Of a stretch of DNA of 64,000 nucleotides, positions 1-64,000 are shown piece by piece. The stretch is from Nitrospirota bacterium (GTDB lineage: Bacteria; Nitrospirota; Nitrospiria; Nitrospirales; Nitrospiraceae). Location of the stretch: positions 1 to 64,000 of the forward strand of contig JBFLWP010000004.1 of NCBI GenBank assembly GCA_040757595.1, read 5' to 3'. The notes under the pieces are model-generated. The model had not been told where the DNA came from, ran no database searches, and saw only the letters and a program-made list of their open reading frames with translations. A program made the position numbers and the translations under genes. Positions within the stretch are counted from its first letter, which is position 1, and each line of letters begins with the position of its first letter.

Positions 1-88
1 GCCGTGGCTGCTCAACGCATCATGACCGCATCACCCATTGCAATCGAAGAGCAACGGGTACCCGACTGCCCGCCGTTCGTCAGCCGCG

Positions 89-856
89 TCAGTTTTGATG
101 GACTTCGGAAGGTACGTGAACAGCCGCACATTCAGCGGAAAGGACAAGGGAGGTGAGCGGGCCTGGTCTTACGACGCGGTTTTGGCCGACTTGCCGGACC
201 GGAGGTACTGATCCACCACCGCGGCCATCTTGCGTCCTTCGGCAATGGCCCAGACGATGAGGGAGAGCCCGCGTGTCATTTCTCGGCCCGCTTTCGGTGA
301 TTACGTTTGGTAGGGCGAAGTCCCGAACCTGCTTTCGGATATAGCGAACATCCAACTTGGGGTTCACCGATACGACCCCGCGGATGTCCTCGATATCTTG
401 CAGACGGTGCGAAACGGCCTTCATGATCACCAGGTCCTCCGGGGTGGGTAACCGAAAGACCAGGCTCCCGACCTTCCACCGCACGGCCCGGCGCAGAGCC
501 TTCTGCTCAAACGAGAGTCGGCCTTGGGCCACGTCCACAGGCACACCGCTAGCCGCATGCTCAAGGAGGATCATGGCGGAGCGTTTGGCGAACGCGATCG
601 GATCGGTGATCCTCGGCTTCAAGCCACGAGTCTGCGCAAACGCCAAGGAGCGATCGAGCGCAGCATCTTCAAGCCGAACAGTGGCGTCTATATCTGCGGT
701 CAGTCGAGGCCCTCCAAGAAGACTGGCCGCAACCCCGCCGATGATCATACCCTCGGTTTTCGACTTTTTAAGAAGACTGGAGAATGCTCGGAGAGCGGGA
801 ACGAGAGAAGTGAGCGAGGCAGGCTTTACGCCGCGAGACCTTTGAGGCGACGCCAC
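89..856 (-). CDS. Nucleotidyltransferase-fold protein (AbiEii/DUF6036-like), 3' end replaced
   Basis: Residues 38-60 carry the nucleotidyltransferase signature: a GG pair at 40-41 followed by a D-x-D pair (D55, D57), with a third acidic residue at D108 (PVDVA). These are the expected metal ligands of the pol-beta superfamily, as in AbiEii-type toxins and MNT proteins. Homology ends near residue 184 (about position 305). The remaining ~70 residues are an out-of-frame reading of a gltD fragment and flanking DNA, so the native C-terminal helix appears lost. The start is GTG at 856, overlapping the upstream small gene (826-1053) by 31 bp, which suggests translational coupling. The two genes look like a toxin/antitoxin-style pair riding behind gltD. 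The family assignment is from motif only. Activity may be compromised by the truncated tail, and the substrate is unknown. Confidence 0.6.
   Translation of the reverse strand: MASPQRSRGVKPASLTSLVPALRAFSSLLKKSKTEGMIIGGVAASLLGGPRLTADIDATVRLEDAALDRSLAFAQTRGLKPRITDPIAFAKRSAMILLEHAASGVPVDVAQGRLSFEQKALRRAVRWKVGSLVFRLPTPEDLVIMKAVSHRLQDIEDIRGVVSVNPKLDVRYIRKQVRDFALPNVITESGPRNDTRALPHRLGHCRRTQDGRGGGSVPPVRQVGQNRVVRPGPLTSLVLSAECAAVHVPSEVHQN
169..267 (-). pseudogene. Remnant of a gltD 3' end (last ~32 codons and stop)
   Basis: Read on the minus strand this stretch encodes the last ~32 residues of GltD (core LIVWAIAEGRKMAA, then VVDQYLRSG) and ends in TAA at 169-171. The block 182-265 matches 1066-1149 inside the intact gltD over 84 bp with six mismatches by my count. 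There is no upstream part of gltD here; similarity stops at about 267. The fragment therefore looks like the old or a second 3' end of gltD, separated from the working gene by the two-gene nucleotidyltransferase module. Confidence 0.8.
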
Positions 857-1049
857 CGGAGTCTGGCCTCTTTATCTTGCTGACGATTCATGGCGGCTAA
901 CTTCGGGATCAGCCCCATCCCGACCGCCAAACGATAGCAGGCATCCATCTGACGGAGCTTTTCCGCAATCGGCGTGCGCCGAAATTCCTTGGCCTGGAAT
1001 TCGTTCACCAAGCACCCGCGCTTCACATATTCCCGGGCTTCTTTTTTCG

Positions 1050-1053
<4 letters not shown>
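826..1053 (-). CDS. Small basic protein of the nucleotidyltransferase pair (antitoxin-like position)
   Basis: A 75-residue, helix-rich, charged protein beginning MTKKEAREYVKRG. The ATG at 1053 overlaps the gltD stop in an ATGA (1050-1053), and the downstream nucleotidyltransferase starts inside its last codons. From memory of the family, proteins with the pattern AREYV..W/G.LVNE....RRTP...KLRQ recur immediately upstream of DUF6036/AbiEii-like nucleotidyltransferases. I infer that this is the partner gene, perhaps an antitoxin. There is no direct evidence of function. Its expression is probably tied to gltBD through the overlapping start. Confidence 0.6.
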
Positions 1054-2486
<1,433 letters not shown>

Positions 2487-2497
2487 TTCCAAAAACC

Positions 2498-2606
2498 GTG
2501 ACGCGTGATTGGTGACGGGTGACGTGCGAGAGACGCGACGCAGAACAGAACCGTCGTGCGTCGCCCGTTGCTCGCGAACGACGACGCCCGTTTCACGTCT
2601 TACGTC

Positions 2607-2616
<10 letters not shown>
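2498..2616. repeat. Paired GTGANNN heptamer array between gltB and gltD
   Basis: The first arm (from 2498) reads GTGACGC, GTGATTG, GTGACGG, GTGACGT on the plus strand. The second arm (2591-2616) reads the same way on the minus strand (GTGAGAC, GTAAGAC, GTGAAAC). The arms face each other and could pair imperfectly. The gltB stop codon (2607-2609) lies inside the second arm. Confidence 0.75.
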
Positions 2617-7148
<4,532 letters not shown>

Positions 7149-7287
7149 GGGCGGCGAATCCGGTTCCGTGTTGAAGGTCTGTCCGTCTGGGCGGGACCGC
7201 GCCCCCGGCGCGACCTCCGCGAAGGGATTCGTCAGGTTGGGTCTGATGCCGTCGGCGGCCCCAATCGCTTGCGTGAATCGGAGTGTC

Positions 7288-7317
7288 ACAATAAAGGATC
7301 GCACGCGCTCCTGTCAA
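7288..7317 (-). promoter_or_regulatory. Sigma-70 type promoter of gltBD
   Basis: On the minus strand TTGACA (7312-7317) is followed after 18 bp by TATTGT (7288-7293). The predicted transcript start is near 7281, giving a ~130-nt leader before the gltB ATG at 7148. It lies back to back with the promoter of the divergent prenyltransferase gene. Confidence 0.65.
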
Positions 7318-7363
7318 GGCAACGGACCGCGTCGCGCGAGCCTTCAACGCGCCGGAATGAGGC

Positions 7364-7392
7364 TTGACAAAGGCGGACCCCTGCCCTAGACT
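7364..7392 (+). promoter_or_regulatory. Sigma-70 type promoter of the polyprenyl synthase gene
   Basis: TTGACA (7364-7369), 17-bp spacer, TAGACT (7387-7392). The expected transcript start coincides with the A of the ATG at 7400, so the mRNA may be leaderless. If translation instead begins at the downstream ATG 7436, the leader would be ~36 nt without an obvious ribosome binding site. Confidence 0.65.
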
Positions 7393-7399
7393 CGCTCGC

Positions 7400-8407
7400 A
7401 TGAATCACGGGCCCGCGACCTCGACCCTGCACACGATGGCGGACGTGTGGGACGCCTATCGCGGAGACCTCGACGGCGTCGAGGACCAGGTCCGTAGAAA
7501 CCTCGATTCGTCGGTTGCCCTCGTCAACACGGTGGCGGCCCACATCCTGAGCAGCGGCGGCAAGCGCATCCGCCCCCTCCTGCTCCTCCTCTGCGCCCGC
7601 CTCTGCGGCCACACCGCCAGCGACCACCTGGTGCTCGGCAGCCTCGTGGAATACATCCACACGGCCACGCTCCTCCACGACGACGTGGTGGACGACGCGG
7701 ACCTGCGCCGGGGCCGGCAGACGGCCCGCAAGGTCTGGGGCAACCAGGTCAGCATCCTGGTGGGCGACTACCTCTATTCGAAAGCCATCTGCCGCATCGT
7801 CGGATTCCGGAACCAGGCCATCAACGAGGTCCTCTCCGAGGCCTGCCGCAAGATGGCGGAGGGCGAGGTCCTGCAGCTCTACTACAACGGCAACCCCGCC
7901 GTCACCGAACCCGAGTACCTGCGCATCGTCGAATACAAGACCGCGTCGCTGATCGCGGCGGCCTGCCGGATCGGCGCGATCATCGCGGAAGCCCCGGCCG
8001 ACAAGCAGGCGGCGCTGTTCCGGTTCGGCCGGCACCTGGGCATCGCCTTCCAGGTCGCCGACGACACGCTCGATTACGCGGCCGACGGCGACCGGCTGGG
8101 CAAGTCCCTGGGACAGGACTTGCGGCAGGGCAAGGCCACGCTCCCGCTCCTGCACCTGCTGCAGCACTGCTCGGAGCAGGACAGGCAGATGATCAAGGAC
8201 CGGATGGAGACGAGGACGCTCACGGACGCGGACCTGCTGCGGATCACCGGGCTCATGCAGGAATACGGCTCGATCGCCTATGCGATGGAGCGGGCCCGCG
8301 AATTCGTGGCCGCCGCAAACCATGACCTGACTTCCTTCGAGGAGGATGCCCCGTCCAAACGCGCCTTGTGCGTCGTCGCGGAGTACATGGTCAACCGCGA
8401 CCGCTAG
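7400..8407 (+). CDS. ispB: Long-chain trans-polyprenyl diphosphate synthase (IspB/octaprenyl type)
   Basis: Extends an allylic diphosphate with isopentenyl diphosphate units to make the side chain of a quinone. Signature elements are GGKRIRP at 53-59, the first aspartate-rich motif DDVVD at 94-98, and the second DDTLD at 221-225. The length of 335 residues is typical. ATG 7400 is used because it sits exactly where the promoter's transcript should start; family alignments would also allow ATG 7436 (MADVWD). It is divergent from gltB. The chain length of the product cannot be read reliably from the sequence; octaprenyl-type is an estimate. Confidence 0.88.
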   Translation: MNHGPATSTLHTMADVWDAYRGDLDGVEDQVRRNLDSSVALVNTVAAHILSSGGKRIRPLLLLLCARLCGHTASDHLVLGSLVEYIHTATLLHDDVVDDADLRRGRQTARKVWGNQVSILVGDYLYSKAICRIVGFRNQAINEVLSEACRKMAEGEVLQLYYNGNPAVTEPEYLRIVEYKTASLIAAACRIGAIIAEAPADKQAALFRFGRHLGIAFQVADDTLDYAADGDRLGKSLGQDLRQGKATLPLLHLLQHCSEQDRQMIKDRMETRTLTDADLLRITGLMQEYGSIAYAMERAREFVAAANHDLTSFEEDAPSKRALCVVAEYMVNRDR

Positions 8408-8418
8408 CCCAAGAACCC

Positions 8419-8553
8419 GTGACACGTGACCCGTGACAGGTAACAAGGGCGCGCAGCGATGCGCCGTCGAACTCGTCACGCATCACGCGCCACGCATCAC
8501 GTATCATGAGTCTCTTCCCCATCACCCACCACCCGTCACCCATCACGTCCCAT
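8419..8553. repeat. GTGANNN heptamer arrays flanking the AMMECR1 gene start
   Basis: One arm after the prenyltransferase stop (GTGACAC, GTGACCC, GTGACAG) faces minus-strand arrays at 8471-8505 (GTGATGC, GTGACGA) and 8519-8550 (GTGATGG, GTGACGG). The last array lies inside the next coding sequence and encodes its His/Pro/Thr-rich N-terminus. Confidence 0.75.
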
Positions 8554-9072
8554 CCGGCGCATCCGCTGGTCAAGCTGGCGGCGGAGGCGATCGCCGCGTA
8601 CCTCTGGCGCGGACAGGTGATCGAGCCGGCCGCCGCGCTGTTCTCGGACCTGCCCGACGCCCTCATGCCCGCCGGCTGTTTCGTCTGCCTGAAGCGGCAG
8701 GGGCGGCTCCGCGGGTGCATCGGCACGACCGAGCCGCTCTACGAGACCCTGGCGGGCGAGGTCATCCGGAACGCGATCGGGGCCGCGACCCGCGATCCCC
8801 GCTTCGCGCCGGTGGAGCGGTTCGAACTGGACGAACTCAGCATCACCGTGGACGTGCTGGGACCGGCGGAGCCGGTGCCGGACCAGACCGCGCTGGACCA
8901 CCGGCGGTACGGCATCGTCCTCCGGTCTGGCGAGCGGCGCAGCGTCCTCCTGCCGGACATCGAAGGGATCGGCTCGGTGGCCGAACAAGTGGCGGCCGCC
9001 CGGGACAAGGCCGGGCTCGCCCCGCACGATCCGATCGAGCTGCTGCGGTTCGAAGTCACCAGATACCGTTAA
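8506..9072 (+). CDS. AMMECR1-domain protein (AmmeMemoRadiSam system protein A type)
   Basis: The AMMECR1 fold is recognised by the conserved LRGCIGT block (about residues 67-73) and the downstream RNAIGAATRDPRF and LPDIEGIGS segments. Many bacterial members are encoded near a MEMO-domain protein and a radical SAM enzyme, but neither is present here, so the cellular role is open. The first ~20 residues (FPITHHPSPITSHPAHP) are encoded by a heptamer repeat and are unlike the family. No better downstream start is visible, so the N-terminal extension may be an accident of repeat expansion. The next gene (DUF1015) is co-directional across another heptamer hairpin. Confidence 0.85.
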   Translation: MSLFPITHHPSPITSHPAHPLVKLAAEAIAAYLWRGQVIEPAAALFSDLPDALMPAGCFVCLKRQGRLRGCIGTTEPLYETLAGEVIRNAIGAATRDPRFAPVERFELDELSITVDVLGPAEPVPDQTALDHRRYGIVLRSGERRSVLLPDIEGIGSVAEQVAAARDKAGLAPHDPIELLRFEVTRYR

Positions 9073-9178
9073 ACGTGAACGGTGAGACGTGAGACGCAAA
9101 CGGCCGGCTGTCAGAAGTCCTGAGATGCGTTTCCGCATTTCCGGTTCACCGTTCACGTTTCACTCTTCACCTTTCACG
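9071..9178. repeat. Paired heptamer array with a perfect 15-bp inverted repeat
   Basis: AAACGTGAACGGTGA at 9071-9085 is exactly complementary to 9146-9160, with a 60-bp loop. Both arms continue as GTGANNN heptamers. It could form a hairpin between the AMMECR1 and DUF1015 genes; there is no U-tract, so it is not a standard intrinsic terminator. Confidence 0.8.
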
Positions 9179-9188
9179 AAAGTACGCA

Positions 9189-10514
9189 ATGGCTAATATC
9201 ATTCCGTTCCGGGGAGTCCTGTACAATCCCGCCGCGTCCGGGGACATCGCCCAGGTCGTGGCACCGCCCTACGACGTCATCGACGCGGAGGCGCAGCGGG
9301 CGCTGCACGCGCGGAATCCGCACAACGTCATCCGGCTCGAGCTGGGGCTGGACGAGCCGGGCGACGGGCCCGCCTGCAACCGGTACACGCGCGCGGCCGG
9401 GCTCCTGCAGAGCTGGCTGGCGGGCGGCGTGCTCCGGCGCGACCGCGAGCCGGCGATCTACCCCTACCAGATCGAGTATGTCCCGCCCGCGGCCGGGCCG
9501 GACGCCGGCACGAGGGTGCTCAAGGGTTTCCTCTCCACGGTGGAGCTGGCGGACTTCGGCACCGGCCGGGTCTATCCGCACGAGAACACGCGGGCCGCGG
9601 CCAAGGAGGACCGGCTGCGCCTCCTGGAGGCCTGCCGCTCCAACTTCAGCCCGATCTGGTCCCTGTTTTCCGATCCGGAGGGCGGCATCCTCGGCCTTCT
9701 CGACAAATCCGTCGACACGGACCGGCCGCGCCTCGACTTCCGCGACGATGCGGGATTCCGCCACCGCCTCTGGGCGATCACGGACCGGACCGTGCTCGGA
9801 GAGATCGCGGAGGCCATGCATCCCAAGCCCCTGTTCATCGCGGACGGACACCACCGCTACGAGACCGCCCTCGCGTACCGGAACCTGCGGCGCCGGCAGG
9901 CCGGGGCCGGTCAGTCGAACGGTCTCCGGCCCTACGACAGCGTGCTCATGCTCTTCTCGAGCCTGGAGGATCCGGGCCTGACGATCCTGCCCACCCACCG
10001 GGTGCTTCGCACCCAGCCGCCTCCGCTGGCCGAGCTCGCGGTGCAGCTCCGCGGGGCCTTCACGTTCGAGGAGTTCCCGTTCCAGGAACAGGCGGAAGCG
10101 GACGCCCGCCGCCGCTTCATCGGGACGCTGCGCGCCAGGGGCCTCGCAGGCCACGCCTTCGGCCTGGCGTTGCGCGGGGTGCCCCGGTACGTCGTCCTGA
10201 GCCTACGGCCCGATCAGCCGGTCTTGGCCAACCCCTCCGCGCGAGACCGGCTGGACGTGTCGATCCTGCACAGTTCGATCCTGGGCCGCCTGTGCCCGTC
10301 CAAGGCCGACGAAGAGGCGATCTTCTACACCAAGGACGACGACGAGGCCCTGGACTGGGTGCGCCGCGGATCGGCCGAAGCGGCGCTGCTGCTCAACCCG
10401 ACCAAGGTGAGCGAGGTTCGCGCCGTCGCGGCGGCCGGCGAGCGGATGCCGCACAAGTCCACCTATTTCTTCCCGAAACCCTTGACGGGCTTGGTCATGA
10501 ATGTCATGGACTGA
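9189..10514 (+). CDS. DUF1015 family protein
   Basis: A 441-residue cytosolic protein matching the DUF1015 family: the N-terminal IIPFRG, the APPYDVI segment at about residues 27-33, and the family hallmark FIADGHHRYETAL near residue 215. Some family relatives have been linked to ADP-dependent serine kinase-like folds, but the reaction of this branch is not established, so I give no function. ATG 9189 follows a repeat hairpin. The 3' end is duplicated: 10447-10510, which encodes most of the last 22 codons, recurs in degraded form 100 bp downstream. Confidence 0.85.
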   Translation: MANIIPFRGVLYNPAASGDIAQVVAPPYDVIDAEAQRALHARNPHNVIRLELGLDEPGDGPACNRYTRAAGLLQSWLAGGVLRRDREPAIYPYQIEYVPPAAGPDAGTRVLKGFLSTVELADFGTGRVYPHENTRAAAKEDRLRLLEACRSNFSPIWSLFSDPEGGILGLLDKSVDTDRPRLDFRDDAGFRHRLWAITDRTVLGEIAEAMHPKPLFIADGHHRYETALAYRNLRRRQAGAGQSNGLRPYDSVLMLFSSLEDPGLTILPTHRVLRTQPPPLAELAVQLRGAFTFEEFPFQEQAEADARRRFIGTLRARGLAGHAFGLALRGVPRYVVLSLRPDQPVLANPSARDRLDVSILHSSILGRLCPSKADEEAIFYTKDDDEALDWVRRGSAEAALLLNPTKVSEVRAVAAAGERMPHKSTYFFPKPLTGLVMNVMD

Positions 10515-10546
10515 CCAGGCAGAGAGACCCGGAGTGCGGCATCCGT

Positions 10547-10619
10547 TGCCGCACAAGTCCTTCTGTTCTCTTCCAAGCCCCTTGACCGGCTTGGTCAGGA
10601 ATGTCATGGACGATTGATC
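10547..10619 (+). pseudogene. Degraded duplicate of the DUF1015 gene 3' end
   Basis: Positions 10547-10610 align without gaps to 10447-10510 (64 bp, 12 mismatches by my count, offset exactly 100 bp). In the matching frame it reads LPHKS, then LTGLVRNVMDD and a stop, against MPHKS and LTGLVMNVMD in the intact gene. The best-conserved parts are the two ends; the middle is eroded. This is a second case in this window of a gene tail present twice. Confidence 0.75.
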
Positions 10620-10771
10620 GCGCCGCAGACCACGGTCTGCACGGAATCTCCGGAGCGGACACGCCATGCCACTCGATCGCGCCACCCCGACCTCCCCCAT
10701 CCCGCCCGTCCCTTGCCTCGGCGTCAACCGTCGGACCGGCTCGCAGGAGCCAGCCATGCGAGGTGCCCGCC

Positions 10772-12169
10772 ATGAGAGTCAAGATCCTCGTCGTCGATGA
10801 TGACCCGGACATCGTCACGATCCTGAAGGATCGGTTGGAATCGCTCGGCTACGACACGGTCACCGCGGAAGACGGGACTCAGGCGCTCACGCTCATCGAG
10901 CGGGAACAGCCCGGCCTCATGCTGCTGGACCTGGAGATGCCCGCGCTCTCGGGCCTGGACGTGCTCAAGCGGATCGCCCAGGCCAGGCAGAGCGGGCGCG
11001 AAGGGTTCGATGTCCCCGTCATCATCATGACCGCCCACGGAACGATCACGAAGGCAGTCCAGGCGATGAAGGAGGGCGCCTACGACTTCCTCACCAAACC
11101 CGTCGAGACGGAGCACCTGACGATCGTGATGCAGAAGGCCCTGGAGCGGGAGACGTTGCGCCGCCAGGTCGAATACCTCCGCACCGAGGTGGACGCCCGC
11201 TATGCCACGATCGTCGGGACGAGCCCCCAGATCGCGTCCGTCGTCGAGCTCGCCAAACGGGCCGCCCAGTCCGACGCCGGCGTGCTGCTGCTGGGGGAGA
11301 GCGGCACCGGCAAAGAGCTCTTCGCCCGCTCCATCCACCACTGGAGCCCCAGACGGGCCATGCCGTTCGTGGTCATCAACTGCGTGGCGCTCACCGAGAC
11401 CCTGCTGGAGAACGAGCTCTTCGGGCACGAGAAGGGGGCCTTCACCGGGGCGGACCGCCAGCAGAAGGGCAAGATCGAGATGGCGGACGGGGGGACCCTC
11501 TTCCTGGACGAAATCGGCGACATGCCGACGGCCCTCCAGGCCAAGCTGCTGCGGGTCCTCCAGGACCGCGAGTTCCACCGGGTCGGGGGCACCCGCCCGG
11601 TCCGGGTGAACATCCGCGTCATCGCCGCGACGAACAAGGACCTCAAGCAGGCCGTCAAGGAGGGACGCTTCCGCGAGGACCTCTTTTTCCGGCTCAACGT
11701 CGTCACGCTGACGCTCCCCCCGCTTCGCGAGCGCCCCGCGGACATCCCGCAACTGGCCGAATTCTTCCTCAAGCGGCACGCGCAGGACGCCAAGCGGCCC
11801 AGGGCAAGGCTGACGCAGGAGGCCATGGCGGCCATCACCTGTTATGCCTGGCCCGGCAACATCCGGGAGCTGGAGAATGCGCTCGCCCGAGCCGTCGTGC
11901 TCAGCCAGCACGAGGAGATCGGCCCCGAGTCCCTGGCTCTCTGGGGTCCCGACGGACTGCAGGCCGCCCAGACGAGCGGCTCGGCCGGCTATGAGGACCT
12001 CCCCTACCACGAGTCCATGGAGGAGCACAGCCGTTCCATCATCCTGCGGGCCCTCCAGCGGGCCAACTGGTGCCAGACCAGGGCGGCCGAGCAACTCAAG
12101 CTCCAACGGACGTACCTGGCGCGGCTCATCAAGCAGAAGAACATCCCGGTCCAGCCCCAGCGCGGATGA
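10772..12169 (+). CDS. Sigma-54-dependent response regulator (NtrC family)
   Basis: Three-domain regulator of 465 residues. The receiver domain has acidic residues DDD at 9-11, phospho-acceptor D53 (LLDLEMP) and K109. The AAA+ domain has Walker A GESGTGKE at 175-182, the sigma-54 contact loop GAFTGA at 222-227 and Walker B LFLDEIGD near 243-250. The C-terminus is a Fis-type helix-turn-helix. The intact GAFTGA implies genuine sigma-54 activation. ATG 10772 (MRVKILVVDDD) is chosen because the receiver starts there; longer readings run into the duplicated tail of the preceding gene. No histidine kinase is adjacent. The copper ATPase follows after ~120 bp, but regulation of it is only a guess. 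Confidence 0.92.
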   Translation: MRVKILVVDDDPDIVTILKDRLESLGYDTVTAEDGTQALTLIEREQPGLMLLDLEMPALSGLDVLKRIAQARQSGREGFDVPVIIMTAHGTITKAVQAMKEGAYDFLTKPVETEHLTIVMQKALERETLRRQVEYLRTEVDARYATIVGTSPQIASVVELAKRAAQSDAGVLLLGESGTGKELFARSIHHWSPRRAMPFVVINCVALTETLLENELFGHEKGAFTGADRQQKGKIEMADGGTLFLDEIGDMPTALQAKLLRVLQDREFHRVGGTRPVRVNIRVIAATNKDLKQAVKEGRFREDLFFRLNVVTLTLPPLRERPADIPQLAEFFLKRHAQDAKRPRARLTQEAMAAITCYAWPGNIRELENALARAVVLSQHEEIGPESLALWGPDGLQAAQTSGSAGYEDLPYHESMEEHSRSIILRALQRANWCQTRAAEQLKLQRTYLARLIKQKNIPVQPQRG

Positions 12170-12290
12170 TCCTCCCCGGCCCTTCCCGTGGTAGGATACG
12201 GGCGCAGGCGCGTGGCGAGAGGCTCGATGCAAGCGACTTCCATCCGTTACCTCTCGCCCCGCGCCCCATGCCTCGTGCCGGAGATTAGAA

Positions 12291-14837
12291 ATGGCGATAG
12301 ACCCAGTTTGCGGAATGACAGTCGAAGAGGAGAAGGCCGCCGCGACGTCGGTTTACAAGGGCACGACCTACTACTTCTGCGCCCCCGGCTGCAAACGGAC
12401 CTTCGAGGCAGGCCCGGACGCGATCCTCAAGAATGGCCCTCGCGGCATGCAGGCGCCCGCCCCCCAGATGGTCACGATCGGGAAAATCCAGAGGGCGGAG
12501 CCACGCGGCCCCCGTCCTGCTCCAAGCCCGACCGCGCAACCGGCGAAGGGCTTGCCCCAGCCCCCAGACGTTTCACGTCTCACGTCTGACGTCTCACGTC
12601 TCACGATTCCGATCGAGGGGATGTCTTGCGCCTCCTGCGTCGCCAAGATCGAGCAGGGGCTGGGCGGGATGGAGGGAATCGTCAAGGCCTCGGTGAACCT
12701 CGCGACCGAGCAGGCGACGGTCGAATACCTGCCGAACGTGACGAGCGTGGCGGCGATCCAGGAGACGATCCGCGGCCTGGGCTACACGCCGGTCCTGCCC
12801 GCCGGACCTTCGGCGAGCGAGCGGGAATCCCCCGCGACCAAGGAGGCCCGCGCGCGGGAGGCCTACCGGACGCTCACGATCCGCTTCTGGGCCTCGGCGG
12901 TCCTGACCCTGCCGATCATGGTCCTCGGCATGTCGGAGCACCTGGGTTTGCCGGTCGCCCGGACCGCCTCCTTCTGGCTCCAGCTCCTCCTGGCCACGCC
13001 GGTGCAGTTCTGGGCGGGCTGGCAGTTCTACCGCGGGGCCCTCGCGGTGGCCCGGCACGGCTCCTCCGACATGAACACGCTGATCGCCGTCGGAACCTCC
13101 GCGGCCTACGGCTACAGCGTCGCCGCCACCCTCGCCCCCGGGCTCTTCGCCGCCGGCGGCCTCGTGCCGGCCGTCTACTTCGACACCTCCGCCGCCATCG
13201 TCACGCTCATCCTCTTCGGCCGCGTGCTGGAGGCGAGGGCCAAAGGGCGGGCCTCGGAGGCCATCCGCAAGCTGGCCGGCCTCCAGCCCAGACAGGCGCG
13301 GGTCGTCCGGGAGGGGCACGAGCAGGACGTGCCGATCGAGGAGGTGCGCGTCGGCGACCTGGTCATCGTCCGTCCGGGCGAGCGGATTCCGGTGGACGGC
13401 CTGGTCCGCCAGGGAACGTCGGCGGTGGACGAATCCATGCTGACGGGCGAGAGCCTGCCGGTGGACAAGCAGCCGGGCGACCTCGTGATCGGCGCGACGC
13501 TCAATCGCGTCGGCGGCCTGAAGGTCGAGGCCACCAAGGTCGGCCGGGACACGGCGCTCGCGCAGATCATCCGCATCGTCGAGGAAGCCCAGGCCGCCAA
13601 GCCGCCGATCGCCAGGCTGGTGGACCGGATCGCCGCGGTCTTCGTGCCGGCCGTGATCCTGGTCGCCGGGCTCACGTTCGTCCTCTGGCTCGTCCTCGGC
13701 CCGGCGCCGGCCCTCACCCACGCGCTCGTCAACTTCGTCGCCGTCTTGATCATCGCCTGCCCCTGCGCCCTGGGTCTGGCCACCCCCACCTCGATCATGG
13801 TGGGCTTGGGCAGGGGCGCGGAGCTCGGCATCCTGCTCCGAGGCGGGGACGCGCTCGAGCTGGCCCACCGGCTCACGACGATCGTGCTGGACAAGACCGG
13901 CACGCTGACGAAGGGCGAGCCCTCCGTGGCCGCCGTGGTGCCGGTGGCGGACGGCTGGACCGTCGAGCGTCTCGTCGGCCTGGCCGCCTCGGCCGAGCGC
14001 AGCTCGGAGCACCCGGTCGGCGAGGCCATCGTCCGCCACGCCCGCCAGCAGGGAATTCCCGTGATGGACGCAGCCGAGTTCGCGGCGATCCCCGGCCACG
14101 GCATCCGGGCCAAGGTCGCCGCCCCCTCCGGGGCCCTCACCGTCTCGCTCGGCAACCTCCGGCTGATGGAAGTGGACGGAATCCAGGCGGGGCAGGACGC
14201 GACGAAGACGGCGGAGCAGCTCTCGAACGCGGGGCTCACCCCCATGTACCTGGCGGTGCGGGAGCCGGAGGCCAAGCTGGCGGGCATCCTGGCGGTCGCC
14301 GACACGCCCAAGGACCACGCGCAGGAGGCCGTGGAGGCCCTGCACCGGCTTGGCCTGGAGGTCATCATGCTGACCGGCGACAATCCCCGCACCGCCAGGG
14401 CGATCGCCGATCAGGTGAAGATCGACTGGGTTCTGGCCGAGGTCCTGCCCGAGCAGAAGGCGCGGGAGATCAAGAAGCTGCAGGAGCAAGGCAAGGTAGT
14501 CGCGATGGTGGGGGACGGGATCAACGACGCCCCGGCCCTCGCGCAGGCCGACGTCGGGATCGCGATCGGGACCGGCACGGACGTGGCCATGGAGGCGGCC
14601 GACGTGACCCTGGTCCGCGGGGACCTGCGGAACGTGGTCCTCGCCATCGCCCTGTCGCGGGCCACGACCAGGAACATCAAGCAGAACCTGTTTGCGGCCT
14701 TCATCTACAACGTGCTGCTGATCCCGGCCGCAGCCCTCGGCTACCTGAACCCGATCTGGGCGGCGGCGGCCATGAGCCTCTCCTCCGTCAGCGTCGTGGG
14801 GAACGCGTTGCGCCTGCGCCGGTTCCGCCTGCCGTGA
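12291..14837 (+). CDS. copA: Copper-type P1B ATPase with N-terminal YHS domain
   Basis: Inner-membrane pump for Cu(I)/heavy-metal export. The order is a YHS/TRASH metal-binding domain (residues 1-47, CGM and FCAPGC), a linker, an HMA domain with GMSCASC (CxxC at 113-116), membrane helices, the actuator domain (TGES), the intramembrane CPC at 490-492, the phosphorylation motif DKTGT from D534, and the hinge GDGINDAP. Length (848 aa) is full. Linker residues 93-105 ([13 protein letters not shown]) are encoded by GTGANNN heptamers (12567-12605), so the repeat has grown inside the gene without breaking the frame. Copper rather than another soft metal is inferred from CPC plus GMSCASC. Confidence 0.93.
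12567..12605. repeat. GTGANNN heptamer array inside copA
   Basis: On the minus strand the units read GTGAGAC, GTGAGAC, GTCAGAC, GTGAGAC, GTGAAAC. Three 7-bp units equal seven codons, which explains the seven-residue periodicity (DVSRLTS) in the encoded linker between the YHS and HMA domains. Confidence 0.85.
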
Positions 14838-14946
14838 GCGCCCGGCTCACCGGCCTCGTTGCTTCCCGCCCCATTCGAAATCCGCGTTTGGCTTTCCTTC
14901 TCGGGCCTTCCGTGATAGAGGAAGGACAACGCACGGACCGGCCATC

Positions 14947-15735
14947 ATGTTCGACCTCACCGTTCCCGACATCGTCCCGTACCTCCTCGCGATCCTCGGC
15001 CTGCTCCTGGTCTGGCAGGTCTACAAGATCCAGGTGCAAGCCGGCCGGATCGAGACCGTCAGCTCCTGGGACCGGTCGGGCATCCGCCTGTTCGTCCACG
15101 TCACGCCCGCCGACAGCCATGCGTGCAAGGTCTGCAAGGCGGCCCACGGCATGGCGTTCCTGCCGACGATCGTGGCGGCCAAGAAGTTTCGGGCCATGGA
15201 CCAGAACTGCACGAATCCGGCCGGATGCCGCTGCCTGCTCATCGGGCTGATGGGGGCCTGGCCGGAAGCGGAGCGGGTGCTGGCCTACCTGCAGGTCAGT
15301 CAGGGACGGGCCCACCTGTCCGCCCAGCAACTGGCCCAGTTGATTGACGGCGCGCAGGCCCGGCGGACGGGCATCGTCGCGGACCAGATCTCGGTGAGCG
15401 TCCTGGACGCGATGCGCTCCGAGGAAAGCGCGCCGGACCAGGCCATCGCTCACTATCGCTTCGTCGTGGAAAACGCCCAGAAGGAACGGGACCTGCCTTT
15501 CGTGATCCCCGCCTATCTGCGGCTGGCCGATCTCCTGGAACAGCACGGCCGCCACGAAGAAGCGCTCGCCGTGGTCGAGCAGTTCCTGAAGGCCTCCGGG
15601 CCGAGCGGCCTGCAGGAAGGACAGGCCAAGCCGGCGCCGGCCCCGACTGAAGCCGAGCGCACCCTCATGTCGCTCCGCAAGACCCGGCTCCTGGCCTCGC
15701 TCAAGAAGGCCGAAACCGCCAAGCTGCCGTCATAA
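14947..15735 (+). CDS. Membrane-anchored cysteine-rich protein with helical (TPR-like) tail, unknown function
   Basis: 262 residues. An N-terminal hydrophobic helix (about residues 9-24, YLLAILGLLLVWQVY) anchors the protein. It is followed by a compact domain with a CxxC pair (HACKVCKAAHG, about 60-63) and further cysteines in NCTNPAGCRC, which together could bind a metal such as zinc. The rest is predicted helical with TPR-like spacing (AYLRLADLLEQHGRHEEALAVVEQFL). I do not recognise the family. It stands alone between the copper ATPase and the convergent murU, so context gives little; a role in metal handling is possible but unsupported. Confidence 0.7.
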   Translation: MFDLTVPDIVPYLLAILGLLLVWQVYKIQVQAGRIETVSSWDRSGIRLFVHVTPADSHACKVCKAAHGMAFLPTIVAAKKFRAMDQNCTNPAGCRCLLIGLMGAWPEAERVLAYLQVSQGRAHLSAQQLAQLIDGAQARRTGIVADQISVSVLDAMRSEESAPDQAIAHYRFVVENAQKERDLPFVIPAYLRLADLLEQHGRHEEALAVVEQFLKASGPSGLQEGQAKPAPAPTEAERTLMSLRKTRLLASLKKAETAKLPS

Positions 15736-15758
15736 GTCGGCGGCGGAAGGCGAGCCGC

Positions 15759-16520
15759 TCATCCGGGGAGGGCGGGCCGGCGCTCGCGGGCCGCGAGCGT
15801 AATGAGGCCGGCCTCTGCGTCCTTCTGAACCTGAGCGTACCGATCCGGGGTTCCGACGTCCGACCAGTAGCCGCGCATGAGGAAGCTCCCGATGAGCTCC
15901 CCCAGCGCGAGCGAGCGGACGTAGGCGTCGATGATCGAGGACTCCTGCCCCGACGGCACGACGTCGAGCAGCCGCGGCTCCATCACGTGCACGCCGGCGA
16001 ACATGTGCGTGAAGCGGGGCCCGCCCGCTCCTGCATCCGCCCGCCCCCAGCCGTTGATCGAGCACACGCGCCCCGCTTGGTCCACCTCCACCGGCCCCCA
16101 GCGTCGGGCATCCGGGTCTTCCCGGAGGACCATCGTCGCCAGGGCGCCCCGCTCGCGATGGGCCCGCACGACCTCGCCCAGGTCCAGCTCCATCATGGTG
16201 TCCCCGTTGAGCACGAGGAAAGAGCCGCCGCCGAAAAAGGCCTCGGCCTGCTTGATCCCCCCGCCCGTGCCGAGGATCACCGCCTCGCGCGAGTAGGACA
16301 CGGACATGCCCCACTTCGACCCGTCTCCCAGCGTCTGCTCGATCAGGTACCCCAGATGGTGCAGGTTGACGATCACGTCCGTGATCCCGTGCTGACGCAG
16401 CAGCAGCAGGTTCCAGACGATCAGCGGGACGCCGGCGACGGGGAGCAGCGGCTTGGGAATCGTCTCGGTCAGCGGTCTCAGGCGGGTGCCGAGCCCCGCC
16501 GCCAAAATCATCGCCTTCAT
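15759..16520 (-). CDS. murU: Sugar-1-phosphate nucleotidyltransferase, probable N-acetylmuramate-1-P uridylyltransferase MurU
   Basis: The N-terminus carries the nucleotidyltransferase signature (LAAGLGTRLRPLT, then PKPLLPVAG) and a metal-binding LVLNGDT near residue 110. At 253 residues it lacks the left-handed helix domain of GlmU, as MurU and short mannose-1-P guanylyltransferases do. I favour MurU because the next cellular gene upstream on the same strand is amgK; in Pseudomonas the two act in recycling MurNAc to UDP-MurNAc. Here they are split by the restriction-modification island. No good promoter is seen directly upstream, so murU may have lost its original operon promoter. Mannose-1-P guanylyltransferase remains the alternative. 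Confidence 0.75.
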   Translation of the reverse strand: MKAMILAAGLGTRLRPLTETIPKPLLPVAGVPLIVWNLLLLRQHGITDVIVNLHHLGYLIEQTLGDGSKWGMSVSYSREAVILGTGGGIKQAEAFFGGGSFLVLNGDTMMELDLGEVVRAHRERGALATMVLREDPDARRWGPVEVDQAGRVCSINGWGRADAGAGGPRFTHMFAGVHVMEPRLLDVVPSGQESSIIDAYVRSLALGELIGSFLMRGYWSDVGTPDRYAQVQKDAEAGLITLAARERRPALPG

Positions 16521-16564
16521 TTTAGGGCTCGATACCCCTTAAGAATTCGCATTCTTGCCAATTT

Positions 16565-16594
16565 CGTGGAAGCAAACGTGGAAGATGCTATAAT
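16565..16594 (+). promoter_or_regulatory. Promoter region of the endonuclease gene
   Basis: A consensus -10 TATAAT (16589-16594) precedes the endonuclease ATG by 23 bp, with GGAG as ribosome binding site. There is no good -35; instead CGTGGAAG occurs twice (16565-16572 and 16577-16584) with a 12-bp period, as expected for a regulator-bound site. Confidence 0.5.
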
Positions 16595-16617
16595 CCGTCC
16601 CCCTCGGAGTTCTCACT

Positions 16618-17514
16618 ATGCCCGCGCGCACGAATTCAACCCTAGACAGACTATCTCAGGACTACGAAGCACTCAAAGACCAGACAGGGCGCGATGCAAA
16701 GTCTGTCGCCGTGGCCGATAACTTGAAGCGGTTGACTGAAACCTCTCTCAACTTCTTATCTTCCTCGTGCGTGAAGGTTCCCCTAACCTCGCGAGTGTAT
16801 GGCAAGCACTATTACTCCTTTGCCAGAAAGGGGAAGGGGACCAAGCACCTATCAAGGGCGGTAAACGAGCAACTCTTCATCCCAAACTGTCGGGAGCAAC
16901 TCAAACATCTCCTTGAAGGCACATTGGCGACCCTGCCCTTCCAGACCAGAGCTCGCCTCCTCTACACAGTTGCCATGTCTTACTGCTGTGCCGCGGACCT
17001 TCTGAAGACACGGGATCAAAAAACTCCGGCAACTTTTTTCGAGTGTCTGGTTGGGCACCTCTTTGCGCGAACCCTTGATGTCAATCCACGCACGCAGGTC
17101 GAAGTTCTCCGCCTAGAAGAGGAAGCCGGGACCCTACCCACTGATTTCATCTTCGATCTCGGCTCAGGAAGACCAAAGTTCCATGTTCCTGTAAAGACCT
17201 CGACCAGGGAGCGAGTGATCCAGGTTTTTGCCCATCAAAGGGTTCTCGATGGTGTTCATGGTTTTGGAAAGTTTAGAGGCATCCTAGTTTGCTTGACAGA
17301 AACAAAGCTAGATCACAAGTCGCGCGAGGTGATTGAGATCTGTGTGCCGAAACAATGGAATCTCTATCAACGGTTTATTGCTCCCATGCACCGGTTTTAC
17401 TACTTTGACATTCCGCAGAAATACGCCGACCTCTCCACTGGTGATCCTCCAATGGCAGTGGTCCCATTTGCGAAGTTCTTCGATGAGGCAGCAGATCTGG
17501 CTATCGGGAAGTAG
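16618..17514 (+). CDS. Type II restriction endonuclease (PD-(D/E)xK-like)
   Basis: 298 residues, visibly lower in GC than the flanking genes. The likely nuclease core is residues 174-195: acidic residues D176 and D180 on one strand (LPTDFIFDLG) followed by VPVKTSTRER with K193, a pattern known from type II endonucleases (PD-(D/E)xK with KTSTRER). It converges tail to tail on the HTH-methyltransferase gene and overlaps its last 14 bp. The pair is a compact restriction-modification system inserted between amgK and murU. The recognition sequence cannot be derived. A promoter with TATAAT lies just upstream. Confidence 0.75.
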   Translation: MPARTNSTLDRLSQDYEALKDQTGRDAKSVAVADNLKRLTETSLNFLSSSCVKVPLTSRVYGKHYYSFARKGKGTKHLSRAVNEQLFIPNCREQLKHLLEGTLATLPFQTRARLLYTVAMSYCCAADLLKTRDQKTPATFFECLVGHLFARTLDVNPRTQVEVLRLEEEAGTLPTDFIFDLGSGRPKFHVPVKTSTRERVIQVFAHQRVLDGVHGFGKFRGILVCLTETKLDHKSREVIEICVPKQWNLYQRFIAPMHRFYYFDIPQKYADLSTGDPPMAVVPFAKFFDEAADLAIGK

Positions 17515-18562
17515 GTGGCTTCGGTCCCATCCATCGTGTTTTGCCATCTGACTTGCGGAAAACGAGAAAGTAGGAGTGATTCTTACGGGCGTGGATTTGC
17601 TTGAGAATTCTGCTGACCCCAGGACGGTTATTCCGAAGAAGGACAAACAGATCCTCAACGATAAACCCTTTGCGCGTATATTCGTTAATTAACTCTACAT
17701 GGGTCAGGCGTTGTTGATTCGCACAAACCTCGTCGGCACATTTCACAATAAAGATACCTTCGTCCCTCAAGACCCGGTGAGCTTCGGCGCCGGCGGCGAA
17801 ATACAGATCGAGCACTGCCTCATGGTATTTTCTTCCTGAGCCGTTCCTTGCCACATTGTTCTTGTAGTAGCCCTCGTAGTTTTGATGTCCCACATGGGCC
17901 GTGCCCCCGGGTGTATGCATGTAGGGCGGATCAAGGACGACACAGTCAATGGACCTATCCGTGTAGGGCAATGAGCGACAGTCAACGCCCTCTTCAATAT
18001 CGGTAGCCAAAAGCTTGTAGGACTCTTTGGGAATCCTCTTCCAGAAAACGCCCTTTCCGTACGTCACGTCCGCTACCGTACTTCCTGGGGATACATAGAG
18101 GGAGAGAACCCGTGGGAAAAGCTCGTCGTTGCTTCCGCAGGACGAACTAAAAACAAGATCGTTGGTCGAAACACCGTCAGGTGACTTGCGCTTTGGACGC
18201 CCAGCAGGAGCGGTTTCATCTGTAGCATCCGGCAAGTCACCATCAACAGAAAGAGAGCGCGCCATCTTGCCGAGCGTCCGATATTTGCCTAACGATTCCT
18301 GAATTAAGAGAGCGGACTTTTGAGGCTTTTTCTTGATCGCGGTTCGCCATGCAGGCGGTATTCGATCCGTAAGGATCATGAGCTCGGCTTCGTCACAGTC
18401 AAGGGCCTTTGAGAGTTTGTGAAGGACTTGTTCGGAAGGTTGGACTTGTCCTGATTCGATCCTTGAGAGGTAGGCATGGTCAACCTTGACCTTCTTTGCC
18501 AAGGTCTTTATCCCCAACTCCTTTCCTTTCCGAAGTTGCCGAAGGCGGCCCCCCAAATTCAT
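17501..18562 (-). CDS. DNA methyltransferase fused to an N-terminal XRE-type HTH (restriction-modification)
   Basis: Residues 5-62 form a Cro/C1-type helix-turn-helix (LAKKVKVDHAYLSRIESG). A basic GRPKRK at 121-126 resembles an AT-hook. Residues ~140-340 are an amino-methyltransferase with motif I ADVTYGKG (164-171), D188, and the catalytic DPPY at 211-214, so it modifies adenine-N6 or cytosine-N4. It should protect host DNA from the neighbouring endonuclease. The fused HTH probably autoregulates, as described for methyltransferases such as M.SsoII: a palindrome TGACAA-AC-TTGTCA sits over its own -35. The promoter places the transcript start on the A of the ATG (18562), so the message may be leaderless. 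Confidence 0.85.
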   Translation of the reverse strand: MNLGGRLRQLRKGKELGIKTLAKKVKVDHAYLSRIESGQVQPSEQVLHKLSKALDCDEAELMILTDRIPPAWRTAIKKKPQKSALLIQESLGKYRTLGKMARSLSVDGDLPDATDETAPAGRPKRKSPDGVSTNDLVFSSSCGSNDELFPRVLSLYVSPGSTVADVTYGKGVFWKRIPKESYKLLATDIEEGVDCRSLPYTDRSIDCVVLDPPYMHTPGGTAHVGHQNYEGYYKNNVARNGSGRKYHEAVLDLYFAAGAEAHRVLRDEGIFIVKCADEVCANQQRLTHVELINEYTRKGFIVEDLFVLLRNNRPGVSRILKQIHARKNHSYFLVFRKSDGKTRWMGPKPPTSR

Positions 18563-18568
18563 GCCGGC

Positions 18569-18597
18569 ATTCTATGAAAGGGTGACAAACTTGTCAA
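18569..18597 (-). promoter_or_regulatory. Promoter and palindromic operator of the HTH-methyltransferase gene
   Basis: On the minus strand TTGACA (18592-18597), 17-bp spacer, TAGAAT (18569-18574). The perfect inverted repeat TGACAA/TTGTCA at 18583-18596 overlaps the -35 box by five bases, an ideal place for repression by the encoded HTH domain. The start codon lies 7 bp beyond the -10, so little or no leader is expected. Confidence 0.75.
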
Positions 18598-18728
18598 CCC
18601 TAAAGTCGGACCAGGGGGACCAGCACGTTGATTTCCGGCTTCCCAAACGCATTGCACGCCCTTGGAGGCGTTGAAAGGCCATCCTAAATGTCAAGCCAGA
18701 CATCCGTGACCACGACGAACACCCTCCG

Positions 18729-18862
18729 GGATGTTCAAAGCGGCCGCCCAACAGCACCCGCCAGGCGGGTACCCGGCGAGCGAAAGCCCGAGGCGTACTT
18801 CTTGCTGTACGTTGAGGGTTTGAGCGATGCGAGAATGCAGGCGGAGGCCTTTTTCAACATCC
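18729..18862. repeat. Short interspersed repeat (REP/MITE-like) with GGATGTT terminal inverted repeats
   Basis: A ~134-bp element begins GGATGTTCAAAG and ends CTTTTTCAACATCC, so its ends are inverted copies of GGATGTT plus A-rich flanks. Internally it carries a CGCCAGGCGGGT block and GTACGTTGAGGGTTTGAGCG. From memory, sequences of this kind are common between genes in Nitrospira genomes. It abuts the stop codon of amgK and has no coding capacity. It fills most of the ~300-bp gap between the methyltransferase promoter and amgK. Confidence 0.65.
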
Positions 18863-18864
18863 TG

Positions 18865-19962
18865 CTAGGCGAGTTCCGGCACGTAGCGGGCCAGCAGGTC
18901 GCGGAGCGGATGGAGCTGGCGGTAGCGGTTCAGGTTGCGTTTCACGTTGGCCAGGGTGTGCGGGATGTACCGGAGATACCGGTCGTTGCCCTTGACCAGG
19001 TGGATGTAGACGAACCGGCCCGCCGCTTTGAGGTTCCGCTGAATGCTGGTCAGGTCGAAGAGCCGCAGGAAGACCGGCCGATCCAGCGGAGCTCCGGCCT
19101 TGGCCCGTCCCTCCAGGTAACGGACGATCAGTGCCTCGACCATCTCTTCCTCAAGCGACAGGTAGGAGTCGCGCAGCAGTGAGGCCAGGTCGTAGGAGGC
19201 GGGCCCCATCAACGCGTCCTGGAAGTCGAGGACCCGGATTCGTCCGTGCTGCACCATCAGGTTCCGGCTGTGGTAGTCCCGGTGGGTGAAGACGCGGGGC
19301 TGCTCGGCCATCAGCGCGGCGATTCTCTGCATCTCCGCCCGGATCGCCTGCCGATCCCCTTCGGGGATCAGCCGCCCGCGGCGTTTCTCGATCCCGTACT
19401 CGAGGAAATGGTCGAACTCCCACATCAGTAGCGGCGCGTCAAAGGCCCGGCTGAAAGCCAGGCAGGAGGGATCGGGCGGAAAGGTCGCCTTCATGTGCAG
19501 CGTGACGAGTCCGTCCACCGCCCGCTGGTAGAGGGCGGGCGTGTCCGGGCCGGTCGCGTTGGCCGAGGCCTCGGCCAGCGTCACGTCCCCCAGATCCTCG
19601 AGGTAGAGGAGCCCCGCCGCCCGGTCGTAGTAGTAGAGGGAGGGGACCGCCACGCCGGCCTTGGCCAGGTGCCGGAGCACGTTGACGAACGGCAGCTCCG
19701 CGATCGCGACGGCGCCGCTCACCGCCTCCTCCGACTGTTTGAAGGCCTCGGGCTCGGCCAGTTGCATCAGGACGAGCGAGGCCTGCGGGGCGCCGCTCAA
19801 CTCGACGCGGAAGTAGCGGCGGTTGGAGGCGTCCCCGGCCAGCGGGGCCAGCTTGACGAACCGGGCCGGGAACGGAAGCGCGGTGCGGACCGTCTCGGCC
19901 ACGAGGGACTCGTCGGGGGGAGCCTGAAGTCGCTTCGGCTGGACGGGATCAACCGCGGCCAT
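18865..19962 (-). CDS. amgK: Aminoglycoside-phosphotransferase-fold kinase, probable MurNAc/GlcNAc kinase AmgK
   Basis: A 365-residue kinase of the APH fold: glycine/nucleotide region near GDASNRRYFRVE, Brenner-type catalytic motif VFTHRDYHSRNLM, and the DFG-like metal site VLDFQDA. COG3178 proteins of this type include AmgK, which phosphorylates MurNAc at the anomeric position in cell-wall recycling, working before MurU. In this window murU is the next non-island gene on the same strand. The start at ATG 19962 is set by a promoter whose -10 ends 7 bp upstream; ATGs at 19971 and 19980 would lie inside the promoter. The stop touches a short interspersed repeat. Confidence 0.78.
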   Translation of the reverse strand: MAAVDPVQPKRLQAPPDESLVAETVRTALPFPARFVKLAPLAGDASNRRYFRVELSGAPQASLVLMQLAEPEAFKQSEEAVSGAVAIAELPFVNVLRHLAKAGVAVPSLYYYDRAAGLLYLEDLGDVTLAEASANATGPDTPALYQRAVDGLVTLHMKATFPPDPSCLAFSRAFDAPLLMWEFDHFLEYGIEKRRGRLIPEGDRQAIRAEMQRIAALMAEQPRVFTHRDYHSRNLMVQHGRIRVLDFQDALMGPASYDLASLLRDSYLSLEEEMVEALIVRYLEGRAKAGAPLDRPVFLRLFDLTSIQRNLKAAGRFVYIHLVKGNDRYLRYIPHTLANVKRNLNRYRQLHPLRDLLARYVPELA

Positions 19963-19969
19963 CGCGCGC

Positions 19970-19998
19970 ATTATACGCATCGCCCGGCCGCTTGTCAC
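19970..19998 (-). promoter_or_regulatory. Promoter of amgK (probably leaderless transcript)
   Basis: On the minus strand GTGACA (19993-19998), 17-bp spacer, perfect TATAAT (19970-19975). The expected transcript start falls on or next to the ATG at 19962. Confidence 0.65.
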
Positions 19999-20155
19999 TC
20001 GATCGGCCCATCGCGGGACACCTGACCGGAAAAAAGTGGAGGGCCGGCCAGCCAGCGCCAGCCCGATGCCGCCGGCGCGGCGAGCGCGCTTCACGGCGGT
20101 TTCTTGCAACCCTCGCGAGGCCTGTGACATACTGCAACGGTCACCGCACATCGCC

Positions 20156-22342
20156 ATGAAGACCGTCCATCTCTGTTTCCTCTGGCACATGCACCAGCCG
20201 TACTACACGGACCCGGTGGCTGGCTGCGCGTCCATGCCGTGGGTCCGGCTCCACGCCACCAAGGCCTATTTCGACATGGCCTGCCTGATCGAGCGGTTTC
20301 CGGGGATCAAGGCCACGTTCAACTTCACCCCCTCGCTCGTCACCCAGTTGCAGGAGCTGGCCGCCGGGTCGGTGCGCGACCTGTTTCTGGAGCATGCCCA
20401 GAAGCCGGCGGCGGACCTCACCGCGGCCGAGCGGGCCTTCGTCGTCCGCCACTTCTTCGCCGCCAACTGGGCCACGATGGTCCGGCCCTCCCCCCGCTAC
20501 CACGAGCTGCTCGTCAAGCGGGGGATGGACATCCACGGGCAGGATTTGGACGCGCTCGCCAGGCAATTCACAGCCCAGGAACTGCTGGATCTCCAAGTCT
20601 GGCAGAACCTGGCCTGGTTCGGATACGGGGCCCTCGCTCGCCATCCGGATCTGGCGGCCCTCCGGCGCAAGGATCGCTGGTTCACCGAGGAGGACAAGCA
20701 GACGGTGCTGGCCATCCAGCGGCACACCGTCGGCGAGATCCTGCCGCTCTACCGACGGCTGGCCGAGGCCGGACAGGTCGAGTTGACCACGACTCCCTTC
20801 TACCACCCGATCCTGCCGCTCCTCATTGACACGGACTTTGCCAGGCGCGCGCGCCCCGACCTGCCCCTCCCCCAGCGGTTCCAGGCCCCGGCCGACGCCC
20901 AGGCCCAAGTCCGCAAGGCCGTCGCCCTGCACGAACGGACGTTCGGGACGGCTCCGGCGGGCCTGTGGCCTTCGGAGGGCTCGGTCTGTCCGGAGATGGT
21001 CCCGATTCTCAAGGAAGCGGGGCTGCGCTGGACGGCCACCGACGAGGGGGTCCTGGCCCGCTCGCTGAGCGGCTGGAGCCGGCAGACAGACCTGTACCAG
21101 CCCTACCGGATCGGACCGGAGGGAGAAGACCTGACGATCATCTTCCGGGACCGCGACCTCTCCGACGCCTTCAGCTTCGTCTATGCCAAGGCCACGCCCG
21201 AGTCGGCGGTAGAGGACGTGCTGGGCCGGATCGGCGAGATTGCCAGGCAGGCGCCGGCCGACCGGTTGCTGCTTCCTGTCATCCTGGACGGAGAGAATCC
21301 CTGGGAGCATTACTACGACAGCGGCGAGCGGTTCCTGAGCGGCCTGTACGGGGCGCTGACCTCCGATCCGGTCAACGGGGTCCGTGTCGCGGTCGAATCG
21401 GTCAGCGGGGCGCTCGCCCACTTCGAGGCCCCGCAGCGGCTCGTCCACCTCCATTCCGGCTCCTGGATCAACGCGGACTACAAGATCTGGATCGGGCACC
21501 AGGAAGACAACCGTGGCTGGGAGCTGATTCGCGAGACCAGAGCCAGGCTCGCCGAAGCGAGCGGGCGGCTGCCCGAAGACCAGATCCGTGCGGCCTGGGA
21601 GGAGCTCTACGCGGCGGAGGGCAGCGACTGGTTCTGGTGGTACGGGGACGACTTCCAGACCGACTACAAGACCGAGTTCGACCGGCTGTTCCGCCTGCAT
21701 CTGCGCAACGCGCTGGCGCGCGCGGACCTGCCCGTTCCGGATTTTCTCAACGAGCCGCTCATCGGAGAGCCAGAGCCCTATTCGGTCCACCTGCCGGTCA
21801 ACCTCATCTCCCCGACGGTGGACGGGCTCGTGTCGGACTTCTTCGAATGGCAGGGCGCCGGTTCCATAGACCCGGCCCCGCCGCTGGGGGCCATGTGGCG
21901 AGCCAGCCGGATCTTCACCTACATCGGATTCGGCTTCAGCCTGGACGCGCTCTTCCTGCGATTGGACCCGGGCGAGGCGGCCGCACCCGACCAGCCCGCC
22001 CGGGTCGTCGAAGTGCACGTGGAGACGAACGCCCGGCTCCACAAGCTGACGTTCCCGCTCACCGGCCCGTCGCCCGACCACACGTTCACCCTCTGGTCGG
22101 CCTCCAGGGAGACAGGAGCCGCGTCATTCGTCGAAATCGGCCGGTACGGCACGATCGGCTGGCGCAAGGTGATCGAGCTGGCGGTGCCCTTCAAGGACCT
22201 GCACCTGGAGGCGGGGCAGGAGTTCCGCATGAGCCTGGCGGTCACCGAGGGAGGGTTGGAGATTGACCGCTATCCCCGCCACCTGCCGCTGGTCCTGACC
22301 GTGCCGGACCGCGACTATGAGGCGACCCTCTGGCGGGTCTAA
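20156..22342 (+). CDS. Glycoside hydrolase family 57 protein (alpha-amylase/glucanotransferase type)
   Basis: 728 residues acting on alpha-glucans such as glycogen. The GH57 N-terminal motif HMHQPYY is at residues 11-17, and the segment containing the expected nucleophile is WPSEGS with Glu274. A later DGENPWE block and the C-terminal beta-rich region are typical of GH57 amylase-like enzymes. ATG 20156 is chosen over the longer reading because the family begins with VHLCFLWHMHQP. A GalT-like gene follows on the same strand. The exact activity (hydrolase, branching or transferase) is not determinable by eye. Confidence 0.88.
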   Translation: MKTVHLCFLWHMHQPYYTDPVAGCASMPWVRLHATKAYFDMACLIERFPGIKATFNFTPSLVTQLQELAAGSVRDLFLEHAQKPAADLTAAERAFVVRHFFAANWATMVRPSPRYHELLVKRGMDIHGQDLDALARQFTAQELLDLQVWQNLAWFGYGALARHPDLAALRRKDRWFTEEDKQTVLAIQRHTVGEILPLYRRLAEAGQVELTTTPFYHPILPLLIDTDFARRARPDLPLPQRFQAPADAQAQVRKAVALHERTFGTAPAGLWPSEGSVCPEMVPILKEAGLRWTATDEGVLARSLSGWSRQTDLYQPYRIGPEGEDLTIIFRDRDLSDAFSFVYAKATPESAVEDVLGRIGEIARQAPADRLLLPVILDGENPWEHYYDSGERFLSGLYGALTSDPVNGVRVAVESVSGALAHFEAPQRLVHLHSGSWINADYKIWIGHQEDNRGWELIRETRARLAEASGRLPEDQIRAAWEELYAAEGSDWFWWYGDDFQTDYKTEFDRLFRLHLRNALARADLPVPDFLNEPLIGEPEPYSVHLPVNLISPTVDGLVSDFFEWQGAGSIDPAPPLGAMWRASRIFTYIGFGFSLDALFLRLDPGEAAAPDQPARVVEVHVETNARLHKLTFPLTGPSPDHTFTLWSASRETGAASFVEIGRYGTIGWRKVIELAVPFKDLHLEAGQEFRMSLAVTEGGLEIDRYPRHLPLVLTVPDRDYEATLWRV

Positions 22343-22348
22343 AAGATC

Positions 22349-22448
22349 GTGAAAGGTGAGAGGTGAACCGTGCAACGAAGGAGAACGAAGGCCATGAAGA
22401 GCATACACCACCCTTCACGTCTCACGTCTCACGCCTCACGTCTCACGA
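22349..22448. repeat. Paired GTGANNN heptamer array between GH57 and galT-like genes
   Basis: The first arm reads GTGAAAG, GTGAGAG, GTGAACC on the plus strand. The second (22413-22448) reads GTGAGAC, GTGAGGC, GTGAGAC, GTGAGAC, GTGAAGG on the minus strand. It ends just before the ribosome binding site of the next gene. Confidence 0.75.
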
Positions 22449-22457
22449 GGGGTGTCT

Positions 22458-23462
22458 ATGCCTGACCTGCGTCGTGATCCAGTCGTCGGACGGTGGGTGA
22501 TCATCTCCACGGAGCGGGCCGGCCGGCCTCGCGACTTCTTCCGCACCGAGGCGCCCCGGCAGACGTCGCCCGCCCTCTGCCCCTTCTGTCCGGGCCAGGA
22601 GCGGCTGACGCCCAGGGAAATCCTGGCCTATCGCCCGCAGGGCGGGGAGCCGAACCTGCCGGGCTGGACGGTGCGCGTCGTCCCCAACAAGTTTCCGGCT
22701 CTGCAGATCGAGGGCGACCTGGGACGCGAAGGCATCGGCCTCTACGACCGGATGAACGGGGTCGGCGCCCACGAAGTCATCATCGAGACCGCCGACCACA
22801 AGGACATGCTGGCGGACCTGCCGCCCAAGCGGATCGAGGACGTGATCTGGGCCTACCGGGACCGGATCGTGGATCTGAAACGCGACCTGCGCCTGCGCTA
22901 CATCCTGGTCTTCAAAAACCACGGCGAGGCCGCCGGCGCCACGCTGGAGCACACTCACTCCCAGCTGATCGCCCTGCCCATCATCCCGACCAGCGTGGTG
23001 GCGGAGATCGAGGGCTGCCAGGCCCATTTCCAGCAGAAGGAGCGGTGCATCTATTGCGACATCGTCCGCCAGGAGCTGAGCGACGCCGAGCGGATCGTGG
23101 CCGAGAACCCGGAATTCCTCTGCGTCACGCCCTTCGCCTCGCGCTTCCCGTTCGAGATGTGGATTTTGCCGAAACGGCACTCGGCGTACTTCGAGGAGAG
23201 CCAGAAGACGCAGTTCGATCTGCTGGCCCGCATCCTCTCCGAGGCCCTGCGGCGGATGAACAAGGTCCTGACTCGGCCGGCCTACAACTTCGTCCTGCAC
23301 AGCTCCCCCATGCACGAGAAGACCGGCGAGTACTACCACTGGCACATCGAGCTGATTCCCAAGCTCGTCCAGGTGGCGGGATTCGAATGGGGCACCGGCT
23401 TCTACATCAATCCGATCACGCCGGAAGAATCCGCCAAGTTTCTGCGGGAAGCAGAGATCTGA
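22458..23462 (+). CDS. galT: Galactose-1-phosphate uridylyltransferase-family nucleotidyl transferase
   Basis: A HIT-superfamily transferase of 334 residues. Zinc-type cysteines C41 and C44 (CPFCPG) and a second pair C197/C200 (CIYC), the active-site triad H165-T-H167 (LEHTHSQL), and the C-terminal HWHIEL segment match GalT and its relatives. The Thr between the histidines differs from the HPH of classical GalT and recalls ADP-glucose phosphorylase-like members, so given the neighbouring GH57 enzyme it may work in glycogen or nucleotide-sugar turnover. ATG 22458 with GAGG eight bases upstream is preferred to GTG 22452. Confidence 0.8.
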   Translation: MPDLRRDPVVGRWVIISTERAGRPRDFFRTEAPRQTSPALCPFCPGQERLTPREILAYRPQGGEPNLPGWTVRVVPNKFPALQIEGDLGREGIGLYDRMNGVGAHEVIIETADHKDMLADLPPKRIEDVIWAYRDRIVDLKRDLRLRYILVFKNHGEAAGATLEHTHSQLIALPIIPTSVVAEIEGCQAHFQQKERCIYCDIVRQELSDAERIVAENPEFLCVTPFASRFPFEMWILPKRHSAYFEESQKTQFDLLARILSEALRRMNKVLTRPAYNFVLHSSPMHEKTGEYYHWHIELIPKLVQVAGFEWGTGFYINPITPEESAKFLREAEI

Positions 23463-23471
23463 TCAAGTCAG

Positions 23472-23537
23472 AACGATGAACGATGAAGTATGAATGGGGG
23501 CCTCTCCTCCGTTCAGCATTCAGCGTTCAGCGTTTCC
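23472..23537. repeat. Variant heptamer array (TGAAC type)
   Basis: Plus-strand units GATGAAC and GATGAAG at 23475-23490 face minus-strand units GCTGAAC, GCTGAAT, GCTGAAC (23511-23537). It has the same 7-bp period and facing layout as the GTGANNN arrays but a different base motif. Confidence 0.6.
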
Positions 23538-23582
23538 GAGGGCGATTGCAATCGAGGTCTGGGCGGGCATATCATCGCCTCC

Positions 23583-23801
23583 ATGAAAGTGCAGCTCAGT
23601 CATCCCGACCGACAGGTCGAGGTCAAGGGGCCGAAGCGCGTCAAGGATCTCTTGCGCGACCTGAACCTTCTGCCGGAAGCCCATCTCGTGATCCGCGGGG
23701 ACGACCTGGTCACGGAGGACGAGTTCCTCAAAGACGAGGACTCGGTGGAGGTCCGGCCGGTGATCTCCGGCGGCTCAAGAACGGTGATGCGTGACAAGTG
23801 A
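23583..23801 (+). CDS. ttuB: ThiS/TtuB-like ubiquitin-fold sulfur carrier with C-terminal extension
   Basis: A 72-residue beta-grasp protein that resembles Thermus TtuB: MKVQL, then VKGPKRVKDLLRDLNL, EDEFLKDEDSVEV and the C-terminal VISGG. TtuB is activated to a thiocarboxylate on its last glycine and gives sulfur to TtuA for 2-thiolation of tRNA T54; the ttuA homologue is the next gene. Oddly, the diglycine is not terminal: eight residues (SRTVMRDK) follow, and the tail and the TGA come from a heptamer repeat (from 23784). The tail must be trimmed for the carrier to work, or the protein is inactive. ATG 23583 starts the conserved domain. Confidence 0.8.
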   Translation: MKVQLSHPDRQVEVKGPKRVKDLLRDLNLLPEAHLVIRGDDLVTEDEFLKDEDSVEVRPVISGGSRTVMRDK

Positions 23802-23889
23802 CGCGTGACGAGTAGGGAATGATGAGGACCCGCGCAGTTTACCTCCATTTCCTAAATCACCCGTCACCCCTCACGCGTCACTCATCACG
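23784..23889. repeat. Paired GTGANNN heptamer array at the 3' end of the sulfur-carrier gene
   Basis: First arm: GTGATGC, GTGACAA, GTGACGC, GTGACGA. Second arm (23856-23889, minus strand): GTGATGA, GTGACGC, GTGAGGG, GTGACGG, GTGATTT. The first arm encodes the C-terminal tail and stop of the sulfur carrier. The second ends ~10 bp before the ttuA start. Confidence 0.8.
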
Positions 23890-23898
23890 GTGGTTCCC

Positions 23899-24837
23899 AT
23901 GCGTTGCAAGAAATGCCGGACGAAAGCGGTGATCGGGCTGCCCCGCCACAATGCCGCCTTCTGCAAGCCCTGTTTCGACGAGTTCGTCCACGACCAGGTG
24001 CGCCGGGCCATCAAGGCCGAGCGGATGTTCGGCCTCAAGGACCGGGTGCTCGTCGCCGTCTCCGGCGGCAAGGACAGCCTGGCCCTCTGGGACATCCTGC
24101 TCAAGCTGGGCTACCAGGCCGACGCCCTCTACGTGGACCTGGGCATCCCCGGCTATTCGGCCAAGTCGCGGGACAAGGTCGAGCGCTTCGCGGAGACCGT
24201 CGCCGCGGCCAGACAGGCCAAGCTGCTGGTCCATCAGGTCGCCGAGGAGGAGGGGGCGGGCATCAAGGAGCTGTCCGAGCTCATCCACCGCCCGACCTGC
24301 TCCACCTGCGGAACGATCAAACGCTATCAGTTCAACCGGGCCGCGGTGACGCACGAGTACGACGTGATGGCCACCGGCCACAACCTGGACGACGAGGCCG
24401 CGCGGCTGCTCGGCAACCTGCTCCGCTGGCAGGAGGACTACCTCGACAAGCAGGGCCCGAGCCTTCCAGCTTCGGTGGAGGGCTTCGCCAAAAAAGTCAA
24501 GCCGCTCTACCGGCTGGCCGAGCGGGAGATCGCCGCCTATGCGGTCCTGAACCGGATTGAGTACATCGTGGAAGAGTGTCCGATGGCCAAGGGCTCCAAG
24601 ATGCTCCTGTACAAGGAAGCCCTCAACCGGCTGGAGACCGAATCGCCCGGCACCAAGCAGACCTTCTACTGGGGCTTTCTGGAACGCCAGGCCAAGGCCC
24701 AGCCGGCTCCCGCCTCCATGGCGGAGAAGGATCGGGCCGCCCTCCATCCCTGTGCGACCTGCGGCCAGCCGACCACCGCCGACGTCTGCAGCTACTGCAA
24801 GATGATGGCGCGCGCCAAGACCTCGTCCCGCCGATAG
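23899..24837 (+). CDS. ttuA: tRNA 2-thiolation enzyme TtuA (TtcA/TtuA family)
   Basis: A cytosolic ATP pyrophosphatase (PP-loop SGGKDS at 55-60) that adenylates and thiolates tRNA. The N-terminal zinc finger uses C3, C6, C22 and C25. The three cysteines expected to hold a [4Fe-4S] cluster are C134 and C137 (PTCSTCG) and C228 (EECPMA). A second zinc finger is at the C-terminus (HPCATCG, VCSYCK). This architecture matches Thermus TtuA, which makes 2-thioribothymidine at tRNA position 54 using TtuB. The TtuB-like gene directly upstream supports the assignment. ATG 23899 begins the first zinc finger. The related ancestor TtcA (s2C32) lacks the paired carrier, so TtuA is favoured. Confidence 0.88.
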   Translation: MRCKKCRTKAVIGLPRHNAAFCKPCFDEFVHDQVRRAIKAERMFGLKDRVLVAVSGGKDSLALWDILLKLGYQADALYVDLGIPGYSAKSRDKVERFAETVAAARQAKLLVHQVAEEEGAGIKELSELIHRPTCSTCGTIKRYQFNRAAVTHEYDVMATGHNLDDEAARLLGNLLRWQEDYLDKQGPSLPASVEGFAKKVKPLYRLAEREIAAYAVLNRIEYIVEECPMAKGSKMLLYKEALNRLETESPGTKQTFYWGFLERQAKAQPAPASMAEKDRAALHPCATCGQPTTADVCSYCKMMARAKTSSRR

Positions 24838-24933
24838 CAGGCTCTACGCCATCGGCTCCCCGCCCCTCCTTGCATTGATCCAGCGGACGCCGTAAGCTGC
24901 AGGCAATCGTGTCACGGACAGGATGGTCCGGTT

Positions 24934-25980
24934 ATGGCTTCTACTGAGCGAGACTACTACGACGTGCTGGGCGTCCCCCGGACGGCCAGCCAGGACGAGG
25001 TCAAGAAAGCCTACCGGCGGCTGGCGCGCCAGTACCATCCCGATCTGCACGCCGGCTCGCGCAAGGCCGAAATGGAAAAGAAGTTCAAGGAGCTGAACGC
25101 CGCCCACGAGGTGCTCGGCGATCCCGAGACCAGAAAGAAATACGACCGCTACGGGCACCGGTGGCAGGAGGCGGAGGCCTATGAGAAGGCCCGGCAGCAG
25201 GCCGGCGCCGGCATGGGACGGGGGCAGGGCTTCAGGGCCGGGACCGGCGAGGGCTTCGACTTCGGCGACATCTTCGAAAGTTTCTTCGGACGGCGCGCCC
25301 GCGCCGGCGGCGAGGCCGGCTTCCGCGGCTTTGCCGTGCAGGGCGAGGACCTGGAAACGGACGTCCAGTTGACGTTGCGCGAGGTCCTGGCCGGCGTGAC
25401 CCGCCGGCTGAACCTGTCGGGACAGATCCCCTGCCCCACCTGCGGCGGCAGCGGCACGCAGCGCGGCAAGCCCTGTCCGGCCTGCTCGGGGACCGGCGGC
25501 AGGACGGAGACCCGCACGATCGAGGTGCGCATCCCCGCCGGCGTCCAGGAGGGCACGAGGGTTCGCGTGCCGGGCAAGGGCCATCCGGGAGTCAACGGGG
25601 GCAAGCCGGGGGACCTCTACCTGCGCGTGCATGTGGAATCCGACGGGATCTTCCAGCGACAGGGCAGTGACGTGCACGCGGCCCTGCCGGTCTGGCCCTG
25701 GGAGGCGGCGCTGGGGGCGGAGGTGCTGGCCCCGACCCTGACCGACCCGGTGCGGGTCAAGGTGCCGCCGGGCAGCCGCGCCGGCGCGAAGCTCCGGCTC
25801 AAGGGCAAGGGGCTGCCGACCGCCTCAGGCGGGCGTGGCGACCTCTTCCTGGCCTTGCAGATCGTCATGCCCCCGTCCGTCTCGGACGAGGAGCGCAAGC
25901 TCTACGAGCAACTGGGGCGGGCCCCCCACCCGGATCCCCGGGCCGACCTCCTCCGGCAGACAAGCCGGACAGGAGCCTGA
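24934..25980 (+). CDS. DnaJ-family co-chaperone with a half-size zinc region
   Basis: J domain at residues 5-70 with HPD at 35-37 for stimulating DnaK. It is followed by a Gly/Phe-rich stretch (FDFGDIFESFFG), then only two of the usual four CxxCxGxG repeats (CPTCGGSG and CPACSGTG, about residues 168-188), then the DnaJ C-terminal substrate-binding beta domains. Length (348 aa) lies between CbpA and full DnaJ. It is not linked to dnaK or grpE here. The single zinc site suggests a specialised or reduced DnaJ; CbpA-like would be the alternative name. Confidence 0.88.
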   Translation: MASTERDYYDVLGVPRTASQDEVKKAYRRLARQYHPDLHAGSRKAEMEKKFKELNAAHEVLGDPETRKKYDRYGHRWQEAEAYEKARQQAGAGMGRGQGFRAGTGEGFDFGDIFESFFGRRARAGGEAGFRGFAVQGEDLETDVQLTLREVLAGVTRRLNLSGQIPCPTCGGSGTQRGKPCPACSGTGGRTETRTIEVRIPAGVQEGTRVRVPGKGHPGVNGGKPGDLYLRVHVESDGIFQRQGSDVHAALPVWPWEAALGAEVLAPTLTDPVRVKVPPGSRAGAKLRLKGKGLPTASGGRGDLFLALQIVMPPSVSDEERKLYEQLGRAPHPDPRADLLRQTSRTGA

Positions 25981-26002
25981 GCCCCCAGTGCACGACGATT
26001 CC

Positions 26003-26081
26003 CTTGCCATGTCGAAATGTGAAGTGGCAAGCTACAGAGGTCGGCTTGTCCCCGTGTCGGAAGGAAGCTCATTGGCCGACC
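26003..26081. promoter_or_regulatory. Two inverted repeats upstream of the Spy-like gene
   Basis: CTTGCCA (26003-26009) pairs with TGGCAAG (26025-26031), and GGTCGGC (26039-26045) pairs with GCCGACC (26075-26081). They lie in the 145-bp gap between the dnaJ-like gene and the Spy-like gene and could be regulator sites or RNA hairpins. No U-tract follows either stem. Confidence 0.4.
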
Positions 26082-26125
26082 ATATCAATAGGACTCAAGG
26101 ACTCATTACAACTAAGGAGGATGCG

Positions 26126-26752
26126 ATGAAAAAGACGCTCTCGGCAGGCGTATTGGCGGCGTTGTTCGTGGCTGGTCTTGCCATGCAGCCGGTCTGGGCT
26201 GACGAGGAGCGCGGCTACGGCAAGGGTCATGAGGGAGGGTACGGAAGCGGGCACGGCTGCTGCGGGAAGCACGGCTACGGCATGAGGGGCCACCATGCCT
26301 CCACGGGCCACCTCATTCGCGGGCTCCTGCATTCGCAGAAGGAGATGGGTCTGACCGACGAGCAGATGGCCAAGTTGAAGGCGATCCATCTCGACCTGGA
26401 CAAGGCCCGCATCAAGGCCGAAGCCGACATCATGATCGCCGAGCGGGAGCTCGACGCCCTCGTGGACAACGAAAAATCCGACCTCTCCGCGATCGAGGCC
26501 AAGGTCAAGGAGAGCGAGAATCTCGAGGCAGGCCTGCGGGTGGCCGCCATCAAGGCCCGGCGGGACGTCATGGACGTGCTCACGCCGGAGCAGGCGCAGC
26601 GGGTGAAGACCGTGCACGAGACGATGATGCACAAGTCCAAGGAGGGGAAGAAGGGCGAGGGCATGGGGCACGGCATGATGAAGGGCGAGCACGGCGGGAT
26701 GTCCAAAGGCGACGGCAAGAAGAAGGACGACAAGTCCGAGATGAAGCACTGA
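26126..26752 (+). CDS. Periplasmic Spy/CpxP-like protein, His-rich
   Basis: 208 residues with an N-terminal signal peptide (MKKTLSAGVLAALFV, cleavage after VWA near residue 25). The mature N-terminus is rich in Gly, His and Cys (GHGCCGKHGYGMRGHH), and the middle is a helical LTP-repeat-like region (MGLTDEQMAKLK, DVLTPEQAQRVK) as in Spy/CpxP/CnrX stress proteins. The C-terminus is Met/His/Lys-rich and could bind metals. It probably acts as an envelope-stress or metal-responsive chaperone. The ribosome binding site AAGGAGG lies 5 bp before the ATG. The stop TGA is part of two heptamer units. The next gene, a flavin reductase, starts 21 bp later. Confidence 0.8.
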   Translation: MKKTLSAGVLAALFVAGLAMQPVWADEERGYGKGHEGGYGSGHGCCGKHGYGMRGHHASTGHLIRGLLHSQKEMGLTDEQMAKLKAIHLDLDKARIKAEADIMIAERELDALVDNEKSDLSAIEAKVKESENLEAGLRVAAIKARRDVMDVLTPEQAQRVKTVHETMMHKSKEGKKGEGMGHGMMKGEHGGMSKGDGKKKDDKSEMKH

Positions 26753-26772
26753 CGCGTGACGCCCCGCCAGCC

Positions 26773-27507
26773 ATGCCGTTGCAGCTCTTCACCGCGCAGG
26801 TCGAGGGGGTCCGCGACCTGACCCACGACGTGAGGGAGCTCCGCCTGCGGCTCCTCGAGCCGCAGGCGATCGCCTTCAAGGCGGGGCAGTTCGCCTCCTT
26901 CGAGGTACCGCACCCCCGGTTCCCCCGGCCCGCCACGCGCGCCTATTCGATCGCCTCCCCGCCCAGCCAGCGGGACAGGGTCACCCTGCTCTTCAACCTG
27001 GTCCCGGGGGGGCCCGGTTCCACCTACCTGTTCAGCCTCAAGGAGGGGGACAGGACCCAGTTCAAGGGACCGGCCGGCACCTTCTACCTGCGCGACGAGC
27101 CGGCGAGGGACCTGCTCTTCGTGGCGACCGGCACCGGCATCGCCCCGCTCCGCTCCATGCTGCTCGACCGGTTCGAGCGGGGCTTCGCCCGCTCCGTCAC
27201 GCTCTTCTGGGGCCTGCGGAGCCAGCGGGACCTCTACTACCAGGACGAGTTGGAGCGGCTGGCCAAGGAGCGGCCCAACTTTTCCTACGTCACGACGCTC
27301 TCGCGCCCGGAGGCCGGCTGGACCGGCCGGGTCGGGCGCGTCACGAAACTGGTCGAGGAGCGGGTCGCATCCGTGGACCAGCTCGCCGCGTACCTGTGCG
27401 GGAACAGCGGAATGATCAAGGACGTCACCGCCATCATCGGCGGGAGAGGCCTCTGCCCCATCCACCGGGAGAAGTGGTACGACGACACGGGGGAGGAGGC
27501 CCTCTAG
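26773..27507 (+). CDS. Ferredoxin-NADP+ reductase-like flavin oxidoreductase
   Basis: 244-residue FNR-superfamily protein. FAD-binding RAYSIASPP is at 56-64, the pyrophosphate/NAD(P) motif GTGIAP lies near residue 118, and the C-terminal CGNSGMI near 213. It lacks an iron-sulfur domain, so an external acceptor (ferredoxin, oxygenase component or heme protein) is expected. It follows the Spy-like gene closely and may be co-transcribed. The partner is not apparent from context. Confidence 0.85.
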   Translation: MPLQLFTAQVEGVRDLTHDVRELRLRLLEPQAIAFKAGQFASFEVPHPRFPRPATRAYSIASPPSQRDRVTLLFNLVPGGPGSTYLFSLKEGDRTQFKGPAGTFYLRDEPARDLLFVATGTGIAPLRSMLLDRFERGFARSVTLFWGLRSQRDLYYQDELERLAKERPNFSYVTTLSRPEAGWTGRVGRVTKLVEERVASVDQLAAYLCGNSGMIKDVTAIIGGRGLCPIHREKWYDDTGEEAL

Positions 27508-27579
27508 CCACGCGCCGGCTTTCTCCCTCGTTGACCGGCTCCCCTCGTCTGTGCGACAGTGCTTCCCGCGCAGGAAACC

Positions 27580-27640
27580 GTGACGCGTCTCTCGGATTCG
27601 GCACCGCGCCTCGCGCTTCACGAGTGACGAGAGACGCGAG
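27580..27640. repeat. Heptamer-derived hairpin upstream of ilvD
   Basis: CGCGTCTCTCG at 27584-27594 is perfectly complementary to 27628-27638 (33-bp loop). GTGACGC and GTGACGA units are still recognisable at the edges. It lies within the 175-bp gap between the flavin reductase and ilvD. Confidence 0.6.
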
Positions 27641-27682
27641 GCGAGTTGAGCGCTTTAGGAAATAGCGGAAGTCGAGGACAAG

Positions 27683-29356
27683 ATGGCGAATCCCCTGCAG
27701 AGAAAGAGTCGCGAATTACTGGAAGGACCGGGACGGGCGCCCGCGCGCGCCATGTTCAAGGCCGTCGGCTTCACCGACGAGGACCTGTCCCGCCCGCTGG
27801 TGGGCGTCGCCAACACCTGGATCGAGGTCATGCCCTGCAACTACCATCTGCGGCGGCTCGCCGAGCGGGTGAAGGCCGGCGTCCGCGCGGCCGGCGGCAC
27901 GCCGATCGAGTACAACACGATCGCCGTGTCCGACGGAATCTCGATGGGCACCGAAGGCATGAAGGCCTCGCTGATCAGCCGGGAGGTCATCGCGGACTCG
28001 ATCGAGCTGGTCGCGCGCGGACACCTCTTTGACGCGGTCGTGGCCCTCTCCGGCTGCGACAAGACGATCCCCGGCACCGTGATGGCGCTGGCGCGGCTGA
28101 ACCTGCCGTCGCTCATGCTGTACGGAGGCTCGATCATGCCCGGCCAGTTCCAGGGCCACAACGTCACGATCCAGGACGTGTTCGAGGCGGTCGGCTGCCA
28201 TGCGGCCGGCAAGATGACCGACGCGGAACTGAAGGATCTCGAAGACCACGCCTGCCCCGGCCCGGGCGCCTGCGGCGGCCAGTTCACGGCCAACACGATG
28301 GCCATCGCCTTCGAGTTCCTCGGCATCTCGCCGATGGGCCGGAACGGCGTGCCGGCGATGGACCCCCGCAAGGACGACGTGGCCTTCGAGTGCGGGAGGC
28401 TGGTCATGGAGCTGCTCAAGCAGGACCTCCGGCCCGGGAAGATCATCACGAGGAAGTCGCTGGAGAACGCGATGGCCGCCGTGGCGACCACCGGCGGCTC
28501 GACCAACGCGGTCCTGCACCTGCTCGCGGTGGCCCGCGAGGCCGGCGTCAAGCTCACGATTGACGACTTCGACCGGATCAACCGGAAGGTGCCGCTGCTC
28601 GCGGACCTCAAGCCGGGGGGCCGGTTCATGGCGGCGGACCTCTATGCGGCGGGCGGCACGACGCTCGTCGCCAGGCGGCTGCTGGAGGCGGGCCTGCTGC
28701 ACGCCGACCAACCCACCGTCACCGGCCGCACGATCGGGGAAGAGGCCCGCGAGGCCACCGAGACGTCCGGGCAGCAGGTCGTGCGCCCGCTGGCCAATCC
28801 GATCAAGCCGACGGGCGGGCTGGTCATCCTGAAGGGGAACCTGGCGCCGGAGGGCTGCGTCGTGAAGGTGGCGGGCCACTCGATGACGACGTTCCGGGGC
28901 CCGGCGAAGGTCTTCGACCGGGAGGAGGACGCGTTCGCCGCGGTGAAAGCGCGGCAGATCAAGGCCGGCGACGTGGTCGTGATCCGCTACGAGGGCCCCT
29001 CCGGCGGGCCGGGCATGCGCGAGATGCTGGCCGTGACCGCGGCGATCGTGGGCGAGGGCTTGGGCGACTCGGTCGCGCTGCTGACCGACGGCCGCTTTTC
29101 CGGCGCCACCCACGGGCTGATGGCCGGCCACGTGGCCCCCGAGGCGGTCAAGGGCGGGCCGATCGGGGCGGTGAAGAACGGCGACGTGATCGTCTTCGAC
29201 GTGGCCAAACGGCGGCTGGACGTGGAGCTGTCGCAGAAGGAGATCAAGGCGCGGCTCAAAAAGGCGAAGCACCCGGCCCCGCGCTATACCTCCGGCGTCA
29301 TGGCCAAATACGCCCGCCACGTGTCGTCGGCGTCGGAAGGCGCAGTCACGAGCTAA
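27683..29356 (+). CDS. ilvD: Dihydroxy-acid dehydratase
   Basis: Catalyses the third step of valine/isoleucine synthesis, removing water from 2,3-dihydroxy acids with an Fe-S cluster. The family motifs CDKTIPG and [16 protein letters not shown] supply the cluster cysteines, and the length of 557 residues is standard. The start is ATG 27683 with GAGG 9 bp upstream. It converges on the DGR remnant. No other ilv genes are in the window. Confidence 0.96.
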
Positions 29357-29706
29357 GAGCCACGGCTGACGGGGGAGGGATGGGAGGGGTCGGTTCGTCG
29401 GGTGGTTCCTGTTCCGGTTCGCGGATCACTCCCGGAAGAGTTGCCCCCACTCCGTTCGACCCGATCCCGGAACGGCGCGGCACTGATGAGGCGAGGCTTC
29501 TTCTCCTGGACGAGGAAGGTGCAATAAGGGCCAGGCTGGTAGGTCCGCTCCCGCAACTCGGTCTGAAGGCGTAGCAGTTCCGCTTCCAGCCGAAACGTGA
29601 ACGCGCTCACATTGGGCATGAACCGCTTGCCCCGCGCGGCGCGCCGTGCCGCCAGCAATAGATTGGGCCAGGCTGTGACCTTTGCAAATAAACCGCCCGG
29701 CGTCAC
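29353..29706 (-). pseudogene. DGR reverse transcriptase, 3'-truncated
   Basis: Starts at GTG 29706, overlapping the avd stop in a GTGA. About 83 residues match the N-terminus of diversity-generating-retroelement reverse transcriptases: WPNLLLAARRAARGKRF, then FRLEAELLRLQTELRERTYQ and RLISAAPFRDRV. The homology stops at about 29458. The remaining codons read through a template-repeat-like sequence and end at 29353. The catalytic palm with YxDD and the thumb are missing, so the enzyme cannot be active. An internal deletion joining the RT N-terminus to a downstream template repeat is the simplest explanation. Confidence 0.85.
29389..29424 (-). repeat. Template-repeat (TR) remnant of the DGR
   Basis: Read on the minus strand this 36-bp stretch aligns without gaps to the variable repeat at 30147-30182. 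AAC codons here correspond to GAT, TAC, GTC and CTC there. Of 12 mismatches by my count, 8 fall on adenines of this copy, the signature of adenine-specific DGR mutagenesis. Four non-adenine differences show that the pair has drifted since the system died, or that this TR served another target. Confidence 0.7.
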
Positions 29707-30077
29707 GCGCGGCCCCGCTGTTGTCGGAGCCAACCGCCGACCTGCTGGCCCAACCCGACCAGTTCCTTGGCCGCATGCTCGTACTGCTTCACGCTCGTGA
29801 AGCCCAAATCCCTGCCGAGGCGGACCAGGAACCGCAACTTCTCCAGTTCCAGATTGGCCCGCTGGAGGAGCGGAATCTTGTCCCGCGTGTAGGCGGCCTC
29901 CACCAGCAGCATGAGCACGGTCAGGATCGCGGTTTCGATCCGTTCGCCGAGGATGAAGCGGTGGGAGCGGGGGAACTTTCCGACGTGCTGGACGAACCAG
30001 AGCAGGAGGTCGTAGGCCCGCGTGACCAGCGCCGGCTCTGCCGGCGCTGGGACGGTGACTTCGGACTCAGACCTCAC
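29703..30077 (-). CDS. avd: DGR accessory variability determinant (Avd-like four-helix protein)
   Basis: 124-residue, all-helical, basic protein containing RAYDLLLWFVQHVGKFPRSHRF-type and LERANLELEKLRFLVRLGRDL-type segments characteristic of bacterial Avd proteins, which form a pentameric barrel that binds the RT and template RNA. It starts at GTG 30077, 28 bp after the target gene's stop, and its own stop overlaps the RT start (GTGA at 29703-29706), giving the canonical target-avd-RT order. It appears intact although the RT is not, so it is probably a relic or serves an RT elsewhere in the genome. Confidence 0.85.
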   Translation of the reverse strand: MRSESEVTVPAPAEPALVTRAYDLLLWFVQHVGKFPRSHRFILGERIETAILTVLMLLVEAAYTRDKIPLLQRANLELEKLRFLVRLGRDLGFTSVKQYEHAAKELVGLGQQVGGWLRQQRGRA

Positions 30078-30104
30078 AGGGTCACAGTCCCACAGAGCAC
30101 AGGG

Positions 30105-31658
30105 TCAGCGGGCGTCCTGGGCGCATCGGAACCCGAGGTCGCTGAGCCTGAGCGACGGATCGACCCTGTACCGATCCGCGGATCGTACGAGCCCCGCATT
30201 ATAGAGCCACGACCCGCCGCGCAGCACTTTGGTGCTATTGTCGTAGTCCGAACTGGTCCACTCCCAGACATTGCCGGCCATGTGGTAAAGCCCGTAGGGG
30301 CTCTTGCCCGCCTCGTAACTCTCCACCGTGGCCAGGGTCCCGTAGCCGTTCCATCGGGTGTTAAACAGGGCATGCCGGCTGCTGGGCTCCTCATTGCCCC
30401 AGGGGTACTTCCGTCCATCTGTGCCTCGTGCCGCCTTCTCCCATTCCTGCTCAGTTGGTAACCGCTTCCCATAGTGCCGGCAGTAGGCGTCGGCATCATG
30501 CCACGTGACATTGACCACCGGCCGATCGCCGCTCCCCACCAGCGCCACCTGCTGCGACCAATCGGACGGTTGCGCCCGCCTCGTGTCTTGGATGAAGGTG
30601 GCATACAGCTTCGTCGAGACTTCGTACTTGTCGATGTAGAAGGCCTCCAGGGTGACGCGGCGCTCCGGCTTCTCATCCGCATCGCCGTCGTTGCTGCCCA
30701 TGATGAACTCCCCCGCCGGCACCAGCACCATCGGCGCCCCGTCTTTCCCCGTGATCTCGCGGCCCGTCTGGCGCAGGGCCTCGTATGGCCTGGCGCGGGC
30801 CACCGTGACCGGCAAGGCGCTCCGGACGCCGAGCACCTCCTCCCCCGGCAACAGCACCGGCGTCTGCTCGCGGTTGAGCTCCTCCACGGCGGTCTCCGCC
30901 ACCTGCTTCCGGACGTAGGGATACAGCTCCTTGAGGGTCACGAGCCCGTCCTTGTCCTGGTCGGCCTCCCCGTGCAGCCCCGTGAGCAACGCGTAGGTGA
31001 AGAGGCCGTGCCCGGCCTTGTCATAGTCCGAGCTGATCTGGGTGCCGGTGGATGCCGCGAGCACCACCACCTTGCCTGCCGCCAGGAGGGGGTTCTCCAG
31101 CGAGAGCACCATGGGCCGGGCGCCCTTGGCCAGCAGGGAGCGGCCGACGCTGCCGGAAAAGCAGGAATCCAGCAGGACGAGCACCTGTTTGGCCGGCAAC
31201 GCGTTCAGCGACTCGTACAGGGCCTTGAGCGGATACAAGCCGTCGGGGTAGTCCGGGTGTCCGTCCCAGGGGACCAGAAAGGCGTCGCCGGTCTTCGGAT
31301 CGGGCGTGCCGTGCCCGGCGTAGTAGACATAGACCACGGACTCCGGCTTGACCCGCATCCGCAGCCACTGGCTCACGGTGCGCAAGTCGTTGCCCGTCGC
31401 CTTGGCGTCGGTCAGGAGCCGGATATGGGACCTGGGGATGCCCGCCTGCGTCTCCAGCAGCTTGGCGACCGCTTGGGCGTCCTGCACCGCGTAGGCGACT
31501 TTCGGGATGACCTCCTCGCGGTACTGGCTGATGCCGATGACCACCGCGTAGGCGTCGGGCTGTTGGAATTCCTGGATCGCGGCAGAGGCGGGCAAGGGGA
31601 GCAGAGCCGAGGCGAGGACGGACGCGAAGGCGACGAGGGAGCATCGCGCGTGTCGCAT
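30105..31658 (-). CDS. Secreted caspase-like/FGE-sulfatase-fold protein, DGR target
   Basis: 517 residues. A signal peptide (to about residue 27, PASAA) precedes a caspase-like peptidase domain with His116 (YYAGHG) and Cys166 (LLDSCFSGS). A calcium-type EF-hand loop (DQDKDGLVTLKE, 233-244) follows, and the C-terminal half (about 305-517) is a formylglycine-generating-enzyme/C-type-lectin fold (VPAGEFIMGS, RLPTEQEWEKAARG, WEWTSSD). The last ~35 residues (VLRGGSW to FRCAQD) are the variable repeat. DGRs commonly diversify such ligand-binding folds; here the diversified face would select what the peptidase is directed to. It has GGAGG before ATG 31658 and a good promoter, so it may still be expressed with a frozen variant. 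Confidence 0.87.
   Translation of the reverse strand: MRHARCSLVAFASVLASALLPLPASAAIQEFQQPDAYAVVIGISQYREEVIPKVAYAVQDAQAVAKLLETQAGIPRSHIRLLTDAKATGNDLRTVSQWLRMRVKPESVVYVYYAGHGTPDPKTGDAFLVPWDGHPDYPDGLYPLKALYESLNALPAKQVLVLLDSCFSGSVGRSLLAKGARPMVLSLENPLLAAGKVVVLAASTGTQISSDYDKAGHGLFTYALLTGLHGEADQDKDGLVTLKELYPYVRKQVAETAVEELNREQTPVLLPGEEVLGVRSALPVTVARARPYEALRQTGREITGKDGAPMVLVPAGEFIMGSNDGDADEKPERRVTLEAFYIDKYEVSTKLYATFIQDTRRAQPSDWSQQVALVGSGDRPVVNVTWHDADAYCRHYGKRLPTEQEWEKAARGTDGRKYPWGNEEPSSRHALFNTRWNGYGTLATVESYEAGKSPYGLYHMAGNVWEWTSSDYDNSTKVLRGGSWLYNAGLVRSADRYRVDPSLRLSDLGFRCAQDAR
30126..30221 (-). repeat. DGR variable repeat (VR)
   Basis: Codons ~480-511 of the caspase/FGE-fold target. Positions equivalent to asparagine codons in DGR templates are here CTC, TAC, GTC, CTC, CTC and AGC: all end in C, as expected if AAC codons had been randomised at both adenines. 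The flanking codons (GGSW, LGFR) are conserved. Confidence 0.75.
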
Positions 31659-31721
31659 GGGCACCCTCCAGCGTAGCGACGCGAGGCGGAAAGGCGAAAC
31701 CGCGAGACCGCCGTCTGGGAA

Positions 31722-31750
31722 ACAATACGTCTCATCGGCCCATCTGTCAA
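31722..31750 (-). promoter_or_regulatory. Promoter of the DGR target operon
   Basis: On the minus strand TTGACA (31745-31750), 17-bp spacer, TATTGT (31722-31727), giving a ~57-nt leader to the ATG at 31658. The rest of the 200-bp gap to the DoxX gene holds a GC-rich palindrome (CTCCCGCGGGAG) and nothing else that I recognise. Confidence 0.7.
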
Positions 31751-31861
31751 CCCGCCAAGGCCGGCCACTCCCCCCGCATGGGACGGGGCTCCCGCGGGAG
31801 AGGGGCGTGGCGGAGGCAGGCCCCGCCCACCGCCCTGGTCTCCCCGCCTTGGCAGCCAACG

Positions 31862-32314
31862 TCAGCGGGCCAGCTTCTTCGCGACCAGCCCGTCCACCGA
31901 CCAGCGGCCGGCCCCGGTGAGGACCAGCGCGGCGGCGATCGCGATGGCCAGCAGATGATACTCGTAGCCCTCGCCCGCCTGCTTCCCGAACCAGTTCATG
32001 AAGAACCCGTGCGGGAGATGGACCAGCGTGATCGCGCCGGCCATGATGAAGGCCAGGCTGGCGGCCACGAAGCGGGTCAGGAACCCGACCAGCAGGCCGA
32101 GGCTCCCGAAGAACTCCCCGACGATCACGAGGAACGCGATGAGCGCGGGGAGGTGCATCTGCTCCGTGAAGAAGCCCATGGTGCCCGCAAAGCCGAATCC
32201 TCCGTACCATCCCAGCATCTTTTGCGCCCCGTGGGGAAAGAAGACCACCCCCAGCATGACCCGCAGGACCAAGCTGGACCAGGCCTGGTCCGTCTGAAAG
32301 AGCTTGCGCAGCAT
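31862..32314 (-). CDS. DoxX family membrane protein
   Basis: 150 residues with four predicted membrane helices (for example LVLRVMLGVVFFPHGAQKML and ALIAFLVIVGEFFGSLGLLV) and the DoxX-type HGAQKMLGW motif. Members associate with redox/thiol stress systems or terminal oxidases, but the function of most is unknown. ATG 32314 has AGGAGGG upstream. It sits between the aminotransferase of the polysaccharide locus and the DGR, and its role there is unclear. Confidence 0.88.
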   Translation of the reverse strand: MLRKLFQTDQAWSSLVLRVMLGVVFFPHGAQKMLGWYGGFGFAGTMGFFTEQMHLPALIAFLVIVGEFFGSLGLLVGFLTRFVAASLAFIMAGAITLVHLPHGFFMNWFGKQAGEGYEYHLLAIAIAAALVLTGAGRWSVDGLVAKKLAR

Positions 32315-32351
32315 CTCAGCCCTCCTTTGTTTATCAGGCTGATCGTAAAGG

Positions 32352-33470
32352 TCAGTGGCGGGCGTAGAAGGTCTTGATCTGATCCACGACGTAGGCGAGC
32401 TGCTCGTCGGCCAGCTCGGCGTAGATCGGCAGGGAGAGCGCCTCTTCGGACGCCCGCTCGGACTCGGGGAAGGCTCCCTTCTGGTGGCCCAAGTCGCGGT
32501 AGCAGTCCTGGAGGTGCATGGGAACGGGGTAGTACACCTCCGTCCCGACGCCCTTGTCCTTGAGGTAGGCCTTGAGCTCGTCCCGCCTCTGGGCCCGGAT
32601 CGTGTACTGGTTGAAGACATGGCAGTTGCCCGCCTGGGGCTTGGGAAGCGTCACCCGGGGCGGAAGCTTGGCCTCTTCGAACAGCCGCTCGTACCGGGTC
32701 GCGTTTCGCCGCCGGCCTTCAGTCCAGCGATCCAAGTGCTTGAGCTTGACGCTCAACACCGCAGCCTGCAGCGCATCCAGCCGGCCGTTGATCCCGACCC
32801 GCTCGTGCACGTAACGGATCCGGCTCCCATGGACCCGGAGCATGGCCAGGGTTTCGGCCAGCTTGGCATCGTTCGTGGTGACCAGGCCTCCGTCTCCGAA
32901 CCCGCCCAGATTTTTGGACGGGAAGAAGCTGAAGCAGCCGGCGTCGCCCAGGGCTCCGGCCTTGATCCCGTTCCGGGCCGCGCCGATCGCCTGACAGGCA
33001 TCCTCGATCACCGCCAGCTTCTTGCGCCGCGCGACTTCGTTGATGGCTTCCATCTCGGCACACTGGCCGAACAGATGGACCGGAATGATCGCCCTGGTCC
33101 GTTGCGTGATCGCCCGCTCCAGGAGGGTCGGATCCATGTTGAACGTGTCCGGCTTGATGTCCACGAACACCGGCCTGGCTCCGAGCCGGGAGACGGCCCC
33201 GGCCGTCGCGAAAAAGGTGAAGGGGACGGTGACGACCTCGTCTCCCGCCTTGACACCGGCCGCCATCAGCGCCAGGAGCAGCGCGTCGCTGCCGGACGAG
33301 ACCCCGACCGCACGAGCGGCGCCGACGTACTGGGCCACGGCTCGTTCGAATTCGACGACCCTGGGTCCCAGGATGAAGCCCTGCTCTTCGCAGACCTCCT
33401 CCACGGCCGCCATGACTTCTTTCCGGATCTCCCTGAACTGCGCCTTCAGGTCCAACAGCGGAACGTGCAC
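32352..33470 (-). CDS. DegT/DnrJ/EryC1/StrS-type sugar aminotransferase
   Basis: PLP-dependent transfer of an amino group to a keto sugar nucleotide in surface-polysaccharide synthesis. About 372 residues; [11 protein letters not shown] (phosphate contact), EDACQAIGA and the PLP lysine in [14 protein letters not shown] are clear. GTG 33470 ([11 protein letters not shown]) is chosen because AAGGAG lies six bases upstream and the family begins there; GTG 33473 and ATG 33518 are alternatives. It is the last gene of the polysaccharide locus on this strand, downstream of a glycosyltransferase. Confidence 0.92.
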
Positions 33471-33495
33471 CACGGTCTCCTTCGGGTCAACGCCT

Positions 33496-34692
33496 CTAAC
33501 GGGCTGCTGGTGTACCATAGCCCGGCGCAACTCTCAAGCGATTCCGCTCTTGCGCCTCGTCGAGCAGGCGGCCGTACTCCTGCTCCTGCCGGCGCACCAT
33601 CTCCCGGATGTCGAACTCGGGGGAGAGGGACTGCCCTTGGAGGCCCATCAGCCCGGCGCGAGCCGGATCGGCCAGCAGCCGGAGCACCGAGCCTGCGATC
33701 CCATCCGTGTCCCCCGGACGGACCAGATACCCGTTGACTCCGTCCCGTATCACTTCCTCCGCCCCGTCCACCCTCGTGCCCACCACCGGCACCCCGCTGA
33801 CCAGGGCCTCCAGATAGACCCGGGGCAGCCCCTCCCAGAGGGACGTCAGCACGAACAGGTCCAGGCAGCGCATGAGCTCGGGCACGTCGCGACGCCAGCC
33901 GAGGAGCCGCACGACGCCGGACAACCCGAGCCGTTCGATCTCCCCTTCCACCACCCCGCGCAACTCTCCGTCCCCGACCAGGATGAACTGCGCGTCCGGC
34001 CTGGCCCGGTGAACTGCGGCGGCGACTCGCACAAAGTCCCTCGGCGCCTTCTGCGGCTTGAAAGGCGCGACCATGCCGACGACCGGCCTGGTCGGATCGA
34101 GCCCCAGGGCCCGCCTCTTTCCGTCCCGATCCACGCGGGTCCGGCGGATGGCTTCCAGATCCACCCCGCTGCGGACGACCGTGCAGCGATCCGGCGGGAA
34201 CAGTCCCAGCTCGATCCCCTGCCGACGGTTGGCCTCGGACACGGAGAAGAACCGGGTGGTGACCCGGGCGGCAGCTCGCTCCGCGGCGATCAGGGTCCGG
34301 CGGAGCAGCGGGTGCCTGGAGCTGGGAAATCCGAATCCGTGAATCGTATGGACGATGATCGGAACCCCGGCCAGCTTCGCGGCCCACCGTCCCAGAATCC
34401 CGGCCTTGGAGCTGTGCGTGTGGACGATCGTGGGACGGAGGCGCCTCAGCAGCCTGGTGAGCGCGAGCAGGGCGCGCAGGTCCAGGAGCGGATTGATCTG
34501 CCGAACCAACGAGGGAACCTGATGGAACTCGACCCCGGCCAGCGACCGGGCCTCCTCGTCCAGCAGCCCCGGCTCCCCGGCGATCAGGATCGGACGGAAC
34601 CGGGCCCGGTCCAGGTGGGCGACGGTGAACAGCGTGTTCTGCTGCGCGCCCCCGAGCTCCAGTTTGGTGAGGATGTGGGCGACCGTGGTCAT
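33496..34692 (-). CDS. Glycosyltransferase family 4 protein
   Basis: 398 residues with the GT-B fold. The N-terminal glycine motif ([11 protein letters not shown]) and the C-terminal GT1/GT4 signature ([21 protein letters not shown]) hold the nucleotide-sugar contacts. The variants [15 protein letters not shown] and HGFGF resemble transferases adding sugars to undecaprenyl-linked intermediates. Donor and acceptor are not inferable. It is part of the polysaccharide locus. Confidence 0.9.
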
Positions 34693-34730
34693 GGCGAGTT
34701 TTGGGCTTTTAGTTAGGAGTTGGCCGGATG

Positions 34731-34750
34731 CTCACGATTCACAGCTCACG
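34731..34750. repeat. GTGANNN heptamers at a coding 3' end
   Basis: On the minus strand the units read GTGAGCT, GTGAATC, GTGAGCA. They encode the last residues (VSCES) and the stop of the FAD-dependent oxidoreductase. Confidence 0.65.
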
Positions 34751-36063
34751 ACCAGCGAGGCCAGTTGCCTAAGCCGCTCCGCCAGCCTCTTCCCCTGGCC
34801 GATCGCGTCCTCCATGGAGGTGTGTTCCCAGCGTCCGTACCGGCCGATCGAATGGATGCCCCTCCGTTCCAGCTCCTCTAGGATCGTGGGCAGGGCCCTG
34901 GCCCTGTGCCGGTCGAAGAGCACATAGGCGTAGCGGATGTCGCGCACGTCCGCCGCAACGAACTCGTCCCGCGGCGTCATGATCCCGGCCCGCTCCAGAC
35001 CCAGCCGGACCAGCCGGAGCACCTCTTCGGCCCGCTTCGTCTCGGTCGGCTGGTGGGAGATCTCCACGTAGAGCGAGCTGCACCCGGACGGCCCCAGCGA
35101 CGGGGAAAAGTTCATCGGGAAGCCGGCCCGGTAGAAGGGATAGTCCGGCTCGGGAAAGTAGATCCAGTGCATGTCGGTGAGCCGCTCCCGCGCCACGCCC
35201 AGATTGACGCTGTACACGGACACGCAGCGGAGGCCGGCCGCCTCTTCCCGGAGCGCTCGCGGCAAGTCCGTGCAGCGCCGGACCAGCTCCGGCACCGGAA
35301 TCGTCGAGACCAGCCGGTCATAGTCCACGACGGAGGTCCCGTTGGCCCCGTGCCGGAACGTGGCCTTCCGGCGCCCCGTATCCACCTCCACCAGCTCCGC
35401 CCCATAGGCGACCGGGCCGACCGACGGGAGAAAGGCCCCGGGCAGCACGGCGATGCCGCCCCGGTCCGGGTACAGGAACGACGGATTGTACCCGAAGGCC
35501 TTGTCCTTGATGCCCAGCGCGCCGTTGATCACGTCCTTCAGCTCGGGCTTGGGGATCAGCCAGGAGACCCAGTCGGCGGTCAGCTCGTCCAGGGATACCT
35601 GCCAGAGCTTCTCGTTGAACGGGACCATGAAGTGCTTCGCGAACCCCTCGCCCAGGTTCTCCAGAATCCAATCCTTGAACGACGCGAGTTCCGCCGCCGC
35701 CTTCCCGGCCGGTCTCGTCAACGTCGCGATGAACCCGACCAGACATTCGCGCACGACTTCGGGCGGCAGTCCGTAGGTGTTGACCTGGAACGGATACTCC
35801 GTGTAGGTCCGGTGCGAGTAGATGAAGGATCGGCGCCGGTGCTGGACCAGGCGGCCCTCGAGCAACCGCTCCACCAGCTCCTTGATCTCCGCCTGGCGGA
35901 AATGCAGGAGATGCCCGGTCATGTCGAAGGTGAAGCCGTTGACCCGGTAGGACCGGCAGAGCCCGCCCGCCTCCTGCTCCTTCTCAAACAGGCGGCAGGG
36001 CACCCCGTTCAAATGATGGGCCGTGCTCAGACCGGCAAGGCCGGCGCCCACGATCACGATCAT
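34732..36063 (-). CDS. FAD-dependent oxidoreductase (protoporphyrinogen oxidase/UDP-galactopyranose mutase-like)
   Basis: 443 residues. The N-terminal dinucleotide fold (VIVGAGLAGLSTAHHL) with the GGLCRSY loop marks an amine-oxidase/UGM-type FAD protein; FNEKLWQVSLDEL and the C-terminal SIGRYGRWEH resemble NAD(P)-binding proteins in capsule loci. It may reduce or isomerise a sugar nucleotide. ATG 36063 overlaps the stop of the upstream WecA-like gene in an ATGA. The C-terminus is written by a heptamer repeat. Confidence 0.83.
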   Translation of the reverse strand: MIVIVGAGLAGLSTAHHLNGVPCRLFEKEQEAGGLCRSYRVNGFTFDMTGHLLHFRQAEIKELVERLLEGRLVQHRRRSFIYSHRTYTEYPFQVNTYGLPPEVVRECLVGFIATLTRPAGKAAAELASFKDWILENLGEGFAKHFMVPFNEKLWQVSLDELTADWVSWLIPKPELKDVINGALGIKDKAFGYNPSFLYPDRGGIAVLPGAFLPSVGPVAYGAELVEVDTGRRKATFRHGANGTSVVDYDRLVSTIPVPELVRRCTDLPRALREEAAGLRCVSVYSVNLGVARERLTDMHWIYFPEPDYPFYRAGFPMNFSPSLGPSGCSSLYVEISHQPTETKRAEEVLRLVRLGLERAGIMTPRDEFVAADVRDIRYAYVLFDRHRARALPTILEELERRGIHSIGRYGRWEHTSMEDAIGQGKRLAERLRQLASLVVSCES

Positions 36064-37139
36064 GAGACGGACCGTCCTTCCCGCACCTCGGCCGGGACTT
36101 CCGCCGGCACGGGCGAAGCCTGCTGCCGTCCGGCCGCCCGGCCGGGGCCGTCCATGTCCACCCGCTTGAGGATCAAGGCTGCGACGCCGAGCCCCGCGAG
36201 GGTCAGCCCCAGCAGGACCAAGGCCGTATCCTGCCCGACCGACATGACCGCGAGCCCGATCCCGCCCAGCCCCGCGGCCGCCACGTAGCTCAGCACCACG
36301 ACCTGCGACACGGTCATGCCCCAGTGGCGCAGCCGCAGGGCCATGTGGTCCGGACTCCCCTGGAATACCGGCAGTCCGCGCAGGTACCGGACGTACATCA
36401 CGAACAGCGTGTCGAAGATCGGCACGCCCAGAATGAAGACCGGCGTCAGCAGCGAAACCTGGTGGGAGGCCGGATACCGGCCGATCATGGAGAGGGCCCC
36501 CAGCATGAGCCCCAGGAACAGGGCTCCGGCGTCCCCCAAGTAGATCGCCGCCGGATGGAAGTTGTAGCGCAGGAACCCGAGCAGGCTGCCGGCCAGGGCC
36601 GTCAGCATGAACGCGATGGTCTGATCGCCGTTCAACAGGGCGATCACGAGCAGGAAGCCGGAGCAGACCAGTCCGACCCCGGCCGCCAACCCGTCCATGA
36701 CGTCCAGCAGGTTGAAAGCGTTGATGATGCCGATCATCCAGACCACGGTCAGGCCCAGGCACAGCCATTCGGGGAAGGCGGCGATGTCGATCCTGATGCC
36801 GCTCTTGATGAGCACGAAGACGGCCAGGAACTGCCCGATCAGCTTGGTGCCGGGGGACAGGACGCCGAAGTCGTCGATCAGGCCGAGCAGGAGGACCAGC
36901 GTCCCGGCCAGGATGATCCCGAGCACGTCGTGCCGGAACTCGAAGGTGAAGGCCAGGCTGACCAGGAACGCCAGATAGACGGCCAGTCCGCCCAGGTACG
37001 GGACCGGCTCCCGCTGGTGTTTCAGACGTCCGTCCGGACTGTCCACGATGCCGTACTTGAGCGCAGCCTGCCGCGCCATCGGCACGCCGTACAGGCTCAA
37101 GAGAAAGGCCAGGACGAATGTCAGGATCGAGAGAAACAT
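36060..37139 (-). CDS. WecA/MraY-type undecaprenyl-phosphate sugar-1-phosphate transferase
   Basis: Polytopic membrane enzyme (359 aa, about 10-11 helices) that starts polysaccharide synthesis by moving a HexNAc-1-phosphate to undecaprenyl phosphate. Family motifs: LGLIDDFGVL (the DD pair near residue 90), NAFNLLDVMDGLA, LGDAGALFLG, and the cytoplasmic HMALRLRHWG histidine loop. It is translationally overlapped on both sides (19 bp with the upstream glycosyltransferase, ATGA with the downstream oxidoreductase), so it belongs to the operon. GlcNAc as the sugar is likely but not proven. Confidence 0.9.
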   Translation of the reverse strand: MFLSILTFVLAFLLSLYGVPMARQAALKYGIVDSPDGRLKHQREPVPYLGGLAVYLAFLVSLAFTFEFRHDVLGIILAGTLVLLLGLIDDFGVLSPGTKLIGQFLAVFVLIKSGIRIDIAAFPEWLCLGLTVVWMIGIINAFNLLDVMDGLAAGVGLVCSGFLLVIALLNGDQTIAFMLTALAGSLLGFLRYNFHPAAIYLGDAGALFLGLMLGALSMIGRYPASHQVSLLTPVFILGVPIFDTLFVMYVRYLRGLPVFQGSPDHMALRLRHWGMTVSQVVVLSYVAAAGLGGIGLAVMSVGQDTALVLLGLTLAGLGVAALILKRVDMDGPGRAAGRQQASPVPAEVPAEVREGRSVS

Positions 37140-38422
37140 GCCTTGGGTTTCTCCCGGACGGAACCCCCGCTCGGACAGTCTTCTGACGCGCCCTTAAGCG
37201 AGGACGGGCCGACGGAGCCGTACAGCCCGGACAGATAGGCCAGGTACGCGTCCAGCGAATGATCTCGGACCACCCTCTCCCGAGCCCTCCGGCCCATGGC
37301 CTCCGCCCGCTCCGGCCCGCGCAACAGGCCCAGCACGGCGTCGGCGACGGACTCGGGCGTGGCTTGCACCAGTCGCCCCACGGTCTCGTCCACCAGCTTC
37401 CCGGTGAGGCCGACTTCCGTCGCAACCGCCGCCGCGCCGCTGGCCATGGCCTCCAGCAGGGCCTGTGAGGGATAATTGTCCATCCGTTGCAGCGACACGA
37501 AGACGAGCGCCTGAGCGAGAACCGGCTCGACCTTCTCGCGCCAACCGACCTCCAGACAGTCGTCGAGCCCGTGGCGGCGGATCAGGGCTTCGACCTCCTC
37601 TCGGAGCGGCCCATCCCCCAGCAGGAAGAATCGGACGCCGGGGATCGCGTCCTTGAGCTGCGCGCGGACCAGTGCGCAGGCTTGGACGAAGAGGAGGGGA
37701 TTCTTTTCCTCGATCAGCCGGCCGGCAAAGACGACCCACGGCCGTTTGGCTTGGGCCGGTTGAAAGCGGGCGACATCCACCAGGCTGCCACCCGACACCC
37801 GGACCCGGTCCGGAGCCGCCCCTTCCCGTCGCGCCGTCTCGCCGATCGAGTCGGTCAGGGCGTCAACCAGCCTGGCCTTCTTGATCGCCCGACGATACAG
37901 CCAGAGCCCCAGCGAGGCGCCCACCAACTCGCGCAGGTTCGGACAGACGAGCGAGAGGATGGCCGGAGGAGCCAGGCCCAGGGTCTGCCAAGGCCATGCG
38001 AGGTAGGCCCCACCCAGCACCAGGTGGACCGCCGCCGGCCGCCGTCTCCGGAGCCACCGGCCGAGCAGCAGGGAACCGAGCCCATAGTCCAGCTTGCGGA
38101 TGAAAAAGATCAGTTGGTTTCGGACCGGGCCGCCATCGCCAGGCGACGGCGGGAGAAGCTGCGTCAACCGGCCGAACGGCTCCGGCAGGAGCAGCCCCGG
38201 CCTATGGGCCTCCGCCAACAGACCGGCTCTCACCAGTCCATCCCTCAGGGACTCATTGATTACGAGCTCGATCGGGACGCCCCTTCTGCGGAGCCCCTCG
38301 TAGGCCTGAGCAAACCGCCGCTCGGCCCCCCCCAACCCGTTGTTGTTGACCAGCACCAGGGCCACGGACCGGGGGTCACACGCATCCCCGCCCGATGACG
38401 TCTCATGCAGCAGCTCAGTCAC
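37121..38422 (-). CDS. Glycosyltransferase family 4 protein
   Basis: 433 residues. LVNNNGLGGAERRFAQ at the N-terminus and the C-terminal donor site (FAGRLIEEKNPLLF, QRMDNYPSQALLEAMASGAAA) define a GT4 enzyme. The start is GTG 38422, overlapping the stop of the asparagine-synthase gene by 8 bp (GTGACTGA). The C-terminal end is poorly conserved, ending in a Cys/Ser-rich tail that overlaps the next gene. Substrate unknown. Confidence 0.85.
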   Translation of the reverse strand: MTELLHETSSGGDACDPRSVALVLVNNNGLGGAERRFAQAYEGLRRRGVPIELVINESLRDGLVRAGLLAEAHRPGLLLPEPFGRLTQLLPPSPGDGGPVRNQLIFFIRKLDYGLGSLLLGRWLRRRRPAAVHLVLGGAYLAWPWQTLGLAPPAILSLVCPNLRELVGASLGLWLYRRAIKKARLVDALTDSIGETARREGAAPDRVRVSGGSLVDVARFQPAQAKRPWVVFAGRLIEEKNPLLFVQACALVRAQLKDAIPGVRFFLLGDGPLREEVEALIRRHGLDDCLEVGWREKVEPVLAQALVFVSLQRMDNYPSQALLEAMASGAAAVATEVGLTGKLVDETVGRLVQATPESVADAVLGLLRGPERAEAMGRRARERVVRDHSLDAYLAYLSGLYGSVGPSSLKGASEDCPSGGSVREKPKACFSRS

Positions 38423-40376
38423 AGAACCTCCGCAGCCACCATTCCAGGTTGATCCACCGCCAGACCAGCGGGCCGATGGCCGTCCGTCCGCCGCAATAGC
38501 GCCGGTACCAGTCCCGCACGACCGGCGCGCGCCAGTAGGGGCGAGCCCGGAAGCTCTCCGACTCCAGCAAGGCCTCGATCTGCGGTCGCAGCTCGACGCG
38601 CAGCCACCGGTCCTCCGGCGTGACGAAACCCATCTTGTCGCGACGCAGCCGCACGGTCTCCGGCAGGACCCCGGCCATGGCCTCCCGAAGAACGACTTTG
38701 GTGACGCCATCCCTGACCTTGCAGTCCGGCGGGAGGCCCGCCAGCCACTCGACCAGCCGATGGTCCAGAAAGGGGACGCGCGCCTCGATCGAGAAGGCCA
38801 TCGAGTTGCGGTCTTCATAGTGGAGCAGAGCCGGCAGGTCCTGCGTGACCGACCGGGCCACCTCCCTGTCCAGTGCGGTTCGGCCTCCTCGATCTTCTTC
38901 GGCCCATGCCCGGTCCGGCCCGCCGACCCGGCTGACGAACCGCCGGTCCAGCCATCCGTCCTGTCCGGTCGCACCGGCCCGCAGCCGGAGCGCCTGACCG
39001 GCCGGCAGCAGGCCCCTGACCAGCCCGGCCCAGCCGGTGAGAGGAAGGCCTCCGTGCAGGGACCGCCAAGCCCCCCACTCCCGCAGCCCGGCAAACCATC
39101 GCCCGCCCTTCACCAGATCGGCCAGCCTGGCCCCCATGAACCGGGGATAACCCAGGAGCAGCTCGTCGGCCCCCTGCCCGTCGAGGAGGACTTTCATCCC
39201 CGCCCCGCCGGCGGCCTCCATCACCGCCCATTGAGCCAGGATGCTGGTCCCCCCGACCGGCTCCTCCTGATGCCAGAGGATGTCCGGCAGCGCCCGCGCG
39301 AGCCGGGCGATGTCGGGGAAGACTTGATGGTTCGCCGCGCCGGTCTCCTCCACCACCGACCGGATGAACGGCCGTTCGTCGAACCGAACGTCCTCATGGC
39401 AGGAGGAAAAGGTTCGGGGCTGAGAGGTCCCGGCCAGCAGCCGGCTCATCACACAGACGATCGTGGAGGAGTCCAGACCGCCGCTGAGACAACTGCCGAC
39501 CGGCACGTCCGACCGCAGCTCCAGCCGCACACAGTCCTCGATCAGCTCGCGCGTCCTGGCCGCCGCCTGGTTCAGGGTCAGCGCCCGATCATGAGAGCCG
39601 ACCGGGAACCGCCACCACCGTTCCCGCACGAGGTCCGCCGATCCCGCCCTCCGGCCTGACCGGACCGTCATCCGCTCGCCCGGCGCGAGCTGTTGAATCC
39701 CTTCAAAGAAGGTCCCGGTGGTGTGGTCCTGTTTGGCAAGGGTCAGGTAATCGTACAGCAGGGCGTCGTTGGGACAGACCCGGCACGAGGAGTCCTGGAG
39801 CAGCGCTTTGATCTCGGAGGCGAAGAGAAACCGCCCGGCCGTCTCGCGGTAGTAAAAGGGTTTGATCCCGAACCGGTCCCGCGCGCAGAAGAGCTGCTGC
39901 GCGCGTCCGTCCCAGATCGCGAAGGCGAACATCCCGTTGAAGCGATCCAGGCAGGCCGGCCCCCAGTGCCGGTAACTCTCCAGGACCACTTCCGTGTCGC
40001 TGGCCGAGCGAAACTGAATCCCCATCGCAACGAGCTCGCGCCGCAGCTCCGGGGCGTTGTACACCTCGCCGTTGTACGTGATCCAGAACCGCCCGTCCTC
40101 GGTCCCCATCGGCTGATGGGCCAGCGGGGTCAGATCAATCACCGCGAGCCGCCTGTGCCCGAAACCGAGCGTGAAGGGCCCAACCGGCTGAGAGGAGCCG
40201 ACCGCCCCGCTCAACCGGCCGTTCACCGCCACCGGCTTCTCGCGCCGGCCCGGCGCCAGGAGGACGTACCCTTCGCCGTCCGGCCCCCGGTGGGCCAGAC
40301 TGGTCGTCATGGTCTCCAGCAGCCGCCCGTCCAGCGGCCGCCCGTCCAGTTGCATGATGCCGGCGATTCCGCACAT
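38415..40376 (-). CDS. asnB: Asparagine synthase-like amidotransferase (glutamine-hydrolysing)
   Basis: 653 residues: N-terminal glutaminase with Cys2 nucleophile (MCGIAGIMQ) and RGPDGEG, then a synthetase domain with the PP-loop SGGLDSST. In polysaccharide clusters such AsnB paralogues (for example WbpS-like) transfer ammonia to sugar acids or peptides rather than making free asparagine. A second family member lies 3 kb upstream. ATG 40376 is preceded directly by a glycosyltransferase gene ending at 40384. Confidence 0.9.
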   Translation of the reverse strand: MCGIAGIMQLDGRPLDGRLLETMTTSLAHRGPDGEGYVLLAPGRREKPVAVNGRLSGAVGSSQPVGPFTLGFGHRRLAVIDLTPLAHQPMGTEDGRFWITYNGEVYNAPELRRELVAMGIQFRSASDTEVVLESYRHWGPACLDRFNGMFAFAIWDGRAQQLFCARDRFGIKPFYYRETAGRFLFASEIKALLQDSSCRVCPNDALLYDYLTLAKQDHTTGTFFEGIQQLAPGERMTVRSGRRAGSADLVRERWWRFPVGSHDRALTLNQAAARTRELIEDCVRLELRSDVPVGSCLSGGLDSSTIVCVMSRLLAGTSQPRTFSSCHEDVRFDERPFIRSVVEETGAANHQVFPDIARLARALPDILWHQEEPVGGTSILAQWAVMEAAGGAGMKVLLDGQGADELLLGYPRFMGARLADLVKGGRWFAGLREWGAWRSLHGGLPLTGWAGLVRGLLPAGQALRLRAGATGQDGWLDRRFVSRVGGPDRAWAEEDRGGRTALDREVARSVTQDLPALLHYEDRNSMAFSIEARVPFLDHRLVEWLAGLPPDCKVRDGVTKVVLREAMAGVLPETVRLRRDKMGFVTPEDRWLRVELRPQIEALLESESFRARPYWRAPVVRDWYRRYCGGRTAIGPLVWRWINLEWWLRRFCD

Positions 40377-40383
40377 GGGTCGC

Positions 40384-41535
40384 TCAGCGCCTGCTGGCCT
40401 GCAGAACCGGCTCCATCACCTGCCCCTGCGCCAGATCCGCGTACCAGCTTTCCAACCGATCCATCTCCCGATCCTGATCCCCGACCTCGCTGACGAGGGT
40501 TCTGTTGTGTTCGACGATCCGCCGCCGCTTCCGTGGGTCGGCCAGGGCCTGGAGAATGCCCGTCGCCAGCGCAAGCGGGTCCGTCTCGACCAGGAACCCG
40601 TTGTCTCCGTGCCTGACCACCTCGTCATACTGAGGGAGCCTGGCCAGCACGGGCACGGCCCCGCAGGCCATGCCTTCCAGGAGGGTGTTCGGCATCCCGT
40701 CCGAGCGCGGAACCATGACCATGGCCTCCGCCAGGTTCAGCCAGAGGGGCATCTGCTCGTGCGGAATGGCCCCGACGAACCGCACCAGCTCGGCGATGTG
40801 CAGATCGGCCGTCAGCCGTTTCAACCCCTCGAGGTACTCCCGGTCGGCGGACTGTTCGGGGATCACGAGGAGGACCTCCGGCCTTTCCTTCCGCACCAAC
40901 GGCAGGGCCCGGATGACCAGCTCGTGTTGGTACAAGGGCTGGGCCAGTCTCGGGCTGAAGACTACGCGCCGCTCCGGCCCGATCCCCCACCGCTCCCGCA
41001 GGTGGGTCACGTCCAGGCCGACGCGGAATTGCTTCAGGTCCACCCCCCAGCCGATGCGGACGATTGGCGTCGTGCGCGGCAGCAGGGGGCGGACCCGTTC
41101 TTCCATGTACAGGGAATGGACCGTGACCAGATCGGCCGCGGCGAGGAGCCGGCCGGTCAATCCACGGCTGTACCATTCCCTGAAAGCTCCCTGCTCGGCC
41201 AGCACGTCACTGCCCCACGGCGTCACGATGAGCGGGTGTCTGCCGGCCAGGTTCAATCCCCAGGCCAGCCCCCTCGCGTAATGGACATGGACGACGTCGG
41301 GCTTCAGCCGCTGCACGGCCAGGGCCGCTCTGGCGGCGGAGAGGAGACGCCCCAGCTTGCGCGGGAGCAGCGGGGTGCTCACGTCAACCTGGACGAACTT
41401 CGTCGGCCCGTCGGCCGGCTCGACCGTGACGACGGAGGTCCGGTGCCCGCGGTCCGCGAACCATTCCACCCACCGCCGGAAGGTCACGGAGGCGGCCGGC
41501 CCGACAAAGCAGAGTCGAAGCGGCTTCATCGCCAT
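40384..41535 (-). CDS. Glycosyltransferase family 4 protein
   Basis: 383 residues. Acceptor-side motif HVHYARGLAWGL and TPWGSD, donor-side RSDGMPNTLLEGMACGAVPVL. Overlaps the previous gene by 10 bp (41526-41535). Function in the repeat unit assembly; donor sugar not identifiable. Confidence 0.88.
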   Translation of the reverse strand: MAMKPLRLCFVGPAASVTFRRWVEWFADRGHRTSVVTVEPADGPTKFVQVDVSTPLLPRKLGRLLSAARAALAVQRLKPDVVHVHYARGLAWGLNLAGRHPLIVTPWGSDVLAEQGAFREWYSRGLTGRLLAAADLVTVHSLYMEERVRPLLPRTTPIVRIGWGVDLKQFRVGLDVTHLRERWGIGPERRVVFSPRLAQPLYQHELVIRALPLVRKERPEVLLVIPEQSADREYLEGLKRLTADLHIAELVRFVGAIPHEQMPLWLNLAEAMVMVPRSDGMPNTLLEGMACGAVPVLARLPQYDEVVRHGDNGFLVETDPLALATGILQALADPRKRRRIVEHNRTLVSEVGDQDREMDRLESWYADLAQGQVMEPVLQASRR

Positions 41536-42770
41536 GGGAACTCACCCGCCTGCCCGACGGCCGGCTCGCCGCACACCAGTCCGGGACGAGCCAGCCGGCC
41601 CGTCAGGTCACCGATGAGCCCCTTCAAAGCTTCTGCCGTCCGGTTGAGGTCATGGTGCGTCCGCGCATGGTCCACCGCGCGGCGCCCCAGCTCGGCCAGC
41701 CGCTCCGGGGACGAGCACAGGCTCTCGGTCTCCCCCGCCAGCCGGTCAAAGGATCCGGCCGCACAGACGCCGATGCCGTGCCGCGTCAGCACCCCGTCCG
41801 GATCAACGTTCAACGACAGGATCGGCACCGCGTGCATCGCCGCCTGCACGAAGGTGTTAGGGAACCCTTCGTAGGTCGAGGTATTGACCAGCAGCTTCGC
41901 CCGGGCAAAGAACCGGTCCACCTCGGCCCAGGGCACGTCTTCATGGATCGCCAGGTTGGGCAGGTGGCGGGCCCGCGCCAGGACGGACTCCCGAAGCCCC
42001 TGATGGCTCCGGTCTTGCGTGGCAACCATGATGAACCGCTCACAAGGCAATCGCTGTGCCAGGTCGAGAAAGAAGTGGGGCTGCTTGAGCGGGTGGAACC
42101 GGCCAACCCATAAGACCGAGTGCCGGGTGACGGGTGACGAGTGACGAAGAAGAGGGCTTGGACAGCCCGTGCGGATGAGGACCCCGGCACGCCCGTATTT
42201 GGCCTTGAGCCACCCCTTCTGTTCCTCCGTCCGGCAAACCACCGAGTCGGCCAGGCGCAATCCCAGGGGGTACAGCCACCGGAGCGGGCCTGTGACCTTC
42301 CCGTAAGGCTCGCAGAGGTCCGCGGAGGAGGCCACGAACAGGACAAATTTTCGGCGCAGGAAGCGGCAGATCACGGCATAGGCTCCGACCTCCACGCCGG
42401 CCCCGGCGTGGAGGTAGACATCCGCATCAACGGCCCTGAGCTGCCGCAACATGTCGCGGAACGCCGAGCCATAGGCCCGCAAGGTCCGGAACGGATGCCG
42501 CCACAACGAACCCTCCAGCCGCCTGAGCCCTCTTCTCGTGACGAGGGTCACGGCTCCCAGCCGCTCGGTCTTCGGCTCCTCGTCCACCGTCGTCAGCACG
42601 ACGATCTGAAACTGCCGGTCACGGGACAGGGTCTGGGCGAGGAGGTAAAGCTGCACCTCCGCGCCGCCGAACGGCACACGGCTTTCCGGCCGATACATCC
42701 CGTAGCCGAGAGGCGAGATGAAACAGACGGTGAGCGGCCGTTCCATCCGATGTCCGGTCAGTTCGTCCAT
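41526..42770 (-). CDS. Glycosyltransferase family 4 protein with a repeat-encoded insert
   Basis: 414 residues. N-terminal FISPLGYGMYRPESRVPFGG and C-terminal EGFPNTFVQAAMHAVPI are the GT-B landmarks. It is similar in layout to the transferase at 46343-47854 (both have PFGGAEVQ and EGFPNTF). A short insert, LRHSSPVTRHSV, just before the donor domain is encoded by GTGANNN heptamers (42123-42147). ATG 42770 is used; ATG 42746 (MERPLTV) is equally plausible. Confidence 0.85.
   Translation of the reverse strand: MDELTGHRMERPLTVCFISPLGYGMYRPESRVPFGGAEVQLYLLAQTLSRDRQFQIVVLTTVDEEPKTERLGAVTLVTRRGLRRLEGSLWRHPFRTLRAYGSAFRDMLRQLRAVDADVYLHAGAGVEVGAYAVICRFLRRKFVLFVASSADLCEPYGKVTGPLRWLYPLGLRLADSVVCRTEEQKGWLKAKYGRAGVLIRTGCPSPLLRHSSPVTRHSVLWVGRFHPLKQPHFFLDLAQRLPCERFIMVATQDRSHQGLRESVLARARHLPNLAIHEDVPWAEVDRFFARAKLLVNTSTYEGFPNTFVQAAMHAVPILSLNVDPDGVLTRHGIGVCAAGSFDRLAGETESLCSSPERLAELGRRAVDHARTHHDLNRTAEALKGLIGDLTGRLARPGLVCGEPAVGQAGEFPWR
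42123..42147. repeat. GTGANNN heptamers inside a glycosyltransferase gene
   Basis: Units GTGACGG, GTGACGA, GTGACGA on the plus strand, antisense to the gene. They add the peptide SSPVTRH between the two Rossmann domains without breaking the frame. Confidence 0.75.
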
Positions 42771-42780
42771 CGCGACGCCG

Positions 42781-44673
42781 TCAGATCGAACGGCTCCCGT
42801 GGTGATCCGCGTATTCGCGGTGCCAGAGCTCGAGCATCAGCAGGGCGTACAGACGGGAGCCGTAGTCGGCCTCGCCCCGCTGGTGCACGTCCAGCATCTG
42901 CCGGACCCGTTCCGGCCGGAAGTAGCCGCGCGCGAGGCACCGATCCGCGAGCAGGATGTCGCGCACGAAATCGCGGCAGTCCTCGCGGAACCAGCGGTCG
43001 ATCGGAACGCCGAATCCCATCTTGGGCCGCTCGAGGATCGAGGCCGGCAGCAGGTCCTGCATGACGCGCTTGAGCAGATACTTGCTCTGTCCGTTCCGCA
43101 CCTTCAGGCGAACCGGCAACGCCGCGCAGAACTCCGCCAGCCGGTGGTCCAAGAACGGAGACCTGGCTTCGAGACCGTGGGCCATCGTGGCCCGATCCAC
43201 CTTGACCAGCAGGTCGTCCGGCAAATAACTGTGGGTATCCACCCACAGGAGACGATCGAGCAGGGTGGAGGCCTGAGCGCGGTCGAACCAGTCGGTCAGC
43301 AGGTCGTAGGAATCCTTATCCCTGACGGTCTCAAAGAAGCCCGGAGCATAGAGCCCGCCCTTCTCGGCCGGCGAGAAGTAGCAGATGCGGGCCATGTACG
43401 CCCGCGCAAAGGGCGTGAGCGCCCGATCGAGCCGGTTCCTGGCCCGGCCCAGCCCCGGCACGCGCCCCAGCGCGCCGCCGATCCAACGGCTGAACCGGTC
43501 TCTGGCCGGATCGGACAGCCAACGGCTTCCCAGCTCATCCCACAGGGTGAACGCATAGCGGGGGTAGCCGGCCAGCAGCTCGTCTCCCCCGTCGCCGTTC
43601 AAGACCACGGTCACGTACTGCCGGCTCAACTGCGAGACGCAATAGGTCGGAATGGCCGAGGCGTCGGCGAAGGGCTCGTCATAGACCCGGACGAGCGTAG
43701 GCAGAATCTCCACCGCCGACGGCTCCACGACGAACTCGTGATGGTCGGTCTCGAACTTCTCGGCCACCGTCCCGGCATAGGGCAGCTCGTTGAAGGCTTC
43801 GTCCTTGAAGCCGATTGAGAAGGTCTTCACCGGCTGCCGCGTCAGCCGGCTCATCAGGGCCACCACGCTGCTGGAGTCCATCCCCCCGCTCAGGAAGGCG
43901 CCCAGCGGAACGTCGCTGATCAGCCGGAGCTTGACCGATTCCTCCAACAGAGCCAGAAATTCTTCGCGGCAGGCCTCTTCGCTCCGCCAAGTCCGCTTCG
44001 CAACGTAGTCCAGCGACCAGTAGGCGCTCTCCGATCCCTTGCCGTCCTCATAGACCAGCACGTGGCCCGGCGGGAGCTTGCGGACGCCCTGGAAGATCGT
44101 CCTGGGGGCGGGCACGTACTGGAACGTCAGGTAATGGTGCAGGGCGACGGGATCGATCGGCGGAGACGGACCGTCCGCGAGCAGCGCCTTGAGCTCGGAC
44201 GCGAAGGAGAGGCGGGCTCCCCTGATCGAGTAGAACAGCGGCTTCTTGCCGAGCCGGTCCCTGGCCAGCACCAGCCGCTGGGCCCGCTTGTCCCAGATCG
44301 CGAAAGCAAACATGCCCCGGAGCATGGGCAGGCACTGGAGCCCGTACTCCTCGTACAGGCGGAGTACGACCTCCGTATCGGTGCGCGACCGGAAGGCATA
44401 GCGGGAACGAAGCGAGTCCCGCAGCTCTTCGAAGTTGTAGATCTCGCCGTTGTAGACGATCCAGACCGTGCCGCTCTCGTTCGCCATCGGCTGGCGCCCG
44501 GCCTGGCTCAAGTCCAGGACGCTCAGGCGCCGGTGGGCCAACCCCACGTGTCCGTCCACGTGGAGACCGGCGTCGTCCGGGCCCCGATGGCTCAGCCGGC
44601 CTCCCATGGCCGCGATCACCCGCGCCTCCACGGGCCGCCGGTCAGCCGTCACCTGTCCCGCAATCCCACACAT
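42781..44673 (-). CDS. asnB: Asparagine synthase-like amidotransferase (second copy)
   Basis: 630 residues; glutaminase domain from Cys2 (MCGIAGQVTADRR, RGPDDAG) and synthetase PP-loop SGGMDSSS near residue 260, with the conserved GDGGDELLAGYPRY block. ATG 44673 starts the mature nucleophile position, so the much longer reading to 45150 is discarded. It overlaps the upstream methyltransferase by 25 bp. Two such enzymes in one locus suggest amidated sugars or a peptide-like modification of the polymer. Confidence 0.9.
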   Translation of the reverse strand: MCGIAGQVTADRRPVEARVIAAMGGRLSHRGPDDAGLHVDGHVGLAHRRLSVLDLSQAGRQPMANESGTVWIVYNGEIYNFEELRDSLRSRYAFRSRTDTEVVLRLYEEYGLQCLPMLRGMFAFAIWDKRAQRLVLARDRLGKKPLFYSIRGARLSFASELKALLADGPSPPIDPVALHHYLTFQYVPAPRTIFQGVRKLPPGHVLVYEDGKGSESAYWSLDYVAKRTWRSEEACREEFLALLEESVKLRLISDVPLGAFLSGGMDSSSVVALMSRLTRQPVKTFSIGFKDEAFNELPYAGTVAEKFETDHHEFVVEPSAVEILPTLVRVYDEPFADASAIPTYCVSQLSRQYVTVVLNGDGGDELLAGYPRYAFTLWDELGSRWLSDPARDRFSRWIGGALGRVPGLGRARNRLDRALTPFARAYMARICYFSPAEKGGLYAPGFFETVRDKDSYDLLTDWFDRAQASTLLDRLLWVDTHSYLPDDLLVKVDRATMAHGLEARSPFLDHRLAEFCAALPVRLKVRNGQSKYLLKRVMQDLLPASILERPKMGFGVPIDRWFREDCRDFVRDILLADRCLARGYFRPERVRQMLDVHQRGEADYGSRLYALLMLELWHREYADHHGSRSI

Positions 44674-45488
44674 TCCGGTTTCTCCGATACGGCAATCGCG
44701 CCCCTCCGTCGACTGTCTTGGGGCTCGGCCGGGGGGACCCCGAGCTTGTACAGCATGCAGGCGCTGCCCAACAGAGACGAAGCGAGCTTCCGCGAGCGCA
44801 GCGACCATCGTTTTCCGAACACCATCTGGCCGGTGTAGAACAGGTGCATCGGCTGCGTGCAGAGGACGAGGAAGTTGTGTCTCTGGAAGCTCTCGACCCA
44901 GTGGCGCCGGTTGAAGGTTCTCAGCTCCGTGAAGACCGTGCCGGTTTCGCCGTGCCGGGGCGGGACCGCGTCGGCCCGCAGCATCCCGACGATGTTCAAC
45001 GAGACGCGCGCAGCGCGCTTCGCCTCCGCCAGGGTGAATCGCCTCGGCAGCAGCATGGGAGCGAGGCCGAGCGCCCGCTGCGCCAATTCGACATAGTGCG
45101 TCACGATCGTCCAAAAGCGCCAGACGGCGGTGGGCAGCACATGCACGCAATAGCCTCCCGGCTTGAGCACCCGGCGGCTTTCCCCGTGGATCGGCTCAAG
45201 GTCGGCAATGTGCTCCAGGGTATTGGAGGAAAACACGACGTCGAAGGTCTGATCTTTAAACGGAAACGCCTTGCCGTCATATTCGACGACCGGAAAGACG
45301 CGCGCGCCACGATAGTTGGAAGCCGGCACGTCGATGGAAGCCACCTTGAATCCTCGACTGGCTAACAGCTTGGCCTGGTAACCCGTCCCTCCCCCGATTT
45401 CCAAGATCCATCCTCGTGGAGTGAAATGTTTGACGATCTCGTTGATCTCGTGCTCCCGGACGATATGGAGGAATTCGGTGGAAAACAC
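44649..45488 (-). CDS. Class I SAM-dependent methyltransferase
   Basis: 279 residues. SAM motif I ILEIGGGTGYQAK at 28-40, motif II-type acidic residue in VASIDVPAS, and VVFSSNTLEHIADLEP as motif IV. The C-terminal part is longer than a minimal UbiE-like methyltransferase and contains a second predicted domain, perhaps for sugar recognition. It probably methylates a glycan residue. Confidence 0.85.
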   Translation of the reverse strand: MFSTEFLHIVREHEINEIVKHFTPRGWILEIGGGTGYQAKLLASRGFKVASIDVPASNYRGARVFPVVEYDGKAFPFKDQTFDVVFSSNTLEHIADLEPIHGESRRVLKPGGYCVHVLPTAVWRFWTIVTHYVELAQRALGLAPMLLPRRFTLAEAKRAARVSLNIVGMLRADAVPPRHGETGTVFTELRTFNRRHWVESFQRHNFLVLCTQPMHLFYTGQMVFGKRWSLRSRKLASSLLGSACMLYKLGVPPAEPQDSRRRGAIAVSEKPECVGLRDR

Positions 45489-45504
45489 GGCCCCACGTCC
45501 CGAG

Positions 45505-46326
45505 TTAGCTTCGCACGCCGATGTACACCAGATGCGACTGGCTCCCCACGAGTAGATTCTTGCTCTCCTCGGCCAGCGGCTCAGGATTCTCGGCGACCAG
45601 CTTCTGGCCGCGGATGAACCGCTTGAGTCTCTTGACGAGCCTTCGCTCCTCGCGGGCCTTCGCAGCCCTTTCCTCTTCGTCCTGACGTCTCTTGATGGCT
45701 TTCAAAGCCTCGATGGGAAACCGCTGATCGGAAAAATCCACTTGATGCAGGAACAGGCAACTGAACCCCTGCCGCCGAAGAAACTCCGTCAATCGGTCCG
45801 GGGTGAACGAGCGCACGTGCTGCCAGCGATGGAACAACGTCTCGCACATGGGACAGTAGGCAGACCCCAATTCGAGATCTTCCGCATTGGGGGTCGTCAC
45901 GATCAACGTGCCGCCTTCGACCAAAAATGACCTGACCTTCTGGAACGCTCCCTCCAACTCCTCGTCGAGGATGTGCTCGATGACCTCCACCATCAGGACG
46001 ACATCGAATCGCTCGGGGCCGCCATCCTGTACGACGCCCAAATACTGGGGATGTTGGGACATCTCGCCCGGAATGCGAAGGCGGCGGGCCACGACCGGCT
46101 CGTACGCGGCGGTCGCAAATCCCCTTTCAACAAGAGCCCGCACGAGGTCGCCTTCTCCCGCACCGAAATCCAGATGGCGCCCTTGAGGTTTCAAGTGACC
46201 GCCGACCAGTTCGATGAGGTACGGAGCCGCCACTCTGGAGAAGTTGTATTCACGCAGTCTCGTCTGGGAGACGCCGGACCAAAAGCGCCCAATGAGTTCA
46301 GGGGTCCAATGGATCATCCTGGCCAT
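45505..46326 (-). CDS. Class I SAM-dependent methyltransferase
   Basis: 273 residues. Motif I HLDFGAGEGDLVRAL at 51-65, LMVEVIEHILDEE as motif IV, and a CPMCETLFHRW cysteine pair that may bind zinc. The C-terminus is a charged coiled-coil (KAIKRRQDEEERAAKAREE). ATG 46326 (MARMIHW) is 17 bp after the upstream stop. Such coiled-coil-tailed methyltransferases can cap polysaccharide chains and set their length, as WbdD does in ABC-dependent O-antigen systems, but this is only an analogy. Confidence 0.82.
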   Translation of the reverse strand: MARMIHWTPELIGRFWSGVSQTRLREYNFSRVAAPYLIELVGGHLKPQGRHLDFGAGEGDLVRALVERGFATAAYEPVVARRLRIPGEMSQHPQYLGVVQDGGPERFDVVLMVEVIEHILDEELEGAFQKVRSFLVEGGTLIVTTPNAEDLELGSAYCPMCETLFHRWQHVRSFTPDRLTEFLRRQGFSCLFLHQVDFSDQRFPIEALKAIKRRQDEEERAAKAREERRLVKRLKRFIRGQKLVAENPEPLAEESKNLLVGSQSHLVYIGVRS

Positions 46327-46342
46327 AACCGTTTGTGGGCAC

Positions 46343-47854
46343 CTACCTGTTCCGCATCGGGTGAGGCGCTCCTTCTTGCGCACGTGAGGCCGATGCCGGC
46401 AGCCGCCCTTGTCTCCTAGGCTCGTTATAGATAGCCCGGCAGATCTGTGCGAATCGGTCCGCGCTGGCGGACGGGCTGTGATGTGCCTGCACGTAGCGGC
46501 GGCCGTTCTCGCCCAAGCGCGCTCGCAGCGCCTGATCCGAGCACAACTGCCGGACATAACGCTCGAACCGAGCCCAGTCCCCGTTCGCGCAATACCCGAT
46601 TTTGTGCTTCTCCAGCACGTTCTCCGGATTCACCGTCCAAGAGACAATCGGGGTCGCGCAGGCCGCCGCCTGGAGAAAGGTATTGGGGAAGCCTTCGAAC
46701 TGCGACGTGTTCACGAACAGCTTGGCCTGTTCGAACAGCGCCATGGTCTCCTCAAAGGGGATGGTTGGCAACAGGCGGAGATTCGTCAACTCTGCCGCCG
46801 CGCGGCGCAGCCTGGACAGATTGTCCGGATCCACCTGGCTGTCGGGGGCGACCATGACAAAGCTCTCCTCCGGCATGCACCTGGCCAGATCAACGAACAT
46901 CTCCGGCTGCTTCCACGCATCCACCCGGGCCACCCAGAGGATCGTGGTCCGATTGGCATGACGGCGTGTCCCAAGTGGAACGGGGCAGGAAGACCGAATC
47001 AGATGCGCCTCCCGCCCATAGCGGGCCCGCATCAGGGCAACCTGCTCCCCATGCTGACATATGACCGCATCCGCGCTGCGCAGACATCTCTCGAACCGTT
47101 TCCCGTGGCGGCCCCAGTCCTTGGCATACTTGCCCGTGACATCGTTGTCATGCGCGACCATATAGACGAACCCCTTTCGAAGGAGCCGACAGGCAAACCA
47201 GACGTACCAATGCTCCGGGGCGGCGCACCGGGTCACGTAAATGTCCGCGTCGGCAGACCGCAGCATCTCCAGCCACTCCCTGAGCCGCCGCACATGCCTG
47301 ACAAACTCGCGCGCGCGCCGGAGGGGCCCGAGATACAGAGGGGCCAACGCCCTGCGGCATGAATATGCACTACGGACGAGGCCTCGAACGGCCTCGGCGA
47401 TCACGGCTGGGGATCGGTCCAGCCCCCGGCGACAGGCCTTTGCAAATCCAGGCGAAGCAACCTGTGGTTCGACGCTCTGCGTCGCCCCTTGCTGGCGCGT
47501 GCCAAAATTCGCCTCCAGAACGACCGTGATGTCGCCGATCCGCTCTCGTTTGGAGAGCACGCGATTCCCGGTGAGGGCGGACACTTCGAACAACGGATTG
47601 CGCGCCAGCTCCGATGCGAGCGTATGGATCTGCACTTCGGCGCCGCCGAAGGGAAGACCGGACAAGGGCCACAACAGCCCGAACAGGTTGGCGGAGATAA
47701 AGCAGACGCGCAGGGGTTGATCAGGTTCCGCGCCGCCATTGGGCCCATGCCATTCAGTCTGGGAACGTGCCGGCACTTCGCGAACGGCCTCCTCGGTCGA
47801 AAGGCGTTTCCGAAGCTGCCCGGAAGCAGCGCTCTGGCTTTCCGGTTCAAACAT
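46343..47854 (-). CDS. Glycosyltransferase family 4 protein
   Basis: 503 residues from ATG 47854, which overlaps the Wzt stop (ATGTTTGA, 8 bp). The GT-B motifs FGGAEVQIHTL, VAHDNDVTGKYAKDW, ILWVARVDAWKQPEMF and EGFPNTFLQAA place it close to the transferase at 41526-42770. Residues ~140-190 form a long basic insert (RRGLDRSPAVIAEAV) unusual for the family. Donor and acceptor unknown. Confidence 0.85.
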   Translation of the reverse strand: MFEPESQSAASGQLRKRLSTEEAVREVPARSQTEWHGPNGGAEPDQPLRVCFISANLFGLLWPLSGLPFGGAEVQIHTLASELARNPLFEVSALTGNRVLSKRERIGDITVVLEANFGTRQQGATQSVEPQVASPGFAKACRRGLDRSPAVIAEAVRGLVRSAYSCRRALAPLYLGPLRRAREFVRHVRRLREWLEMLRSADADIYVTRCAAPEHWYVWFACRLLRKGFVYMVAHDNDVTGKYAKDWGRHGKRFERCLRSADAVICQHGEQVALMRARYGREAHLIRSSCPVPLGTRRHANRTTILWVARVDAWKQPEMFVDLARCMPEESFVMVAPDSQVDPDNLSRLRRAAAELTNLRLLPTIPFEETMALFEQAKLFVNTSQFEGFPNTFLQAAACATPIVSWTVNPENVLEKHKIGYCANGDWARFERYVRQLCSDQALRARLGENGRRYVQAHHSPSASADRFAQICRAIYNEPRRQGRLPASASRAQEGAPHPMRNR

Positions 47855-49091
47855 GCCCGCCCCACTGATGGTCAAAGCGGACGAGTCCCCCATCCGGATG
47901 GGTCCTCAGGACTTCGAATCGCGCCACACGCTCGCGCAAATCGTAAGGCGCAGCCCAGTTGCCCCCGGACGTTACGCCGACCGTCAGCCAGTAGACGCCG
48001 CCCAGCAAAGGGAGCCGCGGATACGCCACCGTCACGGTTCCCTCCCTCCCCTCAACTTTGACCGGTGCCCCTTCGAGAAACGTGTTGCTCCCGTGGACAA
48101 ACGCCCCGTCTTGGGCATAGACGTTTACCCCGAAGTTGGGATCCGAGAACGGGCCGTTGACACGGTAACGGATACGGACGATGAGCGGGCTGAACGTCCT
48201 AAAAACCGCTCTTTCCTGCCCAGACCCGTCGCACGTCGCAACGTCCACGATCTCAATCTCGCCGCTTCCGATCCGCCGCTCCACGGAACCGGACCCGGCA
48301 GGCGATTGGGTCATGCGATCCTGTTTCTGTGCCCTGCGCACCGTCTCGAGGTACGCGTCCGTGACCTTCTGAGGGACGCCGTCACACTCCAATCGTCCCT
48401 CTCGAAACCACAACGCCCGCGTACAGACCTTCTCGATCATGACGAGATCGTGCGACACGCACACGACGGTCGCCGAGGCTTTCAGATCATGAATCTTCTG
48501 CAGACATTGCTGTTGAAAGGCCGCGTCCCCGACCCCCAGGATTTCGTCGGCGAGGACGACATCGCCCCGCACATGGGCCGCAATCGAAAACCCCAGTCGC
48601 GCATACATCCCGGAGGAATAGTACTTGACCGGCACTTCCAGGAACCGCCCCAGCCCGGAGAATTCCGCAATGCGGTCGTAGCAACTCTGGATCTCATGGC
48701 GCCGCATTCCCAGCACGAGGCCGTTCAAGTACACGTTCTCCCGGCCCGTCAGGTCCAGGTTAAACCCGGCCCCGAGCTCGATCAGCGACGCGACTCGCCC
48801 CTGCACATGCACCCGGCCCGCCGTGGGGGCCGTGATCCCGGCCATCAGCTTCAGAAGCGTGCTTTTCCCCGCGCCGTTGGCTCCGATGACCCCGATCACT
48901 TCGCCCCGCTCGACGGCAAAGCTCACGTCCTTGAGCGCCCACAGGGCTCCATCGGCCGGTTGATCGGCCCCGCCCGACCTGCCGCGCGATCCTCGACGCC
49001 ATCGCGACAGGGACTCCCGCAGCGTCCGCGGGTGGTTCGCGTAGCGCTTCGACACGTTCTCGAATTGGACCACGTACTCGGTCGTTCCCAT
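47847..49091 (-). CDS. wzt: Polysaccharide ABC exporter ATP-binding subunit (Wzt-like)
   Basis: 414 residues. The ATPase domain has Walker A GANGAGKST (70-78), signature YYSSGMYARLGFS, Walker B VVLADEILGVGD and H-loop VSHD. After ~250 comes a beta-sandwich region (FSPLIVRIRYRVNG, GVNVYAQDG) like the Wzt carbohydrate-binding domain, which recognises the modified chain end. Together with the downstream permease it exports the undecaprenyl-linked polymer, which points to an ABC-dependent rather than Wzx/Wzy-only route. Confidence 0.93.
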   Translation of the reverse strand: MGTTEYVVQFENVSKRYANHPRTLRESLSRWRRGSRGRSGGADQPADGALWALKDVSFAVERGEVIGVIGANGAGKSTLLKLMAGITAPTAGRVHVQGRVASLIELGAGFNLDLTGRENVYLNGLVLGMRRHEIQSCYDRIAEFSGLGRFLEVPVKYYSSGMYARLGFSIAAHVRGDVVLADEILGVGDAAFQQQCLQKIHDLKASATVVCVSHDLVMIEKVCTRALWFREGRLECDGVPQKVTDAYLETVRRAQKQDRMTQSPAGSGSVERRIGSGEIEIVDVATCDGSGQERAVFRTFSPLIVRIRYRVNGPFSDPNFGVNVYAQDGAFVHGSNTFLEGAPVKVEGREGTVTVAYPRLPLLGGVYWLTVGVTSGGNWAAPYDLRERVARFEVLRTHPDGGLVRFDHQWGGHV

Positions 49092-49095
49092 CGCG

Positions 49096-49878
49096 CTACA
49101 TCACGTCCGCAAATCGAAGCTCGACCGCCTTGAAGTACGCGTAGCCGAGGCCCAGCACCCCGGCCGAGATGATCAGCACGGCGCTCAGCGAGCCGAGCGG
49201 CGGAGCCGTCCCCGCCAGGATCACGCTCCGGTAGGCTTCGATCAGCACGGTCATCGGGTTCAGCATGTACAGGGTCCGGATTTGCGCCGGGATGACGTCC
49301 ACCGGGTAGACGACGGGGCTCAGGAACATCCAGACCTGAAGCGCCAAAGGCAGCAGGTTTCCCAGGTCCCGCCGGAGCACGTAGAAGGCTGACCCCATCA
49401 GGATCAGCCCGACGCTGAACATGACTTGAATGACCACGATGGCGGGGACCGCCAGCAGCGCGCTCGTCAGCGGAACTCCGTAGGCGAGCAGCAACACCAC
49501 CAGGACCGCCAAGCCGGCCACAAAATCGACTGCAACCGTGACCAGCTTCGACAAGGGGATGACCTCGCGGGGAAAGCCGGCCTTGGCGACGAGATTCATG
49601 TGGGACACCACGCTCACGGTCCCGTAGGACAGCGAGTTGGCGAAGAACATCCAGCACACCAGACCGGTGAACGCAAAGAGTGGGTACGGAACTCCTTGAA
49701 CCGGCACTTTGACGAAGACCGAAAACACGATCGTGAACACCAGCATCATGGACACCGGCTGCAGCACGGCCCAGAGCATACCCAGCCAGGTCTGCCGGTG
49801 CCTGGCCTTCAGATCGGCAAGGGCGAGAGTCCACAGCAATTCACGATACCGCCATAATCGCTGGACGTGACGAATCAT
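49096..49878 (-). CDS. wzm: Polysaccharide ABC exporter permease (Wzm-like)
   Basis: 260 residues with six predicted membrane helices and the ABC-2 permease start DLKARHRQTWLGMLWAVLQP. ATG 49878 overlaps the upstream stop (ATGA). It pairs with Wzt (5-bp gap) to move the glycan across the inner membrane. Confidence 0.93.
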   Translation of the reverse strand: MIRHVQRLWRYRELLWTLALADLKARHRQTWLGMLWAVLQPVSMMLVFTIVFSVFVKVPVQGVPYPLFAFTGLVCWMFFANSLSYGTVSVVSHMNLVAKAGFPREVIPLSKLVTVAVDFVAGLAVLVVLLLAYGVPLTSALLAVPAIVVIQVMFSVGLILMGSAFYVLRRDLGNLLPLALQVWMFLSPVVYPVDVIPAQIRTLYMLNPMTVLIEAYRSVILAGTAPPLGSLSAVLIISAGVLGLGYAYFKAVELRFADVM

Positions 49879-51929
49879 GACCGACCCTGAAGGTACGCGC
49901 CCCCCTCGTCTCGCGACGGACGCAGGGGCCCGGGCAAATGCAATGGACGAGAGGGACCCGCCTCTTTGCAGAAGCGCACCACCCGATCGAAGGGCCACCA
50001 GAGCGCGTAGGCCAGGACAAATGTCGCGAACGGCACGGTGTGAACCCCCAGCCTCGGCTCGAACCCGAGGGTCATGAAGAACGGGATCACGTTGATCGCG
50101 AGCGCGACGACCGCGAGCAGCTCGCGATACGGGCTCAAGAGGAGCAGGGCGAATCCGATCAGGTACAGCAGGTGCCCGCTCCGGGATCGGATGCCGGTTT
50201 GCACCTCGAACAGGTCCGTGCGCCGCACATACATGTCGAGCAATCCGTCGAACGTCCTGCCCGCCAATTCACGGGCGCTGTGCAGTCCGACCATGTAGTC
50301 GAAGCTTCCCACCGGCGCTCCGGCAAAGCTGTTTGACGCAAATTCTTCCGCCGTCGGGCATCCCCTGCATCCGGTCTTTTTAAAGGCCACAAACTCGTAA
50401 TTCCTGTTCCAGACCGCCACGTGGTTGAGGCTGTAAAACGGGTCGCCGAATTCGTGCGCGCTGTAGGCCAGGTGGGGGACCGACACCGCCGCGACGAAGG
50501 CCAAGACGAGAGCCGCGACCCGCCAGGATTGTCGGTTCCTCCAGGCCCAGAGGGAAATCAGGGGAACCAAGAACAGATAGCTGTTGAACCGCAACAATTG
50601 GGCAGCGGCGCCGGCGAGGGCCATCCCGACGGCGCGCCTTCGAATGGAGAGCCGCTCGACGGAGACGAAGACGCAATGGACTACGCCGAGCACGGCGAGC
50701 GTATAGGCCTCCTCGCGGAGCCCACGCGTGCTCAGCTGATCCAGGTACGGATTCCATGCGACCAGCGCCGCGACAACGATCCCGCAGACCGACGATCCCG
50801 TGTAGTCCCGGAAGAACTTGTAAACCATGACGACCACGAGGAGCGAAAGCAGAACGGTCAAGAGGCGCAGGTTCAGCGCGGAATCGCCCGTCACCCAGAA
50901 CCACCCCTTGATCATCCAGATCCAGAAGGGCTCCCGCGCGCCAGTGTCGTAAAGGGCGCGCATCGTCTCCGCCAGGTACCGGTAGTAATTGGCGTCGGGA
51001 TCAAGCGGCACCCACGCGACCTTGGACAAGGTCGCCAGGCGGTCGCTGCCGCAAGCGACGAGGATTCCCGCCAGGGCGAACGGAGGCCACAGGCTCTCGG
51101 CTGCTCGGGAAGCCGGCCCAGCCCGAGCGGACCAGCCGAGAAAGCCCAGCAAGACGGCATAGGGGATCAGGAAATACGCATCCCGATCCTGGCCGGCCAG
51201 GACCCGCTCCCACCATTGCGGGGTCGGCCTTGCGGTCGTGAGCCAGACGAACCCTTCGGCCAGAACCACCTGGCTGCACAGGACGGTGAGACTGAAGAGG
51301 AGCGCGCCGGCCGGCCGGTTCAGCCAGCGAACGAGGTACGCCAGCACCGGCGTCAGAATCAGCAATGCGGCGATCGCGAGATTGGGGAAGACGAAGAAGG
51401 ACTTCACTTCGACGAGGCGCAGCCTCGAAAGCAGAAGTGGTTCGTCCCGCTGCCCGGACGCCGAGAACCTGATCCAGATCGTGGGTCCCGGGCTGACAGC
51501 CGACGTAAGATCAATGCGCTCGCCGTCGAATGAAACCGGGCCGGCAATCTTCCGAAAGGATCGGCCATCGCCCGACGCGGAGAGGACGGCGCTGACCGAG
51601 GATCCGGGTCGGCCATAGAGCATGGCCCTGAGCTGGCCGTCGCGGTCGGCAGGAATCGCAACCGTGACGGTTCCCGTACACCGTCCGCACAAGACGAGCC
51701 CTTTCGGCGTGACGGTCCACTCCCCTTGGATCGCCTCCGACTGGCCCGCCAGGACCTGCCCCTGCCCGTACGTCTTGTCGTACTTGACGTCCGCCCTCAG
51801 GCCGGATACGAGGTCGAACCGCCCGCCGACCACGGCAGCCGCCGCCACCAGGGTGGACAGGGCGACCACCAGCGCAAGCTCCCACCGTTGTTGGCTGCTC
51901 AGGCCCATCGCGCAACCGAACCATTCCAT
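49875..51929 (-). CDS. Polytopic membrane glycosyltransferase (GT39/ArnT-like) with periplasmic domain
   Basis: 684 residues, about 12 membrane helices. After one N-terminal helix comes a ~150-residue beta-rich extracytoplasmic region (DVKYDKTYGQGQVLAG to RFSASGQ) not found in simple ArnT proteins. A later loop with DPDANYYRYLAETMRAL resembles the acidic catalytic loop of GT39/GT83 enzymes that use lipid-linked sugars in the periplasm. ATG 51929 is chosen; ATG 51908 is possible. Donor and target are not known. Confidence 0.75.
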   Translation of the reverse strand: MEWFGCAMGLSSQQRWELALVVALSTLVAAAAVVGGRFDLVSGLRADVKYDKTYGQGQVLAGQSEAIQGEWTVTPKGLVLCGRCTGTVTVAIPADRDGQLRAMLYGRPGSSVSAVLSASGDGRSFRKIAGPVSFDGERIDLTSAVSPGPTIWIRFSASGQRDEPLLLSRLRLVEVKSFFVFPNLAIAALLILTPVLAYLVRWLNRPAGALLFSLTVLCSQVVLAEGFVWLTTARPTPQWWERVLAGQDRDAYFLIPYAVLLGFLGWSARAGPASRAAESLWPPFALAGILVACGSDRLATLSKVAWVPLDPDANYYRYLAETMRALYDTGAREPFWIWMIKGWFWVTGDSALNLRLLTVLLSLLVVVMVYKFFRDYTGSSVCGIVVAALVAWNPYLDQLSTRGLREEAYTLAVLGVVHCVFVSVERLSIRRRAVGMALAGAAAQLLRFNSYLFLVPLISLWAWRNRQSWRVAALVLAFVAAVSVPHLAYSAHEFGDPFYSLNHVAVWNRNYEFVAFKKTGCRGCPTAEEFASNSFAGAPVGSFDYMVGLHSARELAGRTFDGLLDMYVRRTDLFEVQTGIRSRSGHLLYLIGFALLLLSPYRELLAVVALAINVIPFFMTLGFEPRLGVHTVPFATFVLAYALWWPFDRVVRFCKEAGPSRPLHLPGPLRPSRDEGGAYLQGRS

Positions 51930-51978
51930 CCGGCGCCGCAGAGCCGGCGGTTCCCGTCCCGGTTCCTTCGGGAAGGCC

Positions 51979-53280
51979 CTATAGCAGGACGATCTTCTCC
52001 CTGCCCGCCGCGACGCGCTTCGTCGCGTTCCTTGTGTCGAAGACGACGGGGGCACGGCGGACCACCTGCTCGTAATCGAAGGCCGAGTGGGCCGTCAGGA
52101 TCAGAGCGCAAGCGCAGCGCTCCAACCGCTCGTCCGTGAGGGGCACGGCCTCATAGGACCGCCCCGCGATCGCAACCGAAGGGGTGAAGGGGTCCGCATA
52201 GCCGAGCCGGGCCCCCTCGTGCTGCAACAGCTCCATCACCTTGATCGCCGGCGTCTCCCGCCAATCGGCCACGTCCGCCTTGTACGTCACGCCCAGGATC
52301 AGAACATCCGCTCCGTTGAGGCAGAGCCCGCGCCGGTTCAGGACGCGCTGGAGCTTGGACACGACGTAGTAGGGCATGCTCTCGTTGATCTCGCCGGCCA
52401 ATTCGATGAACCGCGTGTGGAGGTCATATTCCTTGGACTTCCAGGCCAGGTAGTAGGGATCCAGCGGGATGCAGTGCCCGCCCACGCCCGGCCCGGGATA
52501 GAACGGCATGAAGCCGAAGTTCTTGGTCGCCGCGGCATCGATCACCTCGTAAACGTTCAACCCCATCCGGTCGCACAGCACCGCGAGCTCGTTGACCAGC
52601 GCGATGTTGACGGACCGGAAGACGTTCTCGAACACCTTGGTCATCTCCGCCACGCGCGGCGAGGAGACCGGAAAGATCTTCACGATGGACTGCTCGTAGA
52701 AACTCCTCGCGGCGGTCAGGCAAGCCGGCGTCACCCCGCCGACCAGCTTGAAGGTGTTGTGGGTCTTGAACGAACGGTTGCCCGGATCGACCCGCTCCGG
52801 CGAGAAGGCGATGTAGAGGTCCTGGCCGACTTTTAGCCCGCCTTCCGTCAGGATCGGCATCATGACCTCCTCCGTCGTCCCCGGATAGGTCGTGCTCTCC
52901 AGGACGACGAGCATGTCCGGATGCACCTGTCTGGCCAGTTCCTTCGTCACCTTGACGATCGCACTGATGTCCGGCTCCTTGTTCCTGGTCAAGGGCGTGG
53001 GCACGCAGATCAACACGACGTCGCATCCGCGGAGCGCCTCGAACTCGCTCGTCGCGGTCAGCTTGCCCTTGCCCACCACCTGTCGCAGCTCGTCCGAGTC
53101 CACGTCCGAGATGTAGTTCTGGCCTCGCGCGACCATCTCCACCTTCTCGGCGACCTCATCGATCCCGACGACCCGGTACCCCGTCTTGGCCTGCAGCACC
53201 GCCAGGGGCAGCCCGACGTAGCCCAGCCCCACGACTCCGACGACAGCCGTGCGGTCCTTGATTTTTTCCAACAATGCCAT
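51979..53280 (-). CDS. Nucleotide-sugar 6-dehydrogenase (UDP-GlcNAc/UDP-ManNAc type)
   Basis: 433 residues, NAD-dependent two-step oxidation of a UDP-hexose(NAc) to the uronic acid. VVGLGYVGLPLA (NAD) at 17-28, the conserved ESTTYPGT, and the catalytic Cys270 in GPGVGGHCIPLDP. The C-terminal half (LILGVTYKADVADWRETPA) matches the WbpA/WecC branch rather than UDP-glucose dehydrogenase. ATG 53280 has GGAGG upstream. It supplies uronic acids, likely substrates for the amidotransferases nearby. Confidence 0.92.
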   Translation of the reverse strand: MALLEKIKDRTAVVGVVGLGYVGLPLAVLQAKTGYRVVGIDEVAEKVEMVARGQNYISDVDSDELRQVVGKGKLTATSEFEALRGCDVVLICVPTPLTRNKEPDISAIVKVTKELARQVHPDMLVVLESTTYPGTTEEVMMPILTEGGLKVGQDLYIAFSPERVDPGNRSFKTHNTFKLVGGVTPACLTAARSFYEQSIVKIFPVSSPRVAEMTKVFENVFRSVNIALVNELAVLCDRMGLNVYEVIDAAATKNFGFMPFYPGPGVGGHCIPLDPYYLAWKSKEYDLHTRFIELAGEINESMPYYVVSKLQRVLNRRGLCLNGADVLILGVTYKADVADWRETPAIKVMELLQHEGARLGYADPFTPSVAIAGRSYEAVPLTDERLERCACALILTAHSAFDYEQVVRRAPVVFDTRNATKRVAAGREKIVLL

Positions 53281-53291
53281 CCCAACCTCCC

Positions 53292-54056
53292 TCAAAAATC
53301 CCGGTTCCGGAACACCAGGCAGGCCGCCCCGAGCAGCAATCCCGCATACAACAGCCCGTAGGCCGACGCGAGAGCCTGATAGGACCAGGTCACGGCCACG
53401 CCCGCTCCGGCCGATCCCTTGATGTTCAGCACCTCCAGATTCGGACAGAGATAATAGAGACTTGTCACGACGGCCTGCAACATCCCGCTCTCGCTTTTCT
53501 CGGCCAGGCCTTTCAGGTCCGACGTCAAGTGTCCGATGACGTACAAGCCGAGCGCCATGATCGCGCTCAGGGTGGAGGAGCTGAACGTCGAAAACAGCAG
53601 GGCCAACGCGGTCACGAGCAGAAGCTCGACGAAGGTGAGCTGGACGGCCTGCAGCAAAGCCGGATGGAGCGTCGCCTGGTTCATCCAGAGCGTGGCGAGG
53701 AAGACCGCCAGCATGATGAGCACGTTGACCAGCAGCGTAAGCGCCAACCCCAGGTACTTGCCCAGGATGAACTGGGTCCGGCTGATCGGCCGCGCCATGA
53801 TCGTATAGACCGTCCGCCGCTCGATCTCCTTGCTGACCAGGCCCACGCCCACGAAGATGGCGATCAAGACCCCGACGAGGTTGATCGCGGCCAGCCCCAT
53901 GTCCGTGATGATTTTCTTTTGCTCCATGATCGTCAACGTTCCCAGAACGACCGACCCGCCGATCAACAGCAGCGCGAAGAACAGCAGGTTGTAGAGCACC
54001 CGGTCCCGCAGGTTCTCCCGGAACGTGTTGAACGCGATCACCGTGACCGGTCCCAT
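53292..54056 (-). CDS. ABC-2 type transporter permease
   Basis: 254 residues, six predicted helices with the ABC-2 motif (IERRTVYTIMARPISRTQFILGK split across the first loop). ATG 54056 lies 2 bp after the stop of its ATPase gene. The pair resembles efflux or lipid-export systems (NatA/NosFY-like) and is separate from Wzm/Wzt. Substrate unknown. Confidence 0.88.
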   Translation of the reverse strand: MGPVTVIAFNTFRENLRDRVLYNLLFFALLLIGGSVVLGTLTIMEQKKIITDMGLAAINLVGVLIAIFVGVGLVSKEIERRTVYTIMARPISRTQFILGKYLGLALTLLVNVLIMLAVFLATLWMNQATLHPALLQAVQLTFVELLLVTALALLFSTFSSSTLSAIMALGLYVIGHLTSDLKGLAEKSESGMLQAVVTSLYYLCPNLEVLNIKGSAGAGVAVTWSYQALASAYGLLYAGLLLGAACLVFRNRDF

Positions 54057-54058
54057 CG

Positions 54059-54988
54059 TCACCCCTGCACGTCCGGCCGGAAGAACCAGTCCTCGATCGA
54101 GCCCTTCTGGGGCATGACCGACACGAGCGTGCCCCCTTGCGCTCTGATCGCCTCCACCACGTCGTCCAGACGCTCCGGCCCGGGCAGGACCACGAGGCTC
54201 TGTCGTCCCCGCTGGACGATCCTGGCGGATGCAGCCGCGATCGCAGGCACCCGCGAGGCTTCGATCCCTTCGCAGACGACCTCGACGGACTGGACGTGCT
54301 GCTTGGCCGTCAGTTCCTCGACGCGGCCCGACGCGATCAACCGTCCCTTCACCACGATCCCGACCCGGTCGCACATGATCTCGACGTCGGGGATGATGTG
54401 CGTGCTGAAGAACACCGTCTTGCCCTGCTCGCGAAGTCCCAGGATCAGGTCGCGGATCTGCTTCCGCCCGATCGGATCGAGCCCGGACATGGGCTCGTCC
54501 AAGATCACCAGCTCGGGGTCGTGGATGAGGGCCTGGGCCAGCCCGATCCGCTGGAGCATCCCCTTCGAAAATTTCCGGAGCTGCCGGGACCTGGCCTCAG
54601 TCAGCCCCACCAGATCCAAAAGTTCCGACACCCGCCGGCTCAGGCCGGCCCCGCCCAGGCCGGCCAGCCGACCGTAGAACGTCAAGAACTCTTCCGCGGT
54701 GAGGTAATCATAAAAATACGGAGACTCGGGCAGGAACCCGATCTGCTGGCGCACGGGCACGTCGCCGGCCGGCCGGCCGAGGACCTCGGCCATCCCGCTC
54801 GTGGCGCGCATCAACCCCATCAGGATCTTCAACGTGGTGGTCTTGCCCGCCCCGTTCGGCCCGAGGAACCCATAGATCTCCCCGCGGCGGACGGAGAGCG
54901 AAAGCCCGGCCAGGGCCGTCACGGGCGGTCGGCCCGGCCAGCCGGGTTGGAAGATCTTGGTGAGCCCTTCGATGACGATCGCGTCCAC
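54059..54988 (-). CDS. ABC transporter ATP-binding protein
   Basis: 309 residues. Walker A GPNGAGKTT, signature FSKGMLQRIGLAQAL, Walker B LVILDEPMSGLD, H-loop STH, then a ~80-residue C-terminal domain typical of the CcmA/NatA-like family. Partner of the permease directly downstream. Confidence 0.9.
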   Translation of the reverse strand: MDAIVIEGLTKIFQPGWPGRPPVTALAGLSLSVRRGEIYGFLGPNGAGKTTTLKILMGLMRATSGMAEVLGRPAGDVPVRQQIGFLPESPYFYDYLTAEEFLTFYGRLAGLGGAGLSRRVSELLDLVGLTEARSRQLRKFSKGMLQRIGLAQALIHDPELVILDEPMSGLDPIGRKQIRDLILGLREQGKTVFFSTHIIPDVEIMCDRVGIVVKGRLIASGRVEELTAKQHVQSVEVVCEGIEASRVPAIAAASARIVQRGRQSLVVLPGPERLDDVVEAIRAQGGTLVSVMPQKGSIEDWFFRPDVQG

Positions 54989-55015
54989 GATCTGCTTCCG
55001 CCTCAGCTCCCCTCC

Positions 55016-55903
55016 CTAGTTGGGACGATACACCCGCAGCCGCTCGCGGAGCCCCGTGCTCCTGACCGTCCCGTCGGAGGGATTCAGCTCATAGGTCCCG
55101 CCCAGCGGCTCCTCGGGAATCTGGACCACGATCCCCCCGGCGACCAACTCGTCCAGTCGCGCAGGGAAGCGCCCATAGCGGTCGCGATACCGCCGGACCC
55201 CTTCCTCGAGAAACCGGATGTCCTTCTCCGCCACCACTTCCCTGATCCGCCGTTCCAGTCCCTCTCGCATCCGCGGGTCCTCTTGCTGGTGATACATGCG
55301 CTGGAGAAACTCCAGCGCCGCGTCCAGGTCGCCGGCCTCCACGGCCATTCTGGCTGCGAGCCGGGGCAGGTACTCCGGGGCCCCCTTGAGCGCGGCCGCG
55401 CGCCGGAAATGGGGTGCGGCTCTCACCGGGTCGCGCAACTCAAAGTAATAATCATAGCCGAGCAGAAACGGGAGATCCCACACGTCCGGATTGTGCTCGA
55501 CCCCCTTGGTCAGGATCGCCACGCTCTCGGGGATCAAGTTTCCCCAGACAGCCAGGTTCGCCCCGGCCGCCTGATAGGCGTAGGCGAACTTCGGGTCCAG
55601 GTCTGTCAGCACGTCCACCGCATGGTAGGCGACTCGATACCCCTCGGTCGTCTGCTGCCTGGCGCCGAACAGATGCACGGCCTTCAGCCAGATGAGGTCG
55701 GCCACCACCTGCCGATACCCCAGAACGGCGACCTTCAGATATTCCCCCTTGGGCAGATAGGTCAGTTCCGCCGCCATGGCCAGAGCCGGGCGCTGCCGCT
55801 CCAACAGGGTCAGCACCGAAACCGCCGCCCCCCCGAGGACGCACAGCAGACTTCCGGCCGCCAACCAGCCGGCCAGCCGCATGGGCAAGGCGGCCCCGCT
55901 CAT
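55016..55903 (-). CDS. Membrane-anchored TPR protein with pilin/GspG-like C-terminal segment
   Basis: 295 residues: one N-terminal helix (LAAGSLLCVLGGAAVSVLTLL), then TPR-type helices (AYAYQAAGANLAVWGN, AAPHFRRAAALKG), and a C-terminal stretch DRYGRFPARLDELVAGG ... PLGGTYELNP that looks like the conserved end of GspG-type pseudopilins. ATG 55903 overlaps the stop of the Wzy-like gene (ATGA). I do not know a named family. Its coupling to a glycan polymerase/ligase and its closeness to pilins suggest a role in envelope assembly. Confidence 0.72.
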   Translation of the reverse strand: MSGAALPMRLAGWLAAGSLLCVLGGAAVSVLTLLERQRPALAMAAELTYLPKGEYLKVAVLGYRQVVADLIWLKAVHLFGARQQTTEGYRVAYHAVDVLTDLDPKFAYAYQAAGANLAVWGNLIPESVAILTKGVEHNPDVWDLPFLLGYDYYFELRDPVRAAPHFRRAAALKGAPEYLPRLAARMAVEAGDLDAALEFLQRMYHQQEDPRMREGLERRIREVVAEKDIRFLEEGVRRYRDRYGRFPARLDELVAGGIVVQIPEEPLGGTYELNPSDGTVRSTGLRERLRVYRPN

Positions 55904-57990
55904 GAACCCACCCCTGCGAGCACCATCCGCTCCAGCTCCGCGGCATTGACCGCCAAAAACCGCTCTTCGACCGGATCCTTCGCCCACCCCTCGTAGCGCT
56001 TCTGCCTCTCGCGAATTTCCCAGTATTCGCGCACGGCATCGCCGCGACGCCCGGCCGCGAGATAGAAGCGCGCCAGCCATTCCCGGCCGGGCAGAAAATT
56101 CGGCTCCAGCTCGACGGCCTGCCGCGCCCACACCTCGGCCCGTTCCGGCTCGCCCAGCGCAAGCCGCACGCGCCCCGCTTCCAGACGATGAAACGGCGAG
56201 AAGGGCTCCAACTCCGCTGCCCGCTCATAGGCCTGGACAGCCTCGCGCAGCAGCGTCGCCCGCCGCGCACGGGACGCCTGCGCGTTCGGACCGTTCGGCG
56301 GCAGAGAGCCGGCCATTGAAGCCGACACGAGGCCCAGCAATCCCGGCAGACGCCCGTCCAGGGGGTTGAGTTCCATGGCCGTGCGAAGCTCCGCACGGGC
56401 AGCCTCGGCCGCCGCCGCGTCGCGGGTCCGCTCGTAGATCCGAAAATAGACGGCCGCGAGCGAACTGTGGTACAGGGCCTTGTCCCGGTCCAGTTCGATG
56501 GCGGCCGCGTAGTCGGCGACGGCTTTCCGGACATCCTGATCGGCAGCCGCTCGAGAGCCGGCCTCGAACGTCGTCCAGGCGACCCCCAGCCTCACGACAT
56601 GGACCGCAGCCAGAACCAGCGCCAGCGCGCCCAATCCGGCCCAGACCAGCCTGGGACGGAGCGGAAAGGACCGAATCTGCCCACTCGCCGCACCAGCCAG
56701 CCGACGGCCGGAGAGCACGATCCCCACGCAAAGCGTGAGGAAGAGCGCAATGGCCGGCTCGTGCAGGTTGGCATCCACCGCCGCCTGGGTCAGCACGGTC
56801 GCGAGGGCCGCGCTCGCACCGACGAGCGCGATCCGCTGCCGACGTCCAAGCCGCTCCCGCAAGGCCCTGGCCGCCTCCCGCGCGACCAGGATCACGCCCC
56901 AGATGAAGACGAGGAGCCCGGCGAGGCCCATCTCGACGCCCATCTGGAGGTATTCGTTGTGGGCATTCTGGGCGACCTTCCCGTACCTGGTGATCTCCCC
57001 CTCCACCGGCTGCGCATAACGGGGATAGACGTATTGATACAGGCCGAGCCCCACCCCGAACGGATGGTCCGCCATCGCGCGGAGAGAGGATTCCCAGATC
57101 TGGACCCTCGCGTAGCTCACCGGGTTGATCGCATGCTCGGCCAACACCCGGTCCCGCAGCGGGTTCGGAGCCGCGATCCCCAGCAAGACCGCCATGAGGA
57201 GCAGGCCGATGCCCTTCCGGCCAAACCGCAGTCCAACCACCAGGGCGGTCCCGGCCAGGGTGGCGAGCATCCCGCCACGTGAGCCGGTCAAGAAAATGGC
57301 CGCGAGCAGAAGGGCGAGGGCTCCCAGCGAGCCGGCCAAGAGAACCGTCCGGACCCGGCCTGATCCCGTTCCCCACCCGCCTAGTCTCCGCCGGTAGCAG
57401 ACGAAGGCCAGCAGGATCACCCAGACTGCGGCCAGGTAACCGGCCAGGAAGTTCGGATTGAAAAAGGTCCCGCTCGGCCTGATCGCGCGTCCCGGCCCCC
57501 ACTGCACCAGCGCCCAGGCCGCCTCGCCGACTCCCATGCCGATCAGGATCGTCAGCAGCTTGAACACGTGATCCCACCGTTCGATTGAGGACACGAGCAC
57601 GAGGAGCAGCAGCCCATAGCCCAGGAGCACGATCAGCCACTGCCAGCTCTGATTCGCGTAGGGGGAGAAGAGCGCGGAGACAGCGCCCAGCGCGAGAAAG
57701 GCAAGGATAGTCGGGCCGACCCGAAGCGACGCCCAGGGGAGCGTGCCGGTCCTGATGCCTCCGGCCAGCCAGAGGCCGACCAGGGCCAGAATCAGGAGTC
57801 GGATCACCATGACCGCCTGATGGGTCGTGCCCCCCTCCAGCAACGGGGTGAACATCACGAGCCCGCTCAGCAGGAGCAGCCAAGGAGGCCAACCGGACAG
57901 GAGGGGCTGAACCGACGAGACCGAGACCAGAGAGCCAGTCGAGAGTCGACCGAGGGGAAGTTGGCGCGGTGGGACAGGGTAACCGTTCAC
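55900..57990 (-). CDS. O-antigen ligase/polymerase-like membrane protein with C-terminal TPRs
   Basis: 696 residues: about 12 membrane helices carrying the Wzy_C/WaaL region (SGTFFNPNFLAGYLAAVW, TGSRGGMLATLAG, the long loop ending NAHNEYLQMGVEMG), followed by a soluble TPR region (residues ~480-690). It would polymerise glycan repeats or ligate the polymer to lipid or pilin. The proximity of two pilin genes makes a pilin-glycosylating ligase (PglL-like) possible. GTG 57990 is the assumed start; it lies in a short heptamer-like stretch, and the true start may be downstream. Confidence 0.8.
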   Translation of the reverse strand: MNGYPVPPRQLPLGRLSTGSLVSVSSVQPLLSGWPPWLLLLSGLVMFTPLLEGGTTHQAVMVIRLLILALVGLWLAGGIRTGTLPWASLRVGPTILAFLALGAVSALFSPYANQSWQWLIVLLGYGLLLLVLVSSIERWDHVFKLLTILIGMGVGEAAWALVQWGPGRAIRPSGTFFNPNFLAGYLAAVWVILLAFVCYRRRLGGWGTGSGRVRTVLLAGSLGALALLLAAIFLTGSRGGMLATLAGTALVVGLRFGRKGIGLLLMAVLLGIAAPNPLRDRVLAEHAINPVSYARVQIWESSLRAMADHPFGVGLGLYQYVYPRYAQPVEGEITRYGKVAQNAHNEYLQMGVEMGLAGLLVFIWGVILVAREAARALRERLGRRQRIALVGASAALATVLTQAAVDANLHEPAIALFLTLCVGIVLSGRRLAGAASGQIRSFPLRPRLVWAGLGALALVLAAVHVVRLGVAWTTFEAGSRAAADQDVRKAVADYAAAIELDRDKALYHSSLAAVYFRIYERTRDAAAAEAARAELRTAMELNPLDGRLPGLLGLVSASMAGSLPPNGPNAQASRARRATLLREAVQAYERAAELEPFSPFHRLEAGRVRLALGEPERAEVWARQAVELEPNFLPGREWLARFYLAAGRRGDAVREYWEIRERQKRYEGWAKDPVEERFLAVNAAELERMVLAGVGS

Positions 57991-58028
57991 ATCGTCAGGC
58001 GTCAGGGAAGCTCGTGAGCAGAAAGGGT

Positions 58029-58059
58029 GCGGGGAGGAGATCAGGAAGCTCCTCCCCGC
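58029..58059 (-). terminator. Rho-independent terminator after the first pilin gene
   Basis: Perfect 11-bp stem GCGGGGAGGAG/CTCCTCCCCGC (58029-58039 with 58049-58059), 9-bp loop, followed on the minus strand by ACCCTTTC. It lies 20 bp after the pilin stop and would separate high pilin expression from the Wzy-like gene. Confidence 0.8.
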
Positions 58060-58078
58060 CGGAGACCGCTCCCGGTTA

Positions 58079-58612
58079 TTAGCCGGTCACGTCGTTCCGA
58101 TCCGCGTTCTGGAGATTCTGCTTGATGTCGTTGACGTACCACCGATCCAGCGTGGGGTCATTGTCCAGGTTGGCCCAGGCTGCCGATGTAAAGCCGACCG
58201 TGGTCGTGCTCGCGCCGGCCACGGCACCCACCGTGCTGCCGGGATCGTCGCCCGGATCGGGAATCCCGGTCCCGACGAAGATGCAGCTCGTGGTCAGGTT
58301 GGTCGCTGCGCAGGAGGTCGGTGCGGCAGCGTTTCCGCCGTTCGGTGCAGCGGAGTACTTGTACCGGTTGCTGGTCCCGGCCAGGGCGAATCCGATCTCC
58401 TGGAAGCTCCCGAATCGGGACTGCTCGCCGAAATAGGAGGTTTCGGCGACGAAGATGCCGCCCAGGTTCGTCTTGGCCTCAGCCTGACGGGACTGAGCCT
58501 GGTACCTCAAGAAGTTGGGAATCGCGATGGCGGCCAGAATGCCGATGATCGCCACCACGATCATCAACTCGATGAGGGTGAAACCCTTTTGACTGCGCAA
58601 TGACTTCAACAT
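58079..58612 (-). CDS. pilA: Type IV pilin / pseudopilin
   Basis: 177 residues. Class III signal: short basic leader MLKSLRSQKG with Gly10 at -1, then FTLIELMIVV and E5 of the mature protein. A ~20-residue hydrophobic stalk follows, then a soluble globular domain with a C101/C110 pair and acidic, Asn-rich C-terminus (YVNDIKQNLQNADRNDV). Ribosome binding site GGAGG is 10 bp before ATG 58612. A GG-N10-GC element with sigma-54 resemblance lies at 58737-58752. It is a paralogue of the next gene. Confidence 0.92.
   Translation of the reverse strand: MLKSLRSQKGFTLIELMIVVAIIGILAAIAIPNFLRYQAQSRQAEAKTNLGGIFVAETSYFGEQSRFGSFQEIGFALAGTSNRYKYSAAPNGGNAAAPTSCAATNLTTSCIFVGTGIPDPGDDPGSTVGAVAGASTTTVGFTSAAWANLDNDPTLDRWYVNDIKQNLQNADRNDVTG
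58524..58579. repeat. 56-bp identity between the two pilin genes (first copy)
   Basis: This stretch, coding for the hydrophobic stalk, is identical to 59320-59375 in the other pilin gene. Identity at synonymous sites suggests a recent duplication or gene conversion. Confidence 0.85.
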
Positions 58613-58736
58613 GATCCCTCCTCCTTCCGTTTGTTTCCCCCGGCTCATCCCGACATCCATAGTTACGTGGGTCCTTAATGGAGCCGCCTCCTCGCGAGCC
58701 TCCAAGCAGGAGAATGTGCGCTGGACTAGAGAAGTG

Positions 58737-58752
58737 AGCAGGTTTCATGCCG
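58737..58752 (-). promoter_or_regulatory. Possible sigma-54 promoter of the first pilin gene
   Basis: On the minus strand GG (58750-58751) and GC (58738-58739) are separated by exactly 10 bp in a context (CGGCAT...CTGCT) near the -24/-12 consensus. pilA is sigma-54 dependent in several bacteria. The match is partial, and the rest of the 277-bp gap between the pilin genes shows nothing else clear. Confidence 0.3.
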
Positions 58753-58889
58753 TACCGTCCTGCCCGGACATTCAGGAGATTTTCAAAAGAAACCGTCTGG
58801 TTAGCGCATGAGACGGGCATGAGAAACGGTGCCTTGCCCTCGGGGTCTCCATTTTTCGTCCTGATATGCCGAGAATTGGCAGCACGGCC

Positions 58890-59408
58890 CTAAAATGCCA
58901 CGTCATCCTGGTCCGCCGCGGCGAGCCCCTGCTTGAGGTCGTTGACGTGCCATTGATCGACCGTCGCATCGGTGTCCAGGTTGCCGGCGGCGGTCGCCGT
59001 GAAGCCCGGCGGTGACAGCGATCCCATCGCGACGAGCCCGGCGGTTCCCTGTCCGTCGGCGGCCGAGGTACCGATCCCGGACAAGATGCAGGAGGATGTG
59101 GTGGCTCCCCCACAGGAGGCCCCGGAGTTCCCCCCGTCGCCCGGGCTGCGGTAGGTATAGCGATTGGACGCGGCCGCCAAGGCGAAGCCCACTTCCCCGA
59201 AGCTGCCGAAGCGCGAGTTGGCTCCGTAGTAGGACAGTTCGGCGGCGAAGATGCCGCCCAGATTCGTCTTGGCTTCCGCCTGTCTGGATTGGACCTGCCA
59301 CCTCAAGTATTGCGGAACGGCGATGGCGGCCAGAATGCCGATGATCGCCACCACGATCATCAACTCGATGAGGGTAAAGGCTTCTTGCTCGCGCAGACGA
59401 TTTCGCAT
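58890..59408 (-). CDS. Type IV pilin / pseudopilin with Ala at the cleavage site
   Basis: 172 residues. Leader MRNRLREQEA then FTLIELMIVV. The residue before the cleavage point is Ala, not the usual Gly, though E5 is kept. The stalk is identical at DNA level to that of the neighbouring pilin (59320-59375). The globular domain has two cysteine pairs (SCGG, SSCIL) and the C-terminus HVNDLKQGLAAADQDDV resembles its paralogue. ATG 59408 is preceded by GAGG. Confidence 0.88.
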   Translation of the reverse strand: MRNRLREQEAFTLIELMIVVAIIGILAAIAVPQYLRWQVQSRQAEAKTNLGGIFAAELSYYGANSRFGSFGEVGFALAAASNRYTYRSPGDGGNSGASCGGATTSSCILSGIGTSAADGQGTAGLVAMGSLSPPGFTATAAGNLDTDATVDQWHVNDLKQGLAAADQDDVAF

Positions 59409-59579
59409 TGCCCACCTCATTCTTGCTGAGACCGCCCATCCAAGTTGAAGGCACAGGGATACTGGGGATAAGCACATTCAGTGCCAGAGCCGTGGCTCGT
59501 GCGACGATGGGCCGGCCCTCCGAGAACTAGCTCAATGTTTCCAGGGCTTTTTTGTACGGAGGCAGACGGTCAGAAAGGT

Positions 59580-61415
59580 TCACGGGGTGGGCTGCGGGGA
59601 CGTGCCGCCGTGCTGGGAGACACGGTTCTTTGCCTGACGGACCCGCTCCTCCGAGGCCGGATCCCCCATGCCGCTCGCACGGAATCGCTCCATCAGCTTG
59701 ACGTTGGTCGGATCCAGTTCCAGCGACCGGAGCCAGGCCTCTCGCGCTTCCGTGAGCCGGTGCTGCTTGAGGTAGATCTCGCCCAGGTGCTCGAAGATGA
59801 CCGGATCGTCCTTGACCAGCGACACAGCCTTCTTCATCTCCGCCAGAGCCTCGTCGAACCGGTTCATCTTGAAGAAAGCCCACGCGAGGCTGTCGATGTA
59901 ATACCCGTTGTTGGGCTTCAGGGACACGGCCCGCTGGATCAGCGACAGCGCCTCCTCGATCTTGATGCCGCGCTCGGTGTAACTGTAGCCAAGGTAATTC
60001 AGCGCGTCCGCGTGCTGTGGGTCCAACTTGAGCGCCGCTTCCATCGCCCGGACCACGTCGTCGAAACGGTTCAGCTTGTCGTAAGCGGTCCCCAGGTTGA
60101 AGTGGAGGTCCGCGCTTCCAGGATGCTGGCGGATGCCCTCCTCGAACACCTGCGAGGCTTGCGCGTACTGCTCGATCTGCAGGTAAGTCAGCCCCAAGAG
60201 CAGGTGCGCGTCAGGCTGCTTGGGATTCAGCCTGACGGCCTCGGCGAAATGCGTAATCGCCTCCTGGTACCGCTTCAGCCGGTACTGCAGGAACCCCATG
60301 TGCATGTGCCCGTCCACGTATGCTGGCTGCATCCGGACATTCTGTTCGTACGCGGCCATCGCCTGGTCGTACTGCTTGAGCTCCTCGTACATCAGTCCCA
60401 GGTAGTCCCGAACCCGCAGCTCGGCCGGACGGGCCGCCAGGATCTTCTGCAGCCGCTCGATGGCTTGGGGATAGTCCTTCATCTCGCCGAAGATCAGACC
60501 GATGCGGAGCTGGGTGTCCAGGTCGTCGGGGTCCTCGCGGAGCATGACCTCCAGCTCGTCGAGGGCCTCGCGGTAGAGCCGATCCTGCAGGTACAGGCGA
60601 ATCAGGTGCTGCCGGACCTCCCGGCTGTGCGGGCTCACGGCCTGGAGGTACCGACGATACACCGAGGCGGCCTTATCCCGCTCCTCCCGGGTTTCGTACA
60701 CCGACGCCAGCGCGATGTAGGCCGGCTCGAAGCTCGCGTTGACGGCGATGGCCCGCTCGAAGTTCGCGATGGCCCGCTCGTGCTGCTTGGTTTCGACGCC
60801 GATACGCCCCAAGTAGTAGTAGCCGAGCGGAGATCCCTGGGCCTTCTCGACCCCCTGCTCGAACGCCCGCTCGGCCTCGGGCAGCCGCTTCAGATTGACG
60901 AGCAAGACGCCCTTCGAGAAATACGGCTCGCTGCTCGCCGGATGGTGCTGGATCGCGCGATCGTAGAGGGCCAGGGCCTTGCCCGCCTGTCCCGCCCCTG
61001 CAAAGACGCCGGCCATCTGCAGGAGAATGTGCAGGTCGCGCACGTCCGCCTCGGCCACCCGGTCGGCGAATCGCACCGCCTTGACGACGTCGCCGGTTGC
61101 AAAGTAGAGCGAGGCCAGCCTGGATTTGAGCACGACCGAGGAGGGATCGCCGCGGAGGGCCGCGAGGTATTCCTTGATCGCCTGCTCGGAGTCCTTCTCC
61201 AGCTCAGCCTGGTAACCGAGAATGAAGTGGTAGTAGGAACGGGGATCGGCGGGAGGAGCTTGCGGCACCGGGCCGGCCGCCTGCTTGTCCGGCGCCGGGC
61301 CGGCCTCCGTGCCCGCTTGCGGCACGGTCGTGCAGGACACGACGATCGAGAGAATCAGGACGAGGCTGGCCAGCGACCGGGCCCATGCCCTCCGGAGCCG
61401 CCGCGGCGCGGTCAC
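59580..61415 (-). CDS. TPR-repeat lipoprotein
   Basis: 611 residues. The N-terminal signal ends in a lipobox-like LSIVVSC, so the mature protein should be lipid-anchored. The remainder is about 14-15 tetratricopeptide repeats (for example AYIALASVYETREERDKAAS, LNYLGYSYTERGIKIEEALS), a scaffold for protein partners in the envelope, perhaps in pilus or polysaccharide assembly given the surroundings. GTG 61415 has GGGAGG four bases upstream and is preferred over GTG 61439. Confidence 0.85.
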   Translation of the reverse strand: MTAPRRLRRAWARSLASLVLILSIVVSCTTVPQAGTEAGPAPDKQAAGPVPQAPPADPRSYYHFILGYQAELEKDSEQAIKEYLAALRGDPSSVVLKSRLASLYFATGDVVKAVRFADRVAEADVRDLHILLQMAGVFAGAGQAGKALALYDRAIQHHPASSEPYFSKGVLLVNLKRLPEAERAFEQGVEKAQGSPLGYYYLGRIGVETKQHERAIANFERAIAVNASFEPAYIALASVYETREERDKAASVYRRYLQAVSPHSREVRQHLIRLYLQDRLYREALDELEVMLREDPDDLDTQLRIGLIFGEMKDYPQAIERLQKILAARPAELRVRDYLGLMYEELKQYDQAMAAYEQNVRMQPAYVDGHMHMGFLQYRLKRYQEAITHFAEAVRLNPKQPDAHLLLGLTYLQIEQYAQASQVFEEGIRQHPGSADLHFNLGTAYDKLNRFDDVVRAMEAALKLDPQHADALNYLGYSYTERGIKIEEALSLIQRAVSLKPNNGYYIDSLAWAFFKMNRFDEALAEMKKAVSLVKDDPVIFEHLGEIYLKQHRLTEAREAWLRSLELDPTNVKLMERFRASGMGDPASEERVRQAKNRVSQHGGTSPQPTP

Positions 61416-61503
61416 GCAGCCTCCCCCCCCGTTCGTCACGATTCTGTCCTTCCCCGTTGAGGCGCGCGAAATCGGCGCGATGGCCCGTCCTTCGAGTGAC
61501 CGG

Positions 61504-61533
61504 ATTATACGGGCTCCCCGGAGGGGGAGTCAA
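61504..61533 (-). promoter_or_regulatory. Promoter of the TPR lipoprotein gene
   Basis: On the minus strand TTGACT (61528-61533), 18-bp spacer, perfect TATAAT (61504-61509). The -35 overlaps the dnaB stop codon, and the spacer is itself a small hairpin CTCCCC-CTCC-GGGGAG that might limit read-through from dnaB. Confidence 0.7.
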
Positions 61534-62879
61534 ACGGCGTGGTCCTCTTCCATGTTCTCGAATTTCGCGAACTTGTCGAGGAAGACCAATTGGCGATCGC
61601 CGGTGGGCCCGTTCCGGTGCTTTCGGATGAGAATGTCCGCGATGCCCTTGCGCTCCGTCTCGGGCTCGTAGACGTCCTCGCGATAGATGAACATGACCAC
61701 GTCGGCGTCCTGCTCGATGGCCCCGCTCTCCCGGAGATCGGCGAGCATCGGGATCGGCGGTTTGCGGCTCTCCACGGCGCGGCTCAACTGGGACAGGGCC
61801 ATCACCGGCACGTTGAGCTCCTTCGCCAGGGCTTTCAGGGAGCGGGAAATGTCCGAGATCTCCTGCTGGCGCGACTCGGCGTCGGTGCGTCCCTGCATGA
61901 GCTGCAGATAGTCCACGATGATGAGGTCGAGGCGCTTTTGCTCCGCCAACAGCCGCCGCGCCTTGCCCCGCATCTGCTGCACGGTCAGCGAGCCCGTGTC
62001 GTCGATGAAGATGGACGCCTGCTCGAGCCTCCCGGCCGCCTCCGCCAGCCGCCACCAGTCCTCCTTCTGGAGCTTGCCGGTCCGGAGAAGGTGCGAGTCC
62101 ACGCGAGCCTCCGAACTGAGCATCCGCAAGACCAGCTGGGCTTTCGACATTTCGAGGCTGAAGATGCCGACCACTTTCTGATGGTGGATGGCCGCGTGCT
62201 GGGCCATGCCCAGCGCCAGGCTGGTCTTGCCCATGCTGGGACGGCCGGCGACCACGATGAGGTCCGAGGGCTGCAATCCCGCGGTCAAATCATCCAGTCG
62301 TTCGAACCCGGTCGGAACCCCCGTCACCTTTTCCTTCCGCCGGGAAAGCGTATCGACGATGTCCAGGCTCTCCTTGATGATGTGCTTGAGCTCGGTGAAG
62401 GACCGGCCCAGCTTGCCCTGCGCCAGGCTGAAGACCGAGCGTTCCGCGAAGTCCAGCAGCTCGTCGACCGGCACGGTCCCGTCGTAACCCCGCTCGATCA
62501 CGTCGGTCGAGGTCGTGATCAGCCCCCGCAGCAGCGCCTTGTCGCGCACGATCTTGCAGTGGTACTTGACGTTGGCGGCCGTCGGCACGACCTGGACCAG
62601 CTCGGCGAGATAGGCCGAGCCGCCCACCGACTCCAGCTCGCCCTTGGTCTTCAGGTGCTCGGTCAGCGTGATCTGGTCGATGACCTCGCCGTGCTCCGAC
62701 AGGTCGAGCATGGCCTGGTAAACTTTGCGGTGGGCGGTCCGGTAGAAGTCCTCTTCCGTGAGCAACTCCATGGCCTTGGCCATGGCGGCATTGTCCAGCA
62801 GGATCGCGCCCAGGACGGACTGCTCGGCTTCGAGATTTTGGGGAGGGAGCCTGGGTTCCGACAGGTCCGGAGGCGTCAT
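61530..62879 (-). CDS. dnaB: Replicative DNA helicase
   Basis: 449 residues: N-terminal primase-interacting helical domain (PPQNLEAEQSVLGAILLDN) and the RecA-like helicase core with Walker A GRPSMGKTS at 212-220, EISDISRSLKALAKEL and QLSRAVE, and the C-terminal RKHRNGPTG. No intein. It unwinds DNA at the replication fork. Co-directional with hisZ upstream across a heptamer array. Confidence 0.96.
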   Translation of the reverse strand: MTPPDLSEPRLPPQNLEAEQSVLGAILLDNAAMAKAMELLTEEDFYRTAHRKVYQAMLDLSEHGEVIDQITLTEHLKTKGELESVGGSAYLAELVQVVPTAANVKYHCKIVRDKALLRGLITTSTDVIERGYDGTVPVDELLDFAERSVFSLAQGKLGRSFTELKHIIKESLDIVDTLSRRKEKVTGVPTGFERLDDLTAGLQPSDLIVVAGRPSMGKTSLALGMAQHAAIHHQKVVGIFSLEMSKAQLVLRMLSSEARVDSHLLRTGKLQKEDWWRLAEAAGRLEQASIFIDDTGSLTVQQMRGKARRLLAEQKRLDLIIVDYLQLMQGRTDAESRQQEISDISRSLKALAKELNVPVMALSQLSRAVESRKPPIPMLADLRESGAIEQDADVVMFIYREDVYEPETERKGIADILIRKHRNGPTGDRQLVFLDKFAKFENMEEDHAV

Positions 62880-62883
62880 TTTC

Positions 62884-62968
62884 GTGATGGGTGATGGGTG
62901 ATGGGTGATGGGGTCAGTTTAATCCTCATTCGTTCCGCCTTAACTTGTCACGCATCACCGATCACTTT
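62884..62968. repeat. Paired heptamer array between hisZ and dnaB with four perfect units
   Basis: TGATGGG is repeated four times exactly (62885-62912). The facing arm (62945-62968) reads GTGATCG, GTGATGC, GTGACAA on the minus strand and encodes the last residues and TGA of hisZ. Confidence 0.85.
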
Positions 62969-64000
62969 TAATTAAGAGAGCGGGCAGTTCCTTGATCCTG
63001 ACCGTCCTGCGCACGGACAGCCTTGGACCGGCCGCGACCAGGGCTTCCTCGGCGGACAGGCCCGGCGCGCCGAGAATCACCACGGCCGACGCCGCTTGCG
63101 CCCTTCCCTCCTCCACGGCCGACCGGACCGGGTCGGCCCCGGACGGGCGCAGCCGGCCCTGCAGGACCCGGAACCCGGCCTCGCGCAGCAGCCGGGAGAC
63201 CTGGAACAGCCGGTCGCCCCGGCTCGCTTGGGCCGACACCAGCACGCCGGCGACGGACCGGGCACCCCCGTCCCCCCGATCCAGGGCGCGGAAGAGGCGA
63301 TCCACGTCGAACGCGAAGCCGGTGGAGGGCAGATCCCGCCCGAACCGGCCGATCAGGTGGTTGTACCGCCCGCCCCCGCCCAGCTCGCAGCCGATCCCGT
63401 CGGCAAACACGTCGAAGACCACGCCGTCGTAGTAGTCGAACCCGCGGAACTCCCCCAGATCGAGCACCAGCCGCTGCTTGAGCCCGCAGTCGGCGAGCAG
63501 GCGATAGACCCGGGTGAGCCGGTCGAGCGCCGCGCGCAGATCCCGGTCCCGCCCGGCCAGCTTGCGTCCCTGCTCGAGCACGTCCTCCCGCCCGTAGAGG
63601 CCGGGCGCCGCCAGAATGCCGCGGGCCTTCGGCTTCGCGACCCGTTCCTCGGCCAGGATTTCCTCGAGCCGGGGCAGGTCCTTGCGCGCGGCGGCCTGCT
63701 CCGCCCGCTTCTGAGCGTCCGCCGAGAGGCCGGACTTGGCCAGGAGCCCCTTGAAGAACCCCACGTGGCCCAGCGAGATCGTAAAAGCCGACAGGCCGAT
63801 CTGCTCCAGACAGTCGATCATCAGCGCGAGGATCTCCCCGTCCATCGCCACGTCGTCGACCCCGATCAGCTCCGCGCCGACCTGGAACAGCTCCCGTTCG
63901 CGTCCCGCATGCTCCGGCTCGTCCCGGAACACGGTCGTGCGGTAGCAGAGCCGAAGCGGCCGGTTGGGCTCCAGCAGCCCCATCGCGACGATCCGGGCGA
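62955..64000 (-). CDS. hisZ: ATP phosphoribosyltransferase regulatory subunit (partial)
   Basis: The 5' end lies beyond the window; the reading frame runs open to position 64000. It is a HisRS-like catalytic-core protein without the anticodon domain pattern: RPLRLCYRTTVFRDEPEHAGRE (motif 2 region), LDLGEFRGFDYYDGVVF and GGGGRYNHLIGRFG (motif 3 region). In HisZ this fold activates the short HisG for the first step of histidine synthesis. Its end (KSDR and TGA) is in a heptamer array. Histidyl-tRNA synthetase is less likely given ELGGGGRYNHL and the C-terminal length. Confidence 0.85.
   Translation of the reverse strand, partial: ARIVAMGLLEPNRPLRLCYRTTVFRDEPEHAGRERELFQVGAELIGVDDVAMDGEILALMIDCLEQIGLSAFTISLGHVGFFKGLLAKSGLSADAQKRAEQAAARKDLPRLEEILAEERVAKPKARGILAAPGLYGREDVLEQGRKLAGRDRDLRAALDRLTRVYRLLADCGLKQRLVLDLGEFRGFDYYDGVVFDVFADGIGCELGGGGRYNHLIGRFGRDLPSTGFAFDVDRLFRALDRGDGGARSVAGVLVSAQASRGDRLFQVSRLLREAGFRVLQGRLRPSGADPVRSAVEEGRAQAASAVVILGAPGLSAEEALVAAGPRLSVRRTVRIKELPALLIKSDR

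Follow-up and report, generated by a model that had tools for sequence, protein, structure and literature searches.

A restriction-modification module with a putatively self-repressing methyltransferase between the amgK-like and murU-like genes of a Nitrospirota bacterium

The window analyzed here is a 64-kb stretch (positions 1-64000 of a 265-kb contig) from a Nitrospirota genome of 3.37 Mb. Within it, an amgK-like sugar kinase gene and a murU-like nucleotidyltransferase gene, two putative cell-wall recycling genes on the minus strand, lie 2,344 nt apart, and the space between them holds an endonuclease gene and a methyltransferase gene that are oriented tail to tail, the former on the plus and the latter on the minus strand, with an overlap of 14 nt (Table 1). 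We refer to the flanking genes as "-like", rather than as certified orthologs, because their NCBIfam scores fall under the curated cutoffs. The composition of the block is foreign: the GC content of 16521-18562 is 0.513, as opposed to 0.666 ± 0.022 in stretches of the same length elsewhere (z = -7.1), the lowest of which reaches 0.604, and GC3 is 0.56-0.58 in the island compared to 0.90 in the flanking genes. A previous sequence-only reading had described a convergent, AT-richer endonuclease/methyltransferase pair separating same-strand amgK and murU by about 2.3 kb, and the genes, their orientations, the distance and the deviating GC content are all confirmed. It had also called the pair self-promoted, which is accurate for the methyltransferase, whose TTGACA-17-TAGAAT promoter matches the consensus at 11 of 12 positions, and plausible for the endonuclease, where an extended -10 element (TGCTATAAT, 16586-16594) and a GGAG (16606-16609) precede the ATG and no -35 element was scored. 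There is no separate C-protein gene, i.e., no small helix-turn-helix (HTH) ORF adjoins the pair, the HTH being fused to the methyltransferase.

Table 1. Features of the locus and of the loci compared with it. Positions without an L number are those of the window.
Feature	Position	Strand	Evidence or remark
murU-like nucleotidyltransferase	15759-16520	-	PF00483 E 5.9e-37; NF045761 186 bits (cutoff 250)
murU-endonuclease spacer	16521-16617		GC 0.47
Kpn2I-like type II restriction endonuclease, 298 aa	16618-17514	+	PADLOC, phmmer, Foldseek
XRE-HTH::amino-methyltransferase fusion, 353 aa	17501-18562	-	HTH_31 1.6e-12; N6_N4_Mtase 2.3e-7
Methyltransferase core, residues ~121-353	17504-18202	-	motif I then motif IV
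N-terminal XRE helix-turn-helix, residues 1-65	18368-18562	-	Pfam above cutoff
Spacer, methyltransferase start to palindromic element	18563-18721		GC 0.54
Methyltransferase promoter	18569-18597	-	TTGACA-17-TAGAAT
Proposed operator GGGTTGACAAGTTTGTCAC	18582-18600	-	dyad across -35 box
Palindromic interspersed element CAGGATGTTGAAAAAGGCC...GGCCGCTTTGAACATCCCG	~18720-18864	-	native; directly after amgK TAG stop
amgK-like sugar kinase	18865 to ~19962	-	PF01636 6e-29; NF045759 182 bits (cutoff 550)
LexA-methyltransferase fusion, 440 aa	L097:5373-6692	-	Omnitrophota
LexA fusion	L158:3098-4990		
LexA fusion	L159:4451-6352		
LexA fusion	L160:3892-5754		
LexA fusion	L161:566-2428		
LexA fusion	L162:3442-5238		
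LexA fusion	L163:3417-4937		
LexA fusion	L164:4339-5868		
LexA fusion	L165:1086-2615		
LexA fusion	L183:2416-4104		
LexA fusion	L184:2-1243		
LexA fusion	L185:1538-3004		
LexA fusion	L186:2345-3940		
LexA fusion	L187:2774-4636		
CGAAA-N6-CGAAA upstream of LexA fusion	L097:6731-6746		
CGAAA-N6-CGAAA upstream of LexA fusion	L158:5014-5029		
CGAAA-N6-CGAAA upstream of LexA fusion	L161 at 549	-	
Separate small HTH gene beside restriction-modification genes	L099:4740-4946	+	
Separate small HTH gene beside restriction-modification genes	L109:1656-1883	-	

No Pfam or NCBIfam model matches the endonuclease. It is recognized by the PADLOC REase_II model (7e-28), and phmmer aligns its residues 86-275 with Kpn2I (6ekr; 1.4e-28), which is also the best and only strong Foldseek match of the structural model (pLDDT 89.5; E 9.4e-17, TM 0.77). 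The core residues T175-D176 and P191-V192-K193...R197-E198-R199 are conserved, with D176, P191, V192, K193, R197, E198 and R199 being invariant among 12 aligned sequences. Sequence homology, fold, and the conserved acid with PVK...RER place the protein among the Kpn2I-like type IIP enzymes, akin in both sequence and fold to the endonuclease of the Kpn2I system of Klebsiella pneumoniae RFL2. As in our locus, the endonuclease and methyltransferase genes of plasmid-borne Kpn2I-like systems are convergent with overlapping ends; however, the adjoining methyltransferases in those systems are annotated as cytosine enzymes, whereas the one described here is an amino-methyltransferase. The hexamer TCCGGA occurs 34 times in the window, with 39 occurrences expected, and is absent inside the island; the lack of avoidance neither supports nor excludes a presumed Kpn2I specificity. 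For TCGCGA, 44 occurrences were counted and 45 expected, again with no avoidance signal.

The methyltransferase (METHYLTRANSFERASE) combines an XRE-type HTH with an amino-methyltransferase domain. HTH_31, HTH_3 and HTH_26 all score above the Pfam cutoff on the N-terminal residues 1-65, and the structural model of this domain is of good quality (pLDDT ~90 over residues 1-60). The methyltransferase core shares 51% identity with the enzyme encoded on plasmid pSB13 (E 6e-66), which we take to be the Sbo13I plasmid, the gene presumably being sbo13IM. The pSB13 enzyme (L109) differs in having no N-terminal HTH; on this plasmid, an HTH is encoded by a gene of its own, and the partner ORF is not the same. 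In the aligned core, motif I (ADVTYGKGVFW) precedes motif IV (DPPY), and the predicted protein fits the M.NruI/M.Sbo13I subgroup of gamma amino-methyltransferases, in which motif I is located ahead of the DPPY motif IV; the two members characterized probably differ in their target base, A for one and C for the other (PMC2890505). The structural model of the methyltransferase (mean pLDDT 69.8), poor in the core, is too weak for fine structural claims; its Foldseek matches are generic Rossmann methyltransferases. A solitary or decayed system, in which either gene has lost its activity, appears quite improbable, given that both frames are full length and the family-invariant core residues are intact.

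A relative of murU was found in all 100 genomes searched and amgK was matched in 93 of them. In 88 of the 89 relatives for which both genes were listed (four families, none of the host genus), the 2 genes are adjacent on one strand, separated by 2-167 nt (median 84); in the sole exception, a contig break separates the two genes, and an amgK end is located 70 nt from murU on one of the two contigs. The endonuclease is present in only 2 of 175 family genomes, namely, the present one and a member of another genus (70% identity), in which neither amgK nor murU lies within the 16 kb fetched around the gene. Given the adjacency of the pair in relatives and the rarity of the endonuclease, the most economical explanation by a wide margin is horizontal gain. 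The comparison supports a lineage-specific insertion, with a restriction-modification module interrupting a conserved pair of genes as the sequence-only reading had proposed. That reading would have been contradicted by an island common to all relatives or by amgK and murU never being adjacent, and neither situation was encountered. The alternative, an ancestral island between amgK and murU that every other lineage has lost, seems to us extremely improbable. Such a scenario would demand dozens of parallel losses across the four families in which the pair is adjacent and sits poorly with the single other occurrence of the endonuclease, amid different neighbors, and with GC and GC3 values far from those of the host; in its favor, one could point out that a same-genus genome, by which the event could be dated, is absent from the comparison set. 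The locus illustrates clearly how such a module can come to lie within a conserved pair of genes.

The description of the insertion as clean is, by contrast, unproven: no convincing direct repeat (only short chance matches) flanks the borders of the block, the island ORFs include no integrase, transposase or other mobility gene, and the relatives, none of them of the same genus, provide no closely matching empty site that could be aligned, their intergenic sequences being entirely dissimilar. That the module is selfish, as was also stated, may reasonably be supposed. The convergent pair is maintained in Nitrospirota, Elusimicrobiota and Myxococcota, with endonuclease identities of 68-73% where the gene is complete, and the plasmid relatives are distant (~31% identity for the endonuclease and ~51% for the methyltransferase core). 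In one relative (L104), the endonuclease gene of an otherwise complete locus contains a run of N at 5284-5400. A phage origin of the island was considered and rejected, with no DNA match to it in 50,697 phage records.

The short interspersed repeat previously noted on the amgK side, and taken there to mark the island, is real but native. The element is palindromic (fold z -3.2) and starts directly at the amgK TAG stop. The genome contains 13 matches to it (the window copy and 12 others, L032-L043), several of which likewise begin directly after a TAG. As a border of the island, it was rejected on account of its copies in 36 of the 41 genomes searched, the highest number in one genome being at least 21. 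The amgK-side border is instead located in or at the edge of the spacer 18563-18721. In 17 relatives, different hairpins, unrelated in sequence, occupy this slot between amgK and murU (z ≤ -2 in 13 of the 17), and the two spacers flanking the module form no stable fold (z 0.1, and -0.1 for the murU-endonuclease spacer). Considering the native repeat, the hairpins in the slot of relatives and the unfolded spacers, the most likely point of entry of the module is between murU and the native hairpin. Since the palindromic element directly adjoins the block of low GC and is one of a family of dispersed repeats, one might regard it as part of the mobile unit, or suppose that the module arrived through insertion or recombination of the element. 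This is unlikely: no module lies beside any of the twelve other genome copies within the flanking stretches read, most relatives hold some other hairpin in the same post-amgK slot, and at the other four loci with an HTH-methyltransferase the promoter is shared but the upstream stretch that was read lacks a repeat of this kind.

We note several further repeats. The palindromic element is REP-like and dispersed through the whole family. The hairpins between amgK and murU in relatives (L077-L095) are alike in position and shape and completely different in sequence from species to species, many of them being made of repeated short words, e.g., GTGAGGC or TTCACGT. Seven-base word repeats of the TTCACGT/CTCACGT kind also occur in the window at 2578-2612, 9145-9179, 12558-12606 and 22400-22448, at least some of them outside genes, and two direct 245-nt copies (58355-58599 and 59151-59395), 77% alike, are situated 796 nt apart.

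The promoter of the methyltransferase gene provides a clue to how the module may be controlled. Its -10 element ends 6 nt before the ATG, so that the transcript is likely leaderless, and the proposed operator recurs upstream of all five HTH-methyltransferases, from three phyla, in DNA that is otherwise little conserved. The half-sites covary in most of the five loci (TGACTA..TAGTCA, TGACAA..TTGTCA), and in five whole genomes GGGTTGACWANNNWGTCAM occurs exactly once per genome, always just upstream of the methyltransferase gene. Conservation of the -35 box alone could account for part of the motif, but the dyad and the GGG reach beyond it. The methyltransferase most likely acts as its own repressor, by way of its N-terminal HTH and the predicted operator in its promoter, a mechanism that the sequence supports well; the earlier reading had overlooked the fusion of the enzyme to this putative repressor domain and the accompanying operator. 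Alternatively, the HTH might target the enzyme to sites or act on other genes, the motif being only a strong promoter, as would be compatible with the consensus -35 box that it contains. We consider this unlikely in view of the dyad maintained beyond the -35 box, the paired half-site changes in most loci and the single occurrence of the motif per genome, solely at the methyltransferase gene.

To our knowledge, the HTH-autorepressing methyltransferases studied thus far produce 5-methylcytosine, and each has its own operator. Autorepression by the N-terminal HTH of a methyltransferase has been established in other systems, including Ecl18kI, and the Ecl18kI-type autorepressors share with the protein described here both the N-terminal HTH and an operator over the methyltransferase promoter (PMC3874152). 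Unlike in those systems, the HTH is here joined to an amino-methyltransferase and the operator is a different one, shared across phyla. The Kpn2I system meets the same control problem by a separate C protein that, bound within its own gene, serves as a roadblock to elongation (PMC6237814), whereas here the regulator is fused to the methyltransferase. The mechanism of autorepression is hence already known, and in the present case would operate on a methyltransferase of the M.NruI/M.Sbo13I type.

Collectively, we find it probable that the island is a mobile type II pair with a self-repressing methyltransferase, inserted between the post-amgK hairpin slot and the start of murU. Upon entry into an unmodified cell, the methyltransferase would be made at once from its strong leaderless promoter. 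As the protein accumulates, its HTH domain would bind the dyad over the -35 box and close its own promoter, and the endonuclease would be made from a separate, weaker-looking promoter. The presumed outcome would be protection first, with methylation then held at a ceiling.

The regulator is not the same in all relatives of the system. In an Omnitrophota locus (L097), a methyltransferase core of the window's type, convergent with a Kpn2I-like endonuclease, carries at its N-terminus a complete LexA, the cellular sensor of DNA damage, where the window protein has its XRE domain (TIGR00498, 197 bits versus a cutoff of 111; IAAG, KGDSM and EATLKK present), i.e., both the DNA-binding part and the S24 autoprotease, and the predicted operator differs as well, being a direct repeat. 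In the tree of methyltransferase cores, L097 nests inside the XRE-bearing clade beside L096 (88/82), with the XRE group falling on one side in 5% of the bootstraps; the regulator has therefore probably been exchanged. Other, partly unrelated methyltransferases of Omnitrophota, Elusimicrobiota and Nitrospirota (L158-L165 and L183-L187) likewise start with a LexA domain of the L097 type, and the methyltransferases fused to LexA include two-motif N6_N4, single-domain N6_N4 and D12-class enzymes, besides the type found in the window. Their neighbors, convergent and mostly overlapping except for the deviating layout of L183, are endonucleases from families unrelated to one another, namely, MvaI/BcnI, BsaWI (beside an MvaI/BcnI gene), Tsp45I, TaqI and Kpn2I-like, and the partners in L163 and L185 match no known family. 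Searches with the LexA-methyltransferase query yielded no relative on viral contigs and no full-length relative on plasmids, and we found no report of natural fusions of this kind in the open-access literature.

The Ala-Ala-Gly cleavage site of LexA is present in 15 of 15 related fusions, and simple Ser and Lys patterns match most of them, the pattern being too strict to call several. CGAAA-N6-CGAAA is located directly upstream of the fusion in all nine Omnitrophota contig stretches, against an expectation of 0.013 per stretch, and in none of five stretches with a stand-alone lexA. In 8 of 10 genomes, a stricter version of the motif is present in a single copy, always at the fusion. For the fusion loci of Elusimicrobiota and Nitrospirota (n = 5), an exact copy lies nearby in 2 and not in 3. 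The once-per-genome occurrence thus suggests that, in Omnitrophota, the module has a private operator, the picture being less clear outside this phylum. Cleavage of LexA is RecA-assisted, and given this general property and the intact autoprotease, the fusions may respond to DNA damage.

We therefore tentatively propose, as a possibility that we rate somewhat below an even chance, a set of exchangeable repressor-methyltransferase fusions with private operators, in which the LexA branch would sense damage by its own endonuclease via RecA and the XRE form would be a sister design without the sensor. In the LexA branch, breaks introduced by the endonuclease at unmethylated sites of host DNA would activate RecA, the LexA part would then be cleaved and the methyltransferase derepressed, and protection would be restored in a damage-sensing feedback. 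Should the LexA version indeed be damage responsive, it would bear on how a restriction system spares its host when methylation lags, and this exchange of regulators, above all for LexA, matters more than the locus alone. The regulator welded to the methyltransferase appears exchangeable, being XRE in the window and LexA in L097, with a separate HTH gene elsewhere, and the LexA domain is joined to several kinds of methyltransferases in systems with different endonucleases. Separate small HTH genes beside restriction-modification genes were observed in L099 and L109 (Table 1).
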